Source: Emticicia agri | GTDB lineage: Bacteria; Bacteroidota; Bacteroidia; Cytophagales; Spirosomataceae | Reading direction: 5' to 3' | Length of the DNA: 64,000 nucleotides | Assembly (NCBI RefSeq): GCF_004168285.1 | Contig: NZ_SEWF01000031.1 | Span: forward strand, 1-64,000 | Part shown: positions 1-64,000 of the stretch, one piece after another | How the letters are laid out: each line of letters starts with the position of its first letter | Numbering within the stretch: the stretch's first letter is position 1 | The notes under the pieces: model-generated | Told to the model about the DNA's origin: nothing | Database searches by the model: none | What the model saw: the letters and a program-made list of their open reading frames with translations, nothing else | Program-made: the position numbers and the translations under genes

Positions 1-543
1 ACCAGTTGAGCCTGTAACTCCCTGTATGCCTTGTGCACCAGTTGGACCCGTTGCTCCTCTTGCTCCGGTTGACCCGACTGCTCCCTGACTACCTGTTGCC
101 CCTGTCGGTCCGGTAGCTCCGGTAGCACCTGTAACTCCCGGTGTTCCACTCGTAGCAGCATACAAGGCATAAGGCACACTCATCATCTGCATAGTACCCA
201 AAGTTACATAGCCATTACCTGTATCTATTTCATCTCTTAAAAACTTACTTCCCGAAGCCCAGTTTATACTGCCAAATGTGCCGCTCTGAGCAGTACCCTG
301 ACCCAGTATCAAACTAAAAATCCCATTGGCATTTGTAGTAGCAGTATGGGTTTCTACATAAATGGCCGTCCCATTAGGCGCGCCATTCAGGATAGAGAAC
401 CTGACCAAGACAGCTTGATTGGAAAGAACTGTTCCGTTTGCACTTCTGGCAAGCCCCTGATAAGGAATTCCCTGTGGCACCTGCGCAAAAGTATCCAGAA
501 CAATCAAAGCAGTAAAAATGAAAAATAGTAGATTTCTCTTCAT
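1..543 (-). CDS. Secreted collagen-like (Gly-X-Y) repeat protein, 5' part only
   Basis: Read on the minus strand from the ATG at 543, an open frame of 181 codons continues to the left edge, so the C-terminus is missing. Residues 1-21 form a signal peptide ending in Thr-Phe-Ala-Gln. Residues 22-130 are a non-repetitive beta-rich head of a kind I recognise at the front of collagen-like proteins of Bacteroidota (starts [16 protein letters not shown]). From about residue 134 the chain becomes Gly-X-Y triplets rich in GAT, GPT and GAQ. The protein is probably exported and forms a collagen-like stalk on the surface. Function beyond that is unknown. A second, much shorter collagen-like lipoprotein lies at 31621. 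Confidence 0.85.
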
Positions 544-700
544 AGATATACTTAGTGATTTTACTTATTCTAAAAGTTACCAATAGAAAAATTAAAAACG
601 AAAGCAACAACTACAGTCAATATTTTCAGGCATTGATAGCAGCAGGATAAAATCAAACTCAATAGAACTAACAGGTCGTTTCAAGCATTAAAGCCTATCT

Positions 701-970
701 CAACGAGCTATTGCGCATATAAGTCAGTTTTCAGCAGTTCAAATAAAGAATCTGCTATTTTACGTGGTAGAATAAAACTTAGTACCAAACAGTAAAAATC
801 TGAAAACCTTAAGGTATTTCAATTGAGACTATAAATTTTAATCAGGACTAAAAGCAGCTGTAAAAAGTAGTACTTAAGGGCATTTAAGTAAACTTCAACT
901 GGCTAATGGTTATATGAGGCAGCTTGGTTAGCAGTTCAAAAAAAAGAATCTGCTACAATACGTGGTAGAA
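701..970. repeat. Diverged direct repeat (two copies) in a 564-bp gene-free gap
   Basis: The gap between the collagen-like gene and the glycosyltransferase (544-1107) holds no open frame I can support. It contains two similar stretches, about 701-772 and 897-970. Both end in an almost identical 40-bp part: AGCAGTTCAAA, then AAAGAATCTGCT, then ACGTGGTAGAA. Within each copy AGCAG and CTGCT can pair as a small stem, so each copy is also a weak hairpin. The spacing between copies is about 196 bp. I see no promoter consensus inside them. Confidence 0.6.
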
Positions 971-1107
971 GTGGTAAATATAAACGATTAGTTTTTATAT
1001 ATCAAAATATTATTCTTTTTTTGTGCCACCAATATCCAATAAAATCTTTTGAATATTCTATTGCGAAAACTAATCTACCGCTCAATCACTTTTGAAAACT
1101 AATACCC

Positions 1108-1818
1108 ATGCCACACCATGAAAAAAAACTATTAGTAATCATTCCCTGCTTCAATGAGGAAGTTTCAATCGCTAATCTGCTGACAGAATTATTGAGCTTA
1201 AAACTATCCTACAAGGTAACTATTGCCGTTGTGAATGACTGCTCAACAGATAACACATTGGCTGTAATTCGCTCATTTGATGTAGTCGTTCTGAATTTGC
1301 CAGTAAATCTGGGAATTGGCGGAGCTATGCAAACAGGGTATAAATATGCTTATAAAAACAAGTACGATTTAGCAATTCAGATGGATGGAGACGGACAGCA
1401 CCCGCCTACGCAATTAGCCAAGTTATTGGCACAGCATGAAAAAAACCAAGCTAACATAGTAATTGGTTCACGATTTATTTCAAAAGAAGGATTTCAATCT
1501 TCTTTTCTACGAAGAAGTGGCATCGCTTATTTTCACCGGCTTAATCAGTTATTTACAGGCAATCGCATTTTAGATATTACTTCCGGTTTCCGTTTATTCG
1601 ATAAGAAAGCTATCAGTATAGCAGCCAATAGTTACCCTGACGAATACCCCGAACCTGAATCATTGGTTACATTTGCCAAAGCAGGCCTGAGAATTGAAGA
1701 AATAGCTGTGGTGATGAAAGAACGACAAGGAGGACAATCCTCAATCCGTACTTTTTCAAGTATTTATTATATGGCGAAAGTAAGTATTGCCATGTTTTTT
1801 GCCTATGTACGAAAGTAA
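1108..1818 (+). CDS. Glycosyltransferase family 2 (dolichyl-phosphate-mannose-synthase-like)
   Basis: 236 residues, soluble. It starts with the GT-A nucleotide-binding strand LLVIIPCFNEE (residues 8-18). VVNDCSTDNT follows at 41-50, and MDGDGQHPP at 92-100 carries the D-x-D metal site. The length and these motifs fit the DPM1/DPG-synthase branch of GT2, which moves a sugar from a nucleotide donor to a polyprenyl phosphate at the cytoplasmic face. Its stop codon lies 1 bp from the stop of the convergent methyltransferase, with no terminator between them. The membrane protein downstream (2696-5017) is a plausible user of the polyprenyl-linked sugar, but that link is inference. Confidence 0.88.
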   Translation: MPHHEKKLLVIIPCFNEEVSIANLLTELLSLKLSYKVTIAVVNDCSTDNTLAVIRSFDVVVLNLPVNLGIGGAMQTGYKYAYKNKYDLAIQMDGDGQHPPTQLAKLLAQHEKNQANIVIGSRFISKEGFQSSFLRRSGIAYFHRLNQLFTGNRILDITSGFRLFDKKAISIAANSYPDEYPEPESLVTFAKAGLRIEEIAVVMKERQGGQSSIRTFSSIYYMAKVSIAMFFAYVRK

Positions 1819-1819
1819 G

Positions 1820-2686
1820 CTACTGTCGAAAAAAGAAAACCCGTATATCAGCACTGGTATTCTGAATGAGAGGCTTTATTAACAATAATAAGCTACTGAT
1901 TGTATAAGCCTTTGGCTTGCTCATCTTGTTATCTGCCATAATCCGCTCTCTGATACTCGAAAAATCTAAGGTCTCTAATCTGAAATTTTGAAGCAATTGA
2001 AAACCATACTTAGTCAGATAAGCTGGCAGGTTTTTAGGGCTAAAATAATTAATATGTGGACTATGGAAATTAAACTGCCACAGTCGGTCTAAAAATGATT
2101 GGATTTTGAGATAATAAAGTATGGTAGCGGTACGGTAAAAGAACCCATTACTCATAGGGATATTAATAATCAATAATCCATCTTTTTTCAGGTCTTTTTT
2201 GATGTTTACTAACAGACTCTTCAAATCGGAGATATGCTCAAAAACATCATTAAAAATAATAAAATCATATCCTTCAGCTGAATCAGTGGCAACATCAGGA
2301 TAAAATCCTGATACTACCTGTAAATTGTTTGCTTTGTAATAATCTTCAAATGTGTTTTCCGGCTCTATACCTATACAATCAATATGATGAGCTCTGCACA
2401 CTTCTAACCACCAACCATTGCCGCTGCCTATTTCAAGCCCTTTAATCGTCTTTTTATCTTTAAAATGCTCTTCTTTTAAAGCCTTTACAATTAACTCAAA
2501 GTTGTGAAATCTTAGTTTTTTTAATCCTATTTCCCGACTATCCTCCTCCAAACTCGACTGAAAAGATAAATCAAAAGTTGCATCAGACGAATACAAATCA
2601 CACGATGCGCATTGATAAACCTTGTGCTTTAATTCAAATTTCAAGTTTTGTTTATTGCCGCAAACAATACATTGCAAATCGCTCAT
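1820..2686 (-). CDS. Class I SAM methyltransferase with N-terminal zinc ribbon
   Basis: 288 residues. Four cysteines (C6, C9, C26, C29) form a CxxC...CxxC zinc ribbon. A Rossmann methyltransferase domain follows, with the SAM loop LEIGSGNG at 84-91 and the post-motif Asp/Asn region FNDVFEH near 140. This layout matches the Methyltransf_23-type enzymes found in cell-surface polysaccharide or lipid loci; the substrate is unknown. It lies 9 bp downstream of the TMTC-like gene on the same strand, so the two are probably cotranscribed. Confidence 0.82.
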   Translation of the reverse strand: MSDLQCIVCGNKQNLKFELKHKVYQCASCDLYSSDATFDLSFQSSLEEDSREIGLKKLRFHNFELIVKALKEEHFKDKKTIKGLEIGSGNGWWLEVCRAHHIDCIGIEPENTFEDYYKANNLQVVSGFYPDVATDSAEGYDFIIFNDVFEHISDLKSLLVNIKKDLKKDGLLIINIPMSNGFFYRTATILYYLKIQSFLDRLWQFNFHSPHINYFSPKNLPAYLTKYGFQLLQNFRLETLDFSSIRERIMADNKMSKPKAYTISSLLLLIKPLIQNTSADIRVFFFRQ

Positions 2687-2695
2687 TGGTCTCTG

Positions 2696-5017
2696 TTATT
2701 TATTTTTTCTTTGGTAAGCTTCTGCTAAATTCCCTTTTAAAAGTGCATTATCAGGGTTTATTTTCAAACCTTTTTCTCCTGCAATAATTGCATTTTCCCA
2801 GTCGCCTAACTGATTATAGGCTGCACATATATTATTGTATGCCAGGTCGTAATCAGGTTTTAAAACTAAGGCTTTCCTACACTCTTCTATACACTCTTTA
2901 TATTTTTTCTGATTAAAATAGAGTAAACTTAAACTCAAATAATTCTCAGCCGAAGGTTTTTGCGTTGCTAACTGTTGGAAATTAGCTGATACGCCGATGT
3001 TATTTTCTGCCAATGCCAGATTATTTTTAGCCAACTGGAAGTCAGGTTTCAAAGCAATAGCCTTTTTCAGAAACGGTATTGCTTTATCGTATTGCTTGAT
3101 TTCATTATATGCCGAGCCAATATTATTATAGGCTTCGGTATAATCGGGTTTCAGCTTTATCGCTTCTAAAGCAACATCTATACTTTTCTCGTATTGTCCT
3201 GCCTGATAGTAAGATAGGCTTACATCTAAGTACTTTTCCGGGTCAGGATTCATCCTAATTTGCTCTAATTGTAAACTCAAACTATTTTGTTTCTTCAAGG
3301 CAGATTCTTTATACCTCACAGCCAATGCATTATCGGGTGCTAATTGCAATGTGCTTTCTGCCAGTTGATTTAATTTTTCGTATTCTTGTTGAATATCATA
3401 GATTTTCATTAACAACTCTCTTGAAGCTAAATAAGCTGGTGAAATCTCAATGGCCTTTAATAAAAGCGGAACGGCTTCGGCATACCTGAATTGATTAACC
3501 AGGAATCTGCTATAAAAATAATATGAGTCTGCACTCGTACTGTTGTAGGCTAAGGCATTTTTAAAATAGGTTTCGGCTGTTTTTTTATCTCCCAGTGCCT
3601 CCTTTAATACGCCTAAATTAATGTGAAGCGTAGCATAGGAAGGTAATCCGGTTAAAGCATCTGTAAAGTATTTTTCGGCTATGGCATACTCGCCTTTACT
3701 CATTTTTGATAACCCATAGTTCATCAATCCCCGATAGTTTTTAGGGCTTTTTATGGTTACATCATACCACAGACTTTCTTCGGTTTTCCAGACCTCATTA
3801 CGCTGATAAGTCCCGATGCCATACCCCACCAAAATAATAAATATAGTAGCTATAATTGCTTTTGAATATTTTTCATAGATGGTTTTGTATTTCATCAATA
3901 CCAGGGCGATTCCCCACACTACCGCCATAATAAGCCCTACAAATGGGAAAAACATACGATGGTCGTTCATCACCTCTCCTAAAGGAATAATACTTGATGA
4001 CGGCACCAGAGCCAGAAAGAACCATACAATACCAAAACTAACAGGGCGGGCAGCTGGTTTTCTGGAGCAATAAGTGGCTACACCCAGCATGACAATAATA
4101 AATAGTATGCCTATAAAAAACCTGACGTCCCAGATATTTTTCAGCAATTGCCAGTCGGTATCAGCACTCAGGTGAACAGGCAGAAATAACGTACCGAAAT
4201 AATAAGTAATAACAAAAGGCTGAGTAATAAGATACAACCAGGGCGAGTTACCACCTGCCTGCCATGTTTTAGGGGTAAATTTATCAACCCACAGATACAA
4301 TAGCGCACAAACTACCAAGACAGGAATTACCTTCACAAAACTACTGACAGTCTGTTTAAAATAACTTCTCCTGAAAAAATCTGATATACTCATATTTTTC
4401 TCAAAGAAAGTGATGTAGAAAAACAGCATGGGTGCAAACATAACCGCCGTAGGTTTGGCTAATGTTCCTAATACGATTGGAAGCAGATAAAGAAATGTTT
4501 TCCGACAAAAAGATGAATAAGCATATAGTACAAAAGCAAGAATCACAAAAAAAGTAGATTGCGTATCTGAACGGGCAATGACGTAATTTACTGTTTCGGC
4601 CATTGCAGGGTGTAATAAATACCAGGCAACGGCTATTAATGCTATATACCCATTCCACTGGTTTTTATAGGCAATATCAAAAATCTTTACGAACAACCAA
4701 AACATCAATATCCCTTGAATGAGATAAAAAATAAAAGTAAGCAGGTGAAAATAAAACAGATTATAGCCATTCCCTAACCAGTAATCAATGGCAAGTGAGG
4801 TAGTAACTATCGGCCTGTAAGCCTGATTGGCAGGTAAAGTACTAAAAGTGGTGGCATCTTTAAAAAACAAAGGTATGTTTTTCAGATTGCGGATATAGAG
4901 ATTGTTTTCAATTGTATGCGAATCATCAAAATGGAAGGCATTCTGGAAATGATTGCTATAGGCAATACAAGTAAAAACAATAACCAAAGCCAGATAAAGT
5001 CTGTGATACTTTTTCAT
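2696..5017 (-). CDS. Multi-pass membrane glycosyltransferase-like protein with C-terminal TPRs (TMTC-like)
   Basis: 773 residues. The first ~420 residues hold about ten hydrophobic segments. After the first comes an acidic loop, FHFDDSHTI (~30-38), then a tryptophan/tyrosine-rich region, as in GT-C enzymes that use polyprenyl-phosphate sugars. From about 430 to the end there are roughly nine TPR units (for example AYNNIGSAYNEIKQYDKAI). Membrane GT-C followed by TPRs is the architecture of TMTC O-mannosyltransferases; bacterial homologues of this shape are common but mostly untested. Together with the GT2 and methyltransferase it suggests surface glycosylation. Substrate and activity are inferred. 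Confidence 0.75.
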   Translation of the reverse strand: MKKYHRLYLALVIVFTCIAYSNHFQNAFHFDDSHTIENNLYIRNLKNIPLFFKDATTFSTLPANQAYRPIVTTSLAIDYWLGNGYNLFYFHLLTFIFYLIQGILMFWLFVKIFDIAYKNQWNGYIALIAVAWYLLHPAMAETVNYVIARSDTQSTFFVILAFVLYAYSSFCRKTFLYLLPIVLGTLAKPTAVMFAPMLFFYITFFEKNMSISDFFRRSYFKQTVSSFVKVIPVLVVCALLYLWVDKFTPKTWQAGGNSPWLYLITQPFVITYYFGTLFLPVHLSADTDWQLLKNIWDVRFFIGILFIIVMLGVATYCSRKPAARPVSFGIVWFFLALVPSSSIIPLGEVMNDHRMFFPFVGLIMAVVWGIALVLMKYKTIYEKYSKAIIATIFIILVGYGIGTYQRNEVWKTEESLWYDVTIKSPKNYRGLMNYGLSKMSKGEYAIAEKYFTDALTGLPSYATLHINLGVLKEALGDKKTAETYFKNALAYNSTSADSYYFYSRFLVNQFRYAEAVPLLLKAIEISPAYLASRELLMKIYDIQQEYEKLNQLAESTLQLAPDNALAVRYKESALKKQNSLSLQLEQIRMNPDPEKYLDVSLSYYQAGQYEKSIDVALEAIKLKPDYTEAYNNIGSAYNEIKQYDKAIPFLKKAIALKPDFQLAKNNLALAENNIGVSANFQQLATQKPSAENYLSLSLLYFNQKKYKECIEECRKALVLKPDYDLAYNNICAAYNQLGDWENAIIAGEKGLKINPDNALLKGNLAEAYQRKNK

Positions 5018-5047
5018 TAATTGCAGGATAGTTTCTTTAGGCTATAG

Positions 5048-5098
5048 ATAATGATAAAATGATAGAGAAGGTTGGCTTCTCTATCATTTTATTATTTA
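5048..5098 (-). terminator. Hairpin terminator after the prolyl oligopeptidase gene
   Basis: Positions 5049-5070 and 5076-5097 form a nearly perfect ~22-bp stem with a short loop. On the minus strand the 3' side is T-rich. The hairpin covers the stop codon of the peptidase gene. Confidence 0.8.
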
Positions 5099-7204
5099 TA
5101 AGTTCAGTTGCGTACCCATATTCCACCAGATAAAGGCATAAATATCGGCTGTTTGCTCTATATTTTTGGCCGTATTACTTGCACCATGACCCGAATTAGT
5201 ATCAATACGAATCAATAGAGGATTACTACTACTTTTTCCGGCTTTGGCCTGTAACATAGCTGCATATTTGAATGAGTGCGCAGGTACTACACGGTCGTCG
5301 TGGTCGGCAGTAGTAATTAAAGTGGCCGGATAGTCTACGCCTTCCCTGATATTATGCAATGGAGAGTAAGCATACAAAGCCTTGAATTCTTCTGCATTAT
5401 CAGCCGAACCATAATCAGCAATCCAGTTCCAGCCAATGGTAAATTTCTGAAAGCGAAGCATATCCATTACTCCCACCTGTGGAATAGCTACTTTAGCTAA
5501 TTCAGGTCTTTGGTTCATTACAGCACCTACTAAAAGTCCCCCATTTGACCCTCCACGAATAGCTAAATGTGCATTATCACAATATTTCTGAGCAATCAGG
5601 TATTCTCCGGCGGCAATAAAATCATCAAATACATTCTGTTTCTTTAGTTTCATACCTTGCTCATGCCATTTCTCGCCATATTCACTTCCTCCTCTTAAAT
5701 TAGCCTGTGCAAATACCCCTCCCTGCTCTAAAAACGGAATCAATAAAGGACTGAAAGCAGGATTCATACTGATATTAAACCCCCCATAACCATAGAGTAA
5801 GGTTGGGTTTTGACCATTCAGATTGATACCTTTTTTGTAAACAATAAACATCGGAATCTTGGTACCGTCTTTACTTGGGTAAAATACCTGTTTGGTTTCA
5901 AAATCAGTCGCTTTAAAATCAACTTCTGGCGTACGGAAAACCGAGCTTTGTTTAGTAGCTATATCGTAACTGAAAATGGTGGACGGGTAATTGAACGAAG
6001 TAAAAGTGTAAAATACTGCTTTATCATCAGCATTCCCTCCAAAACCAGAAGCCGTTCCCAAACCGGGTAATTTAATCTCATTCTCTAATTTACCCTTCAC
6101 GTCATACACGTAAGCACGGGTTGTAACATCTTTCATATAGGTCAGAAATAATTTCCCACCTGCTACACTTGAAGACTGCAAAGGTTCAGGTTGCTCTGCT
6201 ACTACCGACTTCCATGTGCCATTAGCTGTATCAAAACTTTCAATTTTTTCGTTCTTGGCGTCTCTGTTAGTCTGAATCAGCAAGATTTTTCCTACATTTT
6301 CAATGACACCAAACGAGAAATCTGTTACTTCGGCTACTACAGGTTTAAATACTTTTGCTCCTGCTTCTTTGTAAAATAAAGCATTACCGTCTTTACCTTT
6401 ACCACGGTCGCTTACATACAACATGGCAAACTGCTCGTCTTCTGTGGTACTGACAGTATGAAAACGTTGTGGATTGGCTTTGTCTTCAAATGCTAACACA
6501 TCGGCATTTTGCGAAGTGCCGATTTTATGAAAAAATACCTGATGATTTTCATTTTTTGCAGCCAGCGCACTACCATCAGGTTTCGGGTAACGGCTATAAT
6601 AAAACCCATCTCCCTGCCAGGCAATGCCCGAAACTTTTACCCATTCAATTTTATCTGACAGGTTTTGCTTATTCGACATATCCATGATAAAGATTTCCTG
6701 CCAGTCAGAACCACCTTTTGATAGTGCATAAGCCGCATACTTACCATCTTTAGATAATTGAAACTGTGCCAGACGGGTAGTAGCATCGGTAGAAAGTTTA
6801 TTCGGGTCTATCACAACCTCAGGTGCACCATTCAAACCTTTCTGACGATATAATACGGCCTGATTTTGCAAGCCATCGTTTTTATAAAAATAATACCATT
6901 CTCCCTTACGGCTTGGAGCCGAGTATTTGGCATAGTTATAGATTTTTTCCAGTCTTTTTTTCAGTGCTTCACGGTAAGGTATTTTTTCAAGATAACTGAA
7001 AGTTACCTCGTTCTGTTGTTTTACCCATTCGGCAGTTTCAGCAGAGCGGTCGTCTTCTAACCAGCGGTAAGGGTCTTCAACAGTTGTGCCATGATAATTA
7101 TCTTTTTGTTCTACTTTACGTGTAGTGGGATAATTCAATTGAGCCATTAAAAAAAAAGGAGCCATAATAAACGCGGTAATAAATAAGCTGATTGGTTTTT
7201 TCAT
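5096..7204 (-). CDS. Secreted prolyl oligopeptidase, S9A family
   Basis: 702 residues, the usual length of the family plus a signal peptide (MKKPISLFITAF..., cleaved near AQL at 21-23). Residues ~25-440 are the seven-bladed propeller that gates access. The alpha/beta-hydrolase domain follows. The nucleophile S553 sits in GGSNGG, the acid lies in DHDD (634-637), and the base is H673 in SGHGA. The enzyme cleaves short peptides after proline; the signal peptide places it in the periplasm or outside. It is monocistronic, with a hairpin terminator overlapping its end. Confidence 0.95.
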   Translation of the reverse strand: MKKPISLFITAFIMAPFFLMAQLNYPTTRKVEQKDNYHGTTVEDPYRWLEDDRSAETAEWVKQQNEVTFSYLEKIPYREALKKRLEKIYNYAKYSAPSRKGEWYYFYKNDGLQNQAVLYRQKGLNGAPEVVIDPNKLSTDATTRLAQFQLSKDGKYAAYALSKGGSDWQEIFIMDMSNKQNLSDKIEWVKVSGIAWQGDGFYYSRYPKPDGSALAAKNENHQVFFHKIGTSQNADVLAFEDKANPQRFHTVSTTEDEQFAMLYVSDRGKGKDGNALFYKEAGAKVFKPVVAEVTDFSFGVIENVGKILLIQTNRDAKNEKIESFDTANGTWKSVVAEQPEPLQSSSVAGGKLFLTYMKDVTTRAYVYDVKGKLENEIKLPGLGTASGFGGNADDKAVFYTFTSFNYPSTIFSYDIATKQSSVFRTPEVDFKATDFETKQVFYPSKDGTKIPMFIVYKKGINLNGQNPTLLYGYGGFNISMNPAFSPLLIPFLEQGGVFAQANLRGGSEYGEKWHEQGMKLKKQNVFDDFIAAGEYLIAQKYCDNAHLAIRGGSNGGLLVGAVMNQRPELAKVAIPQVGVMDMLRFQKFTIGWNWIADYGSADNAEEFKALYAYSPLHNIREGVDYPATLITTADHDDRVVPAHSFKYAAMLQAKAGKSSSNPLLIRIDTNSGHGASNTAKNIEQTADIYAFIWWNMGTQLNL

Positions 7205-7308
7205 AGTAAGAGATGAGTTTTTATACTACAAAGTAAATAATATTTTATCAATAACGGTAGTGTGTCTTATTATATGCCAATATAGTTCATAACCTACGCT
7301 CTGATTTT

Positions 7309-7316
7309 TAACTTTG
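7309..7316 (+). promoter_or_regulatory. Bacteroidota -7 promoter box for fdhD
   Basis: TAACTTTG matches TAnnTTTG exactly. It lies 77 bp before the fdhD start. The -33 element is weak. Confidence 0.5.
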
Positions 7317-7392
7317 TACAACAATCCATATTTATCCTGGCAAAACCTTAACAGGTATATTGTTGTTAAGATAAAAACCCTATTTCTTAAAC

Positions 7393-8247
7393 ATGATTAA
7401 TTCCATCAAATCAGATACAATTATCAAGTTTAATGGCCACGAGCCATTTGAAAAACCTGATTTGGTAGTAGTAGAAGAGCCGTTGGAAATAAGAATAGGC
7501 TATGGAGCAGCAGACAATCGTCAGCAGAAAAGTGTTTCTGTAACCATGCGCACGCCTACAGGACATGATTTTGAACTGGCTATAGGATTCTTGTTTACTG
7601 AAAACATTATCAATCGTTTCAATCAGATTCTTTCTATTCACTATTGCACCGATAATCAGCGGCAACAACAGGAAAATATAGTGAGAGTAGAACTGCACCC
7701 TGAGGTTCAATTAGATTTTCAGAAATTAGAACGGTATTTTTATACTTCATCCAGTTGTGGTATTTGTGGCAAGGCTTCCATAGAAGCCATTCAGGTACAA
7801 TGCCCTGTCCCGGTCAATTCAACACTTCAAGTCTCCTCCAGTTTAATTTATCAGTTACCAAACATTGTGGAAGAAAAACAGGTTTTCTTTAAACATACCG
7901 GAGGCTCACATGTGGCGGCATTGATTCGTGTAGCAAATACGGCTACAGGAAGTCTGCTTTTACTTCGTGAAGACATTGGTCGCCACAACGCCTTAGATAA
8001 ACTTATTGGTGCAGCGCTTCAACAGAACTTGCTACCACTGTCTGACACCCTGCTATTTATGAGCAGCAGAGCAAGTTTTGAGTTAATTCAGAAAGCCGTT
8101 ACGGCGGGTATCTCACTTATGGTATGCGTGGGTGCGCCCTCAAGTTTAGCCATCGAAACCGCTCAGGCATTTGGTATAACGCTCATAGGTTTTTCTAAAG
8201 AGCATAGTTTTAATATTTATAGCGGAAGCCCGAAAGTAATTCATTGA
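7393..8247 (+). CDS. fdhD: Formate dehydrogenase accessory sulfurtransferase FdhD
   Basis: 284 residues, standard length. The signature SSSCGICGKAS holds the C122-x-x-C125 pair that carries sulfur from a cysteine desulfurase to the bis-MGD molybdenum cofactor. RTPTGHDFELAIGFLFTE near 53-70 and LREDIGRHNALDKLIG near 196-211 are further family blocks. The protein acts in the cytoplasm on the molybdoenzyme apoprotein. The next gene, an FdhF/YdeP-type oxidoreductase, starts 4 bp after its stop, so the two are translationally coupled and probably enzyme and maturase. Confidence 0.96.
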   Translation: MINSIKSDTIIKFNGHEPFEKPDLVVVEEPLEIRIGYGAADNRQQKSVSVTMRTPTGHDFELAIGFLFTENIINRFNQILSIHYCTDNQRQQQENIVRVELHPEVQLDFQKLERYFYTSSSCGICGKASIEAIQVQCPVPVNSTLQVSSSLIYQLPNIVEEKQVFFKHTGGSHVAALIRVANTATGSLLLLREDIGRHNALDKLIGAALQQNLLPLSDTLLFMSSRASFELIQKAVTAGISLMVCVGAPSSLAIETAQAFGITLIGFSKEHSFNIYSGSPKVIH

Positions 8248-8251
8248 ATTT

Positions 8252-10585
8252 ATGAAGAAAGTAGAAAAAACTCCAATAAATCCTCAATCTCCTACAGATT
8301 TTACAGGTATTGAAACAAGCAATCCTGCCAAAGCGGCGGCTGGAGTGAAGGCGGTCTATTCATCTTTCAAGCACGTGTTTGGGGCGATGCCTGTACAGAG
8401 AGGATTAAAGGCTTTGTTACACCTTAACCAGAAAGGCGGCATTGATTGTCCAAGTTGCGCATGGCCTGACCCTGACAATGAGCGTTCGAAAGTAGCCGAA
8501 TATTGTGAAAACGGAGCTAAGGCCATTGCAGAAGAAGCTACTACACGCAAGGTTACAACTGTATTTTTTCAGAAATATTCGGTGGCAGAACTCTCTCAGA
8601 AATCTGATTACTGGTTAGGGCAACAAGGGCGGCTAACCCATCCGATGGTTTTACATCCGGCACAAACGCACTATGAAAAAATAGCATGGAAAGATGCTTT
8701 TCAGTTAATTGCACAACACCTTAATCAATTAGCTTCGCCTGATGAAGCTATCTTTTATACTTCAGGCAGAACAAGCAATGAAGCAGCTTTTTTATATCAG
8801 CTTTTTGTAAGAATGTATGGCACTAACAATCTGCCTGACTGCTCTAATATGTGTCATGAATCAAGTGGTTCGGCATTGGGCGAAACTCTGGGTTTAGGGA
8901 AAGGTTCTGTAAAACTCGATGATTTTGAGAAAGCAGAAGTCATTATGATTTTAGGGCAGAATCCCGGCACAAATCATCCAAGAATGTTAACAGCCCTCGA
9001 AAAAGCCAAAAGAGCAGGTGTAAAAATCATTTCTATCAATCCTTTAATTGAACCCGGTTTACTCAAATTCAATCACCCGCAAGAGGTAAGAGATTTGATT
9101 TTTGGTGGCGAGAAACTTACAGATATTTATTTACAGATACGTATTAACGGCGATTTAGCCCTACTTAAGGCATTTAATAAAATCTTGTTAGAGGCCGAAG
9201 AAAAAAAGGGGAATGTATTAGATAAGCCATTCATTAAAGAACATACTGAGGGCTATGCAGAATTAGTAGAAAACCTGAAGAAGTATGATTTAGAGAAATT
9301 AGTCGATGATTGTGGCATTCCACTCCATGCAATCGAAGAAGCTGCTCAACTTCTGATTAATCATAATAAAATTATTGTTTGTTGGGCTATGGGGCTTACC
9401 CAACACAAAAACTCAGTACCAACTATCAGAGAAATTGTGAATCTGCTATTGTTGAAAGGAAGCATTGGTAAAGAAGGCGCAGGCACTTGCCCTGTACGAG
9501 GACACTCAAATGTACAGGGCGACCGTACAATGGGTATCTACGAAAAGCCTAAATCAGACTTTTTAAATAAACTGAAAGAGGTTTTTCAGTTTTCACCCCC
9601 TCGCAAACATGGATACGATACGGTAGAAGCCATTAAAGCGATGGCTGAGAAAAAAGCCAGCGTATTTTTAGCTATGGGTGGCAATTTTCTGTCTGCTACG
9701 CCCGATACTGAGTTTACAGCTAAAGCCTTGCAAAACTGTAATTTAACCGCTCACGTTTCTACAAAACTCAACCGTAGTCATTTAGTGCATGGCAAAACGG
9801 CACTGATATTGCCTTGTCTGGGCAGAACCGATATTGATTATCAGGTTACAGGCAATCAGTTTGTGAGTGTCGAAAACTCTATGGGCGTGGTGCATAGCAG
9901 TCAGGGAGTACTAACACCCCCTTCTGAAACCCTGCTGAGTGAGCCTGCCATTGTAGCCGGTATAGCCAATGCCACATTAGCCGACAAACATTTTACTACC
10001 AACTGGGACTACCTTATTTCTAATTATGACCATATCAGAGATTTGATTGAAAAAACCATTGAAGGATTTGACAATTATAACAGGCAGGTAAGACAGGAAG
10101 GAGGCTTTTACCTCCCGAATGCCCCACGGGATAAGAAGTTTACTACTGACACAAAAAAAGCCAAGTTCAGTATCAATATTTTGCATACGATTCAACTGAA
10201 AGCAGATGAATACCTGATGATGACTATCAGAAGCCACGACCAGTTTAATACAACCGTCTATGGTCTCGACGACCGCTACAGAGGTATTTACAACGAGCGT
10301 AGAATTATTCTGATGAACGAACAGGATATTAAGGGAGCAGGCTTACAGATTTATCAGGTGGTTAATCTGCATAATCATTTCGGAGGAATTAAGCGCACGG
10401 CAGAAAGATTTATTGTGGTGCCATATAGTATTCCTGCCAGATGTGTGGCTACCTATTTCCCCGAGGCTAATGTATTGGTGCCAATTGACAGTTATGCCGA
10501 CATAAGCCAGACACCTACCTCAAAATCGGTAGTAATTACCCTTGAACCTGTGGTAGAGTCTGGTAAGATTGTATTGGCAAAATAG
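8252..10585 (+). CDS. FdhF/YdeP family molybdopterin oxidoreductase
   Basis: 777 residues. The N-terminus has GIDCPSCAWPDP (C66, C69, then C85), the mark of the YdeP branch of the DMSO-reductase superfamily. DCSNMCHESSG (197-206) aligns with the SeCys-His-Gly site of FdhF, so C201 is the probable molybdenum ligand. MGD-binding blocks include AMGLTQHKNSVPTIREIVNLL and CPVRGHSNVQGDRTMG. There is no Tat or Sec signal, so it is cytoplasmic. No electron-transfer or membrane subunit lies nearby. The true substrate of YdeP-type enzymes is uncertain; formate is a guess by family name. Confidence 0.92.
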   Translation: MKKVEKTPINPQSPTDFTGIETSNPAKAAAGVKAVYSSFKHVFGAMPVQRGLKALLHLNQKGGIDCPSCAWPDPDNERSKVAEYCENGAKAIAEEATTRKVTTVFFQKYSVAELSQKSDYWLGQQGRLTHPMVLHPAQTHYEKIAWKDAFQLIAQHLNQLASPDEAIFYTSGRTSNEAAFLYQLFVRMYGTNNLPDCSNMCHESSGSALGETLGLGKGSVKLDDFEKAEVIMILGQNPGTNHPRMLTALEKAKRAGVKIISINPLIEPGLLKFNHPQEVRDLIFGGEKLTDIYLQIRINGDLALLKAFNKILLEAEEKKGNVLDKPFIKEHTEGYAELVENLKKYDLEKLVDDCGIPLHAIEEAAQLLINHNKIIVCWAMGLTQHKNSVPTIREIVNLLLLKGSIGKEGAGTCPVRGHSNVQGDRTMGIYEKPKSDFLNKLKEVFQFSPPRKHGYDTVEAIKAMAEKKASVFLAMGGNFLSATPDTEFTAKALQNCNLTAHVSTKLNRSHLVHGKTALILPCLGRTDIDYQVTGNQFVSVENSMGVVHSSQGVLTPPSETLLSEPAIVAGIANATLADKHFTTNWDYLISNYDHIRDLIEKTIEGFDNYNRQVRQEGGFYLPNAPRDKKFTTDTKKAKFSINILHTIQLKADEYLMMTIRSHDQFNTTVYGLDDRYRGIYNERRIILMNEQDIKGAGLQIYQVVNLHNHFGGIKRTAERFIVVPYSIPARCVATYFPEANVLVPIDSYADISQTPTSKSVVITLEPVVESGKIVLAK

Positions 10586-10632
10586 AAAAAATTTGTACCT
10601 TTCTACCTCAATCTGGTACAACCTACACCTCT

Positions 10633-10869
10633 ATGAAACCACTTCTATTTGTCTTATTCCTATTTTCATTTGCTATACATGCACAATCTTGAAAATAGGT
10701 CGAAGTCAGCAACGGCATCTGGAAAGTTTCAGTAGGCACACCCGAAAAATACAATTTACTGACGGCTACTGACATGAAACCTAACATGGCTGCCATAAAA
10801 AAACTTCCTGTTTCTGCATTTCCATTAGACAAAACAGAGATTGTTGTCAGATTTTACGGAAATTTATGA
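10633..10869 (+). pseudogene. Decayed 5' remnant of a secreted protein, resembling GH31 glycosidase N-terminus
   Basis: The ATG at 10633 starts a good signal peptide (MKPLLFVLFLFSFAIHAQS). Stop codons follow at codon 20 (TGA, 10690) and codon 22 (TAG, 10696). The same frame then runs on to codon 79 as VEVSNGIWKVSVGTPEKYN..., with a third stop at 10867. Single changes back (TGA to TGG, TAG to CAG) restore a continuous secreted N-terminus. The segment resembles, from memory, the start of GH31 alpha-glucosidase-type proteins of Bacteroidota, which are ~800 residues long; the rest is absent. The frame conservation is directly visible; the GH31 assignment is only moderate. Confidence 0.6.
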
Positions 10870-10886
10870 CCAAACAAGAATGATTT

Positions 10887-12044
10887 ATGCGTGTATTATC
10901 TATTCTTTTTTACCTGTTTTTAATAGATACTGCTTTAGCACAGCAAACGGTAAAACAACAAGCCATTGAAACGCTTCGTAAGCAGATACTCACACAAGCC
11001 GACTGGGCCATGCAACAGGCTCCGGTTACAGTTACTGCATCCAGCAGTAGCCGTAGCCAGGGTACGATTCATGATTTTTATTCAGAAGGAGATTACTGGT
11101 GGCCTGACCCTGCTAATCCTGATGGGCCGTATATTCAGAAAGATGGGATGACTAACCCCGATAATTTTGTGGCACATCGTTTAGCCATGATTCGGTTCAG
11201 CAAAATCATCGGGGCATTATCGTCTGCTTATGTACTGACTAATAATCCTCGATATGTTACCCATGCTTTCAACCATTTGCAGGCATGGTTTGTAAATCCT
11301 GCTACAAAAATGAATCCTTCTTTACTTTATGCGCAGGCCATTACACGCAAAGTTTCAGGCCGGGGTATTGGTATTATAGACACCATTCATCTGATGGAAG
11401 TTGCTCAGGGGCTTAGTAAAATAGAGCATGCCGCTAATACCAATAAGCAATTAGTAGCCGATATAAAAAACTGGTTTGCAGAATACCTTAACTGGCTCAC
11501 TACCCACCCCTATGGCAAAGAAGAAATGGAGGCAAAAAACAATCATGGCACTTGCTGGGTAATGCAGGTAGCTTCTTTTGCCAAACTGACTGATAAGCAG
11601 AACTTGCTTGAGTTTTGTCGCAATCGCTATAAAACCGTTTTATTACCTAAACAGATGGCCGTTGATGGTAGTTTTCCGTTAGAACTGAATCGTACCAAAC
11701 CTTATGGTTATTCGTTATTTAATTTAGATGCTATGGTAATGATTTGCCAGATACTCTCAACAGCGCAAGATAATTTATGGGAATACAAAGCACCGGAAGG
11801 GCAGACAATAAGGAAAGGTATCGAATTTATGTACCCTTACGTAGCAGATAAAAGCAAATGGCCTTTTAAAGAAGATGTGATGTACTGGCCCAATTGGCCT
11901 GTAGCACATCCGTTCCTTGTTTTTGGAGCGGCTGAATTTCAACAAAATCACTGGTTTCAGCTCTGGAAAAACCTGGAGCATAACCCAACAACAGAAGAAG
12001 TAATCAGAAATTTACCTATAAGAAACCCAATCATCTGGTTTTAG
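10887..12044 (+). CDS. Secreted alginate-lyase-domain protein
   Basis: 385 residues with a signal peptide (MRVLSILFYLFLIDTALAQ). The block SEGDYWWPDPANPDGPYIQKDG (69-90) and the later NNHGTCWVMQVASFAKL (~214-230) are typical of the alpha/alpha-barrel Alginate_lyase domain (PL5/PL38-like). The conserved Asn-Asn-His-Gly is a likely part of the active site. It would cleave a uronic-acid polysaccharide in the periplasm. It lies just after a decayed glycosidase-like gene start and 6 bp before an EEP-fold secreted hydrolase, so it may be what is left of a sugar-degradation cluster. Confidence 0.82.
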   Translation: MRVLSILFYLFLIDTALAQQTVKQQAIETLRKQILTQADWAMQQAPVTVTASSSSRSQGTIHDFYSEGDYWWPDPANPDGPYIQKDGMTNPDNFVAHRLAMIRFSKIIGALSSAYVLTNNPRYVTHAFNHLQAWFVNPATKMNPSLLYAQAITRKVSGRGIGIIDTIHLMEVAQGLSKIEHAANTNKQLVADIKNWFAEYLNWLTTHPYGKEEMEAKNNHGTCWVMQVASFAKLTDKQNLLEFCRNRYKTVLLPKQMAVDGSFPLELNRTKPYGYSLFNLDAMVMICQILSTAQDNLWEYKAPEGQTIRKGIEFMYPYVADKSKWPFKEDVMYWPNWPVAHPFLVFGAAEFQQNHWFQLWKNLEHNPTTEEVIRNLPIRNPIIWF

Positions 12045-12050
12045 CATCGT

Positions 12051-12905
12051 ATGAAAAAAATTGCATGTTTATTTATTCTTATTTTTAGTTCGGCACAATT
12101 GAGTTTTGCTCAAAAAGACATGAATGTTATGACTTACAATATCCGCCTCGGTATAGCCTCTGATGGAGACAACCAGTGGAACAACCGTAAGAAAAATCTG
12201 GCAAGTATATTGAATTTCTTTGAGGCCGATATTTGCGGCATGCAGGAAGCCTTCTTTAGCCAGATTCAGGACCTTGAAGGTTTATTGCCCGACACTTATG
12301 CCTGGGTTGGCAAAGGACGGGACGACGGTAAGGAGGCCGGAGAGTTTTCGTGTATATTTTATAGAAAAGACAAATATACCATGCTACAAACCAATACTTT
12401 CTGGCTCAATCAACACCCCGAAACTGTGGGTCTTGGTTGGGAAGCCAAGTATAACCGCATTGTTACCTATGCCAAATTTGAACGTATAGCCGATAAGAAA
12501 ATATTCTTTGTTTTTAATACCCATTTCGACCACGAAGCTGTGGTAGCACGTAGAGAAAGTGCTAAATTATTACTATCAAAAATCAAAGAGATTGCAGGAA
12601 ATACCCCTACCATTATTACCGGAGACTTTAATGCAGTGCCAAGTTCAGAACCTATCCAGATGTTGACAGATGGAGCTAATCCTGACCATTTACTTGATTC
12701 TGAAAATCTGTCAGCTACTCCCCATTTCGGACCATATAGCTCATTTACAGGTTTTCAGGCAAGAGAGCAAGAAGGTATGCGAATCGATTATATATTTCTG
12801 AAAAATGCAGACTTTAAAGTCAGAAAACACGCTACTATTTCCATGTCATGGGGAGGTAGATTTGCCTCAGACCATCATCCTGTTTTAGCGACTATATCTT
12901 TTTAA
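12051..12905 (+). CDS. Secreted endonuclease/exonuclease/phosphatase (EEP) family protein
   Basis: 284 residues with a signal peptide (to SFAQ, ~20). EEP motifs in order: MTYNIRLG (26-33), QEAF with the metal-binding Glu, THFDHEA, TGDFNA (catalytic Asp/Asn), and the final ASDHHPV. All expected catalytic residues are present, so it should be an active metal-dependent phosphodiesterase or phosphatase in the periplasm; the substrate (nucleic acid, sphingomyelin-like lipid or inositol phosphate) cannot be told. It is cotranscribed with the alginate-lyase-like gene (6-bp gap). Confidence 0.9.
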   Translation: MKKIACLFILIFSSAQLSFAQKDMNVMTYNIRLGIASDGDNQWNNRKKNLASILNFFEADICGMQEAFFSQIQDLEGLLPDTYAWVGKGRDDGKEAGEFSCIFYRKDKYTMLQTNTFWLNQHPETVGLGWEAKYNRIVTYAKFERIADKKIFFVFNTHFDHEAVVARRESAKLLLSKIKEIAGNTPTIITGDFNAVPSSEPIQMLTDGANPDHLLDSENLSATPHFGPYSSFTGFQAREQEGMRIDYIFLKNADFKVRKHATISMSWGGRFASDHHPVLATISF

Positions 12906-12920
12906 TGAAGAAGATAAAAA

Positions 12921-12965
12921 AACAGATTGAACGCTTTCTCAGAAAGCACGTTCAATCTGTTTTTT
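12921..12965. terminator. Bidirectional hairpin terminator between convergent genes
   Basis: AACAGATTGAAC (from 12921) pairs with GTTCAATCTGTT (to 12962), around the inner palindrome GCTTTCT-C-AGAAAGC. A T-run follows on the plus strand and an A-run precedes it. It overlaps the end of the small minus-strand gene 12939-13091. Confidence 0.85.
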
Positions 12966-13091
12966 CTTATTCCAGGGGGCTGTGGTCTGCCTTGATAAAT
13001 CATATAGAAACCAAAGCACAATGGCTATAAATGCAATAAATATAATTCTGAAGATAAGGCGGTTTTTATTACCCTGTTTTTTGTTTGTCAT
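12939..13091 (-). CDS. Small single-span membrane protein (50 aa)
   Basis: An open frame from the ATG at 13091 encodes 50 residues. It has a basic N-terminus (MTNKKQGNKNR), one hydrophobic helix (IIFIAFIAIVLWFLYDL, ~16-32) and a polar tail (SRQTTAPWNKKKQ). The positive-inside rule puts the N-terminus in the cytoplasm. It lies 23 bp downstream of the SixA-like phosphatase on the same strand, and its end is inside the terminator hairpin. I recognise no family. The well-formed membrane topology and operon position are the case for a real gene. Confidence 0.6.
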   Translation of the reverse strand: MTNKKQGNKNRLIFRIIFIAFIAIVLWFLYDLSRQTTAPWNKKKQIERAF

Positions 13092-13114
13092 CAGATAAAT
13101 ACCAAAACTTAATA

Positions 13115-13630
13115 CTACTCTGTTTTTGTAATGCTACTTGGCGAGTAATAGTTCAAAAACTTACCACTTTTGTTTGAAATCTCAGCCCACTTCACGTTCT
13201 CAAACTCTATTACTACTACGCCTGCCTTTTCCATTGAGCCCCCAATGTCGGCACGGGTAAGATATTCAGCAAAAAAAGTAATATCAGGGTTATGCCCAAA
13301 AATAGCTACAGTTTTTACTTTTTCATTCATATTATTCACTGCAGCCAGATATGCCCTTGCGCCTCCTCCGTATATAGCCTCATCTAAAACGATTTCTTCG
13401 GCATCTTTATGCAACTGTTCAGCAAAAATCTTGGCAGTAGATTTACAACGGTCGGCTGCACTACTTACCATTAGCTCAATTTTTATTCCTTTTTCTGCTA
13501 AAAATTTCCCCATGCGGGCCGATTCGATGATACCATGCGAAGTAAGGTTTCGGTCAAAATCCCGAAACATGGGTGTATTGCCTCCTTCTTCAGCAGTAGC
13601 GTGGCGAACCAAATAAAGCAGTTTTTTCAT
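13115..13630 (-). CDS. SixA-like histidine phosphatase
   Basis: 171 residues from the preferred start at 13630. An upstream in-frame start at 13660 would add ten residues before the MKKLLYLVRHATAEEGG motif and looks wrong for the family. The RHA motif (catalytic His), the arginine in SSAADRCKSTA and the second His in FGHNPD identify the histidine-phosphatase superfamily, SixA branch. Members remove phosphate from phosphohistidine or small molecules in the cytoplasm. The 50-residue membrane protein follows on the same transcript. Confidence 0.88.
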   Translation of the reverse strand: MKKLLYLVRHATAEEGGNTPMFRDFDRNLTSHGIIESARMGKFLAEKGIKIELMVSSAADRCKSTAKIFAEQLHKDAEEIVLDEAIYGGGARAYLAAVNNMNEKVKTVAIFGHNPDITFFAEYLTRADIGGSMEKAGVVVIEFENVKWAEISNKSGKFLNYYSPSSITKTE

Positions 13631-13786
13631 ATTTTCAACGGTTTTGGCACGAATATACAAGCATTATTAGAAATTAATTGACTTTTTTCTGAATTATTCA
13701 TAAAAAATAATCCCCTGGAAAATAATATTACAACTACAAGAACAATGATTCTGTTTTTCAGTTTTAGCTCTATACAGTAAAAAAAT

Positions 13787-13794
13787 TATATTTG
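13787..13794 (+). promoter_or_regulatory. Bacteroidota -7 box for the bestrophin gene
   Basis: TATATTTG fits TAnnTTTG. A TTTA about 20 nt upstream can serve as -33. The gene starts 49 bp downstream. Confidence 0.6.
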
Positions 13795-13843
13795 CATTGG
13801 TAAACACCTTAACAATGCCTATTGGCAAACTACCCACAAGTTT

Positions 13844-14710
13844 ATGATAGATTATAATCCAAAGAATTGGTGGAAATTCATTTTTTATTTCCACAAAGCA
13901 GATACTTTTATTAAACTCATGCCAGCCATGCTGGGTCTGGCAGCTTACACAGCCATATTTGTTTATGTAGAAAACAATATTCTGCATTATGTACCCATTA
14001 AAAATCCGCTCACCATTCATTCATTAGTAGGTTTTGTATTGTCTTTATTATTGGTTTTCAGAACCAATACAGCTTATGACAGATGGTGGGAAGGTCGCAG
14101 ACTCTGGGGAAATTTTACCAACAATTCAAGAAATTTTGCTTTAAAATTAGCTACTTTTCTACCGGAAAAACATCCGGCAAAAGAAACTTTAAAAATCCTG
14201 ATTGGCAATTATTTACACGCCGTTAAAGAACATCTCAGAGGCAAAGCACATATCAGTAGCCTTACCTTTACTGAGAACTATAATGAAGAATATTATAAAG
14301 GCTTCAAGCATCTCCCTAACAGAATATGCCAGGCTATTTATACCGAAATTCATCAGTTACATCAGGCAGGCCTTATCAATGCCGAACAACTGCTTGTACT
14401 GAATAACGAGCTTTCGTCTTTTACCGATAATCTTGGGGCTTGTGAACGCATCAAGAACACACCGATTCCGGTTTCTTATAATATTTTTATTAAGAAAATA
14501 ATCTTTATTTATGTCTTTACAATGCCTATCACAGCAGTATTAGAATATAAATTCTGGTCTATTCCTATCGTAACACTCGTATTTTATGCTTTTGCAGGAA
14601 TAGAAATTATGGCCGAAGAAATAGAAGAGCCTTTTGGGACTGATGCCAACGATTTAGGCCTGGATAATATGGTAAAAAACATTAAAGGTAATCTGGCAGA
14701 AATTTTGTAG
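13844..14710 (+). CDS. Bestrophin-family anion channel
   Basis: 288 residues. NPKNWWKFIFYFHKADTFIKL opens the family fold, and FRTNTAYDRWWEGRRLWGNFTNNSRN (~76-101) is the bestrophin/RFP-TM signature. Hydrophobic helices lie near 25-45, 55-78, 210-235 and 240-258. EEIEEPFGTDANDLGLD near the C-terminus is also typical. Bacterial members form pentameric channels in the inner membrane that pass anions or cations. It stands alone, with its own promoter. Confidence 0.9.
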   Translation: MIDYNPKNWWKFIFYFHKADTFIKLMPAMLGLAAYTAIFVYVENNILHYVPIKNPLTIHSLVGFVLSLLLVFRTNTAYDRWWEGRRLWGNFTNNSRNFALKLATFLPEKHPAKETLKILIGNYLHAVKEHLRGKAHISSLTFTENYNEEYYKGFKHLPNRICQAIYTEIHQLHQAGLINAEQLLVLNNELSSFTDNLGACERIKNTPIPVSYNIFIKKIIFIYVFTMPITAVLEYKFWSIPIVTLVFYAFAGIEIMAEEIEEPFGTDANDLGLDNMVKNIKGNLAEIL

Positions 14711-14804
14711 ATTTTGTCACAAATAAGAGTATATTTACTGAAATAAAACAAAATCCGCAACTTATCGTTAATATCTTACGTCATTAACAAAGAACGCTAA
14801 ATAA

Positions 14805-14812
14805 TACTTTTG
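14805..14812 (+). promoter_or_regulatory. -7-like box immediately before the S41 protease start
   Basis: TACTTTTG fits TAnnTTTG exactly and ends only 4 nt before the ATG at 14816. If used, transcription would start at or next to the start codon, giving a leaderless mRNA. The -33 element is poor. Confidence 0.35.
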
Positions 14813-14815
14813 AAT

Positions 14816-16207
14816 ATGAAATTTACACCTGCAAAATCACTGATTTTGGGTCTATTTTTGACAGGAAGTATACTATCTTGTAAAGTAGACAATCCTGCTC
14901 CTACACCTACCGGCACTGATAAATCTAATGAAACTATCAATAGCTGGGTTTATGACAACATGAAGTATTGGTATCTTTGGTCAGACCAGATGCCTGCCAA
15001 GCAAACTTCTGCCGCATCGCCTGAAGACTATTTTTATACTTTACTGAACGACTATCCCAACACTGACCGTTTCTCATGGATTGAAGAAGATGTTGAAGCC
15101 CTTACCAATTCATTAAATGGGATAAACAAAGTGTTCGGGATGAAGTATACCATTTATTACCTTGATAACGCACAGACAAATGTTGGCTTTTTTATAACTT
15201 ATGTCATAAAAGGCAGTCCTGCCGAAAAAGCCGGACTAAAAAGAGGAGATATTATTCTGACAGTTAATGGTACACAATTAGACAAAAATAATTATGGTAC
15301 CTTAACAAGCGCAGAAACTGCTACTTTTGGTTTAGGGAAAGTAGCCAGCGGTGTTTTTTCTTTAAGTGGTACAACTGTACAGGTAACCAAGGCAGAAGTG
15401 CAGGATAACCCTGTACATTACTGGAAAGTAATTGAGAAAGGCAACAAAAAAATTGGTTATTTAGTGTATAGCCAGTTTATAAGTGCTTTTGATAATAACC
15501 TTCGACAAGTATTTGGCGAATTTAAAAGTAAAGGTGTGAATGAATTAGTACTTGATTTAAGATTAAACCCGGGTGGGTATATTTCTTCTGCCGATATTCT
15601 GGCCTCATTGATTGTAAAAAATCTTAATACAGATAATGTAATTCATAGCGACCAATGGAATGCCAATGTTACCAAAGACAGACCTACTTATACGACCCCT
15701 ACGAAATTCAGAAATGAGCCTAATAATCTGGGTACATTAAATCGTTTATACGTATTGACTTCTACCGGAACAGCCTCGGCAAGTGAATTAATTATTAACG
15801 GATTAAGACCTTATATGGATGTTATTCTGATTGGCGCTCATACCTACGGAAAAAATGTAGGTTCTGTAACTTTATCAGACTCGCAGAAACGTTGGAAATG
15901 GGCTATGCAACCTATCGTATTAAGAACAGTCAATTCTAAAGGTGAGTCAAATTATGGCACAAAAGAGGGTTTTAAACCAGATTATGCGGTAACTGACAAT
16001 GTAATTCCTTTTAAAACCTGGGGTGATGAGAATGAAACACTTCTGAAAAAAGCGCTGGAATTAATTACAGGAGAAGTAGCTACTCAACAGATTGACCCAA
16101 ATGCCCGTACATCTGTTTCAGCAATGAAAGGTGAACCGTTAAAAGTAAATGAGTCTGAAAATCCGTATCAGAACCGTAAAGAGATGTATGTAACATTTCC
16201 GAAATAA
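14816..16207 (+). CDS. S41 family (tail-specific) peptidase lipoprotein with PDZ domain
   Basis: 463 residues from the ATG at 14816. A lipobox ends at C22 (GSILSC), so it is a lipoprotein. A PDZ domain lies around 90-180 (GSPAEKAGLKRGDIILTVNG). The S41 core follows, with the nucleophile S321 in GTASASE and the general base K346 in YGKNVG, the same 25-residue spacing as in Prc/CtpA. It should degrade or process proteins at their C-terminus in the periplasm. A TTG six bases upstream is inside the promoter-like box and is unlikely to be the start. Confidence 0.92.
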   Translation: MKFTPAKSLILGLFLTGSILSCKVDNPAPTPTGTDKSNETINSWVYDNMKYWYLWSDQMPAKQTSAASPEDYFYTLLNDYPNTDRFSWIEEDVEALTNSLNGINKVFGMKYTIYYLDNAQTNVGFFITYVIKGSPAEKAGLKRGDIILTVNGTQLDKNNYGTLTSAETATFGLGKVASGVFSLSGTTVQVTKAEVQDNPVHYWKVIEKGNKKIGYLVYSQFISAFDNNLRQVFGEFKSKGVNELVLDLRLNPGGYISSADILASLIVKNLNTDNVIHSDQWNANVTKDRPTYTTPTKFRNEPNNLGTLNRLYVLTSTGTASASELIINGLRPYMDVILIGAHTYGKNVGSVTLSDSQKRWKWAMQPIVLRTVNSKGESNYGTKEGFKPDYAVTDNVIPFKTWGDENETLLKKALELITGEVATQQIDPNARTSVSAMKGEPLKVNESENPYQNRKEMYVTFPK

Positions 16208-16230
16208 AAACATTCTGTTTAACTATATAA

Positions 16231-16266
16231 AAAATGCCGAGGGAGTAATTCATCGGCATTTTTTAT
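16231..16266 (+). terminator. Rho-independent terminator after the S41 peptidase
   Basis: AAAATGCCGA pairs with TCGGCATTTT around a 12-nt loop, followed by T-residues. The A-run on the other side lets it work for the convergent gene as well. Confidence 0.85.
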
Positions 16267-16276
16267 ATCAACAGAT

Positions 16277-17998
16277 TTACAAAAGCCGTGAAGAGGCAAT
16301 CTGAATATCGGCATATTTCCATGCCTCTTCAAATTGCTTTTTTATCTTATCATACTGCCTTTCATTTTGTAGTTCGCCATATGCGTTCATCAGCCCCTTA
16401 AGTGCCCAACCATTGTTGGGGTAATTTTTTAGATCCTGCTCATAAACCTTAATGGCCTCGTTATACTTTCCGGCATCAATTAATACGGCTCCCAAATGAT
16501 GACGAATGGAGAAGAACCAATCGGCAGGTTCGTTATAATTAAGCGCATCTTCTTTAGCAATAGCTTCCTTCAGCAAGGCAATTGACTGTACATAATTTTT
16601 CTCTTTGGCACTAATTTCTCCTTCTACTACTTTTGAAGCAATCAAAGATAAATCATACACATTATTGATATTCCATATAGTTAAATTCTTTAGGGTTGAG
16701 TCTTTGAGAATGTTTTTCATTTCAGCCAGATGTTGTTTGGCTAAAGCAGTTTTATTCTGCGATAATACCGCCATTGCCTGTGCGTAATGCCAAATTACTG
16801 ACGGATACTTTAAGTTTTTTTCAGGTGCCTTTGCCCGAAGAATCTCATTCCATAGACCCAGTTTCACCTGTACATACCACGGAATTGTATAATAATGTTG
16901 CAAAGTACCCCAGGCGGGGTCAAGCATTAATTTTTTATGTGCATGGTCAGCGGTTTGTTTAGCTCCTGTTACAGCACTTTTGCTTTCGCCACTCAGCGTA
17001 CCACAAGCAGCAATAAAATGATAATTATGAGGGTAATAACCCAAAGGATAAGCTCCCTGAGCATGGCAGTTTTCTAAATACAAACTATCGGCAAGTGAGG
17101 CTTGCTGATTAGAGACAACACCTTCGTGATAACTTCCGATGCGGATATAAATATGCGAAGGCATATGCACAAGATGTCCTGCTCCCGGTACAAGCGTCTC
17201 AAGTAGTTTAGCACTTGCAAAGGCTTTTTCTGCATGCTGAGACATTTCCTGGGCATGAATATAAAAATGATTGGCTCCGGCATGCTTAGGGTTTAGCTGC
17301 AAAGCTTTTTCTAATACGGTAATAATTTCAGGTGTCCACGGCTGCATGCTTCCATCGCTTTTCCATAATTGCCACGGGTGCAAATCCATAATAGATTCGG
17401 CAAAAAGTGCGGCTATATCTTCATCATCAGGGTATTTCTTATAGACATTTCTCATACCCGCCATATAAGCCGCATCTAATTGAGTACGTGGTATGTTAGA
17501 GTCGTTGGAATAGCGTTGGGCTAATACCTGAATTAAATCTTTCTCTTTCTGAGTACAGTTAACTGATAGTACTTGGGCTTTTTGTACAGCATCATAGGCT
17601 CGCTGAAAATTATCCGGTTCCATTCCGGCATTATAGTTAGGGCCTAATACATAGGCAAATCCCCACCAACCCATGGCACAGGTTGAGTCCTGTCTGGTTA
17701 CTTCATAAAAAGAACGGGCGGCTTCAGCATGATTAAAACCATAGGCCAACATAAGACCCTGATTGAAATACTTCTGTGCTTCTACATTTTTTGTAGTAAC
17801 CGGAAAATTTATTCCATCAAGCCCTGATAAGAGAGGCGCTTTTTTATCATACGAATACCAATTTTTATCAATTACCTCAGGCAAACCACACACCGACATA
17901 GCAGATGCAGTATTTTTAGTCTGATTAGTTTCTGCCTTTTGTTTACAAGAACAAAGAAGAATACTTAAATACAAGAAAGAATATAAGATATTTTTCAT
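16277..17998 (-). CDS. TPR-repeat lipoprotein
   Basis: 573 residues. The lipobox LLCSC (C at ~18) marks a lipoprotein. Helical repeats follow, including a TPR-like unit QKYFNQGLMLAYGFNHAEAARSFYEVTRQD (~75-105) and classic TPRs near the C-terminus (HLGAVLIDAGKYNEAIKVYEQDLKNYPNN). Long TPR proteins with this HAEAARSF opening are common in Bacteroidota and Proteobacteria without assigned function. It probably works as a scaffold in the periplasm. It is monocistronic. Confidence 0.78.
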   Translation of the reverse strand: MKNILYSFLYLSILLCSCKQKAETNQTKNTASAMSVCGLPEVIDKNWYSYDKKAPLLSGLDGINFPVTTKNVEAQKYFNQGLMLAYGFNHAEAARSFYEVTRQDSTCAMGWWGFAYVLGPNYNAGMEPDNFQRAYDAVQKAQVLSVNCTQKEKDLIQVLAQRYSNDSNIPRTQLDAAYMAGMRNVYKKYPDDEDIAALFAESIMDLHPWQLWKSDGSMQPWTPEIITVLEKALQLNPKHAGANHFYIHAQEMSQHAEKAFASAKLLETLVPGAGHLVHMPSHIYIRIGSYHEGVVSNQQASLADSLYLENCHAQGAYPLGYYPHNYHFIAACGTLSGESKSAVTGAKQTADHAHKKLMLDPAWGTLQHYYTIPWYVQVKLGLWNEILRAKAPEKNLKYPSVIWHYAQAMAVLSQNKTALAKQHLAEMKNILKDSTLKNLTIWNINNVYDLSLIASKVVEGEISAKEKNYVQSIALLKEAIAKEDALNYNEPADWFFSIRHHLGAVLIDAGKYNEAIKVYEQDLKNYPNNGWALKGLMNAYGELQNERQYDKIKKQFEEAWKYADIQIASSRLL

Positions 17999-18290
17999 CT
18001 TTGAAAATTTTAAAAGTTCAGGCTATTTATTGAGTCAACTAAATTAATGCTTTTCAGATTAATTATTCAATTCTTTATCACTCCTTTTTCTATACGATAG
18101 TGTAGTGGAGTATAAAATTACCTTATAAATCCACCAAATATATCCCCTCAAGAGGGTATTGAGAAGTGTTTTTTATGTTTATAGCTTTGCTTTAAAACTT
18201 CTTAATATCTCAAGCTATTAAAATTAATTTTTGCATTCGTTTAGAGCTTGCATTTATGGAGGTTTCAAGAACCCAAATCTGATTTTTACT

Positions 18291-21200
18291 ATGAAAAAAC
18301 TTTTACCTGTACTCATTTTTATATTACTATTTTTATGGAACGATGCAAAAGCATATACTCCTCCTACCCATTCTATTCCTCGATTGAGTTATAAAGATAT
18401 TTTAGCACTACCGTCTCCACACATAGGCAATATGGCGTATGACCTTACGCATGGTGTCATACAAGTATATACCACTGCCGGGTGGAGAAGTATGACAAAA
18501 TCTGCTGACGTTGATTGTGAGAGTTTTACAGCCATACGTGGTGGCGGGGTTAATAGTGAATTATCATTTGATGTGGCTACTGATAGTGAGGGAAATATTT
18601 TTATTACTGGTAACTTTTATGGTACTATGACAATTGGTGCATTTACCATAACTTCTGCCGGAGATGAAGATGTTTTCATAGTCAAGTATAATATAGCAGG
18701 CGAATTAGTATGGGTAAAGCGCGCCGGTGGTGCAAACAATGATTTCGGTACGGGTATCACCACTGACAATGCAGGGAATATTTATGTAACAGGGTTTTTC
18801 TATTCCACAATGAATTTCAACAACCCGTCGGCTACAGGTAGTAATGAGATATCGTCGGCAGGCCAAACTGATGCTTTTGTAGCCAAATATAACACATCTG
18901 GCGAAGTGCAATGGATGAAACGGATGGGGGGAACTGATAATGACAATGCACAATCTATCAAAGTAGATAACGATGGAAATGTTTTCGTGATAGGTAATTT
19001 CCGATTAACTGCTAATTTTAATACTCCGTCAGCTACTGGTAGCAATGAGTTAGTGTCAGCAGGTGATCAGGATGTTTTTATGGTAAAATACAATAACTCC
19101 GGCGATTTAGCTTGGATTAAACGAACGGGAGGTACAGGCGGTGATTATGGCTATAGTATTACAGTGGACAATACCGGAAATGTTTATACAACAGGCGGAT
19201 TTGTAGGAACTACTGACTTTAATATGCCTTCTGACCAAAATACGAATACCTTAGTCTCATTAGGAGATTATGATATATTTATAGCCAAGTTTGCTAACGA
19301 TGGTACTATTCAATGGCTTAAAAGAGGGGGTGGTACAAATACTGATATTGGTACTACCATTTTCGCAGATAATGCCGGAAATACTTATCTTTCTGGTATT
19401 TTTCAAGGACAAGCCAATTTCAATACTCCCTCTTCTTTTGCTAATAATTATCTGTATGTGTGGGGAGGTTCTGATGCTTTTATAGTCAAATACAACCCTG
19501 CAGGCGAAGTCATGTGGCTCCACAGAGCAGGTGGAGCAAACGATGACTATGCTGCTGACATCAGGGAGGATTTGTCAGGGAATATTTATCTGGCAGGTAA
19601 TTTCAGAGGGACTATGAACCTTAACTTCCTGTACTATCAGAATACAAATGGGATTGAATTAACATCTGCCGGTGGTCAGGATATTTTCATAGCCAAATTT
19701 AGTGCCTATGGAGCTATTATATGGCTTAAAAAAGCAGGTGGAACAGGACACGATCAGGCTACAGGTTTAGCTCTTGGGGCAGCAGGTATGATTCATGCTA
19801 CGGGTTATTTTGAAGGCATGTCTCAATTTGGAGAATCAAGTTTAACTTCCTCGGGTGGGTCAGATTTTTTTCTCACTTATATAGCCTCTCCGCCGCCTAA
19901 TCCAACAGGTATTGCCAATGCAACCATTTGTATCAATACGACAGCCTCTTTATCAGCCAGTTGTGCCGTAGGAACTGTGATGTGGTACAACTCCGATGGT
20001 ACCACTTTGCTGTTTACCGGCTCGCCTTTTATTACGCCAACGCTTACTTCCAATACATTTTATAAAGTTCGATGCGAAAATGGCACTTGTACTGGAAATT
20101 TTGAAACAATAGCAGTAAAGATAAATACGCCTGTCATCTCTGCTTCAAGAAATCCACAATCCTTTGGCTCAATTACAACTTTTACAGGAACAGATATTGG
20201 GGCTATGTCAGACCCAAGTTTGATAGACCTTGATAGTGATAGTTTAATGGACTTGATTATCGGCGAAGGTGAGGGCAAACTTTTTCATTATGAACAAGTA
20301 GGTGTTAATAGCAGGAGTTTTAGCTTAGTTAGTAGTAGTAGTTTTAACAATATTGATTGGAATATATCAAATCCTACTTTTACAGATCTTGATGGAAATG
20401 GATTACTAGATTTGATTGTGGGAAAAGGAAGTACAATTGCCCATTATGAACAGGCCTCATTAAATAACCTGACATTTCACCTGAAATCCAGCACTTTCAA
20501 TGGCATAAATACGTCAAGTTTTTTAATGCCCACTTTTACTGATCTCGATGGAGATGGGTTATTAGATTTAATCCTTGGCAAATCAGATGGTCACTGTAGC
20601 CACTATGAGCAAACAGCTACAAATAGCCTCACGTTTGACCTGATAACCACTTCTTTTCTTAATACAAGTTTGGGGAACGGCCCTACTTTTACTGACCTTG
20701 ATAATGATGGTCTATTAGATTTTATTGTGGGAACAAATGGCCCCTTTAAGCACTATGAACAAGCTACTGTGAATAGTCTGTCATTTAATCTGATAACCAA
20801 TACATTTAATAGTTTAAATCTGGGTTCGCTTTCAAACTCAACATTTACTGATATTGATGGCAATGGTTTGTTAGATATGATTTGTGGTAAATCTGATGGT
20901 ACACTCCTCGCTTTTGAACAATTATCGGGTAGTTTTACTGCTTATACGGGTTCAGTAGGTAATCCCTCTGCTACACAATCCATACAGGTATGGGGCAGTT
21001 CTTGCCTAAGCGGTAACATTACCGTTACCGCCCCTACAGGTTTCGAGGTTTCCCTAAGTGAAAGTAGTGGTTTCGGTGGCAGTATTTCACTTACACCAAC
21101 TAATGGAGCAGTAGCTCATACACTTCTTTATGTAAGGTTTAATCCCTTAACTGAAGGTTCTTTTACAGGAAATTTAGAAATTAGTTCCACTAATGCCAGT

Positions 21201-24200
21201 ACACTCAATTTTGCTTTGAGTGGTTGCACTCCAATATCTCCTCCTATAGGTACTTCAAATCCAACCATTTGTGTTACTGAATCGGCCACGTTAACAGCCA
21301 CTTGTGCTGCGGGAACTATCAGTTGGTACACCACAGGTACAGGGAGCTATCAAACGGCTTCAGGTTCGCCATTTGTAACAAATCCCTTATTCGGGAATAC
21401 CAGCTATCATGTTCGTTGTGAGGGTTGTAATATCAGTAGTTTTGTTACTGTTTCGATAACTGTAACCCCTCCCTTTGCTGCGCCCAATGGCGTTACACCT
21501 AAAACTATTTGCCCTAATACAAGTACTTCCTTATCAGCCATTTGTAATACCGGAACTGTCAGATGGTATAATCCGGATGGAACTACGCTTCATCATACAG
21601 GGTCACCATTTGTAACACCAGTTTTAAATGAAAATATTACTTACCAATCTCGTTGTGCAGTAGGAAACTGTCTTAGTGCAATTGTTGAAGTTGCAGTAAC
21701 AATTATTTCCCCTCCTACGGGCACATCAAATCTAACTATATGCCACAACACAAGCACTTCTTTATCAGCCAATTGCACGGCAGCAACTATTAAATGGTAT
21801 AATTCAGATGGCACCGTTTTGCTCGGAACGGGTGCTTCATTCGAAACACCTAATTTAAACTCAAATACTACTTATAAAGTGCGTTGTGAAAGTGTTCAGG
21901 TTTCAGCATGTGTAAGTGATTTTGTAGATGTTACGGTTACAGTAAATCCTGTTGTTGAGGCGCCCACAGGCACTGCTAATGCAACCATTTGTAATAATAC
22001 TACTGCCTCACTTACAGCCAGTTGTATAAGTAGTACAGTCAAATGGTATAATTCAGGAGGAACAACCTTACAAGGCACAGGTTCGCCATTTATAACGCCC
22101 AATCTAACTTCCAATACTACTTATAAAGTGAGGTGCGAAAGTGGAGGTACTCCAGATTGTTCGAGTGATTTTGTAGATGTCACAATCGTAGTAAATCCTG
22201 TTGTAGCACCCCCTACTGGCATAGCCAACGCAACTATTTGTACTAATACAACGGCCTCATTATCGGCAACTTGTGCTTTAGGTACTATCAAATGGTATAA
22301 TACAGGTACGGTTTTACAAGGCACAGGTTCGCCATTTTCAACACCCAATTTAACTTCAACTACAATATATAGAGTTCGTTGCGAAAATGGTTCTTGCTTT
22401 AGCAATTTTGAAACAGTTTCAGTTAAAGTAAATACGCCTAAAATCTCTGCAATCAGAAACCCCCAGACCTTTGTCGAAATTTCAGGTTTTGAAAGCCCGG
22501 GCTTACAGGTTGTCAATATGGTTCCAAAACTCATTGACCTCGATGGCGACGGTTTAATGGACATGATTATAGGTGAGGCTTCCGGAACACTGATGCATTA
22601 TAAACAGTCAGCTCCCAACAGCCTGAGTTTTACTCTGGTAACAAACAATTTCAATAATATTGACGTTGGCATTGCTTCCAATCCGATTTTTTCAGACATT
22701 GATAACGATGGTTTAATAGATATGATTATCGGAGCTTACGCAACAATAGCTCATTACGAACAAGCGGCATTAAATAGCCTGACATTTAACCTTGTAACAA
22801 ATACTTTCAATAGCATAAGTGTGTCAAACGGCAGGCTTAGTCCAACTTTTACAGATATTGATGGAGATGGATTACTGGATTTAGTTGTAGGTAAAAGTGA
22901 TGGCACTATCAATCATTACGAACAGGCATCAGCCAATAGCTATACATTTAATCTGGTAACCAGTTCTTTTCTTGGTATAAACCTCGGGAGTGATGCCTCC
23001 CCCACTTTTACCGACTTTGATAAAAATGGTATATTAGATTTGATTATCGGACGGACTTTCAGCCCAATTGTTTATTATAAACAGGCGGCTGTAAATAGCT
23101 CCACATTTAATTTAGTAACCAATTCGTTTATTACTATAACGGCTGGTATTTACCAGAATACAGCTTTTGGAGATCTTGACGGTGATGGTTTGTCAGAGAT
23201 GTTTATTGGTCAGTATATAGCGCATATTAAAGCTTATGAACAGGTGCAGGGAAGTTTTGTCAATTTTTTGGGTTCTGTGGGAGGCCCCTCAGCTACGCAG
23301 ACAGTACAGGTATGGGGCGGAAATTGTTTAACGGGTAATATTACTGTTACTGCCCCTGCAGGTTTTCAGGTTTCGCTGAATGAATCCGGCGGTTTTGCTT
23401 CCAGCGTCTCTATTATACCAACAAATGGTGCTGTTCCCAATACACCTGTGTATGTAAGATTTAATCCTTCAACTGATGGTTCATTTACAGGAAACTTACA
23501 AATTACCTCCACCAACACCAATAGTTTCAGTTTTGCTTTAAGTGGTTGTACGCCACCCGCAGCACCCAGTACTTCAAGCCCTACTATTTGTTATAATAAG
23601 TCAACCACATTAACGGCAACCTGTGCAACCGGAACCGTCAAATGGTATAATTCGGGTAGTAGTACCTTGCTTGGAACTGGTTCAACCTATACAACGCCAG
23701 ATTTAGTCTCCAATACCACTTATCATGTTCGTTGTGAGGCTTGCAATGTAAGTAGTTTTGCGAGTGTGCTAGTAACTGTAAGACCTGATATAGCCGCACC
23801 ATCTAATGAAACCAATAAAACGGTTTGTATTAACACAAGCACTTCTTTAGAAGCTACCTGCGCAGTTGGAACTGTGAAATGGTATGCAGCCAACGGAACT
23901 ACCCTACTTTACAGCGGTATACCATTTCAGACCCCTGTTTTAAGTGAAAATACTACTTATAAAGCCCTGTGCGAATCGAACTCCTGTATCAGTACATTCA
24001 CTGAAGTTGCAGTAACAATTGCACCAGTTATTGCTCCTCCGACAGATGTGGTAAACGTAAACATTTGTTATAATACAAGTACTTCATTGTCAGCCAGTTG
24101 CGCATCGGGAACAGTTAAATGGTATAATTCGGGCGGCACAGCATTACAAGGTACGGGCTCACCTTTTGTAACACCCAGCTTAAATTCAAATACTATTTAT

Positions 24201-24977
24201 AAAGTTCGCTGTGAAAGCGGTGGAGAACCTAATTGTACAAGTGCTTTTGTGGACGTTGTAGTAACTGTAGCACCGATAATATCCATTCCAACAGTTGTTT
24301 CGGTTAATTCCACAGCTATTTGTTCAGGTACTAATGTCATACTCTCGGCCTCTTGTCCTTCTGGCACTATCACATGGTATAACCAACAGACGGGTGGAAC
24401 CGCTGTTGGAACAGCATCTCCGTTGGTTCAAAATCCTGCCACAACTACAACTTATTACGCTTCCTGCGTCATAGGCGCCTGCGAAAGTGCCAGAGTAGCT
24501 ACTAATCAGGTAGTTGTAACTACGCAGCCTACTACCCCAACAGCAGTTTCAGTGAGTTCTACGGCTATTTGTTCTGGCTCAAGCATTTCATTATCAGCCA
24601 CTTGCGCCGTAGGAACAGTTACCTGGTATAACCAGGCAACTGGTGGAACAGCACTTGGAACGGGTATTAATCTTTCTCAGAGCCCGGCTACAACCACTAC
24701 TTATTATGTATCTTGTATCAACGGCAGTTGTTTGAGTAGTCGTATAACCACAAATATGGTCGTTGTAACCGGCTCATCACTTACACTCAATTTAACAACC
24801 AATATTTCATCAGGCATAACTGCACAGATAGCGACACAAACTATTGCTGCTACAAATAAGATTATTTCTCCTGCCAATGTTACTTATAAGGCAGGAAATG
24901 CCATTACTTTAAATGCGGGTTTTGAAGCACAAAGTGGCAGTATTTTCAAGGCTTATATTGGTGGATGCAGTAATTAA
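18291..24977 (+). CDS. Giant secreted repeat protein: SBBP propeller, FG-GAP repeats, Ig-like repeats, 3-coathanger C-terminus
   Basis: 2228 residues from the ATG at 18291, where a clean signal peptide begins (MKKLLPVLIFILLFLWNDAKA). The in-frame TTG at 18231 would put 20 residues in front of it. Residues ~73-533 hold seven SBBP-type blades (each with AGGxxxD and DNAGNIYVTG). Next come an Ig-like unit, a first FG-GAP/VCBS block with five Ca-binding loops such as DLDGDGLLD (~613-880), a beta-sandwich, several four-cysteine Ig-like units (xICxxTxxLxAxC...WYN...RCE), a second FG-GAP block of five loops (~1385-1650), a second sandwich and more Ig units. The last ~65 residues (KAGNAITLNAGFEAQSGS) match what is annotated as a 3-coathanger stack domain. 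It is probably surface-exposed; function unknown. Confidence 0.88.
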   Translation: MKKLLPVLIFILLFLWNDAKAYTPPTHSIPRLSYKDILALPSPHIGNMAYDLTHGVIQVYTTAGWRSMTKSADVDCESFTAIRGGGVNSELSFDVATDSEGNIFITGNFYGTMTIGAFTITSAGDEDVFIVKYNIAGELVWVKRAGGANNDFGTGITTDNAGNIYVTGFFYSTMNFNNPSATGSNEISSAGQTDAFVAKYNTSGEVQWMKRMGGTDNDNAQSIKVDNDGNVFVIGNFRLTANFNTPSATGSNELVSAGDQDVFMVKYNNSGDLAWIKRTGGTGGDYGYSITVDNTGNVYTTGGFVGTTDFNMPSDQNTNTLVSLGDYDIFIAKFANDGTIQWLKRGGGTNTDIGTTIFADNAGNTYLSGIFQGQANFNTPSSFANNYLYVWGGSDAFIVKYNPAGEVMWLHRAGGANDDYAADIREDLSGNIYLAGNFRGTMNLNFLYYQNTNGIELTSAGGQDIFIAKFSAYGAIIWLKKAGGTGHDQATGLALGAAGMIHATGYFEGMSQFGESSLTSSGGSDFFLTYIASPPPNPTGIANATICINTTASLSASCAVGTVMWYNSDGTTLLFTGSPFITPTLTSNTFYKVRCENGTCTGNFETIAVKINTPVISASRNPQSFGSITTFTGTDIGAMSDPSLIDLDSDSLMDLIIGEGEGKLFHYEQVGVNSRSFSLVSSSSFNNIDWNISNPTFTDLDGNGLLDLIVGKGSTIAHYEQASLNNLTFHLKSSTFNGINTSSFLMPTFTDLDGDGLLDLILGKSDGHCSHYEQTATNSLTFDLITTSFLNTSLGNGPTFTDLDNDGLLDFIVGTNGPFKHYEQATVNSLSFNLITNTFNSLNLGSLSNSTFTDIDGNGLLDMICGKSDGTLLAFEQLSGSFTAYTGSVGNPSATQSIQVWGSSCLSGNITVTAPTGFEVSLSESSGFGGSISLTPTNGAVAHTLLYVRFNPLTEGSFTGNLEISSTNASTLNFALSGCTPISPPIGTSNPTICVTESATLTATCAAGTISWYTTGTGSYQTASGSPFVTNPLFGNTSYHVRCEGCNISSFVTVSITVTPPFAAPNGVTPKTICPNTSTSLSAICNTGTVRWYNPDGTTLHHTGSPFVTPVLNENITYQSRCAVGNCLSAIVEVAVTIISPPTGTSNLTICHNTSTSLSANCTAATIKWYNSDGTVLLGTGASFETPNLNSNTTYKVRCESVQVSACVSDFVDVTVTVNPVVEAPTGTANATICNNTTASLTASCISSTVKWYNSGGTTLQGTGSPFITPNLTSNTTYKVRCESGGTPDCSSDFVDVTIVVNPVVAPPTGIANATICTNTTASLSATCALGTIKWYNTGTVLQGTGSPFSTPNLTSTTIYRVRCENGSCFSNFETVSVKVNTPKISAIRNPQTFVEISGFESPGLQVVNMVPKLIDLDGDGLMDMIIGEASGTLMHYKQSAPNSLSFTLVTNNFNNIDVGIASNPIFSDIDNDGLIDMIIGAYATIAHYEQAALNSLTFNLVTNTFNSISVSNGRLSPTFTDIDGDGLLDLVVGKSDGTINHYEQASANSYTFNLVTSSFLGINLGSDASPTFTDFDKNGILDLIIGRTFSPIVYYKQAAVNSSTFNLVTNSFITITAGIYQNTAFGDLDGDGLSEMFIGQYIAHIKAYEQVQGSFVNFLGSVGGPSATQTVQVWGGNCLTGNITVTAPAGFQVSLNESGGFASSVSIIPTNGAVPNTPVYVRFNPSTDGSFTGNLQITSTNTNSFSFALSGCTPPAAPSTSSPTICYNKSTTLTATCATGTVKWYNSGSSTLLGTGSTYTTPDLVSNTTYHVRCEACNVSSFASVLVTVRPDIAAPSNETNKTVCINTSTSLEATCAVGTVKWYAANGTTLLYSGIPFQTPVLSENTTYKALCESNSCISTFTEVAVTIAPVIAPPTDVVNVNICYNTSTSLSASCASGTVKWYNSGGTALQGTGSPFVTPSLNSNTIYKVRCESGGEPNCTSAFVDVVVTVAPIISIPTVVSVNSTAICSGTNVILSASCPSGTITWYNQQTGGTAVGTASPLVQNPATTTTYYASCVIGACESARVATNQVVVTTQPTTPTAVSVSSTAICSGSSISLSATCAVGTVTWYNQATGGTALGTGINLSQSPATTTTYYVSCINGSCLSSRITTNMVVVTGSSLTLNLTTNISSGITAQIATQTIAATNKIISPANVTYKAGNAITLNAGFEAQSGSIFKAYIGGCSN

Positions 24978-25004
24978 CTATTCTAAGTTACTATCAAACC
25001 ATAA

Positions 25005-25036
25005 AAAATGCCGCCGGATTACTCCGGCGGCATTCA
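25005..25036. terminator. Bidirectional terminator hairpin
   Basis: AATGCCGCCGGA (25007-25018) pairs perfectly with TCCGGCGGCATT (25023-25034) between the convergent genes ending at 24977 and 25055. An A-run precedes it; the T-run on the plus side is short. Confidence 0.85.
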
Positions 25037-25054
25037 TATATAAAGATATGACAA

Positions 25055-26008
25055 TTACTTCACATCGAAAGTACCACGGCCAATACTGAAACCTTCTGAA
25101 TAGAGTTCAATAGTGTATTTGCCTTTTTCGTAAGAACTTCCACGAGAATAAACGAAATCTACATTCTGCCCAGAGTTATCATACATAACAGTTTGTTTAG
25201 AGGTATATACGGTTTCGTTTCCACCAAAGCTAAACGTACCAGATCCGGTTGCCATGTCTGAAACTACATTGCCTTTAGGGTCAAGTAATCTCATGTAAAT
25301 AACTTTCTCTTCTCTTTTGGTAAGCGGATTCTCAGCCAGTTTGAAAGATACTTTAACTTTATCTACTCTTTTAGCTTTGTACTCACCCCCATCACGTTCT
25401 TTACCACGAGAGTTAATAGCACTCACATTTACGTTCATAGCTTTGAGTGCAGCGGCTAAAGTTACTTTTTCTGCCAATTCTCTGTTTTTAACACCAACAT
25501 TATAAACTGAGTCTGCCAATGCTTGCTTGTCGGTTTTTAAACCGGTAACCTCTGTTTTTAAGGTGTTATTTTCTGTGCCTAAAGTCTCGTTTTGTGTAGC
25601 TAGTACTGCGTTTTCTTCTTTCAACTTGGCAATTTCGGTATCTTTTTCTGTCAATGCCAGTTCGTAATTTTTAATTTTGCCTTCGTATTGTTTAATACTG
25701 ACACTTTTTGAGTTAACTAAATTTTTCTTGTCTTGCTCCAATTGAGCTTTCAATGCTTGTAAATCCTCTACTTGTCCACCTAAAGCTTGTACTTCAGCAA
25801 TTTTTGCATCAAGTTGTACGGCAATGGAATCAAGTTTAGAGTTCGTAAGGAGCAGTTCTTTTGTTTTTTGCGAAATATCAACGCTCTTTGAATCAATATC
25901 CTGACGAGCATTGAAATAAAGGAAGCCAAATAGTGCTGCTAAAGCACAGGCTAAAACAAGTCCGGCAGTCATTGCCGTGTTACTTCTTCTTTCTTGAGTT
26001 TGTTCCAT
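25055..26008 (-). CDS. Membrane-anchored coiled-coil protein of unknown function
   Basis: 317 residues. After a short polar N-terminus there is one transmembrane helix (TAGLVLACALAALFGFLYF, ~14-32). A long coiled coil follows (~35-185), rich in Lys/Glu/Leu/Asn with repeated ENxxL heptads. The C-terminal ~120 residues are a beta-rich domain (VDKVKVSFKLAENPLTKREEKVIYMRLLDPKGNV). The topology is N-in with a periplasmic stalk and head. I do not recognise a named family. It ends at a hairpin shared with the giant protein gene, and the next gene upstream is divergent. Confidence 0.72.
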   Translation of the reverse strand: MEQTQERRSNTAMTAGLVLACALAALFGFLYFNARQDIDSKSVDISQKTKELLLTNSKLDSIAVQLDAKIAEVQALGGQVEDLQALKAQLEQDKKNLVNSKSVSIKQYEGKIKNYELALTEKDTEIAKLKEENAVLATQNETLGTENNTLKTEVTGLKTDKQALADSVYNVGVKNRELAEKVTLAAALKAMNVNVSAINSRGKERDGGEYKAKRVDKVKVSFKLAENPLTKREEKVIYMRLLDPKGNVVSDMATGSGTFSFGGNETVYTSKQTVMYDNSGQNVDFVYSRGSSYEKGKYTIELYSEGFSIGRGTFDVK

Positions 26009-26109
26009 AGAAATCTGAATATTTAGTATTTAACGGTTTAGGCTTATTAACGACCAAACAAGCCTTTTATTGAATATGTTCAGAAAATTATCGAAAATGT
26101 CGTTATTTT

Positions 26110-26150
26110 TTTTCGTGAAATTCTTTACGAATCTCTATTTTCGTGAAATT
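26110..26150 (+). promoter_or_regulatory. Duplicated TTTTCGTGAAATT motif upstream of the MFS gene
   Basis: TTTTCGTGAAATT occurs at 26110-26122 and again at 26138-26150, 28 bp apart. The second copy ends 11 bp before the start codon. The core TTTC-GT-GAAA is nearly palindromic, so the pair may be a regulator site; no regulator is identified. Confidence 0.35.
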
Positions 26151-26160
26151 TTGTTAATAC

Positions 26161-27372
26161 ATGAAAAAATCAACTTTTTTACTGGTATTAGTTGCAGCGT
26201 TAGGTTATTTCGTAGATGCCTATGACTTGATTCTATTCGTTGTGCTTCGTCATAGCAGTCTAACCGAATTAGGTGTAGTAGGTAGTAATAATACGAATGT
26301 CGGTTTATGGCTATTTAACGTACAGATGATAGGGTTATTGTGTGGTGGTATTTTTTTCGGTGTGTTAGGCGATAAAAAAGGTCGCCTATCTGTTTTATTC
26401 GGTTCTATCATACTTTATTCATTGGCTACAATTATTAACGGATTTGTACAGGATATATATACATACGGAATATTAAGGTTTTTGGCCGGAATCGGTTTAG
26501 CAGGTGAATTAGGTGCCGGAATAACCATTGTAGCCGAAACCATGCCGAAAGAAAAAAGGGGCTATGGTACCATGATAATGGCCTCGGTTGGGGCTTTTGG
26601 CGCAGTAGTAGCTGCATTAGTCGGTGATGCCTTCTATTGGCGGACTGCCTATTTTATAGGGGGAGGCATGGGTTTGCTCCTTTTATTATTACGTGTAGGC
26701 ACTTTTGAATCTAAGTTGTATAAACATGCCGAAGAGCAAAATATTACGAGAGGAGATTTTTTAAGCCTTTTTACCAATAAAGACCGTTTCAAGCGCTATA
26801 TAGCCTGCATGTTTATTGGTTTCCCTATTTTTTTTATTGTGAGTATTCTGATGCAGTTAGCACCGGAAGTAGCCAAAGCATTAGGGATTGAAGGTAAAGT
26901 TACGGCAGGCCAGGCCGTTATGTATGTATATATAGGCTTAACCTGTGGCGACCTCATTAGTGGATACGTAAGCCAAAGGTTAAAAAATCGACGTAAAACT
27001 ATTTTTATTTTTCAGGCTATATGTTTGTGTATGTGCCTGATTTACCTGAACCTATGGGGAGCCACCAATACTATTATATTTATTATGTGTGTATTGATGG
27101 GGGCTGCTTCTGGCTATTGGATTGTATTAATTACTATGTCGGCAGAACAATTCGGTACAAATCTGAGAGCTACTGTTGCTACCACTATTCCGAATTTTGC
27201 CCGTGGAGGTGCAGTACCTATCTTATTAGCTCATCAATATCTCACAAAAGCACTGAATGGTAATTTAATATTGAGTGCTACTATTATAGGAATTGTTTGC
27301 TTCGGAGCAGCATTTATTGCCAATGCTTCGCTTAAAGAAACGTTTTCTAAAGATTTGGATTATGTGGAATAA
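26161..27372 (+). CDS. MFS transporter
   Basis: 403 residues with about twelve hydrophobic segments. Loop 2-3 has GVLGDKKGRLSVLFGSI (the GxxxDxxGRR-type motif A), and TM4 has RFLAGIGLAGELGAGITIVAETMPKEKRG, as in the sugar/aromatic-acid MFS branch. A second A-like loop lies at SGYVSQRLKNRRKTIF. It is an inner-membrane secondary transporter. The YFVDAYDLILFVVL opening resembles the metabolite:H+ symporter group, but the substrate cannot be read from the sequence. It stands alone. Confidence 0.88.
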   Translation: MKKSTFLLVLVAALGYFVDAYDLILFVVLRHSSLTELGVVGSNNTNVGLWLFNVQMIGLLCGGIFFGVLGDKKGRLSVLFGSIILYSLATIINGFVQDIYTYGILRFLAGIGLAGELGAGITIVAETMPKEKRGYGTMIMASVGAFGAVVAALVGDAFYWRTAYFIGGGMGLLLLLLRVGTFESKLYKHAEEQNITRGDFLSLFTNKDRFKRYIACMFIGFPIFFIVSILMQLAPEVAKALGIEGKVTAGQAVMYVYIGLTCGDLISGYVSQRLKNRRKTIFIFQAICLCMCLIYLNLWGATNTIIFIMCVLMGAASGYWIVLITMSAEQFGTNLRATVATTIPNFARGGAVPILLAHQYLTKALNGNLILSATIIGIVCFGAAFIANASLKETFSKDLDYVE

Positions 27373-27378
27373 ATAAAA

Positions 27379-27458
27379 TTGCCACTATGTACACAAATTC
27401 CACAAAGTGACACAATTTAATAGTGTAACATCGTGTTTCATAGTGTACATTGTGGCAA
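27379..27458. repeat. 80-bp imperfect palindrome with CAC/GTG periodicity (element A)
   Basis: It sits between the convergent MFS and DUF423 genes. The outer arms TTGCCACTATGTACAC (27379-27394) and GTGTACATTGTGGCAA (27443-27458) pair with one mismatch. Inside, CAC triplets start at 27383, 27392, 27401 and 27411 and are mirrored by GTG at 27423, 27433, 27443 and 27452. It may act as a transcription terminator, or be a small mobile palindrome. Confidence 0.7.
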
Positions 27459-27469
27459 AATATAAAACA

Positions 27470-27841
27470 TCAGCTTTTTATCACCGCCCAGAACAATAAC
27501 AGCCAGCCTGCAATCATCAGAGTGCCGCCAATAGGAGCAATCGCTCCAAAAGTTTTGATTCCTGTAAAACAGATAAGGTAGAGAGAGCCACTAAAAATAA
27601 GGGTACCACCCAAAAAGCAATAGCCGCTATAGGCAATATTTTTGGCAATGATTTCTTTTGCTAAAATACCTACTAATACCAAGGCTAAAGCATGATAAAA
27701 CTGGTATTTTACGGCTGTCTCAAATGTTTCCATTCTGCCCGAAGCCATAAGTTTATCTTTTAAGGCATGAGCACCAAAAGCTCCTAAAGCCACTCCTACT
27801 GCTCCTAAAAGAGCCCCTGCCTGCAAAAAAAATTTATTCAT
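27470..27841 (-). CDS. DUF423 family small membrane protein
   Basis: 123 residues from the start at 27841 (MNKFFLQAGALLGAVGVALGAFGAHALKDKL). A longer frame from 27880 would add 13 polar residues and is not favoured. AFGAHALKDKL, KYQFYHALALVLVGI and FSGSLYLICFTGIKTFGAIAPIGGTLMIAGW are family blocks. Four transmembrane helices are predicted by eye. DUF423 (YgdD-like) proteins are inner-membrane proteins of unknown role. A -7 box lies about 40 bp upstream. Confidence 0.92.
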   Translation of the reverse strand: MNKFFLQAGALLGAVGVALGAFGAHALKDKLMASGRMETFETAVKYQFYHALALVLVGILAKEIIAKNIAYSGYCFLGGTLIFSGSLYLICFTGIKTFGAIAPIGGTLMIAGWLLLFWAVIKS

Positions 27842-27877
27842 CGCTTTATCTGTATTTATAATATGAGGGAATAGTGG

Positions 27878-27885
27878 CAAAAATA
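27878..27885 (-). promoter_or_regulatory. -7 promoter box for the DUF423 gene
   Basis: On the minus strand this reads TATTTTTG, an exact TAnnTTTG, 37 bp before the ATG at 27841. Confidence 0.5.
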
Positions 27886-27974
27886 CGATAGCATAGCCAA
27901 TAAAAATACATAAGTTTAGCGAAATTGAATCTTATCAACAAAAAATTAGTTGTATATACATATAATGTAGTTGT

Positions 27975-28856
27975 ATGAAAAGATTAGATTTTTTGAAAAC
28001 GTTAAGTATTTTACCATTTACTACACAGGCTATGAATTTACAAGACTTAAAAAATATATCAGATGGCTTCTCTAAGTCTGAGAGAATGCCAACTATTTTT
28101 ATCGGGCATGGTAGCCCTATGAACGCTCTGGCAGACAATAATTTTACAGATAGTTTGCATACTTTAGGTAAAAGTATTGAGCGACCAAGAGCTATTTTAG
28201 TTATTTCGGCTCACTGGCTAACAATGAATAAAACGTATGTATCAGTTAACCCGTCACCACAAACCATTTATGATTTTGGTGGTTTCCCAAAAGAGCTATA
28301 TGAAGTTAAATATGAACCCAAAGGTGCTCCTGAGGTGGCAAGGGAGGTAATCAATGAAGTCAAATCTATTGGTATCATAGAAGAACACAAAATGGGTCTC
28401 GACCACGGTGCGTGGTCGGTTCTGCGGCATATTTATCCGGAAGCCAATATCCCGACTTTCCAGATGAGTATTGATTTTTCAAAACCACCCCAGTTTCATT
28501 TTGAATTAGCTAAAGAATTGCAAAATCTGAGAAACAAGGGCGTGTTAATTCTGACGAGTGGAAATATTGTTCATAATCTTCGTCAGATTAACTGGCATGG
28601 CGACAGTTCAAAACCTTTTGACTGGGCCTTAGAGTTTGACACCCTTGTGAAAAACAAGTTAGATAACAGACAACTGGCCGATCTGGCAGATTTCAAGTCA
28701 TTCGGGGCTTTAGGTCAAATCGCACACCCAAGCTACGACCACTACTTACCTATGCTCTATACAGTAGGTTTGGTTAATACAAATGAACCTATCAAATATA
28801 CCTACGAAGGTTTTGATATGGGCAGCATTAGTATGAGGTGTTTTCAGGTGGGATAA
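27975..28856 (+). CDS. ygiD: DODA-type extradiol ring-cleavage dioxygenase (YgiD-like)
   Basis: 293 residues. After a ~38-residue N-terminal stretch the class III extradiol fold begins: MPTIFIGHGSPMNA (metal His), ILVISAHWL (second His), MGLDHGAWSVLRHIYP, then SGNIVHNL and HPSYDHYLPMLY near the end. These are the zinc/iron ligands and the acid/base His of the 4,5-DOPA dioxygenase family, to which E. coli YgiD belongs. Physiological substrates in bacteria are mostly unknown aromatic diols. It is cytoplasmic and monocistronic. Confidence 0.93.
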   Translation: MKRLDFLKTLSILPFTTQAMNLQDLKNISDGFSKSERMPTIFIGHGSPMNALADNNFTDSLHTLGKSIERPRAILVISAHWLTMNKTYVSVNPSPQTIYDFGGFPKELYEVKYEPKGAPEVAREVINEVKSIGIIEEHKMGLDHGAWSVLRHIYPEANIPTFQMSIDFSKPPQFHFELAKELQNLRNKGVLILTSGNIVHNLRQINWHGDSSKPFDWALEFDTLVKNKLDNRQLADLADFKSFGALGQIAHPSYDHYLPMLYTVGLVNTNEPIKYTYEGFDMGSISMRCFQVG

Positions 28857-28879
28857 TATCAGGTTTTATAAGTGCTGGT

Positions 28880-29575
28880 TTAGATGGACCCAGTCTGGAT
28901 TGACCCAGTCTGGACTGACCGATTTCCAAAAATCTTGCTTCCAACCCGAATCATGGTACTGCCTTCTTCAATGGCAATGGCATAATCGCCACTCATACCC
29001 ATCGAAATAGTAGTAAGATAGGGATAAGAAGTAAGCAATGAAGCATGAAAAGTCTTGAGTTTTCTGAACTCTTTTCTAACCTGGTTTTCATCATCAGTAA
29101 AAGTACTCATGCCCATAAGCCCTTTTATGCTGATATTAGTAAGGTTTTTCAGAACTTCTGATTGAAGTATTTCCAGACACTCATCCTCGGTCATGCCACT
29201 TTTAGTATCTTCTTCGGCAATATATATCTGCAACAGGCAGTCAATCACCCGATTATTTTTGGCTGCCTGTTTATTTATTTCCTGCAATAACCTGAAACTA
29301 TCTACCGAATGAATGAGACTTACAAAAGGGGCAATATACTTTACCTTGTTTGATTGCAAATGCCCGATAAAGTGCCATTCAATATCTTTGGGCATTTTAT
29401 CCTGTTTTTCTATCAGTTCCTGAACATAATTTTCTCCGAAGCACTTAAAGCCTGCCTCGTATGCCTCCATGAGCATTTCAACAGGTTTGGTTTTAGAAAC
29501 AGCAATAAGTGTAACACCCTTTCCTTTTATTTGCTCTTCTATTTCTTGTATATTGGCTACAATTGACATAATCAA
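28880..29575 (-). CDS. YggS/PLPBP pyridoxal-phosphate homeostasis protein
   Basis: 231 residues (a second Met at 29569 is also possible). VTLIAVSKTKPVEML holds the PLP lysine, and FGENYVQELIEK, WHFIGHLQSNK, MGMSTFTDD and SMGMSGDYAIAIEEGSTMIRVGSKIFG are the standard blocks. It binds PLP in the cytoplasm and buffers vitamin B6; it has no known catalysis. Its start overlaps the pepT stop by 4 bp. The last residues (SVQTGSIQTGSI) are an odd extension encoded by a 15-bp tandem duplication at 28888-28917. Confidence 0.94.
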   Translation of the reverse strand: MIMSIVANIQEIEEQIKGKGVTLIAVSKTKPVEMLMEAYEAGFKCFGENYVQELIEKQDKMPKDIEWHFIGHLQSNKVKYIAPFVSLIHSVDSFRLLQEINKQAAKNNRVIDCLLQIYIAEEDTKSGMTEDECLEILQSEVLKNLTNISIKGLMGMSTFTDDENQVRKEFRKLKTFHASLLTSYPYLTTISMGMSGDYAIAIEEGSTMIRVGSKIFGNRSVQTGSIQTGSI

Positions 29576-30825
29576 GATTTCTGTTCCCAGATTTTCACTA
29601 AATTAATAATTACTTCTGTTGCTTTTTCCATATCCTGCACCGATACCCATTCTAACTTAGAATGAAAAGCGTGTTCTCCGGCAAAGATATTCGGGCAAGG
29701 CAAACCCATAAACGACAATCGGGAACCATCTGTCCCACCTCTGATACTTCGCTGTTCAGGTTTCATTCCTGAGCATCTGATAGCTTCCAACGCATACTCC
29801 ACAACTTTCGGATGATTGACCAACACCTCTTTCATATTCCGGTATTGCTCTATTACCTTAAAATCAACACTTGAATTTGGATAGTGTTTCAATGTCTGGT
29901 TTACAATATTCTGTAGATAGGCTTCTTTTTCATGCAATCCAGCCACCGAAAAATCTCTGATAATAAAGTCTAACTTTACCTGCTCCTGAATACCCGATAT
30001 TTGCGTAGGATGAATAAAACCCTCATAATCTTCTGTTGTTTCAGGCGATAAAGTGTCTTTAGGCAAGGCAGCTAAAATATCTGCTGCTATTTTCATGGCA
30101 TTTTCTAATTTTCCCTTGGCAAAGCCAGGGTGAGTGCTTACGCCATTAATTAGTAAACTTACCCCATCTGCCGAAAAAGTTTCGTCTTCTAATGTACCAA
30201 CGGTTTCGCCGTCCATTGTGTAAGCATAATCAGCACTTAATTTCTGCAAATCCACCTTTTCGGTACCTCGGCCTACTTCTTCGTCGGGGGTAAATAGTAT
30301 TTTAATAGTGCCATGAATTATTTCGGGATGTTGTATCAGATATTCTGCTGCTGCCATAATTTCTGCCACACCTGCTTTGTTATCAGCCCCCAAGAGTGTA
30401 GTTCCGCTTGCAGTTATTATATCATTTCCTATCTGCTGCTTTAAATCAGGATGCTCGGCCATTCTGATGATTTGCATAGGGTCGTCAGGTAAAACAATAT
30501 CCGTTCCGTCCCAGTATTCAGTAATCATCGGCTTCACCCCTGCCCCACTACAATCAGGTGAGGTATCTACATGCGAACAAAAACATATTACCGGAACATT
30601 TTTAGACGAATTACCCGGAATGGTTGCATATACATACCCCCACTCATCTAAGTGTGCATCCGTAACTCCCATAGCCAACAACTCTTCTACCAACAATCTG
30701 CTCAAGTCTTTTTGTTTTTCGGTTGATGGATTTGAGGTCGAATTAGGGTCAGACTGTGTATCAATTTGTACATAACGGAGAAACTTCTCTTTTACATTAT
30801 ATATAGCGTCAGCAAGAGGTGTCAT
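29572..30825 (-). CDS. pepT: Peptidase T (tripeptide aminopeptidase)
   Basis: 417 residues, the usual length. Zinc ligands lie in FCSHVDTSPDCSG (His/Asp), LGADNKAGVAEI (bridging Asp) and FTPDEEVGRGTEKVD (the catalytic Glu pair). SIRGGTDGSRLSFMGLPCPNIFAG and the C-terminal HSKLEWV complete the M20B signature. It hydrolyses tripeptides from the N-terminus in the cytoplasm. The downstream yggS-like gene overlaps it by 4 bp, so they form an operon. Confidence 0.96.
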   Translation of the reverse strand: MTPLADAIYNVKEKFLRYVQIDTQSDPNSTSNPSTEKQKDLSRLLVEELLAMGVTDAHLDEWGYVYATIPGNSSKNVPVICFCSHVDTSPDCSGAGVKPMITEYWDGTDIVLPDDPMQIIRMAEHPDLKQQIGNDIITASGTTLLGADNKAGVAEIMAAAEYLIQHPEIIHGTIKILFTPDEEVGRGTEKVDLQKLSADYAYTMDGETVGTLEDETFSADGVSLLINGVSTHPGFAKGKLENAMKIAADILAALPKDTLSPETTEDYEGFIHPTQISGIQEQVKLDFIIRDFSVAGLHEKEAYLQNIVNQTLKHYPNSSVDFKVIEQYRNMKEVLVNHPKVVEYALEAIRCSGMKPEQRSIRGGTDGSRLSFMGLPCPNIFAGEHAFHSKLEWVSVQDMEKATEVIINLVKIWEQKS

Positions 30826-30910
30826 AATTAATGAGTGAATTAGCGATTTAGTGAATAGTGATTAAGAGTCCACTGTGTGGTAATCTTTCATTCCCACTTC
30901 TTTAATTATT

Positions 30911-31387
30911 TCAGTCAGCAGGAATACCTAATATTCTTTGTAGGTCTGCCGGAGAATAGTTAATATTTTTCAGGGTCTTATCATCGCCTTTTCTATACAC
31001 CAGAAACTTTCCTTCTATTTCTTTATAATAAGACTCTGTTCCTTTTTCGGCATAGTGTTTCATGGTTTCTTCGGCCTCAGCAACCGAGGTGCAAGCCTTA
31101 CTCATATTAGAGCGTTGCACTTCATCAAACAAGGCACGGAATTTTTCACCTAAGCCAAACTCCAGGACTGCCCCGGCCAATACATATTGTATATCTGCTA
31201 AAGCATCAGCTACCCCAACAATATCTTTTTCTTCAATGGCTTCCTCTAATTCTTTCAGTTCTTCGGCAATAAGCGATACCCTTAAATTACATCTTTGCCG
31301 AGAGGGTATCTGCGGGCTTTCTAAAATAGGGTGTTGGAAAGTTTTATGAAAATCAGCTACCTGATTAAGACAATCTAATGCTTGCAT
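30911..31387 (-). CDS. MazG-like nucleoside triphosphate pyrophosphohydrolase
   Basis: 158 residues. RVSLIAEELKELEEAIEEKDIVGVADALADIQYVLAG (~34-70) carries the EExxE...ExxD acidic metal site of the all-alpha NTP-PPase superfamily (PRA-PH-like family). NTP pyrophosphohydrolases of this class remove noncanonical nucleotides in the cytoplasm. The C-terminal half (VYRKGDDKTLKNINYSPADLQRILG) is typical of the Bacteroidota branch. It is probably upstream of pepT in the same direction, with an 85-bp gap. Confidence 0.87.
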   Translation of the reverse strand: MQALDCLNQVADFHKTFQHPILESPQIPSRQRCNLRVSLIAEELKELEEAIEEKDIVGVADALADIQYVLAGAVLEFGLGEKFRALFDEVQRSNMSKACTSVAEAEETMKHYAEKGTESYYKEIEGKFLVYRKGDDKTLKNINYSPADLQRILGIPAD

Positions 31388-31620
31388 AAATAAGAAGAAA
31401 TTTATTTTTTTAATTTAATAATATTTTAATTCAGATGCCGACTATTGGCTTTTTAGGTATTTTTTATTTCAAAAACACGACAGATAAATTATGTTTTAAT
31501 TTTTTCGTTGAAATATTTTCGCCGTAAAATAAATAATACGATATTAGCATTTGCAAAGTTGAGCAAATTTCAATAATATTGCTACGTAACTGAAGTCAAA
31601 TTATCAAAACCCAACAAATC

Positions 31621-32274
31621 ATGAACAAATTTTATAGACTTCTTTCAGTGGTAACGTTAGCGTTATCTGTTGCTTTATGGTCATGTAAAGGAGATCAAGG
31701 TCCTCAAGGTCCTGCTGGTCCACAAGGAGCTCAAGGTCCTCAAGGTGCGCAAGGTCCTCAAGGTGCTACTGGTGCTACTGGTGCAGTAGGAGCAACTGGT
31801 GCAACTGGTGCTACAGGTACCAATGGTACTGATGGCAAGGACGGAAATGCCAACGTAAAGTGGATGGAAGCAACAGTAGCCGCAACTGATTGGAAGACAG
31901 TAGATGCAGCAGGTACCGGAACTGGCAATACAGGCCAAGTTGGCGCAGTTGAAAAAACAGATGCCAATATTACAGCCAGCAGTATTGTAATGGCATATGT
32001 AAAAGTCGGTACTCAATGGGTTGCATTGCCAAGAGTTCTTGTTAAGGAAACAGATGGTTCTACAGAGCAGGTTAGTTTCGGTTTTGAAACTGGAAAGATT
32101 TCAATGTATTATAGTTCAAAAGCCGCAAATGGTGTAATGAGCTACAAACCGCAAACAAGTCTTGTCTTTGGGTATTCAACTATCGAGAAAACACTTCTTG
32201 CTAACATGAAAGCTGCCGGTGTTAATTTAAGAAGCCGTGAAGCAGTAGATGCTTATCTACAAAGTCATCGTTAA
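31621..32274 (+). CDS. Collagen-like lipoprotein
   Basis: 217 residues. A signal peptide with a lipobox (ALWSC, C at ~22) precedes about 18 Gly-X-Y triplets (GDQGPQGPAGPQGAQ...). An Asp/Gly/Asn-rich hinge and a ~145-residue C-terminal domain (NVKWMEATVAATDWK...) of unknown fold follow. Lipoproteins with this collagen-like front and beta-rich head are common in Bacteroidota; their role is not settled. A hairpin terminator follows. Confidence 0.88.
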   Translation: MNKFYRLLSVVTLALSVALWSCKGDQGPQGPAGPQGAQGPQGAQGPQGATGATGAVGATGATGATGTNGTDGKDGNANVKWMEATVAATDWKTVDAAGTGTGNTGQVGAVEKTDANITASSIVMAYVKVGTQWVALPRVLVKETDGSTEQVSFGFETGKISMYYSSKAANGVMSYKPQTSLVFGYSTIEKTLLANMKAAGVNLRSREAVDAYLQSHR

Positions 32275-32310
32275 TCTGTAAACTACACAACATAAGTAGG
32301 TTACGCAAAT

Positions 32311-32358
32311 AAAGAATAAAAAAGCTTTCTGATTGGGAGGTTTTTTTATTCTTTTTTG
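32311..32358 (+). terminator. Terminator after the collagen-like lipoprotein
   Basis: AAAGAATAAAAAA (from 32311) pairs with TTTTTTTATTCTTT (to 32354) around a ~16-nt loop and is followed by T-residues. Confidence 0.65.
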
Positions 32359-32387
32359 TTTATAAAGCGTATGACTATTAACTTTTT

Positions 32388-33503
32388 ATGAAAAGGCTCT
32401 TTATTTTTTGTATCCTTACTCAACTTTTTAGTTTTTCTGCTGCTGCCCAATTATTAGCCGATAATGATTTAAAACAGACCATCATCAAAGGCCTGGATAA
32501 ATTATATAATTATGAATTTAAAGAGGCCGACACTTTTTTTCAGAAAGTGAAAGCCCGGTACCCTCACCACCCGGTTACACCGCTTTTAAGTGCCTTACAG
32601 GTACAATGGCAGAACCTGCCTCTTGAAAAAAATCCTAAAGCCGTTAACCTCTATATGTCGCTTTTAGAAAAGTGTCAGGCTTTAGCAGAACCTATGCTAA
32701 AAGATGCCGGCAAAAAAGCGGAAGCAACTTTCTTTCTATTGGCTTCACATGGGTACATTACCTTAGCCTATACTTACAGAAAAGAACCCATGAAAGCCGC
32801 CAATGAGGCCCGGAAAGCCTACAGTTACATGAAAGATGGATTTGGTATGATGGAACGAAACCCGGAATTCTACTTTACATCAGGGCTATATAATTACTAT
32901 CGGATTCAATATCCTGAAACTCACCCTATGGTGAAACCAGTGGTTATTTTCTTCGAAAATGGAAACAAAAAAGCAGGTTTAACACAGTTGGAACAGGCCG
33001 TACAAAAATCTGTTTTTTCGAGAATAGAAGCGGCTTATTATTTTATGAATGTTAATCTTAAATATGAGTTAAACTATAACAAAGCCTTTGTATATGCCGA
33101 TTTATTACACGATAAATACCCTAACAATCCTATTTATCTGATGCGGTTTACAGAAACACTGGTGATGCTGGGGAAATACGAAGAGGCCATTCCAAAAATA
33201 AATACTTTACGAAAAATTAATAGTTCGGTCTATCAGATTGCCGCCAATCTGTTTGACGGATTGGTAGCAGAGAAATCAAAAAAGAACGATAAACTTGCCT
33301 CAGATTTTTACAATAATGTATTGAAAAACGAACCTGACGAACGATATACCAAAGATTATTATGCGATGACCTACCTCGGTTTAGGCAGAATTGCCCAGAG
33401 AGCGGGGAATAAAAAACGTGCCGAAGATATGTTTAAGAAGGCTTTAGACTATGCCGAAAATAAGGGTATTATTGCCGAGGCTAAAAAAAATTTAGACAAA
33501 TAA
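32388..33503 (+). CDS. Secreted TPR-like protein
   Basis: 371 residues with a signal peptide (MKRLFIFCILTQLFSFSAAAQ). Helical pairs run through the whole chain; those near 40-60 (LYNYEFKEADTFFQKVKARYPHH) and 310-345 (TYLGLGRIAQRAGNKKRAEDMFKKALDYAEN) look like TPRs. It is probably periplasmic; I recognise no specific function. Its terminator is at 33596. Confidence 0.75.
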   Translation: MKRLFIFCILTQLFSFSAAAQLLADNDLKQTIIKGLDKLYNYEFKEADTFFQKVKARYPHHPVTPLLSALQVQWQNLPLEKNPKAVNLYMSLLEKCQALAEPMLKDAGKKAEATFFLLASHGYITLAYTYRKEPMKAANEARKAYSYMKDGFGMMERNPEFYFTSGLYNYYRIQYPETHPMVKPVVIFFENGNKKAGLTQLEQAVQKSVFSRIEAAYYFMNVNLKYELNYNKAFVYADLLHDKYPNNPIYLMRFTETLVMLGKYEEAIPKINTLRKINSSVYQIAANLFDGLVAEKSKKNDKLASDFYNNVLKNEPDERYTKDYYAMTYLGLGRIAQRAGNKKRAEDMFKKALDYAENKGIIAEAKKNLDK

Positions 33504-33595
33504 CCGACTATTATCAAAAATTTTCTCTCAAAAAATCTTATCAATTACAAGCAGCATTTTATCATTTTCATTGTAATGCTGAATCCGTCATAAGC

Positions 33596-33628
33596 AACTG
33601 ATAATAAAAACATTATCAGTTTTTTTAT
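33596..33628 (+). terminator. Rho-independent terminator after the TPR gene
   Basis: AACTGATAAT (33596-33605) and ATTATCAGTT (33612-33621) form a perfect 10-bp stem with a 6-nt loop, followed by seven T. Confidence 0.9.
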
Positions 33629-33720
33629 TATATTTCTCAATCCAAGCAATAGGTATTGAGTTTATTTAAGCAACCTGCAATAGCGGTTTTTCGTCTCACC
33701 AATAGCCCGGCATAGCGCTC

Positions 33721-33803
33721 AAATTTTATCTGGCTACGCAACCCTCATTTTAAAATGTCCGTAAAGGTTTTAATTACTACGCATTTTAAACCAGATAAAA
33801 TTT
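33721..33803. repeat. Inverted repeats flanking a 57-bp segment upstream of the Rieske gene
   Basis: AAATTTTATCTGG (33721-33733) and CCAGATAAAATTT (33791-33803) are perfect 13-bp inverted repeats. Between them is a second set: the palindrome CATTTTAAAATG (33746-33757) and CATTTTAAA (33782-33790). The right arm ends 9 bp before the ATG of the Rieske gene. The rest of the 309-bp gap (33504-33812) holds only the terminator. Confidence 0.75.
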
Positions 33804-33812
33804 ATACTTGCT

Positions 33813-34319
33813 ATGGAACAAACACAATTGAGTAGAGGGCAATTTTTACGACAGCTTGGCCTGAGTAGCGGTGCTTTAATGGCTTTTTATTGTATGGGTA
33901 CAGGTTTAACTGCGTGTTCGAGCGAGGGCGACCCAACTCCAGACCCCGGCCCGGGTCCAGGACCAGGCCCCGGTACAAGCACTGCTATAAAAGGCACCAC
34001 CAGCGGCGCAAACATTGATTTTACCATTGACTTAACTCATGCCGACTTCAGCAAATTAAAAACAGCCAATGAGTTTAGTTATGTAGCCAACATTATTGTT
34101 GTAAACACAGGTGGTACTTACGCAGCGTTATCAAAATTATGTACACACGAAGGAAGCACCATTGCTTTTCGCAGTGCTAATAATGATTTAAAATGTCCAA
34201 ATCACGGTTCAGAATTTAATTTAGATGGTTCGGTAAAACTATCTCCTGCAACGCAATCTTTAACAGTTTATAAAACTGAAATTCAGAATAGTGGTAATAC
34301 CCTTCGGGTTTCGGCTTAG
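33813..34319 (+). CDS. Rieske [2Fe-2S] lipoprotein
   Basis: 168 residues. The N-terminus SRGQFLRQLGLSSGALMAF ends in a lipobox (GLTAC, C35). A Pro/Gly linker (DPGPGPGPGPG, ~44-54) follows, then the Rieske fold with C110-T-H112 and C128-P-N-H131, all four cluster ligands. The second loop has the usual Gly (HG) after the His. It should be an electron-transfer protein anchored outside the cytoplasm, not a b6f/bc1 subunit, because no cytochrome b or c1 gene follows. Next come a four-helix membrane protein and a YceI protein on the same strand. Confidence 0.9.
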   Translation: MEQTQLSRGQFLRQLGLSSGALMAFYCMGTGLTACSSEGDPTPDPGPGPGPGPGTSTAIKGTTSGANIDFTIDLTHADFSKLKTANEFSYVANIIVVNTGGTYAALSKLCTHEGSTIAFRSANNDLKCPNHGSEFNLDGSVKLSPATQSLTVYKTEIQNSGNTLRVSA

Positions 34320-34448
34320 TTAACCTTTGTAGATATATGTGTTTCTTATAAAAATCGGATATATGTGTTTCTGAATAGTGTAATTAGTAGGATAAGGAGG
34401 ATAGCAATATCCTCCCCTATTACGAACCAACCAATTTTAACGGATTAT

Positions 34449-35096
34449 ATGACACGAATTTCTTTATTACTCTTTGCTCTTTTATTTTCTATGGTAGCTT
34501 TTGCTCAGGTTACTGAATCTGATAGTCTTTTAGCCGACTTAGAGTCAGATACAACTGCCAAGCAAGCCAAATTATTACCAGATAAAATGCTATTGACCCA
34601 AAGAATTTTCTGGGGCGAAAAAGGGGTTTTCAGAAAAATGCACATTGCACCGGAATTAACTCCTGAAAACAGGGCGAAAGAGTTGAAAGTAAGAAGAACT
34701 ATGTTTAAAATCCATCAGGCTGTGGGTATATTAACTGCCGCAGGTATGTTGGCTCAGGGCTTTTTAGGAGCTAAATTATATAGAGCCGGAGGCGATGATT
34801 ATACCCGTATCAAAAAAGCGCATGAAGCAACCGCTTTGGGGATTAACATAGCCTATGGTACCACAGCACTGATGGCTTTTACGGCTCCGCCTGCCATGCT
34901 CAACCGCAAAGGTATAAGTAATGCAAAAGTACATAAATATCTGTCTTACATTCATCTTACAGGTATGATAACCACTAATGTACTGGCACATAAAATCAGC
35001 GACAACTTTAAACTCAAGCCTTATCACAGAGCAGCCGCTTATACCACATTCGGAGCCTATTTTGCTGCTATGGCCGTTTTAAAGTTTGAGTTCTGA
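34449..35096 (+). CDS. Four-helix membrane protein with histidine in each helix (possible b-type cytochrome)
   Basis: 215 residues from the ATG at 34449, where a signal peptide starts (MTRISLLLFALLFSMVAFAQ). The frame is open upstream to 34365, but that stretch is polar. After ~80 residues come four hydrophobic segments, each near a histidine: KIHQAVGILTAAGML, KKAHEATALGINIAY, KVHKYLSYIHLTGM and YHRAAAYTTFGAYF. The pattern resembles b561-type cytochromes with paired His haem ligands. E. coli has the same kind of neighbourhood (yceJ-yceI). Haem binding is inference, not shown. Confidence 0.6.
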   Translation: MTRISLLLFALLFSMVAFAQVTESDSLLADLESDTTAKQAKLLPDKMLLTQRIFWGEKGVFRKMHIAPELTPENRAKELKVRRTMFKIHQAVGILTAAGMLAQGFLGAKLYRAGGDDYTRIKKAHEATALGINIAYGTTALMAFTAPPAMLNRKGISNAKVHKYLSYIHLTGMITTNVLAHKISDNFKLKPYHRAAAYTTFGAYFAAMAVLKFEF

Positions 35097-35141
35097 TACC
35101 CTTGAAAATCCTTACAACATTTTAAAAATATTCCCAAAAAA

Positions 35142-35696
35142 ATGAGAACCTTAGAAAACCTTATAGCCATTATTATCTTATTTGTTGTTTTTGCTTTTTC
35201 TTCCGGTGCTGACAGCAGAAAAATTGTTGCCGACAAAAAAACTTCTACTGTTACTTACGCCATGAGCCATCCGGCACACGACTGGGAAGGTGTTTGCAAA
35301 GACGTAAACGCCGTTATTGTGTACGACGATAATACAAAAAACATTAGTCAGGTAGCCGTCTCATTGAAAGTAGATGCTTTTAATAGTGGCAATGCCAATC
35401 GCGACTCACACGCCATAGAAGTTCTGGAAGGATTAAAATATCCGAAAGTAACTTTTACCAGTAATAAAATAAAGAATGATAATACTACTATAGTGGCAGA
35501 AGGGAATCTTACTTTTCATGGCGTTACTAAACCAATAACCATCACTGTAACCCGCACAAATAGCGATAAAAGAATGGCACTTGAGGGGAAGTTTGATATA
35601 CTACTGAGCCAGTTTCAGATAGAACGCCCGTCTTTATTCGGAGTTAAAACCAAAGATGAAGTAAAAATGAGCTTTAAAGTTTTTTTCCCATTATAA
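35142..35696 (+). CDS. YceI family periplasmic protein
   Basis: 184 residues. A signal peptide (to about residue 23) precedes an eight-stranded lipocalin-like fold. Family blocks are VTYAMSHPAHDWEGVCKDVNA, SLKVDAFNSGNANRDSHAIEVLEGLKYPKVTFTSNKI, LTFHGVTKPITITV and DILLSQFQIERPSLFGVKTKDEVKMSF. YceI proteins bind long polyisoprenoids in the periplasm. Here it closes a Rieske / membrane-protein run, which suggests a quinone-related or polyprenyl-related redox task; that is inference. Confidence 0.92.
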   Translation: MRTLENLIAIIILFVVFAFSSGADSRKIVADKKTSTVTYAMSHPAHDWEGVCKDVNAVIVYDDNTKNISQVAVSLKVDAFNSGNANRDSHAIEVLEGLKYPKVTFTSNKIKNDNTTIVAEGNLTFHGVTKPITITVTRTNSDKRMALEGKFDILLSQFQIERPSLFGVKTKDEVKMSFKVFFPL

Positions 35697-35717
35697 TCTC
35701 AACTTTAACCCATGAAG

Positions 35718-35755
35718 AAGTGGAAGTGATGTAAGGATTCTCATCACTTCCACTT
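35718..35755. terminator. Hairpin overlapping the gldD stop codon
   Basis: AAGTGGAAGTGATG (35718-35731) pairs perfectly with CATCACTTCCACTT (35742-35755). It separates the convergent YceI and gldD genes and covers the last codons of gldD. Confidence 0.8.
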
Positions 35756-36343
35756 TAATGTTTCTAAAATATGTCTGCAATCAACTTTCATATAGTCAAT
35801 CACCGGACGAAGTGAGTCGTTCTGGGTCGCTGTCATCAGATATACTGCTCCTCTTAAATAATGTTTTGTGGTATCGGTTACAAAAAACTGATAATGACTT
35901 GGCACTTCTCCCTCCAATTCAAAAATAATGGCTTTTTTCCCTGATTTGGTGGTCAGGATTTTATCGGTAATCGAATACGCTTTTTTATCATGATGAAACG
36001 CCAGTTTAGCAGCATCACCCATCATGTTCTGTAAGCGCTTAGGGTCATTATTGACTGGCTTGTAGGTAAACTGAATGCGGGTATTTAATTGAGGATAGTA
36101 CAATATTATCCAATGTGGTTCTGCATTGGCAAATGTATCTCTCTGTACAATCGCTGCTTTAGAGTATTCAAATGTATAAGGGTGTTCATCTTTCAGGGGC
36201 TGATAGGCGTGTGCCGGTAAATCAAGTCGATTAAAACCCGTGGGTTTAGGCTGAAACTCCGGTTCTTTTTCACCACAGGCATAGATAGCTACTGCTATAA
36301 AAAAAATACCTACTACCCTGATAAGGCTTATTTTGTTTATCAT
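35744..36343 (-). CDS. gldD: Gliding motility lipoprotein GldD
   Basis: 199 residues. The lipobox IYAC (C23) makes it a lipoprotein. PKPTGFNRLDLPAHAYQPL, HPYTFEYSKAAIV, WIILYYPQLNTRIQFTYKPV, GEVPSHYQFFVTDTTKHYLRGAVY and the C-terminal HILETLKWK match GldD as I know it from Flavobacterium. GldD is required for gliding and for a working type IX secretion system. Its presence links the window to the T9SS cargo at 51224. It is 12 bp downstream of a phosphoribosyltransferase gene. Confidence 0.93.
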   Translation of the reverse strand: MINKISLIRVVGIFFIAVAIYACGEKEPEFQPKPTGFNRLDLPAHAYQPLKDEHPYTFEYSKAAIVQRDTFANAEPHWIILYYPQLNTRIQFTYKPVNNDPKRLQNMMGDAAKLAFHHDKKAYSITDKILTTKSGKKAIIFELEGEVPSHYQFFVTDTTKHYLRGAVYLMTATQNDSLRPVIDYMKVDCRHILETLKWK

Positions 36344-36355
36344 TCTTCAACAACA

Positions 36356-36868
36356 TTAATATAAATACACGCCTTTTTTTGCTTCATCGCTCAGAATCAC
36401 CTGAATATGCTCATTTAAAGTCGTAGAGAGCGAATACCCTACGTAATCGGCTGCAATAGGGTACATCGGATGGTTTCTGTCAACAATAACGGCTACCTGT
36501 ATTTTTTTTAAAGGAATACTTAAAAACGGACGTAGGCTATAGGCCAGTGTGCGACCTGTATTTAATACATCATCACATAAAACGATATTCTTATTTCTAA
36601 AAGTATCTACTCCACTTTCTATCTTTATATCAGGTTGCGATTGTGCCTGTTTATCTACACTAACTTTGGCAATGTGTACTGTCAGAGATGAAATTTGCTT
36701 CAATTCTGTTACCAATAATTCGGCAAAATGATATCCTTCGCCATTGATACCTGCAATAATTACTTCTGACTCATCAAAATTCTGCTCATAAATCTGATAA
36801 GCTATGCGACGGATTTTCTGAAAGGTTTCGGTGCTGTTTAATAATTGACTGGACATAGATTTTTTCAA
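36356..36868 (-). CDS. Phosphoribosyltransferase, PyrR-like type I
   Basis: 170 residues (a Met at codon 5 is an alternative start). VLCDDVLNTGRTLAYSL (~95-111) is the PRPP-binding loop. The fold and VDRNHPMYPIAADYVGYSLSTTLNEH resemble PyrR/uracil phosphoribosyltransferases. It probably works on a nucleobase with PRPP in the cytoplasm; whether it has a PyrR-like RNA-binding role cannot be said. It is cotranscribed with gldD. Confidence 0.87.
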   Translation of the reverse strand: MKKSMSSQLLNSTETFQKIRRIAYQIYEQNFDESEVIIAGINGEGYHFAELLVTELKQISSLTVHIAKVSVDKQAQSQPDIKIESGVDTFRNKNIVLCDDVLNTGRTLAYSLRPFLSIPLKKIQVAVIVDRNHPMYPIAADYVGYSLSTTLNEHIQVILSDEAKKGVYLY

Positions 36869-36984
36869 TTAAATCATACCGATATTTTCATACCGGATAG
36901 TAGCTTATTTTGGCATAGTTTATGTAAAAGACTATTCAACCATAAATCACCAACAAAGATACTTAAAACTTATTATATCTATAT

Positions 36985-37422
36985 ATGAAGCCTATGAAAT
37001 ACATATTCGCTGCTTTAGTCCTGATAACTTTTATTAATGCATCAAAACCTAATAAGAAATTTACCCCTACAAAAAGAGTTTATAATGAGTTAACAGACCG
37101 AATCAGAATGTCTTTCAAAGGAGGAAATCCTAAAATGCTTGCCAGTTGTCTTAGTAAGGAAATAGAGCTGATAATTGACTCAGAAAAAATTGATTTTCAG
37201 AAAATTTCCTCCCAACAAGCCGAACAGATTTTCAAATTATTTTTTCAGCACAACCCTCCTTTGTCTTTTCAATACGTTTATCAGGGAGCGTCAAATGTAG
37301 ATTTAAAATATAGTGTAGCCAATTACCGTAGCCGGAATAAAGACTTTCTGGTATATATTCTGGTAAAAAGAGGCGAAAACAATAAGTACGTAATAGATAC
37401 CATTCAGTTCAGAGAAAGTTAA
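36985..37422 (+). CDS. DUF4783 domain protein
   Basis: 145 residues with a signal peptide (MKPMKYIFAALVLITFINASK). The rest is an NTF2-like alpha+beta domain: LTDRIRMSFKGGNPKMLASCLSKEIELIID, QAEQIFKLFFQHNPPLSFQYVYQGAS and YILVKRGENNKYVIDTIQFRE. These match DUF4783, a Bacteroidota family of exported proteins of unknown function. Terminator hairpin at 37471. Confidence 0.9.
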   Translation: MKPMKYIFAALVLITFINASKPNKKFTPTKRVYNELTDRIRMSFKGGNPKMLASCLSKEIELIIDSEKIDFQKISSQQAEQIFKLFFQHNPPLSFQYVYQGASNVDLKYSVANYRSRNKDFLVYILVKRGENNKYVIDTIQFRES

Positions 37423-37470
37423 ACTATATATATATCTTTCTGATTTACCTAAAAAGTATAAAATAATAGT

Positions 37471-37501
37471 AAAGGTTCTGATATTATCAGAGCCTTTTTC
37501 T
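37471..37501 (+). terminator. Terminator after the DUF4783 gene
   Basis: AAAGGTTCTGAT (37471-37482) pairs with ATCAGAGCCTTT (37487-37498, one extra base) and T-residues follow. Confidence 0.85.
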
Positions 37502-37508
37502 ATTTTTG
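37501..37508 (+). promoter_or_regulatory. -7 promoter box for the YcxB gene
   Basis: TATTTTTG fits TAnnTTTG and starts where the previous terminator ends; the ATG is 29 bp further on. Confidence 0.5.
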
Positions 37509-37536
37509 TGCTTTCATTTAAGTTCAAAACAAAAAA

Positions 37537-38031
37537 ATGATAGTTAAAACAAAGAAATTTGCATTAGATAAAAAAGATTACGTAAGTATTGCCTTTAAGC
37601 GCCATATGCGCAAAGATTGGAAATGGTTGTTGATTCCGGCGGCGGTAGTTATCTTAGGATTAGTATTACACTTTACAGGGTCATATAAAAACTGGTGGAT
37701 TCCGGTAGTGGCTGTAGTTGGAGGTGGATTATACGTTTTGTTCTGGTATGCACAATTTTATGCAGCCTCACAAATGGAACAAAACAAACAGATGTTTGAT
37801 AAATTCATGTATGAAATAGATAGTCGCCAGATATTGGTAAAACTGAATCAGAAAGAAGGAGGAATTATGAAATGGGAGAGTATTCAGTCAGCAGAAAAAA
37901 CACCTGATTCTTATTTACTGATTATTGGTAAAGGGCAGTTTCTACGTTTTCCTTTCACGGTTTTTAATAGTGAGCATGATCTGAAACTATTTGAGTCGAT
38001 TCTGAAAAGAAAAGAATTGCTTCCGGCATAA
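37537..38031 (+). CDS. YcxB family membrane protein
   Basis: 164 residues. After a short beta hairpin there are two transmembrane helices (~37-51 and 57-72). The C-terminal region (YEIDSRQILVKLNQKEGGIMKWESIQSAEKTPDSYLLIIGKGQFLRFPFTVF) matches the YcxB-like C-terminal domain. Function unknown. It is monocistronic, with its own promoter box and a terminator at 38034. Confidence 0.85.
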   Translation: MIVKTKKFALDKKDYVSIAFKRHMRKDWKWLLIPAAVVILGLVLHFTGSYKNWWIPVVAVVGGGLYVLFWYAQFYAASQMEQNKQMFDKFMYEIDSRQILVKLNQKEGGIMKWESIQSAEKTPDSYLLIIGKGQFLRFPFTVFNSEHDLKLFESILKRKELLPA

Positions 38032-38033
38032 AC

Positions 38034-38067
38034 AAAAATCCCTCACAGTTCTGCGAGGGATTTTTGT
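38034..38067 (+). terminator. Terminator after the YcxB gene
   Basis: AAAAATCCCTC and GAGGGATTTTT form a perfect 11-bp stem around a 10-nt loop, followed by T. Confidence 0.9.
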
Positions 38068-38095
38068 TATTTTCAGTTCTCCCACATCTTGTGTT

Positions 38096-38217
38096 CACCG
38101 AATAAATTCGGTGGCTAAGATAACAAAGGATTTATTTTCTTATGTAAGCTGGACTTAAGTCCGGCAATATATATAAACCTTTGTTATTTTAGGCAACGAC
38201 GACCGGCCGTTTCATTC
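38096..38217. repeat. ~120-bp imperfect palindrome (element C)
   Basis: GGCTAAGATAACAAAGG (38113-38129) is mirrored by CCTTTGTTATTTTAGGC (38178-38193). The centre is GCTGGACTTAAGTCCGGC, itself nearly a perfect palindrome. The outer left CACCGAATAAATTCGGTG is a hairpin of its own. It fills the gap between YcxB and threonine aldolase, which are convergent. MITE-like; no coding potential. Confidence 0.7.
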
Positions 38218-38229
38218 GCTGTCATCACA

Positions 38230-39255
38230 TTAAAACGCAATTCCCTTAATCACCCTCTCAAACTCCATCAGATGTTCATCTGAAAAATCAAGATGTGTAA
38301 CAAATCTCACCAAATGCTTGCCAAAAGTTACACAACCCAACTCATGTTCTTTGGCCTTAGCTACAAATTCGGTAGCAAGAATAGAATCCGGCAATCTAAA
38401 AATAGCAATATTGGTATCTATCGGATAAATTTCCTCTACAAATGGTACCCCTTCCAACATTTGTCCGATTTTTCTTGCTCTGGCATGGTCTTCTTTCAAG
38501 CGTTCGATATGATTATCTAAAGCGTATATCCCTGCAGCCGCTAAAAAACCTGCTTGTCGCCAGCCGCCACCCATTACTTTACGGAAGCGACGGGCTTTTT
38601 TGATAAAATCTTTTTTACCAATTAACAAAGACCCTACCGGACACCCCAAACCCTTTGATAAACAGATACTGATGGAATCAAACAGTTGCCCATGTGTCAG
38701 GGTTGACTCTCCGGTTTCAACTAAAGCATTAAAGATTCTTGCTCCATCTAAATGCAAAGGAAGTTGATGCTCATTACAGACCTGTCTGATAGCTTCAATG
38801 TCAGACAATTGATAATAACATCCGCCACCCTTGTTCATTGTGTTTTCGAGAGATACTAATCGGGTAACGGGTTGATGAATATCGTCAGGGTTATTAATCG
38901 CATCCCTTACCTGTTGCGCATTGATTCTACCCTTATTGCCCTCTAATAGTTTTAAGGAAGAAAAAGAATTAAGTGATACTCCCCCACCCTCATATAAATA
39001 AATATGAGACATTTTATCACAAATTACTTCACTACCGGGCAATGTATGAACTCTGATAGCTAATTGATTAGTCATGGTTCCTGAAGCACAGAATAAGGCA
39101 GCCTCCATGCCAAACAGTTTTGCAGCTTTTTCCTCTAAAGTTATTACGGTCGGGTCGTCTCCAAATACATCGTCACCTAATTCAGCAGTAAACATCGCTT
39201 CTTTCATTCCCTGGGTAGGTTTTGTAACCGTATCGCTTCTTAAATCTATAAACAT
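38230..39255 (-). CDS. ltaE: Low-specificity L-threonine aldolase
   Basis: 341 residues. The fold-type I opening MFIDLRSDTVTKPTQGM, GDDVFGDDPTV, CASGTMTNQLA, LHLDGARIFNA and the PLP lysine K201 in LSKGLGCPVGS are the beta-eliminating/threonine-aldolase signature, and GGGWRQAGFLAAAG follows. It splits L-threonine or allo-threonine to glycine and acetaldehyde in the cytoplasm. It is monocistronic, between two palindromic elements. Confidence 0.96.
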   Translation of the reverse strand: MFIDLRSDTVTKPTQGMKEAMFTAELGDDVFGDDPTVITLEEKAAKLFGMEAALFCASGTMTNQLAIRVHTLPGSEVICDKMSHIYLYEGGGVSLNSFSSLKLLEGNKGRINAQQVRDAINNPDDIHQPVTRLVSLENTMNKGGGCYYQLSDIEAIRQVCNEHQLPLHLDGARIFNALVETGESTLTHGQLFDSISICLSKGLGCPVGSLLIGKKDFIKKARRFRKVMGGGWRQAGFLAAAGIYALDNHIERLKEDHARARKIGQMLEGVPFVEEIYPIDTNIAIFRLPDSILATEFVAKAKEHELGCVTFGKHLVRFVTHLDFSDEHLMEFERVIKGIAF

Positions 39256-39375
39256 GGGTAGTTAAAAAGAGTGTTTTATTATGAAATGTAAAAGATGATG
39301 CAAGGTAGTATTTTTTGCTTTGAAGTTACTTAATATTATTTTCGAAGAAGAATCCGTTTTCAAGAAAGCATTAAA

Positions 39376-39552
39376 TGAACCTGTTTAAACTTTTTGTTTG
39401 TTAACGAGAATGAGCGATTTTTCAATCAGATAAGATTATTTGTTGAGTCCGCAGTGGAACTGGCGTAGCAGCGCTACGGACGAAATAAATAAGCGAAATA
39501 TGATTAAGAAATAGCCATTCGTAGTCTAAAGAAATAAGTCTAAACAGGTTCA
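39376..39552. repeat. 177-bp MITE-like palindrome with terminal inverted repeats (element D)
   Basis: The ends are TGAACCTGTTTAAAC (39376-39390) and GTCTAAACAGGTTCA (39538-39552), inverted with one mismatch. The similarity goes on inward at reduced identity across most of the element, to a GC-rich centre near 39455-39480 (GCGTAGC-AGC-GCTACG). It has no coding frame. It makes up most of the 313-bp gap between ltaE and the small lipoprotein. Size and terminal repeats are typical of miniature inverted-repeat elements; I do not see target-site duplication clearly. Confidence 0.7.
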
Positions 39553-39568
39553 ATATCCTCAATTAAAA

Positions 39569-39850
39569 ATGAAAGTATATCTGTTGTTTTTTATCATTAT
39601 TTCGACTGGTTGTGCTAAGAACACTCTTCAGACAAAGAATTGTGATTTACAAGAAGCCCAGGTATTAAGCCAGAAGAAAATGAATAGATTTAATGAAGGT
39701 TTAAATTCTTTGAAATTAACAACAACTCAGGATAGTAGCTTTTATCATATAAATTATAGACTGAAAGATTCTTTAGCCGACGGTGGAGGTGCGTATTTCC
39801 GCATTTCAAAAAAAAACTGTAAAATTGAAGAAATACGTAGATATCAATAA
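39569..39850 (+). CDS. Small lipoprotein of unknown function
   Basis: 93 residues. A short signal peptide ends in the lipobox ISTGC (C15). The mature part is polar, with DLQEAQVLSQKKMNRFNEGLNSL and a C-terminal strand pair (GAYFRISKKNCKIEEIRRY). I recognise no family. It starts 17 bp after palindromic element D, so its promoter may lie in that element. Confidence 0.65.
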   Translation: MKVYLLFFIIISTGCAKNTLQTKNCDLQEAQVLSQKKMNRFNEGLNSLKLTTTQDSSFYHINYRLKDSLADGGGAYFRISKKNCKIEEIRRYQ

Positions 39851-40042
39851 ATCTAAAAATTGATACCAGTAATACTATTTCATAAAATTACGCTCCTGCT
39901 GTTTGTGGGAACAAATACACAAAATCTGTCAATTTTCTGACGTTCGTCTAATATTTGAAATAATACTATAAAATCCATTGGAAAAGTGAAGACTTTTGTA
40001 AAATTTTACATTAGTTTAGACTCATCTATTACTACTACGACA

Positions 40043-40534
40043 ATGGCAGTTTTCAACTTAACAGTAAATAACAAAAAAGTAAAAGTAGATGTCGAGCCCG
40101 ACATGCCACTTCTTTGGGTAATCCGTGACTTTGTAGGTTTAAAAGGAACCAAATTTGGTTGCGGAATGGCTATGTGTGGTGCCTGCACTGTTCATCTGAA
40201 CGGACAACCTATCCGTTCTTGTCAGACACCCATTTCGGTTGTAGCCAAAAATGCTAAAATAACAACTATTGAAGGCATTGGCGAAGTACAATTACACGCA
40301 GTTCAGCAAGCCTGGATTGACGAGCAAGTACCTCAATGTGGCTATTGTCAGTCAGGACAAATCATGTCGGCAGTAGCTTTATTAAAAACTACACCGAATC
40401 CTACCGACGAGGATATTGACGCAGCTATGAGCGGTAATCTTTGCCGCTGTGGTACGTACGACCGTATCCGTAAAGCCATTCACAAAGCATCTGATACCAT
40501 TAAAGGTAGTGCTGGTGTGGGTGGAGGAAGATAA
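40043..40534 (+). CDS. iorA: [2Fe-2S] subunit of an isoquinoline-1-oxidoreductase-like molybdenum hydroxylase
   Basis: 163 residues from the ATG at 40043; an upstream start at 39986 would add 19 residues not seen in the family. [17 protein letters not shown] binds the plant-type [2Fe-2S] cluster. [11 protein letters not shown] and [15 protein letters not shown] bind the second. It passes electrons from the molybdenum subunit that follows 35 bp later. The xanthine-oxidase-family split without an FAD subunit is typical of IorA/IorB types. The gene symbol is by similarity, not substrate. Confidence 0.92.
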
Positions 40535-40569
40535 TCTGACCTATTTACTACGACAAAAATAAAAACACT

Positions 40570-42720
40570 ATGACTTCAAGACGCAATTTCTTAAAAACTA
40601 CAAGTCTTACCACTTTTGGTTTTGCGTTGGGAGTATCTTCTTTTGCAAAAGATGCTACGCTCAAAAAGATAACACCTGCCATCGTAAGTCTCGAAATAAA
40701 TCCTTTTATTATCATTGACACCGCCGGAAATATCACGCTGGTAAACCCTCGTCCGGATATGGGACAGGGCTCAACGCAGGCGGTACCTTCACTATTAGCC
40801 GAAGAATTAGAAGTAACGCTCGAAAAAGTGAAGATTGTACAGAGCGATGGTAAAGGAAAATATGGTGACCAGACCTCAGGTGGAAGTAGCTCGGTAAGAG
40901 CCTTATGGCAACCTATCCGTAAAGCAGGAGCCGCCGCCCGTGAAATGCTTACCGAAACAGCCGCTAAACGCTGGAATGTTCCAATCTCCGAATGTTTTGC
41001 ACAAGATGGTAAAATTGTACATAGGGGTAGTGGTAAGAGCCTGACTTACGGCGAATTGGCTGATGATGCTTCAAAATTAGAAATCCCGAAAAATCCGAAA
41101 CTGAAAGAAGCCAAAGATTTTAAGATTATTGGCAAATACAACAAACGTCTTGACGTACCCGAACGTGTAACAGGCAAAGCGGTTTATGGTTTAGATGTAG
41201 ATGTGCCGGGTATGGTCTATGCAAGCATTGTACACTCACCGATGTTGCATGGCAAAATAGCCTCTATTGATGATACCGAAACCAAAAAGATAGCCGGAGT
41301 ATTGCAGGTAGTAAGAACCGAACGCCCTATGCCACATCGTAAATCAGAAGCAGTTGCAGTAATTGCAACTAACTGGTGGGCAGCCCTGAAAGGCAAAAAA
41401 GCGCTGAAAGTGCAATGGGATAATGGTAATTATGATAAAACCCTAAGTACTCAGAAATATTTTGATGCCACCTATGAGGCTGCAAAAAAAGAAGGTATCA
41501 ATTATGAAGAAAAAGGAGACTTTTCGGCAAAATATGCTTCGGCCAAACAAAAAACAGAGGCCAATTATGAAACTCCTTTTTTAGCTCATGCGCCTATAGA
41601 GCCAGAAAATGCCATTGTACACGTAAAAGACGATGGTACCATTGAAATATGGGCACCTGTACAGGGGCCTGACTGGGCTTTGAGAGATGTATGTGGTTAT
41701 ATGAACGTAAAACCTGAGCAGGTAAAAATCAATGTAACGCTTTTAGGCGGTGCTTTTGGTCGTAAAGCCTACCATGATTTTTTGTTAGAGGCTTGCCATT
41801 TATCGAAAGAATTGAAAAAAAACGTAAAGGTTACCTGGACACGGGAAGATGATATAACACAAGGGCCTTACAGACCGGGCATGTTGAGCCATCTGCAAGG
41901 CTTTGTAGAAAATGGTAAAATCACCGGATTCCATCATCATGCTATTGGTGAGTCTATTGCAGGGCAGGTATTCAAAGGTTTAAAAGACGATGAAGCCGAC
42001 CCTTGGTTAACTGGAGAGATAAGCCCCGAAAACAGCAAATACAACTTTGCTACGGCCTCAAAAATAAGCTGGACAAACGTAAAAACTGATATACCTGTTG
42101 TATGGTGGCGCTCGGTATATGCCTCAAATTTTGGTTGGGGGCAAGAGTGTTTCATTGATGAACTGGCGCATCTGGCAGGTAAAGATCCATTACAGGCACG
42201 TCTGGATATTTTGTCTGACGAGCGTTTCAGAAAAGTATTAGAAACATTGGCCGAAAAAGCCAACTGGAAAGAAAAACTTCCGGCAGGTCAAGGTAAAGGC
42301 ATAGCAGTATTCCGCTCGTTTGATAGCATTTCAGCAGCTTGCGTAACGGTAAGCAAACAGGAAAATGGCGTAAAGATTGACAAAGTAGTATCGGTAATTG
42401 ATTGCGGCTATTATGTAAATCCTGACAATGTAAAAGCACAAACCGAAGGCAATATTGTGATGGGTCTCACATCAGCCATTAAAGACGGGATTACTTTTAC
42501 TAATGGTGTTTGCGACCAAACCAATTTCCATCAGTTTAACCTGATGCGTATCAACGAAGCACCAAAAATGGAGATTCATATTATCGATAGCGGAGCTAAT
42601 CCGGGTGGTGTGGGTGAGCCGGGCTTACCTCCTATTGCTCCGGCATTGGGAAATGCCATTTTTGCAGCCACAGGTAAACGCATACGTAAATTGCCTTTTG
42701 ATATTAGTAATATTGGTTAA
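40570..42720 (+). CDS. iorB: Molybdopterin-binding subunit of an isoquinoline-1-oxidoreductase-like enzyme
   Basis: 716 residues. The N-terminus [11 protein letters not shown] is a twin-arginine signal, so the folded enzyme is exported. Mo-binding blocks: [72 protein letters not shown] and the catalytic Glu E683 in GGVGEPG. It hydroxylates an aldehyde or N-heteroaromatic substrate in the periplasm; the real substrate is unknown. It is paired with the [2Fe-2S] subunit. No FAD subunit or cytochrome lies nearby. Confidence 0.93.
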
Positions 42721-42790
42721 AATATCTAATCAAGTTCGGTTATTTTAGATTATTATACAAGGATAGAGGGCACTATTTGCTATTAAAGCA

Positions 42791-42893
42791 TTAAACCACG
42801 GAGTTCCACGAAGTCTTGCACAGAGTTTCACGGTTGATTTTTTCTTAAACTTCGTGAAACCCCGTGCTAAACTCGGTGTACCTCCGTGGTTAA
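42791..42893. repeat. 103-bp imperfect palindrome with CAC/GTG periodicity (element E)
   Basis: TTAAACCACGG (from 42791) pairs with CCGTGGTTAA (to 42893), and the match continues inward. CAC triplets start at 42797, 42807, 42819 and 42829, and GTG triplets at 42854, 42864, 42876 and 42886: the spacings 10-12-10 are the same in both arms. It lies between iorB and the Crp-family gene, both on the plus strand. Confidence 0.75.
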
Positions 42894-42926
42894 TTTTTAT
42901 CAACTCATTCAACAATTAGTTTCTAT

Positions 42927-43499
42927 ATGTCTATAAGCCTGCTCAACCATATACGTAAATACATTGACTTAGACGAACAGGAAGAAAATATCATAACAGC
43001 TTGCGTGCAGCAATTGCACATAAAAAAGAAAGAGTATTTATTGAAAGAAGGTCAGCTATGCAAAGCCAGTTATTTTATAGAAAAAGGTTGCCTGAGAATG
43101 TTTTTTATCAGCGATAAAGGTGATGAACAAACTACGAATTTTGCAATCGAAAACTGGTGGCTAAGCGATTACTCCACACTTTTGAGCCAGAAGCCTTCAC
43201 TTTTTTATATTCAGGCAATTGAACATACTGATATTCTTGTACTTACAGCCGAACAACAGGAAGTATTATCAAAAGAAATTCCTAAAATTGAGCGATATTT
43301 CAGGTTCATCCTTCAGAGGGCTTATGGTGCTTCGCAAGTACGCACCAAACATACTTACAATCTTTCAAGAGAAGATATGTACCGGAATTTTCTGAGTTTA
43401 CATCCTGAGTTCGTCAATCGTGTGCCGCAATATATGTTAGCTTCCTATCTGGGCTTTACACCCGAATATCTGAGTGAAATCCGCAAAAAAAAGATATAA
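42927..43499 (+). CDS. Crp/Fnr family transcriptional regulator
   Basis: 190 residues. The N-terminal cyclic-nucleotide-binding-type beta barrel covers ~10-125 (LKEGQLCKASYFIEKGCLRMFF, NWWLSDYSTLLSQKPS). The C-terminal helix-turn-helix (RVPQYMLASYLGFTPEYLSEIRKKK) lies at ~164-190. The PEGC/arginine cAMP-binding signature is not seen, as in most Bacteroidota members. It probably regulates the next gene, 77 bp downstream. Confidence 0.9.
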   Translation: MSISLLNHIRKYIDLDEQEENIITACVQQLHIKKKEYLLKEGQLCKASYFIEKGCLRMFFISDKGDEQTTNFAIENWWLSDYSTLLSQKPSLFYIQAIEHTDILVLTAEQQEVLSKEIPKIERYFRFILQRAYGASQVRTKHTYNLSREDMYRNFLSLHPEFVNRVPQYMLASYLGFTPEYLSEIRKKKI

Positions 43500-43550
43500 C
43501 TCTGTATTTCTTAAACCTGTTTAAGTTTTTTTAAATAGCTACTACCGACC

Positions 43551-43572
43551 TTTGTGTTCATTAAAACACAAA
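43551..43572 (+). promoter_or_regulatory. Operator-like inverted repeat before the carboxymuconolactone-decarboxylase-like gene
   Basis: TTTGTGTT (43551-43558) and AACACAAA (43565-43572) are perfect 8-bp inverted repeats with a 6-nt spacer, 4 bp before the ATG. The half-sites contain TGTG/CACA as in Crp-type operators, and the regulator gene is just upstream. A hairpin over the ribosome site is the alternative. Confidence 0.5.
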
Positions 43573-43576
43573 CAAA

Positions 43577-44011
43577 ATGAGCACAAGAATCAATATCCAA
43601 CAGGTAGAACCGGCAGCCTATAAAGCTATGTATGCCTTAGAAGGTTATTTGCAAACTTCACAATTAAGTAAAACCCATAAAGATTTAATAAAACTAAAGG
43701 CTTCTCTGATTAATGGGTGTGCCTACTGTATAAATATGCACACCCAGGAAGCAAAGAAACATGGCGAAACCGACCAACGCCTGTATCTGCTAAGTGCCTG
43801 GCGTGAAACTACACTTTACACGGAAGAAGAAAGAGCCATTTTAGCTTTAACAGAAGAGGTAACACTTATTCAGAATCATGTTTCTGAAGAAACCTATCAA
43901 ACAGCAGAAAGATTGTTCGGAGCTAATTATTTATCATCTATTATCATGGCTATTGTAACCATTAATGCCTGGAATAGAATAGCCATTACTACAGAATTGC
44001 CTTTAGATTAA
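43577..44011 (+). CDS. Carboxymuconolactone decarboxylase family (AhpD-like) protein
   Basis: 144 residues, all helical. KASLINGCAYCINMHTQEAKKHG holds the redox/proton-relay CxxC and His of the AhpD core. Members without known ring substrate often act as peroxidase partners or detoxify electrophiles. The pair with a Crp/Fnr-type regulator immediately upstream is a frequent arrangement in Bacteroidota. Terminator at 44031. Confidence 0.92.
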   Translation: MSTRINIQQVEPAAYKAMYALEGYLQTSQLSKTHKDLIKLKASLINGCAYCINMHTQEAKKHGETDQRLYLLSAWRETTLYTEEERAILALTEEVTLIQNHVSEETYQTAERLFGANYLSSIIMAIVTINAWNRIAITTELPLD

Positions 44012-44030
44012 TTATTACTCCAATAAAACA

Positions 44031-44070
44031 AAGCTCTAAGAAACAAGTATTCTTAGAGCTTTTGTTTTTT
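44031..44070 (+). terminator. Rho-independent terminator
   Basis: AAGCTCTAAGAA (44031-44042) pairs with TTCTTAGAGCTT (44050-44061), followed by a T-rich tract. Confidence 0.9.
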
Positions 44071-44094
44071 ATATCAGCACAATGAGTACTTTTG
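44061..44094 (+). promoter_or_regulatory. Promoter of the riboswitch-CLC transcript
   Basis: TTTG at 44061-44064 and TACTTTTG at 44087-44094, 22 nt apart, fit the Bacteroidota -33/-7 pattern. The start point would fall near 44098-44102, just before the riboswitch. Confidence 0.65.
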
Positions 44095-44103
44095 CAGAAA
44101 GAA

Positions 44104-44158
44104 AAAGGAAATGGTGTCTTCCTAATTGAACCGCCTTAAACAAGCTGATGGCGCCTGA
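44104..44158 (+). ncRNA. Fluoride riboswitch (crcB motif)
   Basis: The motif order matches the crcB consensus. P1 is AGGAA (44106-44110) with TTCCT (44119-44123). The conserved ATGGTG lies inside. AACCGCC (44129-44135) and GCTGATGG (44144-44151) flank the short P3. GGTGTC (44113-44118) can pair with GGCGCC (44150-44155) allowing G-U pairs. Position and target support it: the next gene is a CLC of the fluoride type. The RNA binds fluoride via Mg ions and turns the gene on. Confidence 0.9.
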
Positions 44159-44184
44159 TTGTAAATGTTTCACATTTAATCAGG
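44154..44184 (+). promoter_or_regulatory. Expression-platform hairpin sequestering the ribosome-binding site
   Basis: CCTGATT (44154-44160) pairs with AATCAGG (44178-44184), and the inner AAATG with CATTT. The 3' arm covers the AGGA ribosome site 6-10 bp before the ATG at 44192. The 5' arm shares CC with the aptamer's last stem strand, so aptamer and hairpin compete. Translational control is inferred. Confidence 0.65.
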
Positions 44185-44191
44185 AACTGGT

Positions 44192-45493
44192 ATGTCAACT
44201 CACAAACAATCACGCAGAATCATTCTTCAAATCCGTCTGTTTTTCAGACAATTCCCTGCTATACCTTATTTAGCAAAATGGCTTTTTATCAGTTCGGTTA
44301 TCGGTACTTGCATAGGCATAGCTTCTGCTATTTTCTTGCTTACACTCGATTGGGTAACCGATTTTCGGGAAACACACCTTTGGCTCATTGCCTTATTACC
44401 CTTAGGTGGTCTGATTATTGGCTTACTTTACAAACACTTAGGCAAAGACATAGAAGCTGGAAATAATTTACTGATAGATACTATTCATCAACCCAGGACA
44501 ACTATCCCTTTCAGAATGGCCCCTTTTATCTATATTGGTACTTTAGTTACACACCTGTTAGGAGGGTCAGCCGGAAGAGAAGGCACAGCCTTACAAATGG
44601 CAGGAGCCATTGCCGACCAGTTCAGCAAACCTTTCAGATTGTCTGAAAGCGAGAGAAAAATATTATTGATAGCGGCTGTAGCAGCAGGCTTTGGTTCTGT
44701 TTTTGGTACACCCTTAGCCGGAGCCATTTTTGGGTTAGAGTTTTTTCTGATAGGTCGCCTGAGATACGATGCTCTACTGCCTGCTTTTCTCTCTGCTATT
44801 ATTGCCGATTTAGTAACTAAACTATGTCAGGTTCAGCATACGGTTTATCAGATAGGTTTTATTCCTGCTGTTTCGGTTCTTTATCTTCTCTATGCTATAT
44901 TAGTGGGTATTGCCGCAGGTATCTGCGCAGCTACTTTTAGCCGAACTATTCACTATATAAATAGTCTTTTCAAATCAAAAATAAGCTATGCGCCACTTCG
45001 GCCTTTTATCGGAGGTGTTATCGTCGCTCTTGCTATCTGGCTCATGGGTACAACCAAATATATTGGCTTAGGCATACCAACCATCGTACAAGCATTTCAT
45101 GAACCTTTACCCGCCTACGATTTTTTGCTTAAAATGGCATTTACTATACTTACGCTGGCAGCAGGTTTTAAAGGCGGCGAGGTAACACCGCTGTTTTTTA
45201 TAGGTGCCACTTTAGGTAATGCCTTGTCATACATTATTCCTTTGCCGGTAGGCTTACTCACAGGTATGGGTTTTGTAGCTGTTTTTGCCGGAGCTACCAA
45301 TACACCCTTGGCTTGTATGCTGATGGGTATAGAATTATTCGGCCATGAATGTGGCATTTACGCGGCCGTTGCCTGTATTGTTGCTTATTTGTTGTCGGGG
45401 CGTACGAGTATTTATCAAAAACAAATGATTGGCGAACCAAAACATAGTAGATTTGCAAGCCTGAAAGGTAAACGCATGAACGAGTTGGAATGA
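44192..45493 (+). CDS. CLC-type fluoride/proton antiporter (CLC-F)
   Basis: 433 residues, about ten membrane helices. Where chloride CLCs have GKEGP, this has GGSAGREGTALQMAG (~124-138); GREGT/V is the hallmark of fluoride-specific CLC-F proteins. The later GFKGGEVTPLFFIGATLGN replaces GxFxP with GEVTP, again as in CLC-F. There are no CBS domains at the C-terminus. It exports fluoride from the cytoplasm in exchange for protons. The fluoride riboswitch directly upstream confirms the substrate by context. Confidence 0.92.
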   Translation: MSTHKQSRRIILQIRLFFRQFPAIPYLAKWLFISSVIGTCIGIASAIFLLTLDWVTDFRETHLWLIALLPLGGLIIGLLYKHLGKDIEAGNNLLIDTIHQPRTTIPFRMAPFIYIGTLVTHLLGGSAGREGTALQMAGAIADQFSKPFRLSESERKILLIAAVAAGFGSVFGTPLAGAIFGLEFFLIGRLRYDALLPAFLSAIIADLVTKLCQVQHTVYQIGFIPAVSVLYLLYAILVGIAAGICAATFSRTIHYINSLFKSKISYAPLRPFIGGVIVALAIWLMGTTKYIGLGIPTIVQAFHEPLPAYDFLLKMAFTILTLAAGFKGGEVTPLFFIGATLGNALSYIIPLPVGLLTGMGFVAVFAGATNTPLACMLMGIELFGHECGIYAAVACIVAYLLSGRTSIYQKQMIGEPKHSRFASLKGKRMNELE

Positions 45494-45496
45494 AAA

Positions 45497-45583
45497 TGTA
45501 TCACGATTTTTCAAATCGTTTTCGACGATAACATAATATATATTCCACATTTACGAGGAGACGATTTAAAAAATCGTGATACA
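45497..45583. repeat. 87-bp imperfect palindrome (element F)
   Basis: TGTATCACGATTTTTCAAAT (from 45497) and its near-complement ending in AATCGTGATACA (45583) form ~26-bp arms with three mismatches around a 35-bp AT-rich core. It begins 4 bp after the CLC stop and ends 18 bp before the CYTH gene. Confidence 0.75.
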
Positions 45584-45600
45584 AATCTAAAACTATTGAT

Positions 45601-46068
45601 ATGGCCTTAGAAATAGAAAGAAAATATTTAATCCACCATGATAAATGGCATAATTTCTCAAAACCTGAGGGACAATTGTACCGACAAGGATATATTCTGA
45701 AAGACCCCAATAAAACCATAAGGGTCAGATTAACCGATACCACTGCTTACCTGACTATTAAAGGCGCTTCTGTGGGAGCGACAAGAACCGAGTTTGAATA
45801 CGAAATACCCAAAGAAGAGGCGGTTGAATTATTAGATAATTTTGCGGTATCTGAACTATCAAAAGTCAGGTATAAAATAATGTACATGAATAAACTCTGG
45901 GAAGTAGATGTGTTTATGGGTGATAACGATGGCTTAATAGTAGCCGAAATAGAACTTTTAAGCGAAGAAGAATCTTTTGAACTGCCTGAATGGATAAGCA
46001 TAGAAGTAACCGGGGACAACAGATATTACAATTCAAACTTATCGGCTCATCCTTTTAAAAACTGGTAA
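45601..46068 (+). CDS. CYTH domain protein (inorganic triphosphatase-like)
   Basis: 155 residues. The first strand has EIERKYLI, the ExExK motif that binds triphosphate via two metal ions. Charged strands typical of the tunnel follow: IRVRLTD, YLTIKGASVGATRTEFEYEIP, WEVDVFMG and VAEIELLSEEE. The length fits the short CYTH class (NE0304/YgiF-like N-domain), which hydrolyses inorganic triphosphate. It is cytoplasmic. A DUF6984-like gene follows after 1 bp, in the same operon. Confidence 0.93.
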   Translation: MALEIERKYLIHHDKWHNFSKPEGQLYRQGYILKDPNKTIRVRLTDTTAYLTIKGASVGATRTEFEYEIPKEEAVELLDNFAVSELSKVRYKIMYMNKLWEVDVFMGDNDGLIVAEIELLSEEESFELPEWISIEVTGDNRYYNSNLSAHPFKNW

Positions 46069-46069
46069 T

Positions 46070-46408
46070 ATGAACGCAAAAAGATTAATAAGAGAAAATG
46101 AAAGAGCGTTAATTCGCTTTTTACTCATGCAATTAAATCTGAATCCGGCTGATTATCCTTACGATGAATATGTAGAAGAATATGAGGGTGGCAAAATGGG
46201 CAGTATCAGTCTGGGCGGTGATGTAGAAGGCTATGCAGGCGACTTAATACAGGTAAAATATACCGATACCGACGGCACGCCCGTTGTAATTACACTAACC
46301 AGAGACCACCAGAATCGCCTGCTTGATTTAGATTTCTGGAAAGTTGATTTCTCAAAATTATTGGAATACCCAACACCCGATAAAGTAAGTATCAGAAGTG
46401 CCGAATAG
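46070..46408 (+). CDS. DUF6984-like small protein
   Basis: 112 residues. RLIRENERALIRFLLMQLNL, GGKMGSISLGG, YTDTDGTPVVITLTRDHQNRLLDLDFWKVDFSKLLEYP resemble, from memory, the DUF6984 family. Function unknown. It starts 1 bp after the CYTH stop and is convergent with the first GlxA-type regulator, 7 bp away. Confidence 0.7.
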   Translation: MNAKRLIRENERALIRFLLMQLNLNPADYPYDEYVEEYEGGKMGSISLGGDVEGYAGDLIQVKYTDTDGTPVVITLTRDHQNRLLDLDFWKVDFSKLLEYPTPDKVSIRSAE

Positions 46409-46415
46409 CTAAGAA

Positions 46416-47393
46416 TTAAAACAGCGCACTGCGGTTATATTTGTTTTTATAGGCAATGGGCGATAAGCCCGTTACTTTTTTAAAAGTACTTCTGAATGCC
46501 TTATTGTCGGTATAGCCCACATCATACATGACTTCGGTGATATTCTTACGGCTGGTTTCAAAGCGTTTTTTGGCGGCTTCAATTTTCACCCGTTGAATAT
46601 ATTCCATCACTGTATTATTGGTAGCTTTTTTAAATCGACGTTCAAGGCTTCTGCGACCGATGGCAAACATATCAGACAGTTGGTCGAGCGTAATTTTATC
46701 TTCAAAATTCTTTTCAATAAAATCCTGTGCTTTTTTTACGGCATCGTCTTCATGTCCTTTTTGGCCGTTGAATATCATAAACGAGGCCTGGCTGTTTCTT
46801 TCAATATCTATGGCAAAATATTTAGCAACTTTAATAGCCATTTCACGATTTACATTTTTTTCAACCAGATGCAGAAGCAAATTCCAGTAAGAACTGGCAC
46901 CACCACTCGAATACAAACCCTGGTCTTCGGTAATTATCTTGTCATCAACTAAATCAACCTGAGGAAACATCGTTCTGAATTCATTGGCCGATAGCCAGTG
47001 GGTAGAGCACCTTTTTCCGTTGAGCAATCCAGTAGAAGCCAATAAAAAAGCACCAATACAAAGGCTGATTACTTCTGCTCCATTTTCATATTGTTTCACA
47101 ATCCAGGGCAAAAAACCTTTATTCAGTTCCAATGCAGTTTGCATATCTCCACTTAGCGCAGGGACAAATATCATATCGGTTTCTTCTACTTCGTCAATGA
47201 TAGCATCAGCGTGTACTGTAAAAATATTGTCATGGAGTTTTACTTCTTTGGTAAGCCCTACCATCTGCACCCGGAATGCTGCCGGTTTCCCGGCTGCCTG
47301 AAGAAATTGATTAACCGACGTGAAGATATTACGCGGGTCATTAACACTGGCTAATACCGCATTTTCGGGAATAAGAATCGTAATATTTTTCAT
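46416..47393 (-). CDS. GlxA-family transcriptional regulator (DJ-1/PfpI + AraC HTH), copy 1
   Basis: 325 residues. The N-terminal DJ-1/PfpI-like domain (~1-195) has the nucleophile-elbow region VISLCIGAFLLASTGLLNGKRCSTHW; C is in the elbow. The C-terminal AraC pair of helix-turn-helices lies at ~225-320 (QLSDMFAIGRRSLERRFKKATNNTVMEYIQRVKIEAAKKRFE... EVMYDVGYTDNKAFRSTFKKVTGLSPIAYKNKY). It is divergent from the pentapeptide-repeat gene, with 115 bp between starts, so that gene is a candidate target. Confidence 0.93.
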   Translation of the reverse strand: MKNITILIPENAVLASVNDPRNIFTSVNQFLQAAGKPAAFRVQMVGLTKEVKLHDNIFTVHADAIIDEVEETDMIFVPALSGDMQTALELNKGFLPWIVKQYENGAEVISLCIGAFLLASTGLLNGKRCSTHWLSANEFRTMFPQVDLVDDKIITEDQGLYSSGGASSYWNLLLHLVEKNVNREMAIKVAKYFAIDIERNSQASFMIFNGQKGHEDDAVKKAQDFIEKNFEDKITLDQLSDMFAIGRRSLERRFKKATNNTVMEYIQRVKIEAAKKRFETSRKNITEVMYDVGYTDNKAFRSTFKKVTGLSPIAYKNKYNRSALF

Positions 47394-47473
47394 AAGAATA
47401 AAGGCTGAATAGAATGGCGGATTTGACCCTTTTATTGTCGTTTTTACACCACTTCAAAGTTAATAAATCCGCC

Positions 47474-47481
47474 TAATTTTG
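47474..47481 (+). promoter_or_regulatory. -7 promoter box for the pentapeptide-repeat gene
   Basis: TAATTTTG fits TAnnTTTG exactly. It overlaps an in-frame TTG at 47479, which therefore cannot be the start of translation; the ATG at 47509 is used. Confidence 0.6.
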
Positions 47482-47508
47482 CCTACATCAATCATAAAAT
47501 TTTCAGTC

Positions 47509-47922
47509 ATGAGCCTCATAGATATAGATTATGCCAGAAACATCATTACCGTAAAAGATGTTTGCATTGATAATTCTACTTTTGAATGCGTAAGTCTGCA
47601 AAACCTGATTTTCAACGATGTTAACCTCACTGGTACCCGGATTACTAATGCCAATATGAGTAATATTGAAATTGAAGGCGCAGGTCTGGGAGGTGCTTAT
47701 ATTCATAACATTGGTATGCCTCCTGAGGGGCATCCTGCCTATGACCCTGATGTCAGACAAGCCCCATTGAGGTTTGAAAATTGTAATTTTGAAGCAAGTA
47801 CAATTACGGATTGTAACCTTACCAATGTAGCTATTCAAAACTGTAACCTGAAAGGCATGACCATCAACGGGATTCCTGTTGAAACTTTATTAGAAAATTT
47901 CACACAAAAGAATACACAATAA
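47509..47922 (+). CDS. Pentapeptide-repeat protein
   Basis: 137 residues from the ATG at 47509. A(N/D)LxX-type repeats are visible in two runs: SLQNLIFNDVNLTGTRITNANMSNIEIEGAGL (~23-54) and RFENCNFEASTITDCNLTNVAIQNCNLKGMTI (~85-116). Between them is a loop with a proline-rich MPPEGHPAYDPDVR. It should fold as a short right-handed quadrilateral beta helix. Cellular role unknown. A dihydrofolate-reductase-like gene follows 16 bp later, in the same operon. Confidence 0.85.
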   Translation: MSLIDIDYARNIITVKDVCIDNSTFECVSLQNLIFNDVNLTGTRITNANMSNIEIEGAGLGGAYIHNIGMPPEGHPAYDPDVRQAPLRFENCNFEASTITDCNLTNVAIQNCNLKGMTINGIPVETLLENFTQKNTQ

Positions 47923-47938
47923 TTTTAATACTACACAC

Positions 47939-48514
47939 ATGAGAAAAATTAAATTACAGATGCAGGTTTCGGTTGACGGATTTGTTTGCGGTCCTGACGG
48001 AGAAATGGATTGGACAGTATGGAACTGGGACGAGGAACTGAAAGACTATGTAAGAGAAATTATGGCATCGGCAGACTCTTTTATTGCTGGTAGGGTTCTT
48101 TACGAAGGCATGTCGGTATATTGGCCTTCTGTTAAGACTAACCCTGAAAGTAGCGAAGATGATAAAACTGCTGCTGAGAATTTCGACAGCATGACTAAAC
48201 ACGTTTTTTCAAAAACGCTTACGCATGCCGACTGGAACAACACTATTATAGAAAGCGGTGATTTGGTTGAAACTGTTAACAGACTGAAAAGTCAAGAAGG
48301 TGGCGACCTGATGCTATACGGAGGTGCCCGTCTGGTTTCTTCTTTTATTGAGAATAATCTGATTGATGAATATCATATTTTTCTGAATCCTGCTGCTATT
48401 GGTAAAGGCAAACCTATTTTCGGAAATTTATCTGAAAAATTCGGTTTAGAATTAGTCAAAAGCAAGGCTTGCCCTTGTGGTATTGTAGTGCTGAATTATG
48501 TACCTGCCAAATAA
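47939..48514 (+). CDS. Dihydrofolate-reductase/RibD_C-like protein
   Basis: 191 residues. KIKLQMQVSVDGFVCGPDGEMDW (3-25), ASADSFIAGRVLYEG (~43-57), GDLMLYGGARLVSSFIENNLIDEYHIFLNPAAIGKGKPIF (~122-161) are the RibD C-terminal reductase fold with the GGxxL NADPH site. It is an NAD(P)H-dependent reductase of unknown substrate (the family is often called DHFR-like/YyaP). The next gene starts 8 bp after its stop. Confidence 0.9.
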   Translation: MRKIKLQMQVSVDGFVCGPDGEMDWTVWNWDEELKDYVREIMASADSFIAGRVLYEGMSVYWPSVKTNPESSEDDKTAAENFDSMTKHVFSKTLTHADWNNTIIESGDLVETVNRLKSQEGGDLMLYGGARLVSSFIENNLIDEYHIFLNPAAIGKGKPIFGNLSEKFGLELVKSKACPCGIVVLNYVPAK

Positions 48515-48522
48515 CTATAAAA

Positions 48523-48894
48523 ATGGCTAAGAAACCATCAGATGCTGAAAAAGTACAGGAGTTCATGACGCAACTCGACCATCCGCTAAAAAGCGAGATG
48601 GAGGCCGTTAGAACCATCATTAAAAATGCGAGCAGCAAAATTGCCGAGCGTATTAAATGGGCGGCGCCAAGTTATTATTATAAAGAAGACCTGGTAACTT
48701 TTAATCCACGTAACCAGAGCCTTGTTCATCTCATTTTCCATCATCCGGCTATTGAGAAAATCAGTTCACCTATTTTAGAAGGCGATTATGTTTCCCGCCG
48801 TATGACTTATTTGCATAATATGGCAGAAATTGAAACCCATAAAGCAGAAATAGAACGTATTCTGAATGAACTGATAAGTTTCATAGATGAATAA
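48523..48894 (+). CDS. DUF1801 family protein
   Basis: 123 residues from the ATG at 48523; an upstream start at 48469 lies inside the previous gene. KVQEFMTQLDHPLKSEMEAVRTIIKNASSKIAERIKWAAPSYYY, then FNPRNQSLVHLIFHH, match DUF1801, a small alpha+beta fold (YdhG-like) of unknown role. It is in one operon with the pentapeptide-repeat and DHFR-like genes. Confidence 0.88.
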   Translation: MAKKPSDAEKVQEFMTQLDHPLKSEMEAVRTIIKNASSKIAERIKWAAPSYYYKEDLVTFNPRNQSLVHLIFHHPAIEKISSPILEGDYVSRRMTYLHNMAEIETHKAEIERILNELISFIDE

Positions 48895-48912
48895 ATGAAT
48901 CTTCACAACTAC

Positions 48913-48953
48913 AAAAACAGGGTTATAGACTGAGGTTTGTAGCCTTGTTTTTA
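48913..48953 (+). terminator. Hairpin terminator after the DUF1801 gene
   Basis: AAAACAGGGTTA and TAGCCTTGTTTT can pair with two mismatches around a ~13-nt loop, followed by T-residues. Confidence 0.55.
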
Positions 48954-48991
48954 TTAAAACAATACAGAACTCATATCTCAAAAACCCGACA

Positions 48992-49963
48992 TCAATTACT
49001 CTGAAACTTCTCTCTGTAAGCCGTTGGGGTCATTCCCACAATTTTCCTGAAAATTCTGCGGAAAGCCTTGGGGTCATTATAGCCTGAACTGAAAATCACC
49101 TCGCCCATGTGGTGGTTGGTTTGCTCTAACAGTTTTTTTGCTGCTTCTATGCGTATCTGTTGCAGGTATTCAATAGGCGGAATACCCGTAATTTGTTTAA
49201 ACCTTCTCAACACATTTCTTCGGCTTGAAGGTATATCTTTTATCAGTTCTTCAATCGTTTCAGCTTCCTGATAATTGTCTTCTATTTTTTGTTGTACCAT
49301 AGCCACTATATTATCATGGTGGTCACGTGAAGGTTGAAAAGTACTGAAGTACGCTTGGTTCTGTCTATCCATATCAATAGCAAAAATTTTGGCAATTTTC
49401 ACGGCTACATCTCTGCTACAGTATTTCTGAACCAAATGTAATAACAGGTGAAACGAAGAAGTAGAACCTCCACTGGTAAAAAGTCTGCCGTCTTCTGTTA
49501 CAGTCTTATCTCCTCTCAATACTACTTCAGGGAAAGCACCAGCAAAAGCCCCGCAGGCATCTACATGGGTAGTAGCCACCTTTCCATTCAGTAAACCACT
49601 GGCAGCTAATAAAAAAGCTCCGGTGCAAAAAGTAGCTATTTCGGCACCTTGCATAAAATGCTGATGAAGCCAGGGAATATAGGCACGGTTTCTGGCAATG
49701 GTTTGCCCCATATCGTCGGTGCTGAACGAAGGAATCAGAATTAAATCAATAGGATTCTCTTGCGGAATTGTGGCAACCTGATAGCCATGAAATAAACCAA
49801 TGGTATCTCTGTCGGGTTCTGCCAACTGATACAAATGAATAGCAAATGGTGCTGTTTCTCCATTGGCTTTATAGATTTTATTGGCAGCCTCAAGTACATC
49901 TAAAATAGCTGCAACACTTAGTAATCTGTAATCGTGTGGGAGTAAAATACCTACGCTTATCAT
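48992..49963 (-). CDS. GlxA-family transcriptional regulator (DJ-1/PfpI + AraC HTH), copy 2
   Basis: 323 residues with the same plan as copy 1 (46416): DJ-1-like domain with EIATFCTGAFLLAASGLLNGKVATTHVDA (~110-138), and AraC domain with ELIKDIPSSRRNVLRRFKQITGIPPIEYLQQIRIEAAKKLLEQ... EVIFSSGYNDPKAFRRIFRKIVGMTPTAYREKF at the end. By eye the two are clear paralogues, roughly one third identical. It is divergent from the SRPBCC gene, with 203 bp between them. Confidence 0.93.
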   Translation of the reverse strand: MISVGILLPHDYRLLSVAAILDVLEAANKIYKANGETAPFAIHLYQLAEPDRDTIGLFHGYQVATIPQENPIDLILIPSFSTDDMGQTIARNRAYIPWLHQHFMQGAEIATFCTGAFLLAASGLLNGKVATTHVDACGAFAGAFPEVVLRGDKTVTEDGRLFTSGGSTSSFHLLLHLVQKYCSRDVAVKIAKIFAIDMDRQNQAYFSTFQPSRDHHDNIVAMVQQKIEDNYQEAETIEELIKDIPSSRRNVLRRFKQITGIPPIEYLQQIRIEAAKKLLEQTNHHMGEVIFSSGYNDPKAFRRIFRKIVGMTPTAYREKFQSN

Positions 49964-50055
49964 AGCACTTTTTTTGTGTAAAAATACAAAAAATTTGTCT
50001 CAAACACCCCCTACAATTGACTTTTTTAACACCCATAAAAATGAGAGTTATTGTA

Positions 50056-50063
50056 TAATTTTG
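50056..50063 (+). promoter_or_regulatory. -7 promoter box for the SRPBCC gene
   Basis: TAATTTTG fits TAnnTTTG; the gene starts 103 bp downstream. No clear -33. Confidence 0.45.
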
Positions 50064-50166
50064 TTTCAATAATTCACCGCTTAACTTCTGTCATCACAGC
50101 AACAACCAACCTACAGTTTTTCGGAATTAGCTGGATAATACATTATAATCACACATTAATTTTAAC

Positions 50167-50610
50167 ATGATGAAGACTATTAAAAAATCGATTGAAATTG
50201 CTTCTACTAAAGAACACGTATGGGAGATTCTGATTCAGGACCACCATAACCGAAACTGGCTGGCAATCTTTAGCCCGGGTTCACATGCTTTAACCGACTG
50301 GCAACCGGGCAGTAAAGTTGTCTTTTCTGACGACTCAGGAAGTGGTATTATTGGCCGTATCATTGCACATGCCCCCTATGAGCTTTTGGAAATAGAGTAT
50401 TATGGAATGTTAAACAATCATGCCGAAGACTTTGAAAGTGAAGACGCAAAACTCACCAACGGAGCACGTGAAAGCTACCAACTGACATCAAAAGACGGTC
50501 AAACATTGCTTGCTATTGAGTGTGATATGACGGAAGACTCTTTTGATACAATGTCGGAATTGTGGGAGGAAGCACTACTAAAAATAAAAGAGCTGGCCGA
50601 GGAAGGGTAA
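50167..50610 (+). CDS. SRPBCC (AHSA1/START-like) domain protein
   Basis: 147 residues (a second ATG directly follows the first). The fold signature is KSIEIASTKEHVWEILIQDHHNRNWL at the N-terminus, the DWQPGSKVVFSD strand and a long C-terminal helix (DTMSELWEEALLKIKELAEEG). It is a hydrophobic-ligand-binding fold of unknown target. A 71-residue gene follows. Confidence 0.87.
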   Translation: MMKTIKKSIEIASTKEHVWEILIQDHHNRNWLAIFSPGSHALTDWQPGSKVVFSDDSGSGIIGRIIAHAPYELLEIEYYGMLNNHAEDFESEDAKLTNGARESYQLTSKDGQTLLAIECDMTEDSFDTMSELWEEALLKIKELAEEG

Positions 50611-50630
50611 ATGTTTATAATAAAACTAAC

Positions 50631-50846
50631 ATGATCATGGTAGAAGTTTTCAAAACTAATATTCAGGAAAGAAAACAGGCAATATTACTTTTTGAAGTTT
50701 TGGCAGAACACTTTCCTTTGTTCAAAATAAATTTTGATTTAGACGATTGTGATAAAATTTTAAGAGTAGAAGGCGACAGCATTTCTCACGAAAGAATCAG
50801 CACCATTATTCACACCAATGGCTACCAATGTCAGGTTTTAGAATAG
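50631..50846 (+). CDS. Small alpha/beta (ferredoxin-like) protein
   Basis: 71 residues from the ATG at 50631 (a second ATG at 50637 is as good). VEVFKTNIQERKQAILLFEVLAEHFPLFKINFDLDDCDKILRVEGDS... reads as beta-alpha-beta-beta-alpha-beta, the HMA-like ferredoxin fold, without the CxxC metal site. I recall short proteins like this in other Bacteroidota but know no function. It lies 20 bp after the SRPBCC gene. Confidence 0.7.
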   Translation: MIMVEVFKTNIQERKQAILLFEVLAEHFPLFKINFDLDDCDKILRVEGDSISHERISTIIHTNGYQCQVLE

Positions 50847-50849
50847 CTC

Positions 50850-50878
50850 AATAAAGCCTGTCATTCAGGCTTTATTTG
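50850..50878 (+). terminator. Terminator after the SRPBCC operon
   Basis: AATAAAGCCTG (50850-50860) pairs perfectly with CAGGCTTTATT (50866-50876) around TCATT. Confidence 0.85.
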
Positions 50879-51011
50879 AACTTTATTTCAGGCTCATTTG
50901 TCTATTTATCTGCTATTTTTCTCCATTTCAGAAAATAATGAAAATATAATTTTTCTAAGTTTTCATCTCTATCATTCTTTTCTCCTAATAATTTCCCCTG
51001 CTTTTTTTTTG

Positions 51012-51036
51012 AAACTTTGGCACAATTTTAGTTATT
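51012..51036 (+). promoter_or_regulatory. Sigma-54-like promoter element, distal copy
   Basis: CTTTGGCACAATTTTAGTTATT contains TGGCAC, the perfect -24 box, and a G at the -13 position with correct spacing; the rest of the -12 box (TTGCA) is degenerate (TAGTT). It lies 212 bp before the giant gene. A similar copy follows 116 bp later. The 377-bp gap 50847-51223 holds no gene. Confidence 0.4.
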
Positions 51037-51127
51037 CATTAATTTTCACATAGAAAATTATGCCATAAATTAGCATAATATTAAGAACATTCGCAAAAAA
51101 CGAATTTAGCACTTATACCGTACAAAA

Positions 51128-51153
51128 AACTTTGGCACAGTTTTAGATATTAC
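51128..51153 (+). promoter_or_regulatory. Sigma-54-like promoter element, proximal copy
   Basis: CTTTGGCACAGTTTTAGATATT repeats the distal element with three differences. TGGCAC is intact and the spaced G is kept. It lies 96 bp before the start codon. Confidence 0.42.
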
Positions 51154-51223
51154 TATGTAGATTACAATATGCTATTGAGTGGGATTAACCCAATTAGTAA
51201 GTAAATATTAAAAATATTTGCAG

Positions 51224-54200
51224 ATGAGACATATATTTACCACAAACAAAAGAGAACATTTTGCAGGAAATACTTCTACACCTATTAACGTATTTGTACT
51301 TTTAAAAAAAATCAGTACGTCCGTTGGTATTTATCTGAAAAAGTTGGGTCAAAAATCCATTTACAAAGCTCCGGCAACTATTGCTTCAGATAGTTTATTT
51401 TCGGATAGAGTAACTAATAATGAGCCTTATCCGGAAGAAGAGTATCCACATTCTTTGCAAGCAAATGAGCTTAATCAGCTATTGCCTATCAAAGCAAAAT
51501 TAGTGTCAGATACAAGTGCCGCTGTGGTTCAGTCAACAAGTTCTACCAAGACCTATCAGATAGCAAGCATATTTGATGAAGAAACCAAAGAATGGAAACC
51601 TTGCCTTTCTGAGTCAAATCTTGTTTATAAAAATGCTTACAAAGAAAATGACCCTCCGGTAAATCCTTCATTTTTCAGAGGTGCCGCAACAACAATTCTG
51701 TTGGTGCTTTTCTCCGTTTTAGGGGTTTCTGCAAAGAAATTTGCTACCGTAGATTTATCATTACGCAGCATCATTGATAACTCAGCGCCAAGTTTAGGGA
51801 GTTCAATTAAATATATACTCTGGTTAAAGAACGAAGGTGCTACTACTGCTAACAGCATTGTGGTAAAAAATACTTTCCCGATTGGCGGTGTTACCCTTAC
51901 AAGCAATACAGGCGGGGCAGGTTTTACTCATAACACAGGTACCGGCGAGGGCTTGTGGAATATAGCAACCCTTGCAGCAGGCGATTCGGTAAGTTTAGAA
52001 TTAGTGGGAACTGTTACACAAAGGGGTGTGTATTTTAATATTGCTGAAATTAACTCAATAGGCGGTGGAGATACCGACTCTGATTCTACTCCGGGTAACA
52101 ATGACCTTGGTGAAGATGATATTACTACGGTTTGTTCTTCTGTTCCGCTTTTGATTTATCCGGGCGAACAATATACTGTTTTTGTACCAAGTGCTTATAA
52201 GAAAACTGGTACCATTGTGCAATGGTTCAGAAATGGTACAGAAATCATCGAAAGTACCCCTGAGGCAGTAGTAAATACCGACACATCACTTACCATCAAA
52301 GCCATAGGCAATTATACTTTTACTTCTAATGTAGGCGGATGTGTCGGACAAGGCTGTTGTGCCATACAAGTCATTGCAGGCCCTTATGGTAGTATTGGCG
52401 ATTGGGTATGGAAAGATAAAAATGATAATGGCTTGCAAGATACCAATGAACCAGGCATCAAAAACATTATTGTAGAACTCTATACTTTAAATGGTTCAGG
52501 AAATGTATCAGGCAGTGCTATCAGCAAAGATACTACTGATACTAACGGTCATTATCTTTTTTCAAATCTCTTATCTGGCGACTATCTGGTGAAGATAGTG
52601 GACTCAAATTTATCAGATACACTAAGAATTTCAAAGAAAAAAGATGTTGGTTCTGATGATACCAAAGACAATGATTTTACTGCCGCAAACGGATTCTCTA
52701 CCAAAGTAATCATTCATGTTGATTCAACAGGAAACAAAAAAGATAATCTTACTGTAGATGCGGCCTTATATACTCCGGTAGGCAGTATAGGAGACTTTGT
52801 ATGGAACGATAATAATAATAATGGTATTCAGGATGGTGGTGAAGTAGGTTTAAACAATGTAATTTTAGAATTATATTCGGCTGATGCTTCCGGAAACCCC
52901 GTGGGTACTGCCCTGGCAAAAGATACAACCAATGTCAACGGTTTATTCAAATTCAGCAACCTGATTAAAGGTGCTTATGTAGTAAAACTATTGACAAGTT
53001 CATTGCCAGCAGGTTCTGTAATAAGTACGCTTATCAATAGTGGCAGTGATGATATAGTTGACAGCGATTTTAATAGCACTACAGGTTTAAGTGGCAAAAT
53101 CACATTAGACCCCGAAAATGAGTCTAATCCACTTAATAAAGATAACCTGACAATTGATGCAGCCATCTATAATCCACTTGGCTCAATCGGTGATTATGTA
53201 TGGAAAGATACCGATAATGATGGGGTTCAGGATATGGACGAGTCTGGTTTAGGAGGTGTTATTCTGCACCTATATGCTGCGGCTAACGACGGTTCTCCAA
53301 CAGGTAATGTTTTAAAAGCTGATACTACCGATAACAATGGTTTCTACTTGTTTAGTGGTTTAGCACTGGGCGGCTATGTAGTGCAAATCATTACAGCCTC
53401 TCTTCCGGCAGGTAGTGCTATCTCTGAAATGATAGACAAAGGTGGTAATGATACTGCTGACAGCGATTTTAATCCTACTACAGGATATTCAGCAAAAATC
53501 AGCATTGACCCAACCGATAACACCAAAAAAGATATTTTATCAATAGATGCGGCTATCCACCAGACCGTCGCTTGTCCTACACTCGCAGTTTCTACCATTG
53601 ATGGTGATATTTGTGTGGGCGACTCTACTTTTATAAAAGGTATTACCAGTAACAACGCCCCTATCAAGTGGTATTTAGCGGCTATCAATGGTACTCCGGC
53701 ATTTACTACCAATAGCGACGAGTCTCATCTGGTCTATCCTACTACTACTACTACTTACTATGCCGAGATCGACGGAATAAGCCCAGGCTGTCCTAATTCT
53801 CGTCAGCCGGTAGTGATTGTAGTCAATGCTCGTCCGTCACTTCCATCTTGTGCGGGAGTAGTAGATGAGTGTATCGGAAAAACTATTAATCTGAATGATT
53901 ATGTAATTAACGGTGCAACTACACCGGGTGGTACTTTTGAATGGCATACTACGGCCAGTGAAAAATCGCCTCTGGTATCAACACCATCAGCTGTAGGGGC
54001 AGGTGTTTACTATTTATTCGAAAAATCAGGGGCAGGTTGCTTTAGTCCGCCAAGAATGTTAACAGTTAATCTGAAAAACTGTGATACACTCATTGATTTA
54101 AGCCTGACTAAAATTGTAAGTACTACTACTCCTAAAGTATGGGATGATATTATTTATACAATTAAAGTTACAAACGCGGGTCCTCATGCAGCAACTAATG

Positions 54201-57200
54201 TAGAGATTGAAGACCAGATGCCAACAGGTCTGGAGTTCTTATCAAGTGCGTTCTTTACCAAAAATGGCGATATGCTTACTGCCACAATTTCTAATATTGC
54301 AGCAGGGCAAACCATTACCTTAGATTATCTGGTAAAAGTAACATCGCCAGGAGATAAAATAAACTTTGCTCAGGTAAGCAAAGCCGACCAGAAAGATATT
54401 GACTCTACTCCGGGTAATGCTTCTACTACTTCAGAAGATGACAACAGTAAAGTAATTATTTCACCAATTGCAAATGAAATTATTGCTGACCTGAGCTTAG
54501 ATAAAACTGTCAATAAGACCACTGCCACTACTGGTGAGTTAATCACTTATTATGTAACGGTTATCAACAATGGTTCAAATCCTGCTACCAATATTGAAGT
54601 AAAAGATATAGTTCCTGATGGATTAACTATAATTACTGCTACAGGAGCCGACAATATTACTACTTCAGGCGATACCGTAACAGCTAAATTTAATGAAATA
54701 AAAGTAGGTTATGCTTCAACTTTCCAGATAGTTGCCAGAGTAACTGCCACAACGGGAACAATTAAAAACTGGGCTCAGATTACCAAATCAGACCAGAAAG
54801 ACAATGATTCGACCCCTAATAATGGCACAGGAAACGGAGAAGATGATACCGACGATGCAGATATAACCATCACTCCTGGTGCTTGTAATCCTCCTGTTCC
54901 TTTGATTGCTACCTTAAATCCCTACATCTGTACCGGAGAAAGCATCACACTTACTTCAGTAGGTTGTACAGGTACGGTGGTATGGTCAACAGGCGATACA
55001 GGTAATTCTATTACACTTAGCCCGACAAGTTCAACAAGTTATACAGCCAAATGTAAAATTACTAATGATTGTATCAGTGTCAATTCAAACCCAATATCAG
55101 TAGTAGTAAATGTAATAGTGGCTCCGGTTATTACTTCTAATGCCCCTAATAATACTATTTGTACTGGAGGAAGTGTAACTCTCACAGCTACTTTGTGTAC
55201 GGGTAGTGTAATCTGGTCTAACGGCACCACCGCTTCAAGCATAACAGTGAGCCCTACCACTAATACTACTTATACAGCTACCTGTAAAACCAATACCTGT
55301 ACAAGTAATATATCGAACCCGATTACGATTACTATCGGTACTGCAGGCAATGCGCCAACCATTTCAGCGAGCAAAAATGCTATCTGTAATGGCGAAACCG
55401 TAGTGCTTACAGCCAACGGATGTAGCGGCAATATAACCTGGTCGAATGGTTCAACCGGAAGTTCTATAAGCGTTATGCCTGGTACAACAGGTACTTACAG
55501 TGCTACTTGTTCGTCAAGTGGTTGTGGCAGTCAGACTTCTGCACCTATTACCATCACTGTTTCTCCGGCAGCCGAAACTCCGGGTATTAGTGCCAATGAA
55601 GATGTAGTATGTGCAGGAGGGAATGTAAACCTGACGGCTACAGGTTGCAGTGGTACTTTAGTATGGTCTAATGGTGTAAGCAGTTCTGCCATTGCAGTTT
55701 CTCCAGTTAATACCACTACTTATGAAGTTACCTGTGTAAGCGGAGGTTGCAGTGCCAAGGCGTCTAAAACTATTACTGTAAAACCCCAACCTGCGGCTCC
55801 GGTTATTGCAAGTGCAAAAGACCAGATATGTGCAGGCGAGTCAGTAGTATTGACAGCGCATAATTGCGATGGTATAGTTACATGGAGTACAGGTGCTACA
55901 ACCGCAACTATTACAGTAAGTCCAACAATCACTACTTTTTATACCGCTATCTGTAATGTTAATGGTTGCAATAGTGTTACTTCTGCGGCAGATACAGTAA
56001 CTGTATCTACAGCTGTGCCTGTTATAACAGCCACTAAAGAAATTCTCTGTTCAGGAGATTCATCTACGCTTACAGCCTCAGGCTGTTCGGGTTCTCTGTT
56101 ATGGAGCAATGGTCAGACCACCAGCAGCATCACTGTTGACCCTGTGGCATCCATTACTTACTCTGTTATCTGTTCTGCCGGAACTTGCGAAGCTGTAGCC
56201 TCCAAAGCCATTACTGTAAATACTGAAACCAATGTAGCTCCAGTTATCTCGGCATCTAATACGAATCTATGTGCAAGCGGTGAAATAACATTAACAGCTA
56301 CAGGTTGTACAGGCACAGTAATCTGGTCAAATATGCAAACCGGGTCAAGCATTACAGTAAATGTAACAAACACTGTTGTATTTGCAGCCGCTTGTAAAAT
56401 AGGTAATTGTGAAAGCGAAAAATCAAATAATATTACTGTTACCATAGGTAAACTCAATAAACCGGTCATAAGCGCCAATCAGACAACCATTTGTATTGGC
56501 AATGCCGCAACACTTTCTTCAACAGGTTGTAATGGTAATGTAATCTGGTCTAACGGACTTACCGGAAGCACAATAACAGTAAATCCGGTTACTACTACTG
56601 AATATACCGCCGTTTGTAAAGCCGCACAAGGCTCTTGTACAAGCGACGAATCAGCTAAATTAACTATTACAGTTACTGCACAACCAGAGGCACCAATTAT
56701 TGCCTGTACTTGTGCAAGACCAAGAATATGTAAAGGCGATACACTTACCTTGAAAGCCATTGGTTGTTTGGGAACATTTGTGTGGTCGAACGGACAAACC
56801 ACTTCTTCAATTGTGGTAAGTCCGGAAGAAACAACAGTTTATACTGTAAAATGTAAAATAGGTTCTTGCGAAAGTGCCCCATCTGCCGCTGCTACTGTTA
56901 ACGTAGGTAGTCCTGCCCCTCCTTTGGTTAGCTGTAAAAAACCACAGGTTTGTGGTGGTAGTTCAACTACTTTAGAAGCCGCAGGTTGCGTGGGTACTGT
57001 TAAGTGGTCTGACGGACAAGTAGGTGCTGTTATTAATGTATCGCCTTCAACTGTAACCAGTTACTGGGCAATTTGTGATGCCGGAAAATGTCAAAGTGAA
57101 AAATCAAATACCATTACTATACAGGTTAATGGCTCAGGGCTGAAAAAACCAACCACCAAAGACCTTGTGAATGTATGTCCGTTTACCCATGTGGACTTAA

Positions 57201-60200
57201 CTACAGGCGTAACGAGTGCCTTGTCTTCAGTAGGCGGAACATTTACTTTCCGTGCATTTAACAGCCCTGATTCGGCTGTAGTTGCCAATCCTTCATCAGT
57301 AGGAACAGGCTCATACTACGTATTTGAAAAAGCAGGCAATGGTTGTTTCAGCGAAGGAAGCAGAATTAATGTACAGATTATTTCTTGTAACGATACTACC
57401 TCTTGTGCCACCAGTCCGGCTACAGCTAATGCAGGAGTCGATTCTACTGTGTGTATCAACTCTACGTTCTTTACCCTGAAAGGAAAAATCGGGGGTTCGG
57501 CACAAAGTTCTACCTGGACAAGCGATGGTACTGGCTCGTTTGATAATGCACTGAGTCTGAATACAAAATACAACTATACAAGTCAGGATATAGCAAGAGG
57601 CTTTGTACATTTTACACTGACTACCAATGACCCTGATGGCAACGGCCCATGTAAGGCAGCAACCGATAGTATCAGAGTTACACTCAATGGCGTATCTACT
57701 ACACCAACTATCTCAAGCAACAAATCGCCTAATATCTGTGCCGGAGACTCGGTAATACTAACTGTTGCACAAACCGGACCTCGTGTATGGAGTACCGGAG
57801 ATACAACAAAATCTATTGTAGTAAAAACATCAGGCACTTACTCTGTTAAATTACTAAATGCTCAGGGTTGTTCATCATTAGGTTCGAATGTAATTAATGT
57901 AGTAGCCAACGATACCATAGATGCTCCATCGGTGGTAGCAACAGCTAAAAATACTTGTCCGTCTACTACAGTCAATCTTACCAATGCCGTTACAAGTGCG
58001 CCTAGAACACCGGGTGGAGTATTTGAATTCCATACAGGTGCTACGCTCAATTCACCGTTGTTGACTAACGCAACAGCCGTTGGAGCAGGCACTTATTATG
58101 TATTTGAGAAAAGTGCCATAGGTTGCTACAGCCCAAGTGCACCAATTGTAGTAGCTATTGATACATGTACTACACCTCCCGGCGATACTGCCAGCGTTGA
58201 ATTAGGCATTACTATCGTAGGTTCAAGGGTTGAATTAGGCGTAGGCGACCCGCTGACTTATACCATTACAGTAACTAATAATACCATGCACACAGCCACT
58301 AATGTGCATATCACTAATATTCTACCAAAAGGTATTACCATTACTTCTGCTACCCCAGGCCTTACAGCTTTCGGTACAGACTCATTGGTAAGTGTGATAG
58401 GTACATTCCCTGGCGGAGCTGTTAAGACTTACACATATACAGCCAAAACTACCAAAGCAGGTACTATCAGAAACATAGCCAAGATTACTAAACTTGACCA
58501 GGTTGACCCAATTCTTACCAATAACATCAGTCATTGGGATATTAATTGTGCTACCTGTCAGGAAATCTGTACAGCTATGTCATTGGCAGCCGATACAACC
58601 CGTCAGGCAAATGGTAGCTACAATGTAACTTTCCGTGCATTTGTTGAAGCCTGCGGAAACGTGAAATTAGAAAACGTGGAGGTTACCCAGAACCTTGCTG
58701 TCATGTTCCCTTCTCCGGTTACTTATACCATTATTCAGAAACCAACAGTAGGTGCAGGAAGCAAGATTATACCAAATGATAATTTCACTGGTTCATCTGA
58801 CCTGAATCTTACCATTCCGACTGGTAGCGAAATAGAAGCTGGTGTAACTGATACGATAACCTTTGTTATCAACATTGTACCAAATGGCAATCAAGGGCCA
58901 TTCAGTACCAATGCGATTGTCAAGGCTACAGGAATGACAATATTCGGTATTTCTGATGATGTATCTGATGTATCAAACAATGGTCCTTATATTGATAAAC
59001 CAAGTGCGGAACCAACCGTTGTAAGACTATATAAGAGCCCAAGCATTGGGTTAGCCAAAATTGTATCAGACAGTACCAAGAAAACAAATGGCTCATATGA
59101 TGTTACTTATCAGTTATTGGTTAAAAATAATGGCTCATTACCTTTAACCAATGTAGTACTGACAGACACATTATCAAAAACATTCAATTTACCGGCTACA
59201 TTTACCGTATTAGGGTCTCCGGTTAAAAATGCTGGCAGCCAGTTAGTGATCAATAGTGCATTTAATGGTACAACAGATACCCGTCTGACACTCCCTGGCA
59301 GTACTTTAGCTATCGGACAAACAGATACACTTCTGTTCAGTATTAATCTACAACCTGATACGATAAAACTATTTGCTAATACAGCGGTAGTAAATGCCTC
59401 GGGCACGTTAGCCAGCGGTACCAATGAGAATGTAGTTGATTTATCAAATGCAGGTACTAATCCTGATGCGCCGGGCAGTAATCCGACCAACCTGAACTTA
59501 GACCCCGGTGGTATGAGTTCAATCGAAATTCCTTGTCTGGGTATTGCCTTGTCTGTAAAAGATACGATTAAACAAGCTGATGGAAGTTATAATGTGTATT
59601 TCCGTTCAATTATCAAAAACTGTGGTAACCTGACATTGTCGAACGTAATGTTATGTGATACGCTGACAAACACATTCCCGGCACCGGTACAGGCAACTAT
59701 TGTACAGGCTCCTACCATCAGTGCAGGAACACAATTAGTACCTAATAGTAACTATGACGGTGCTGCTAACTCTTGTCTGCTAACAAGCGGAAGCATTATA
59801 GCTCCAGGCAGAGTTGACACAGTAAAATGGGTAGTAAACATAAAACTGAATGGCAATTTAGGACCGTTTAAAAACTCTATCATTGTTTCGGGTAAAACTC
59901 CGGCAGGTTTAACTATCAGTGATATTTCTAATGATGGCATTAATCCGGATCCGGCAGGAAGTACCCCCACGGTTATCAACTTCAACAGCGTGCCTGAAGT
60001 CATGATTGGTATCTCTAAAGAAGCTACTGAACCAACTAAAGTAACTGACCGTACCTACGATGTTACCTTTAAGTTTAAAGTGAAAAACTACGGAAAAACC
60101 GACTTCACAGGTGTTCAGGTACAGGATAACCTTGCGGTAACCTTTGGAGACAGCGTGAGAATTGATTCGGTTAGTGTAACAGCAGATGCCGGATTTACAG

Positions 60201-61330
60201 TAGATACTTCTTATACCGGACGTGGTAACCTGATTAATTTATTAGTTGATACATTAAGTACACTTCCTAAGAATACTACCCGTAATATCACAGTCTTTAC
60301 ACGTGTAACGCTTTCAGAGGGTACTAATTCTTTTGCCAATCAGGCATTAGCTATAGGTAAATATCCAACCAATAAATCGGTTGACGACTTATCAACCAAC
60401 GGTACAGACCCGGATCCTGATGGTAATGGCAATCCGAAAGATAACAGTATTGCTACTCCAATTACTATAGATGGTATTATTCCAAGTACTACAACTGTAC
60501 TGGGTATTGCAAAATCAGCTCTGTTAGATACCATTCCTAATGCAGACAAAACCTATAATCTGACTTATAGATTTGTTATCAAAAACTATAGCACACGTAC
60601 ACTCACAAATGTACAGCTAAGTGATAGCCTTGACCACGTATTCTCAGCCGACGATAGCAGCAATTATATTATTGCCGCACCGCCAACTTTGAGCGCAGGT
60701 AGTCAGTTGAAACTGAACCCAGACTTTAATGGACGAACCATTGAAACAACCGGAATAACCACCATGTTGATTGCCGATAGCAGTTCGCTGGCACCGGGAG
60801 CTTCAGATACCTTAGAGTTGAAATTAAGGGTTGTAACTGAAAAACAAGAGGCTGTTATTTTTGCTAATAGTGCCTACGGTAGTGCCAGAGATACCACTGC
60901 TACCATAAGAGATGTTTCTCAGACCGGAACTGACCCAGACCCTGACGGCGACGGTAATCCGGGCAATAATAGTGCGCCAACGCTGATAACTATCGGAGAT
61001 GAGATTCCGACACCAAATGATACAGCAACAGCGATTATTCCGGGAGGTTTTTCTCCTAATAACGATGGCGTAGGTGATAAGTTCTTTATCGAAAATATCA
61101 ACAAAACCAATGTTAAAGCAAGCATCTATATATATAACCGTTGGGGTAGCTTAGTCTATAAAAACGAAGACTATGGTAAGTCTGAAGGTTGGGATGGAAA
61201 AGCCAATAATGGGCTGGTATTACTAAGCGACGGCAAAGATGTTCCAGACGGCACTTATTACTATGTAGTACAGGCTGAAGGAAAATGGGAAGGAAAACCG
61301 GTAATTGGTTTTATTACAATTGCCCGATAA
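51224..61330 (+). CDS. Giant type IX secretion cargo (3368 aa) with SdrD_B, DUF11 and Ig-like repeats
   Basis: Starts at the ATG 51224; a TTG six bases upstream is less likely. Residues 1-150 are polar, then a hydrophobic segment (~155-168, TTILLVLFSVLGVSA) looks like a signal sequence placed far from the N-terminus. Next: a DUF11-like domain (~170-300), three SdrD_B domains starting near 389, 520 and 653 (GSIGDWVWKDKNDNGLQD type), two DUF11 domains (~957, ~1087), ten tandem four-cysteine Ig-like units of ~75 residues (~1220-1970; ICxGxxxxLTAxGC...WSNG), further Ig/PKD-like units, a DUF11 (~2323), and five ~155-residue repeats (~2445-3265). Residues ~3270-3368 (GGFSPNNDGVGDKFFI...NRWGSLVY) are the gliding-motility-associated CTD (T9SS type B). 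Probably a surface adhesin. A PorP/SprF gene follows. Confidence 0.93.
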   Translation: MRHIFTTNKREHFAGNTSTPINVFVLLKKISTSVGIYLKKLGQKSIYKAPATIASDSLFSDRVTNNEPYPEEEYPHSLQANELNQLLPIKAKLVSDTSAAVVQSTSSTKTYQIASIFDEETKEWKPCLSESNLVYKNAYKENDPPVNPSFFRGAATTILLVLFSVLGVSAKKFATVDLSLRSIIDNSAPSLGSSIKYILWLKNEGATTANSIVVKNTFPIGGVTLTSNTGGAGFTHNTGTGEGLWNIATLAAGDSVSLELVGTVTQRGVYFNIAEINSIGGGDTDSDSTPGNNDLGEDDITTVCSSVPLLIYPGEQYTVFVPSAYKKTGTIVQWFRNGTEIIESTPEAVVNTDTSLTIKAIGNYTFTSNVGGCVGQGCCAIQVIAGPYGSIGDWVWKDKNDNGLQDTNEPGIKNIIVELYTLNGSGNVSGSAISKDTTDTNGHYLFSNLLSGDYLVKIVDSNLSDTLRISKKKDVGSDDTKDNDFTAANGFSTKVIIHVDSTGNKKDNLTVDAALYTPVGSIGDFVWNDNNNNGIQDGGEVGLNNVILELYSADASGNPVGTALAKDTTNVNGLFKFSNLIKGAYVVKLLTSSLPAGSVISTLINSGSDDIVDSDFNSTTGLSGKITLDPENESNPLNKDNLTIDAAIYNPLGSIGDYVWKDTDNDGVQDMDESGLGGVILHLYAAANDGSPTGNVLKADTTDNNGFYLFSGLALGGYVVQIITASLPAGSAISEMIDKGGNDTADSDFNPTTGYSAKISIDPTDNTKKDILSIDAAIHQTVACPTLAVSTIDGDICVGDSTFIKGITSNNAPIKWYLAAINGTPAFTTNSDESHLVYPTTTTTYYAEIDGISPGCPNSRQPVVIVVNARPSLPSCAGVVDECIGKTINLNDYVINGATTPGGTFEWHTTASEKSPLVSTPSAVGAGVYYLFEKSGAGCFSPPRMLTVNLKNCDTLIDLSLTKIVSTTTPKVWDDIIYTIKVTNAGPHAATNVEIEDQMPTGLEFLSSAFFTKNGDMLTATISNIAAGQTITLDYLVKVTSPGDKINFAQVSKADQKDIDSTPGNASTTSEDDNSKVIISPIANEIIADLSLDKTVNKTTATTGELITYYVTVINNGSNPATNIEVKDIVPDGLTIITATGADNITTSGDTVTAKFNEIKVGYASTFQIVARVTATTGTIKNWAQITKSDQKDNDSTPNNGTGNGEDDTDDADITITPGACNPPVPLIATLNPYICTGESITLTSVGCTGTVVWSTGDTGNSITLSPTSSTSYTAKCKITNDCISVNSNPISVVVNVIVAPVITSNAPNNTICTGGSVTLTATLCTGSVIWSNGTTASSITVSPTTNTTYTATCKTNTCTSNISNPITITIGTAGNAPTISASKNAICNGETVVLTANGCSGNITWSNGSTGSSISVMPGTTGTYSATCSSSGCGSQTSAPITITVSPAAETPGISANEDVVCAGGNVNLTATGCSGTLVWSNGVSSSAIAVSPVNTTTYEVTCVSGGCSAKASKTITVKPQPAAPVIASAKDQICAGESVVLTAHNCDGIVTWSTGATTATITVSPTITTFYTAICNVNGCNSVTSAADTVTVSTAVPVITATKEILCSGDSSTLTASGCSGSLLWSNGQTTSSITVDPVASITYSVICSAGTCEAVASKAITVNTETNVAPVISASNTNLCASGEITLTATGCTGTVIWSNMQTGSSITVNVTNTVVFAAACKIGNCESEKSNNITVTIGKLNKPVISANQTTICIGNAATLSSTGCNGNVIWSNGLTGSTITVNPVTTTEYTAVCKAAQGSCTSDESAKLTITVTAQPEAPIIACTCARPRICKGDTLTLKAIGCLGTFVWSNGQTTSSIVVSPEETTVYTVKCKIGSCESAPSAAATVNVGSPAPPLVSCKKPQVCGGSSTTLEAAGCVGTVKWSDGQVGAVINVSPSTVTSYWAICDAGKCQSEKSNTITIQVNGSGLKKPTTKDLVNVCPFTHVDLTTGVTSALSSVGGTFTFRAFNSPDSAVVANPSSVGTGSYYVFEKAGNGCFSEGSRINVQIISCNDTTSCATSPATANAGVDSTVCINSTFFTLKGKIGGSAQSSTWTSDGTGSFDNALSLNTKYNYTSQDIARGFVHFTLTTNDPDGNGPCKAATDSIRVTLNGVSTTPTISSNKSPNICAGDSVILTVAQTGPRVWSTGDTTKSIVVKTSGTYSVKLLNAQGCSSLGSNVINVVANDTIDAPSVVATAKNTCPSTTVNLTNAVTSAPRTPGGVFEFHTGATLNSPLLTNATAVGAGTYYVFEKSAIGCYSPSAPIVVAIDTCTTPPGDTASVELGITIVGSRVELGVGDPLTYTITVTNNTMHTATNVHITNILPKGITITSATPGLTAFGTDSLVSVIGTFPGGAVKTYTYTAKTTKAGTIRNIAKITKLDQVDPILTNNISHWDINCATCQEICTAMSLAADTTRQANGSYNVTFRAFVEACGNVKLENVEVTQNLAVMFPSPVTYTIIQKPTVGAGSKIIPNDNFTGSSDLNLTIPTGSEIEAGVTDTITFVINIVPNGNQGPFSTNAIVKATGMTIFGISDDVSDVSNNGPYIDKPSAEPTVVRLYKSPSIGLAKIVSDSTKKTNGSYDVTYQLLVKNNGSLPLTNVVLTDTLSKTFNLPATFTVLGSPVKNAGSQLVINSAFNGTTDTRLTLPGSTLAIGQTDTLLFSINLQPDTIKLFANTAVVNASGTLASGTNENVVDLSNAGTNPDAPGSNPTNLNLDPGGMSSIEIPCLGIALSVKDTIKQADGSYNVYFRSIIKNCGNLTLSNVMLCDTLTNTFPAPVQATIVQAPTISAGTQLVPNSNYDGAANSCLLTSGSIIAPGRVDTVKWVVNIKLNGNLGPFKNSIIVSGKTPAGLTISDISNDGINPDPAGSTPTVINFNSVPEVMIGISKEATEPTKVTDRTYDVTFKFKVKNYGKTDFTGVQVQDNLAVTFGDSVRIDSVSVTADAGFTVDTSYTGRGNLINLLVDTLSTLPKNTTRNITVFTRVTLSEGTNSFANQALAIGKYPTNKSVDDLSTNGTDPDPDGNGNPKDNSIATPITIDGIIPSTTTVLGIAKSALLDTIPNADKTYNLTYRFVIKNYSTRTLTNVQLSDSLDHVFSADDSSNYIIAAPPTLSAGSQLKLNPDFNGRTIETTGITTMLIADSSSLAPGASDTLELKLRVVTEKQEAVIFANSAYGSARDTTATIRDVSQTGTDPDPDGDGNPGNNSAPTLITIGDEIPTPNDTATAIIPGGFSPNNDGVGDKFFIENINKTNVKASIYIYNRWGSLVYKNEDYGKSEGWDGKANNGLVLLSDGKDVPDGTYYYVVQAEGKWEGKPVIGFITIAR

Positions 61331-61339
61331 TCATATAAA

Positions 61340-61390
61340 AAGTTATGAGTGAACAAGAGTTTTCAGGTTCACTCATAAACTTATAAAACA
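61340..61390 (+). terminator. Hairpin after the giant gene
   Basis: AAGTTATGAGTGAAC (61340-61354) pairs with GTTCACTCATAAACTT (61367-61382). The following tract is A-rich, not T-rich, so termination is likely but weakly supported. The rest of the 342-bp gap holds the PorP promoter. Confidence 0.5.
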
Positions 61391-61572
61391 AAGAAATTTT
61401 AACCGGAAAATCACTTTGATTTCAACTGAACCTTAACAGTTTTAGCATGTTGTTTCAGGTGTTTTTACAGAGGAAAATATAAACAAAGGAACTTGTCAGG
61501 AGACAAGAAAAAGAGGATATTTTGTGCAAAAAAACCTCAAAATTTAATTATTTTGATGATAAATGAAAAAAA

Positions 61573-61603
61573 TTTGATAATTAAAATTCTTAATGTAACT
61601 TTG
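61573..61603 (+). promoter_or_regulatory. Promoter of the PorP/SprF gene
   Basis: TTTG (61573-61576) and TAACTTTG (61596-61603) with a 19-nt spacer match the Bacteroidota consensus exactly. The transcript would begin near 61607. A 5'UTR stem (GGCTTAGA 61626-61633 with TCTAAGTC 61643-61650) precedes the ATG. Confidence 0.75.
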
Positions 61604-61672
61604 TTTAGCTATTGAGTATAATTGGGCTTAGACAAAGTTTTATCTAAGTCTTTACTATTAATTGAGTAAAAT

Positions 61673-62689
61673 ATGAAAAACTTTACAAACCTGAAAAGCA
61701 GGTTAGCTACGCTATTTTTCGTAGGGCTATTCTCTGTATCTTTTCACTCCTACGCGCAACAGGAAGCGATGTTTTCACAGTACATGTTTAATACAATGGC
61801 TATCAATCCGGCTTATGCTGGTAGTCGTGATGTATTAAGTTTGACTGCCCTCGGACGTTATCAGTGGATAGGTGTTCCAGGAGCCCCCACTACTTACACT
61901 TTCTCTATGGATATGCCTATCAGCAGTGAGAAAATGGGGCTCGGCTTACAGGCCTCTTATGATGGCATCGGGCTTGCTAAAAATACTGGTATTTATCTTA
62001 CTTATTCGTATCGTGTCAAGGTCGGGCCTCGCTCAACATTGGCTTTTGGCGTACAAGGCGGCGCAGTGAATATCCGTTGGGCTTTGTCTGATGCCAAGAA
62101 TATTGCCGGTGGCGATAATGTATTCAGCGGCAACTACGATATTAACAAAATTCTGCCTAACGTAGGTGGTGGTGTATACCTGAGCAACGACCGCAGTTAT
62201 TTAGGTTTTTCATGTCCTCAGATTTTGCAAAACCCACTTTCTAATTATAATTATTCAAAATCAGACTCTGTGAAGAAAAGCCGTACACAACGCCACTTCT
62301 TCCTGATGATGGGTTTTGTGATAGGAAAAGGAAACTTTAAAATCAAGCCTTCAACGATGATTCGTTATACAGAAGGTACTCCATTAGGCTTTGACGGAAA
62401 TTTGAATTTCTGGATAAAAGATAAAATCTCATTTGGTATCTCCGGAAGAATTGGTCAGTTCCAGAGCTTTAGCCAGACCGAAGGTTTTGATGCTGCTGTT
62501 GGAATGTTAGAATTACAGCTAACTCCTCAATTCAGACTTGGTTATGCGTATGATTTCACCGCTAACCGACTTAATGACCCAAGTAAAAAAGGTATCGACC
62601 GTGTGATTGGGATTCCAACCCATGAAGCCATGCTTAGATATGAGTTTGGCTATGCTAAGAATAAAATCTTAACCCCAAGATATTTCTAA
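61673..62689 (+). CDS. PorP/SprF family T9SS outer-membrane protein
   Basis: 338 residues. The signal peptide ends at SYAQ (~29). The mature chain opens with QEAMFSQYMFNTMAINPAYAGSRD, the hallmark of PorP/SprF. Alternating beta strands of an outer-membrane barrel follow, and it ends in aromatic YFGYAKNKILTPRYF. In Flavobacterium, SprF is needed for surface display of SprB, a type B cargo encoded next to it. The giant cargo upstream carries the same class of CTD, so this is its probable dedicated partner. Confidence 0.95.
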   Translation: MKNFTNLKSRLATLFFVGLFSVSFHSYAQQEAMFSQYMFNTMAINPAYAGSRDVLSLTALGRYQWIGVPGAPTTYTFSMDMPISSEKMGLGLQASYDGIGLAKNTGIYLTYSYRVKVGPRSTLAFGVQGGAVNIRWALSDAKNIAGGDNVFSGNYDINKILPNVGGGVYLSNDRSYLGFSCPQILQNPLSNYNYSKSDSVKKSRTQRHFFLMMGFVIGKGNFKIKPSTMIRYTEGTPLGFDGNLNFWIKDKISFGISGRIGQFQSFSQTEGFDAAVGMLELQLTPQFRLGYAYDFTANRLNDPSKKGIDRVIGIPTHEAMLRYEFGYAKNKILTPRYF

Positions 62690-62813
62690 TAAATAATCTT
62701 AAGTTTATACATCGGCAGGTGTAAGAAAAATCTGAGTCTATCATTTTTTTCTCGCATCATGGTTTTATATGCAATTATTTTTACAAATCTGAGCGAATTT
62801 AAATTCAGCAACA

Positions 62814-64000
62814 ATGACTGTCAGGATAAATATCATCGGGGCCATATTTATGGCAGCTCTATTCATAGGTAGAGTACAAGCGCAGGAAGCATTGCTTAAA
62901 GCTGCCCAACATCACTATGAAAGTCTTAGCTATATCAAGGCTATTGATGCTTATGAATCTGCTTTGACCAAAAAAGGGATTACCGAGGCACAAAAGTTAG
63001 ATGCCAGAATAAAACTGGCTGATAGCTATACCAAAATCAAGGATACGCAAAACGCTGAACGCGTTTACCGTGAGATATTTGAAGGAAGCACCGGAGAATT
63101 ATCAGACGATAAAGTTCCGGTAGCTTTGAAGTATGCCCAGGTACTTGCCAGCAACGGTAAATACAAAGAAGCACAGGAAATGTATGACAAATACACCCGC
63201 AAAGTAGAAGACGACCCTCGTGGCAAAGGCTTTTCGAAACTTTACAACGATGTAAGCGTATTGTCAAAAAATGCCAACTGCTATAAGGTAGATTATCTGT
63301 CAATCAATACGAATTCATCTGATTTCAGCCCATCTTATTTCAAAAACGGTTTGGTTTTCGTTTCTAACCGTCGTAGTACAGTTGGGGTTCGCCGGGTATT
63401 TGGCTGGAATGACACGCCTTTTCTTGATTTGTATTTCTTAGATAACGTTTCTGCCATTGGCGGACAAGCCGCCGGATTGGGTACAGGTACTGAAGAAGCC
63501 AGAACTCCTCGTAAAAGAGGTGGTAGCGGTGGTGTACTTGGTTCAGATGAATATACTGCACCAACAGCTAACGATACTCGTACAATAGGAACTTATGGCG
63601 GAACTAACGTGGGTTTAGGTTTAGGGTATGGAGACAAACCTCAGACAGAGTCAGACAGAATGAGTGGCTCTATCAACTCAAAATACCACGAAGGGCCTTC
63701 GGCTTTCTTTAAAGATGGGTCAAAAGTAATTTTTACCCGTAACAACTTCCTGAATGGGAAAACCAAAAGAAGTTCAGACGGCATTACAAAATTGAAATTG
63801 TATATAGGAGAAGCCAATAAAGATGGTTGGAAAAACATCAAAGAATTACCGTTTAACAGTGATGATTATTCAGTAGGGCATCCTGCCCTATCGCCTGATG
63901 AGAAACTTTTATTCTTTGCCTCTGATATGCCCGGAGGTTTTGGCGGAACTGACTTGTATGTATCTCGTTATGATGGAAGCAGTTGGACAGCCCCGGTTAA
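62814..64000 (+). CDS. TPR/PD40 surface protein, probably OmpA-family, 5' part
   Basis: Open from the ATG at 62814 to the right edge (395 codons). A signal peptide ends near VQAQ (residue ~23). TPR-like helices follow (LLKAAQHHYESLSYIKAIDAYESAL...), then a WD40/PD40-type propeller with FSPSYFKNGLVFVSNRR, HEGPSAFFKDGSKVIFTRNN and HPALSPDEKLLFFASDMPGGFGGTDLYVS. This TPR-PD40 front is normally followed by an OmpA peptidoglycan-binding domain (PorE-like), which would lie beyond the edge. It is the third gene of the cargo / PorP / OmpA-type cluster. Confidence 0.88.
   Translation, partial: MTVRINIIGAIFMAALFIGRVQAQEALLKAAQHHYESLSYIKAIDAYESALTKKGITEAQKLDARIKLADSYTKIKDTQNAERVYREIFEGSTGELSDDKVPVALKYAQVLASNGKYKEAQEMYDKYTRKVEDDPRGKGFSKLYNDVSVLSKNANCYKVDYLSINTNSSDFSPSYFKNGLVFVSNRRSTVGVRRVFGWNDTPFLDLYFLDNVSAIGGQAAGLGTGTEEARTPRKRGGSGGVLGSDEYTAPTANDTRTIGTYGGTNVGLGLGYGDKPQTESDRMSGSINSKYHEGPSAFFKDGSKVIFTRNNFLNGKTKRSSDGITKLKLYIGEANKDGWKNIKELPFNSDDYSVGHPALSPDEKLLFFASDMPGGFGGTDLYVSRYDGSSWTAPV

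Follow-up and report, generated by a model that had tools for sequence, protein, structure and literature searches.

Stockbridge (2012) is said to have described a class of CLC proteins whose genes have a fluoride riboswitch in front of them, and it is this arrangement that we find at positions 44098–45493 of a 64-kb stretch of DNA from Emticicia agri (64,000 nucleotides, the whole of which is called the window below). Riboswitches of a comparable kind operate in Pseudomonas syringae and Burkholderia pseudomallei, two bacteria that use Shine–Dalgarno (SD) sequences. The fluoride riboswitches of these species are reported to be translational, and control without a terminator also seems to apply in E. 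agri; the combination of an aptamer with a hairpin, as present at 44098–44184, has been reported for the fluoride riboswitch class as a whole (PMC13273304). The main text of that paper contains no word beginning with 'Bacteroid', and no title among the matches listed in our literature search concerned expression platforms of fluoride riboswitches in Bacteroidota, although this is weak evidence of novelty, as subscription papers and preprints lay outside the scope of the search.

In the ribosomes of Bacteroidia, according to PMC9976891, bS21, bS18 and bS6 form a pocket that keeps the anti-SD, and SD sequences go unrecognised; initiation in the class is described as relying on upstream adenines and low structure (PMC9976891, PMC6847099). 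Our analysis confirms that the fluoride-response unit of E. agri is real, correctly assigned in the preliminary description of this DNA, and of a familiar kind. Its expression platform, however, is apparently SD-independent, as far as can be judged from sequence.

The fluoride-response unit of Emticicia agri

The aptamer and the CLC gene are located between a gene for a CMD-family protein and a gene for a CYTH-domain protein (table 1), with the CLC start codon 27 nt downstream of the aptamer. The upstream gene is probably ended by a terminator-like stem at 44030–44062 that scores on the minus strand too, the terminator scan having returned two sites against a shuffle mean of 0.3. A separate feature of the window is a plus-strand ORF of 3370 aa (51218–61330) in which many repeated extracellular-type domains can be discerned by eye.

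Table 1. Features of the fluoride-response unit and its upstream flank, in positions of the window.
Feature	Position	Strand	Remarks
CMD-family protein gene	43577–44011		upstream neighbour of the unit
Intrinsic-terminator-like stem-loop and T run	44030–44062	+	13 pairs, then TGTTTTTTAT
Possible −33 element, TTTG	44061–44064	+	22 nt 5' of the −7 box; weak alone
−7 element, TACTTTTG	44087–44094	+	fits TAnnTTTG, presumed consensus
Fluoride riboswitch aptamer, RF01734	44098–44164	+	47.3 bits (gathering score 34); E 5.4e-10; model 1–64 of 64
P1 (crcB blocks GGAA/TTCC)	44107–44110/44119–44122		RF01734 alignment
Pseudoknot 5' strand, GGTGTC	44113–44118	+	pairs with 44150–44155; read by hand from the RF01734 alignment
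crcB block AACCGCC	44129–44135		
P3	44133–44136/44142–44145		RF01734 alignment; one non-standard pair
crcB block GCTGATGG	44144–44151		
Pseudoknot 3' strand (crcB block GGCGCC)	44150–44155	+	last two bases common to the hairpin, as is T44156
Expression-platform hairpin, CCUGAUU...AAUCAGG	44154–44184	+	3' end 7 nt before the start codon
AGGA	44182–44185	+	AGG paired, A44185 unpaired; read here as the complement of CCU 44154–44156 plus one base
CLC-F fluoride/proton antiporter gene (predicted)	44192–45493	+	433 aa; GNNLL, GREGT, GEVTP; PF00654, E 1.8e-73

The promoter proposed earlier is borne out by a promoter-like box just upstream of the aptamer. We take TAnnTTTG, accompanied by a −33-like TTTG, to be the promoter consensus of Bacteroidota and have read the −7 and −33 elements of table 1 in this light. 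Of 120 distinct leaders from Bacteroidia, 93 have TAnnTTTG in the 45 nt preceding the aptamer (shuffles: mean 5.0, maximum 10), a scan for sigma-70 promoters gave nothing useful, and the position of the −7 box makes a transcription start near 44098–44102 probable.

Like the RF01734 class at large, the aptamer is matched over its full length and above the curated cut-off, and the 3' strand of its pseudoknot also begins the expression platform. It is the sole Rfam match above a gathering score in the window and the only RF01734 match genome-wide, and all blocks of the crcB motif recognised in the preliminary description are indeed present in the order and places it gave. Elsewhere in the sampled genomes, three (G084, G295 and G377) have two or three fluoride aptamer matches within about 6–23 kb of a single contig; G084 and G295 each include a match that falls just short of the cut-off.

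The gene downstream had been assigned to the fluoride-specific rather than the chloride CLCs, and our searches agree. Its product has the fluoride set of motifs in place of the chloride GSGIP/GREGP/GxFxP, and among its solved relatives the F-/H+ antiporter 6d0j (E 6.1e-60) ranks first, far ahead of the best other CLC, 1kpl (E 3.7e-13); motifs and ranking together rule out a chloride CLC. In the motif table of PMC5100911, fluoride CLCs have GNNL(L/I), GREG(T/V) and GEVTP, and chloride CLCs are of the GSGIP/GREGP type; the Emticicia protein shares its three motifs with the CLC-F antiporters (6d0j, and the motif types given in that source for Pirellula staleyi and for Ralstonia pickettii). Nothing notable sets it apart from them: as a CLC-F of Bacteroidota it is ordinary, with 85% identity to the CLC-F of Emticicia sp. 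C21. Four NCBIfam models of chloride CLCs or ion channels matched it as well, all far under their own cut-offs. The genome has a second CLC, with GSGIP, GREGP and GGVFAP, and yielded no CrcB/Fluc match at E values up to 0.001; the CLC-F is probably the main fluoride exporter of the cell.

Two partners for the 3' end of the pseudoknot

In the hairpin that follows the aptamer, the closing pairs C44154–G44184, C44155–G44183 and U44156–A44182 are made by bases that the aptamer uses too. That the two structures share a strand was part of the preliminary description and stands, but its length was wrongly put at 2 nt: three nucleotides (44154–44156) are shared, the third being the U at position 48. 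We equate 44154, 44155 and 44156 with positions 46, 47 and 48 of the crystal-structure numbering, U48 presumably belonging to the ligand-dependent core of the aptamer. In a stretch of 35 nt the hairpin folds with −10.9 kcal/mol, where shuffles average −3.51 kcal/mol (z −3.79; one of 200 as good), and the total fold of a 94-nt stretch beginning inside the aptamer is unremarkable (z −0.74). The isolated hairpin (31 nt) has −9.8 kcal/mol, or −3.8 kcal/mol when the three shared pairs are taken away.

For comparison, we collected leaders from genomes with RF01734 matches, namely 51 of 222 in the family, 55 of 395 in a phylum sample and 55 of 395 in a class sample overlapping the latter, and added those 32 of 36 named CLC loci that carry the aptamer. 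From the 165 leaders thus gathered, seven weak ones (L089–L093, L148, L179) were dropped by hand together with ten duplicates, and the 148 kept comprise 120 from Bacteroidia and 28 from the remaining classes of the phylum; they are distinct in sequence, not phylogenetically independent. Nine phylum and 14 class matches fell below the cut-off and were left out, and a match from the genus (L006, 23.6 bits) was also unused. An ORF of at least 400 aa follows 104 of the Bacteroidia leaders and is a CLC-F by phmmer and motifs in 103 cases; start codons were set by a rule of our own, not by annotation. 'Fluc-size' refers to ORF length alone (95–160 aa); of 30 ORFs so defined, 17 matched a loose Fluc motif. 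Among the 11 Fluc-size ORFs of Bacteroidia, L086 is probably a piece of a CLC. The four close relatives, out of 36, in which the aptamer is absent by pattern before the CLC-F gene are L049, L059, L061 and L066.

A helix of positions 46, 47, 48, +1 and +2 with one downstream strand can be formed in 93 of the 120 Bacteroidia leaders (shuffles: mean 8.2, maximum 15) and is missing, as defined, in the other 27; in the remaining classes it is found in 10 of 28 (mean 3.3, maximum 9). It precedes an ATG in 83 of the 104 leaders of long ORFs, and removal of L152, which is not a CLC-F, leaves the 82 leaders used below. As the helices were selected for pairing, how often the two outer positions pair says little, and the evidence lies in the range of pair types seen there: among the 83, +1 has G-C in 54, A-T in 27 and G-T in 2, and +2 has A-T in 37, T-A in 17, C-G in 15, G-C in 10 and a wobble in 4.

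Position 46 is more telling, for it has a partner in each structure. On the pseudoknot side, the 120 Bacteroidia leaders have C-G in 110 of 112 cases and U-A in all eight of theirs, the exceptions being one C-U and one unread. On the hairpin side, circularity was avoided by choosing the helices from positions 47, 48, +1, +2 and +3, without 46. The base then found opposite C46 is G in 82 of 89 leaders (A in four, C in three), and that opposite U46 is A in three of four (L004, L109, L165; L153 has T). The joint tally at position 46, 78 C-G-G and four U-A-A (n = 82), is partly circular, because it was made on the helices defined through position 46, which had to pair there; the evidence used here is the count from the helices chosen without it. 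The 104 include eight U46 leaders. Four of these carry the helix ahead of an ATG, and three (L153, L166, L178) show none under our definition; the eighth, L165, has the partner strand immediately after the AUG, in codons 2–4 and thus inside the coding region.

A second U46 set was obtained from two other families with a pattern fixed to the pseudoknot A and U46, which matched in 78 of 301 and 35 of 299 genomes. Many of the matches are by eye not aptamers; the 35 aptamer-like ones were fetched and gave 33 distinct leaders, several of them near-identical and many from close relatives within one genus. Chosen without position 46, helices formed in 14, with A opposite U46 in 11. The full helix is present in 18 of the 33 leaders (shuffles: mean 3.0, maximum 8) and absent from 15; its downstream strand is AGA in 15 of the 18, AGG in two and GGA in one, and of the 17 leaders with an assigned start, 15 have it 1–3 nt upstream of that start. 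Position 46 covaries with its partner in either structure, and most Bacteroidia leaders can form the helix; both observations support the earlier proposal of a competition between pseudoknot and hairpin for the shared strand.

The shared strand also marks a difference from the rest of the RF01734 class, positions 44–48 being CGCCU in 93 of the 120 Bacteroidia leaders (CUCCU in 15) as opposed to CUCCU in 26 of the 28 leaders from other classes of the phylum. This class difference is confounded with the gene that follows, since Bacteroidia leaders of Fluc-size ORFs mostly have CUCCU as well (9 of 11). In seven Bacteroidia leaders of Fluc-like ORFs (L155, L163, L167, L168, L170, L171, L174) the ATG follows the aptamer at no more than about 25 nt, with no hairpin between; by eye, CUCC(U)ACC in them matches GG-rich N-terminal codons of Fluc, a pairing that would enclose the start and may be due to chance.

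Shine–Dalgarno masking and other explanations

The preliminary description had the hairpin hide AGGA as a ribosome site, which fluoride would then free to pair with 16S rRNA. The AGGA does lie 6 nt before the AUG, and the 16S rRNA gene of the genome retains an intact anti-SD (CACCTCCTTTT). Across the 38 ORFs in the window that are 150 aa or longer, pairing with the anti-SD has a median of +0.5 kcal/mol and never reaches −7 kcal/mol or below; the CLC-F leader, with −4.3 kcal/mol, ranks first. The AGGA before the CLC-F gene is unusual among these ORFs but weak. An SD-like spacing is also common in the relatives: measured from the base opposite position 46 to the AUG, it is 5–7 nt in 52 of the 82 CLC-F leaders, most often 6 nt (36 of 82), and A follows AGG in 29 of the 48 AGG leaders so spaced.

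The same leaders nevertheless speak against masking of an SD, which we consider unlikely. In 13 of the 82 the strand is only 0–2 nt from the AUG, and 11 of these 13 are without an in-frame ATG in the next 30 codons; the remaining distances are 4 nt (two leaders), 9–14 nt (13), 22 nt and 25 nt (one each). An SD 0–2 nt from the AUG is too close to function. The AGG itself is accounted for by its complementarity to the CCU at the pseudoknot end: in helices chosen without position 46, A replaces the last G in 14 of the 18 U46 cases from the two sets, and the strand becomes mostly AGA. We take Spirosoma aureum to be a member of the family of E. agri. SD genes make up 1% in this species (PMC10783764). 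The claim of a hidden ribosome site is thus unsupported on two counts, in that the class of the host is reported to ignore SD sequences (PMC9976891) and that the masked strand in the relatives, at 0–25 nt from the AUG, keeps neither a fixed SD spacing nor SD letters. It is here that the E. agri platform departs from those of P. syringae and B. pseudomallei, the distance between hairpin and AUG and the AGG not being kept as an SD would need.

Since the AGGA leader is the best of 38 and the 5–7 nt spacing prevails, some SD role is possible in this locus; a weak one, or one specific to ribosomes free of bS21, might exist in the 5–7 nt leaders, that of E. agri included. A sharp contrast in SD use between Bacteroidia and the rest of the phylum is made less likely by the leaders themselves: those of Fluc-size ORFs in other classes have a median of −4.9 kcal/mol and GGAG in only 7 of 19, and Bacteroidia leaders of ORFs of at least 400 aa have −3.9 kcal/mol and GGAG in 3 of 83.

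A strong SD does occur elsewhere in the genome. As would be expected of a host from this class, it is rpsU (L125, contig C48, 12652–12804, minus strand), the gene in which an SD should persist, whose start is preceded by an extended SD, AAAAGGAGGTGT, that can pair with the 16S tail (−15.6 kcal/mol). By its sequence this fits the bS21 autoregulation reported for Bacteroidota, which is described for about 20% of Cytophagales only, mainly Cyclobacteriaceae (PMC9976891).

Less probable still is control of transcription, in which the hairpin would serve as a terminator, either intrinsic or assisted by Rho, when fluoride is absent. Many fluoride riboswitches are reported to work by termination (PMC2864571, PMC13273304), and one relative, L172, has six T after its hairpin, so that termination may operate there; in E. 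agri, however, the hairpin is followed by AACTGGTATG without a U run, and the terminator scan found no site at 44154–44184, which rules out an intrinsic terminator at this place. It is very improbable that the 3' arm AUCAG (44179–44183) also or mainly invades the aptamer core, an OFF state that would unfold the aptamer: CUGAU is present both in the core (44145–44149) and in the hairpin arm (44155–44159), so the 3' arm has two possible partners, and a fold with the pseudoknot strands withheld does pair 44145–44149 with 44179–44183, but invasion needs a GAT-type arm, and GATT or GATC is found in only 37 of 83 leaders, others having ATTA, GGTT, GCAA or ACGA among more.

A possible mode of control without Shine–Dalgarno pairing

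We consider it probable that the fluoride riboswitch controls CLC-F synthesis, most likely at translation, through the structure of the hairpin and without an SD. That fluoride is the ligand here, that it acts in the ON direction and on translation, and that SD pairing plays no role are all points that we infer, the ON direction from the riboswitch family and the role of the exporter. Transcription would begin at the start predicted above. Without fluoride, CCU 44154–44156 and AGG 44182–44184 would close the hairpin just before the AUG, and its structure would hinder loading of the 30S subunit. With fluoride and Mg2+, the CC would be kept in the pseudoknot and the next U in the aptamer core; deprived of its closing pairs, the hairpin would lose much of its stability, and the ribosome could melt the remainder. 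CLC-F would then be made and export fluoride.

Local folding of the 82 leaders is consistent with the central step. When CCU (positions 46–48) is withheld, the unpaired probability of the arm is 0.49 as opposed to 0.02, and the MFE averages −6.2 instead of −11.1 kcal/mol. The start codon, in contrast, is not opened by the same treatment, its mean openness changing from 0.61 to 0.44, with a decrease of more than 0.1 in 44 of the 82 leaders and an increase in three, which makes an opening of the start codon itself by fluoride less likely. In the E. agri leader the MFE changes only from −12.2 to −8.9 kcal/mol and AUCAG can re-pair with CUGGU, which makes the size of the effect uncertain in this species.

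On a wider scale, and with the chances for and against it evenly balanced in our view, Bacteroidia may have a class of translational riboswitches that is independent of the SD. The regulated strand would be set by complementarity to the 3' end of the pseudoknot and by closeness to the AUG, which it may touch or, as in L165, follow inside the coding region, and fluoride would tune the stability of a start-proximal hairpin and expose no ribosome-binding sequence. The change from CUCCU, which mimics the anti-SD, to CGCCU would then be a trace of the loss of SD use in this lineage.

The pairing of a fluoride riboswitch with a CLC-F gene is in itself expected, and the usefulness of the locus lies in what is apparently a translational riboswitch in a class of bacteria whose ribosomes hide their anti-SD. 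The natural variants of the masked strand (AGG, AGA and GGG, at 0–25 nt from the AUG) make riboswitch control without an SD testable in Flavobacterium johnsoniae, and the leader may yield a small fluoride-inducible control element for the genetics of Bacteroidota.
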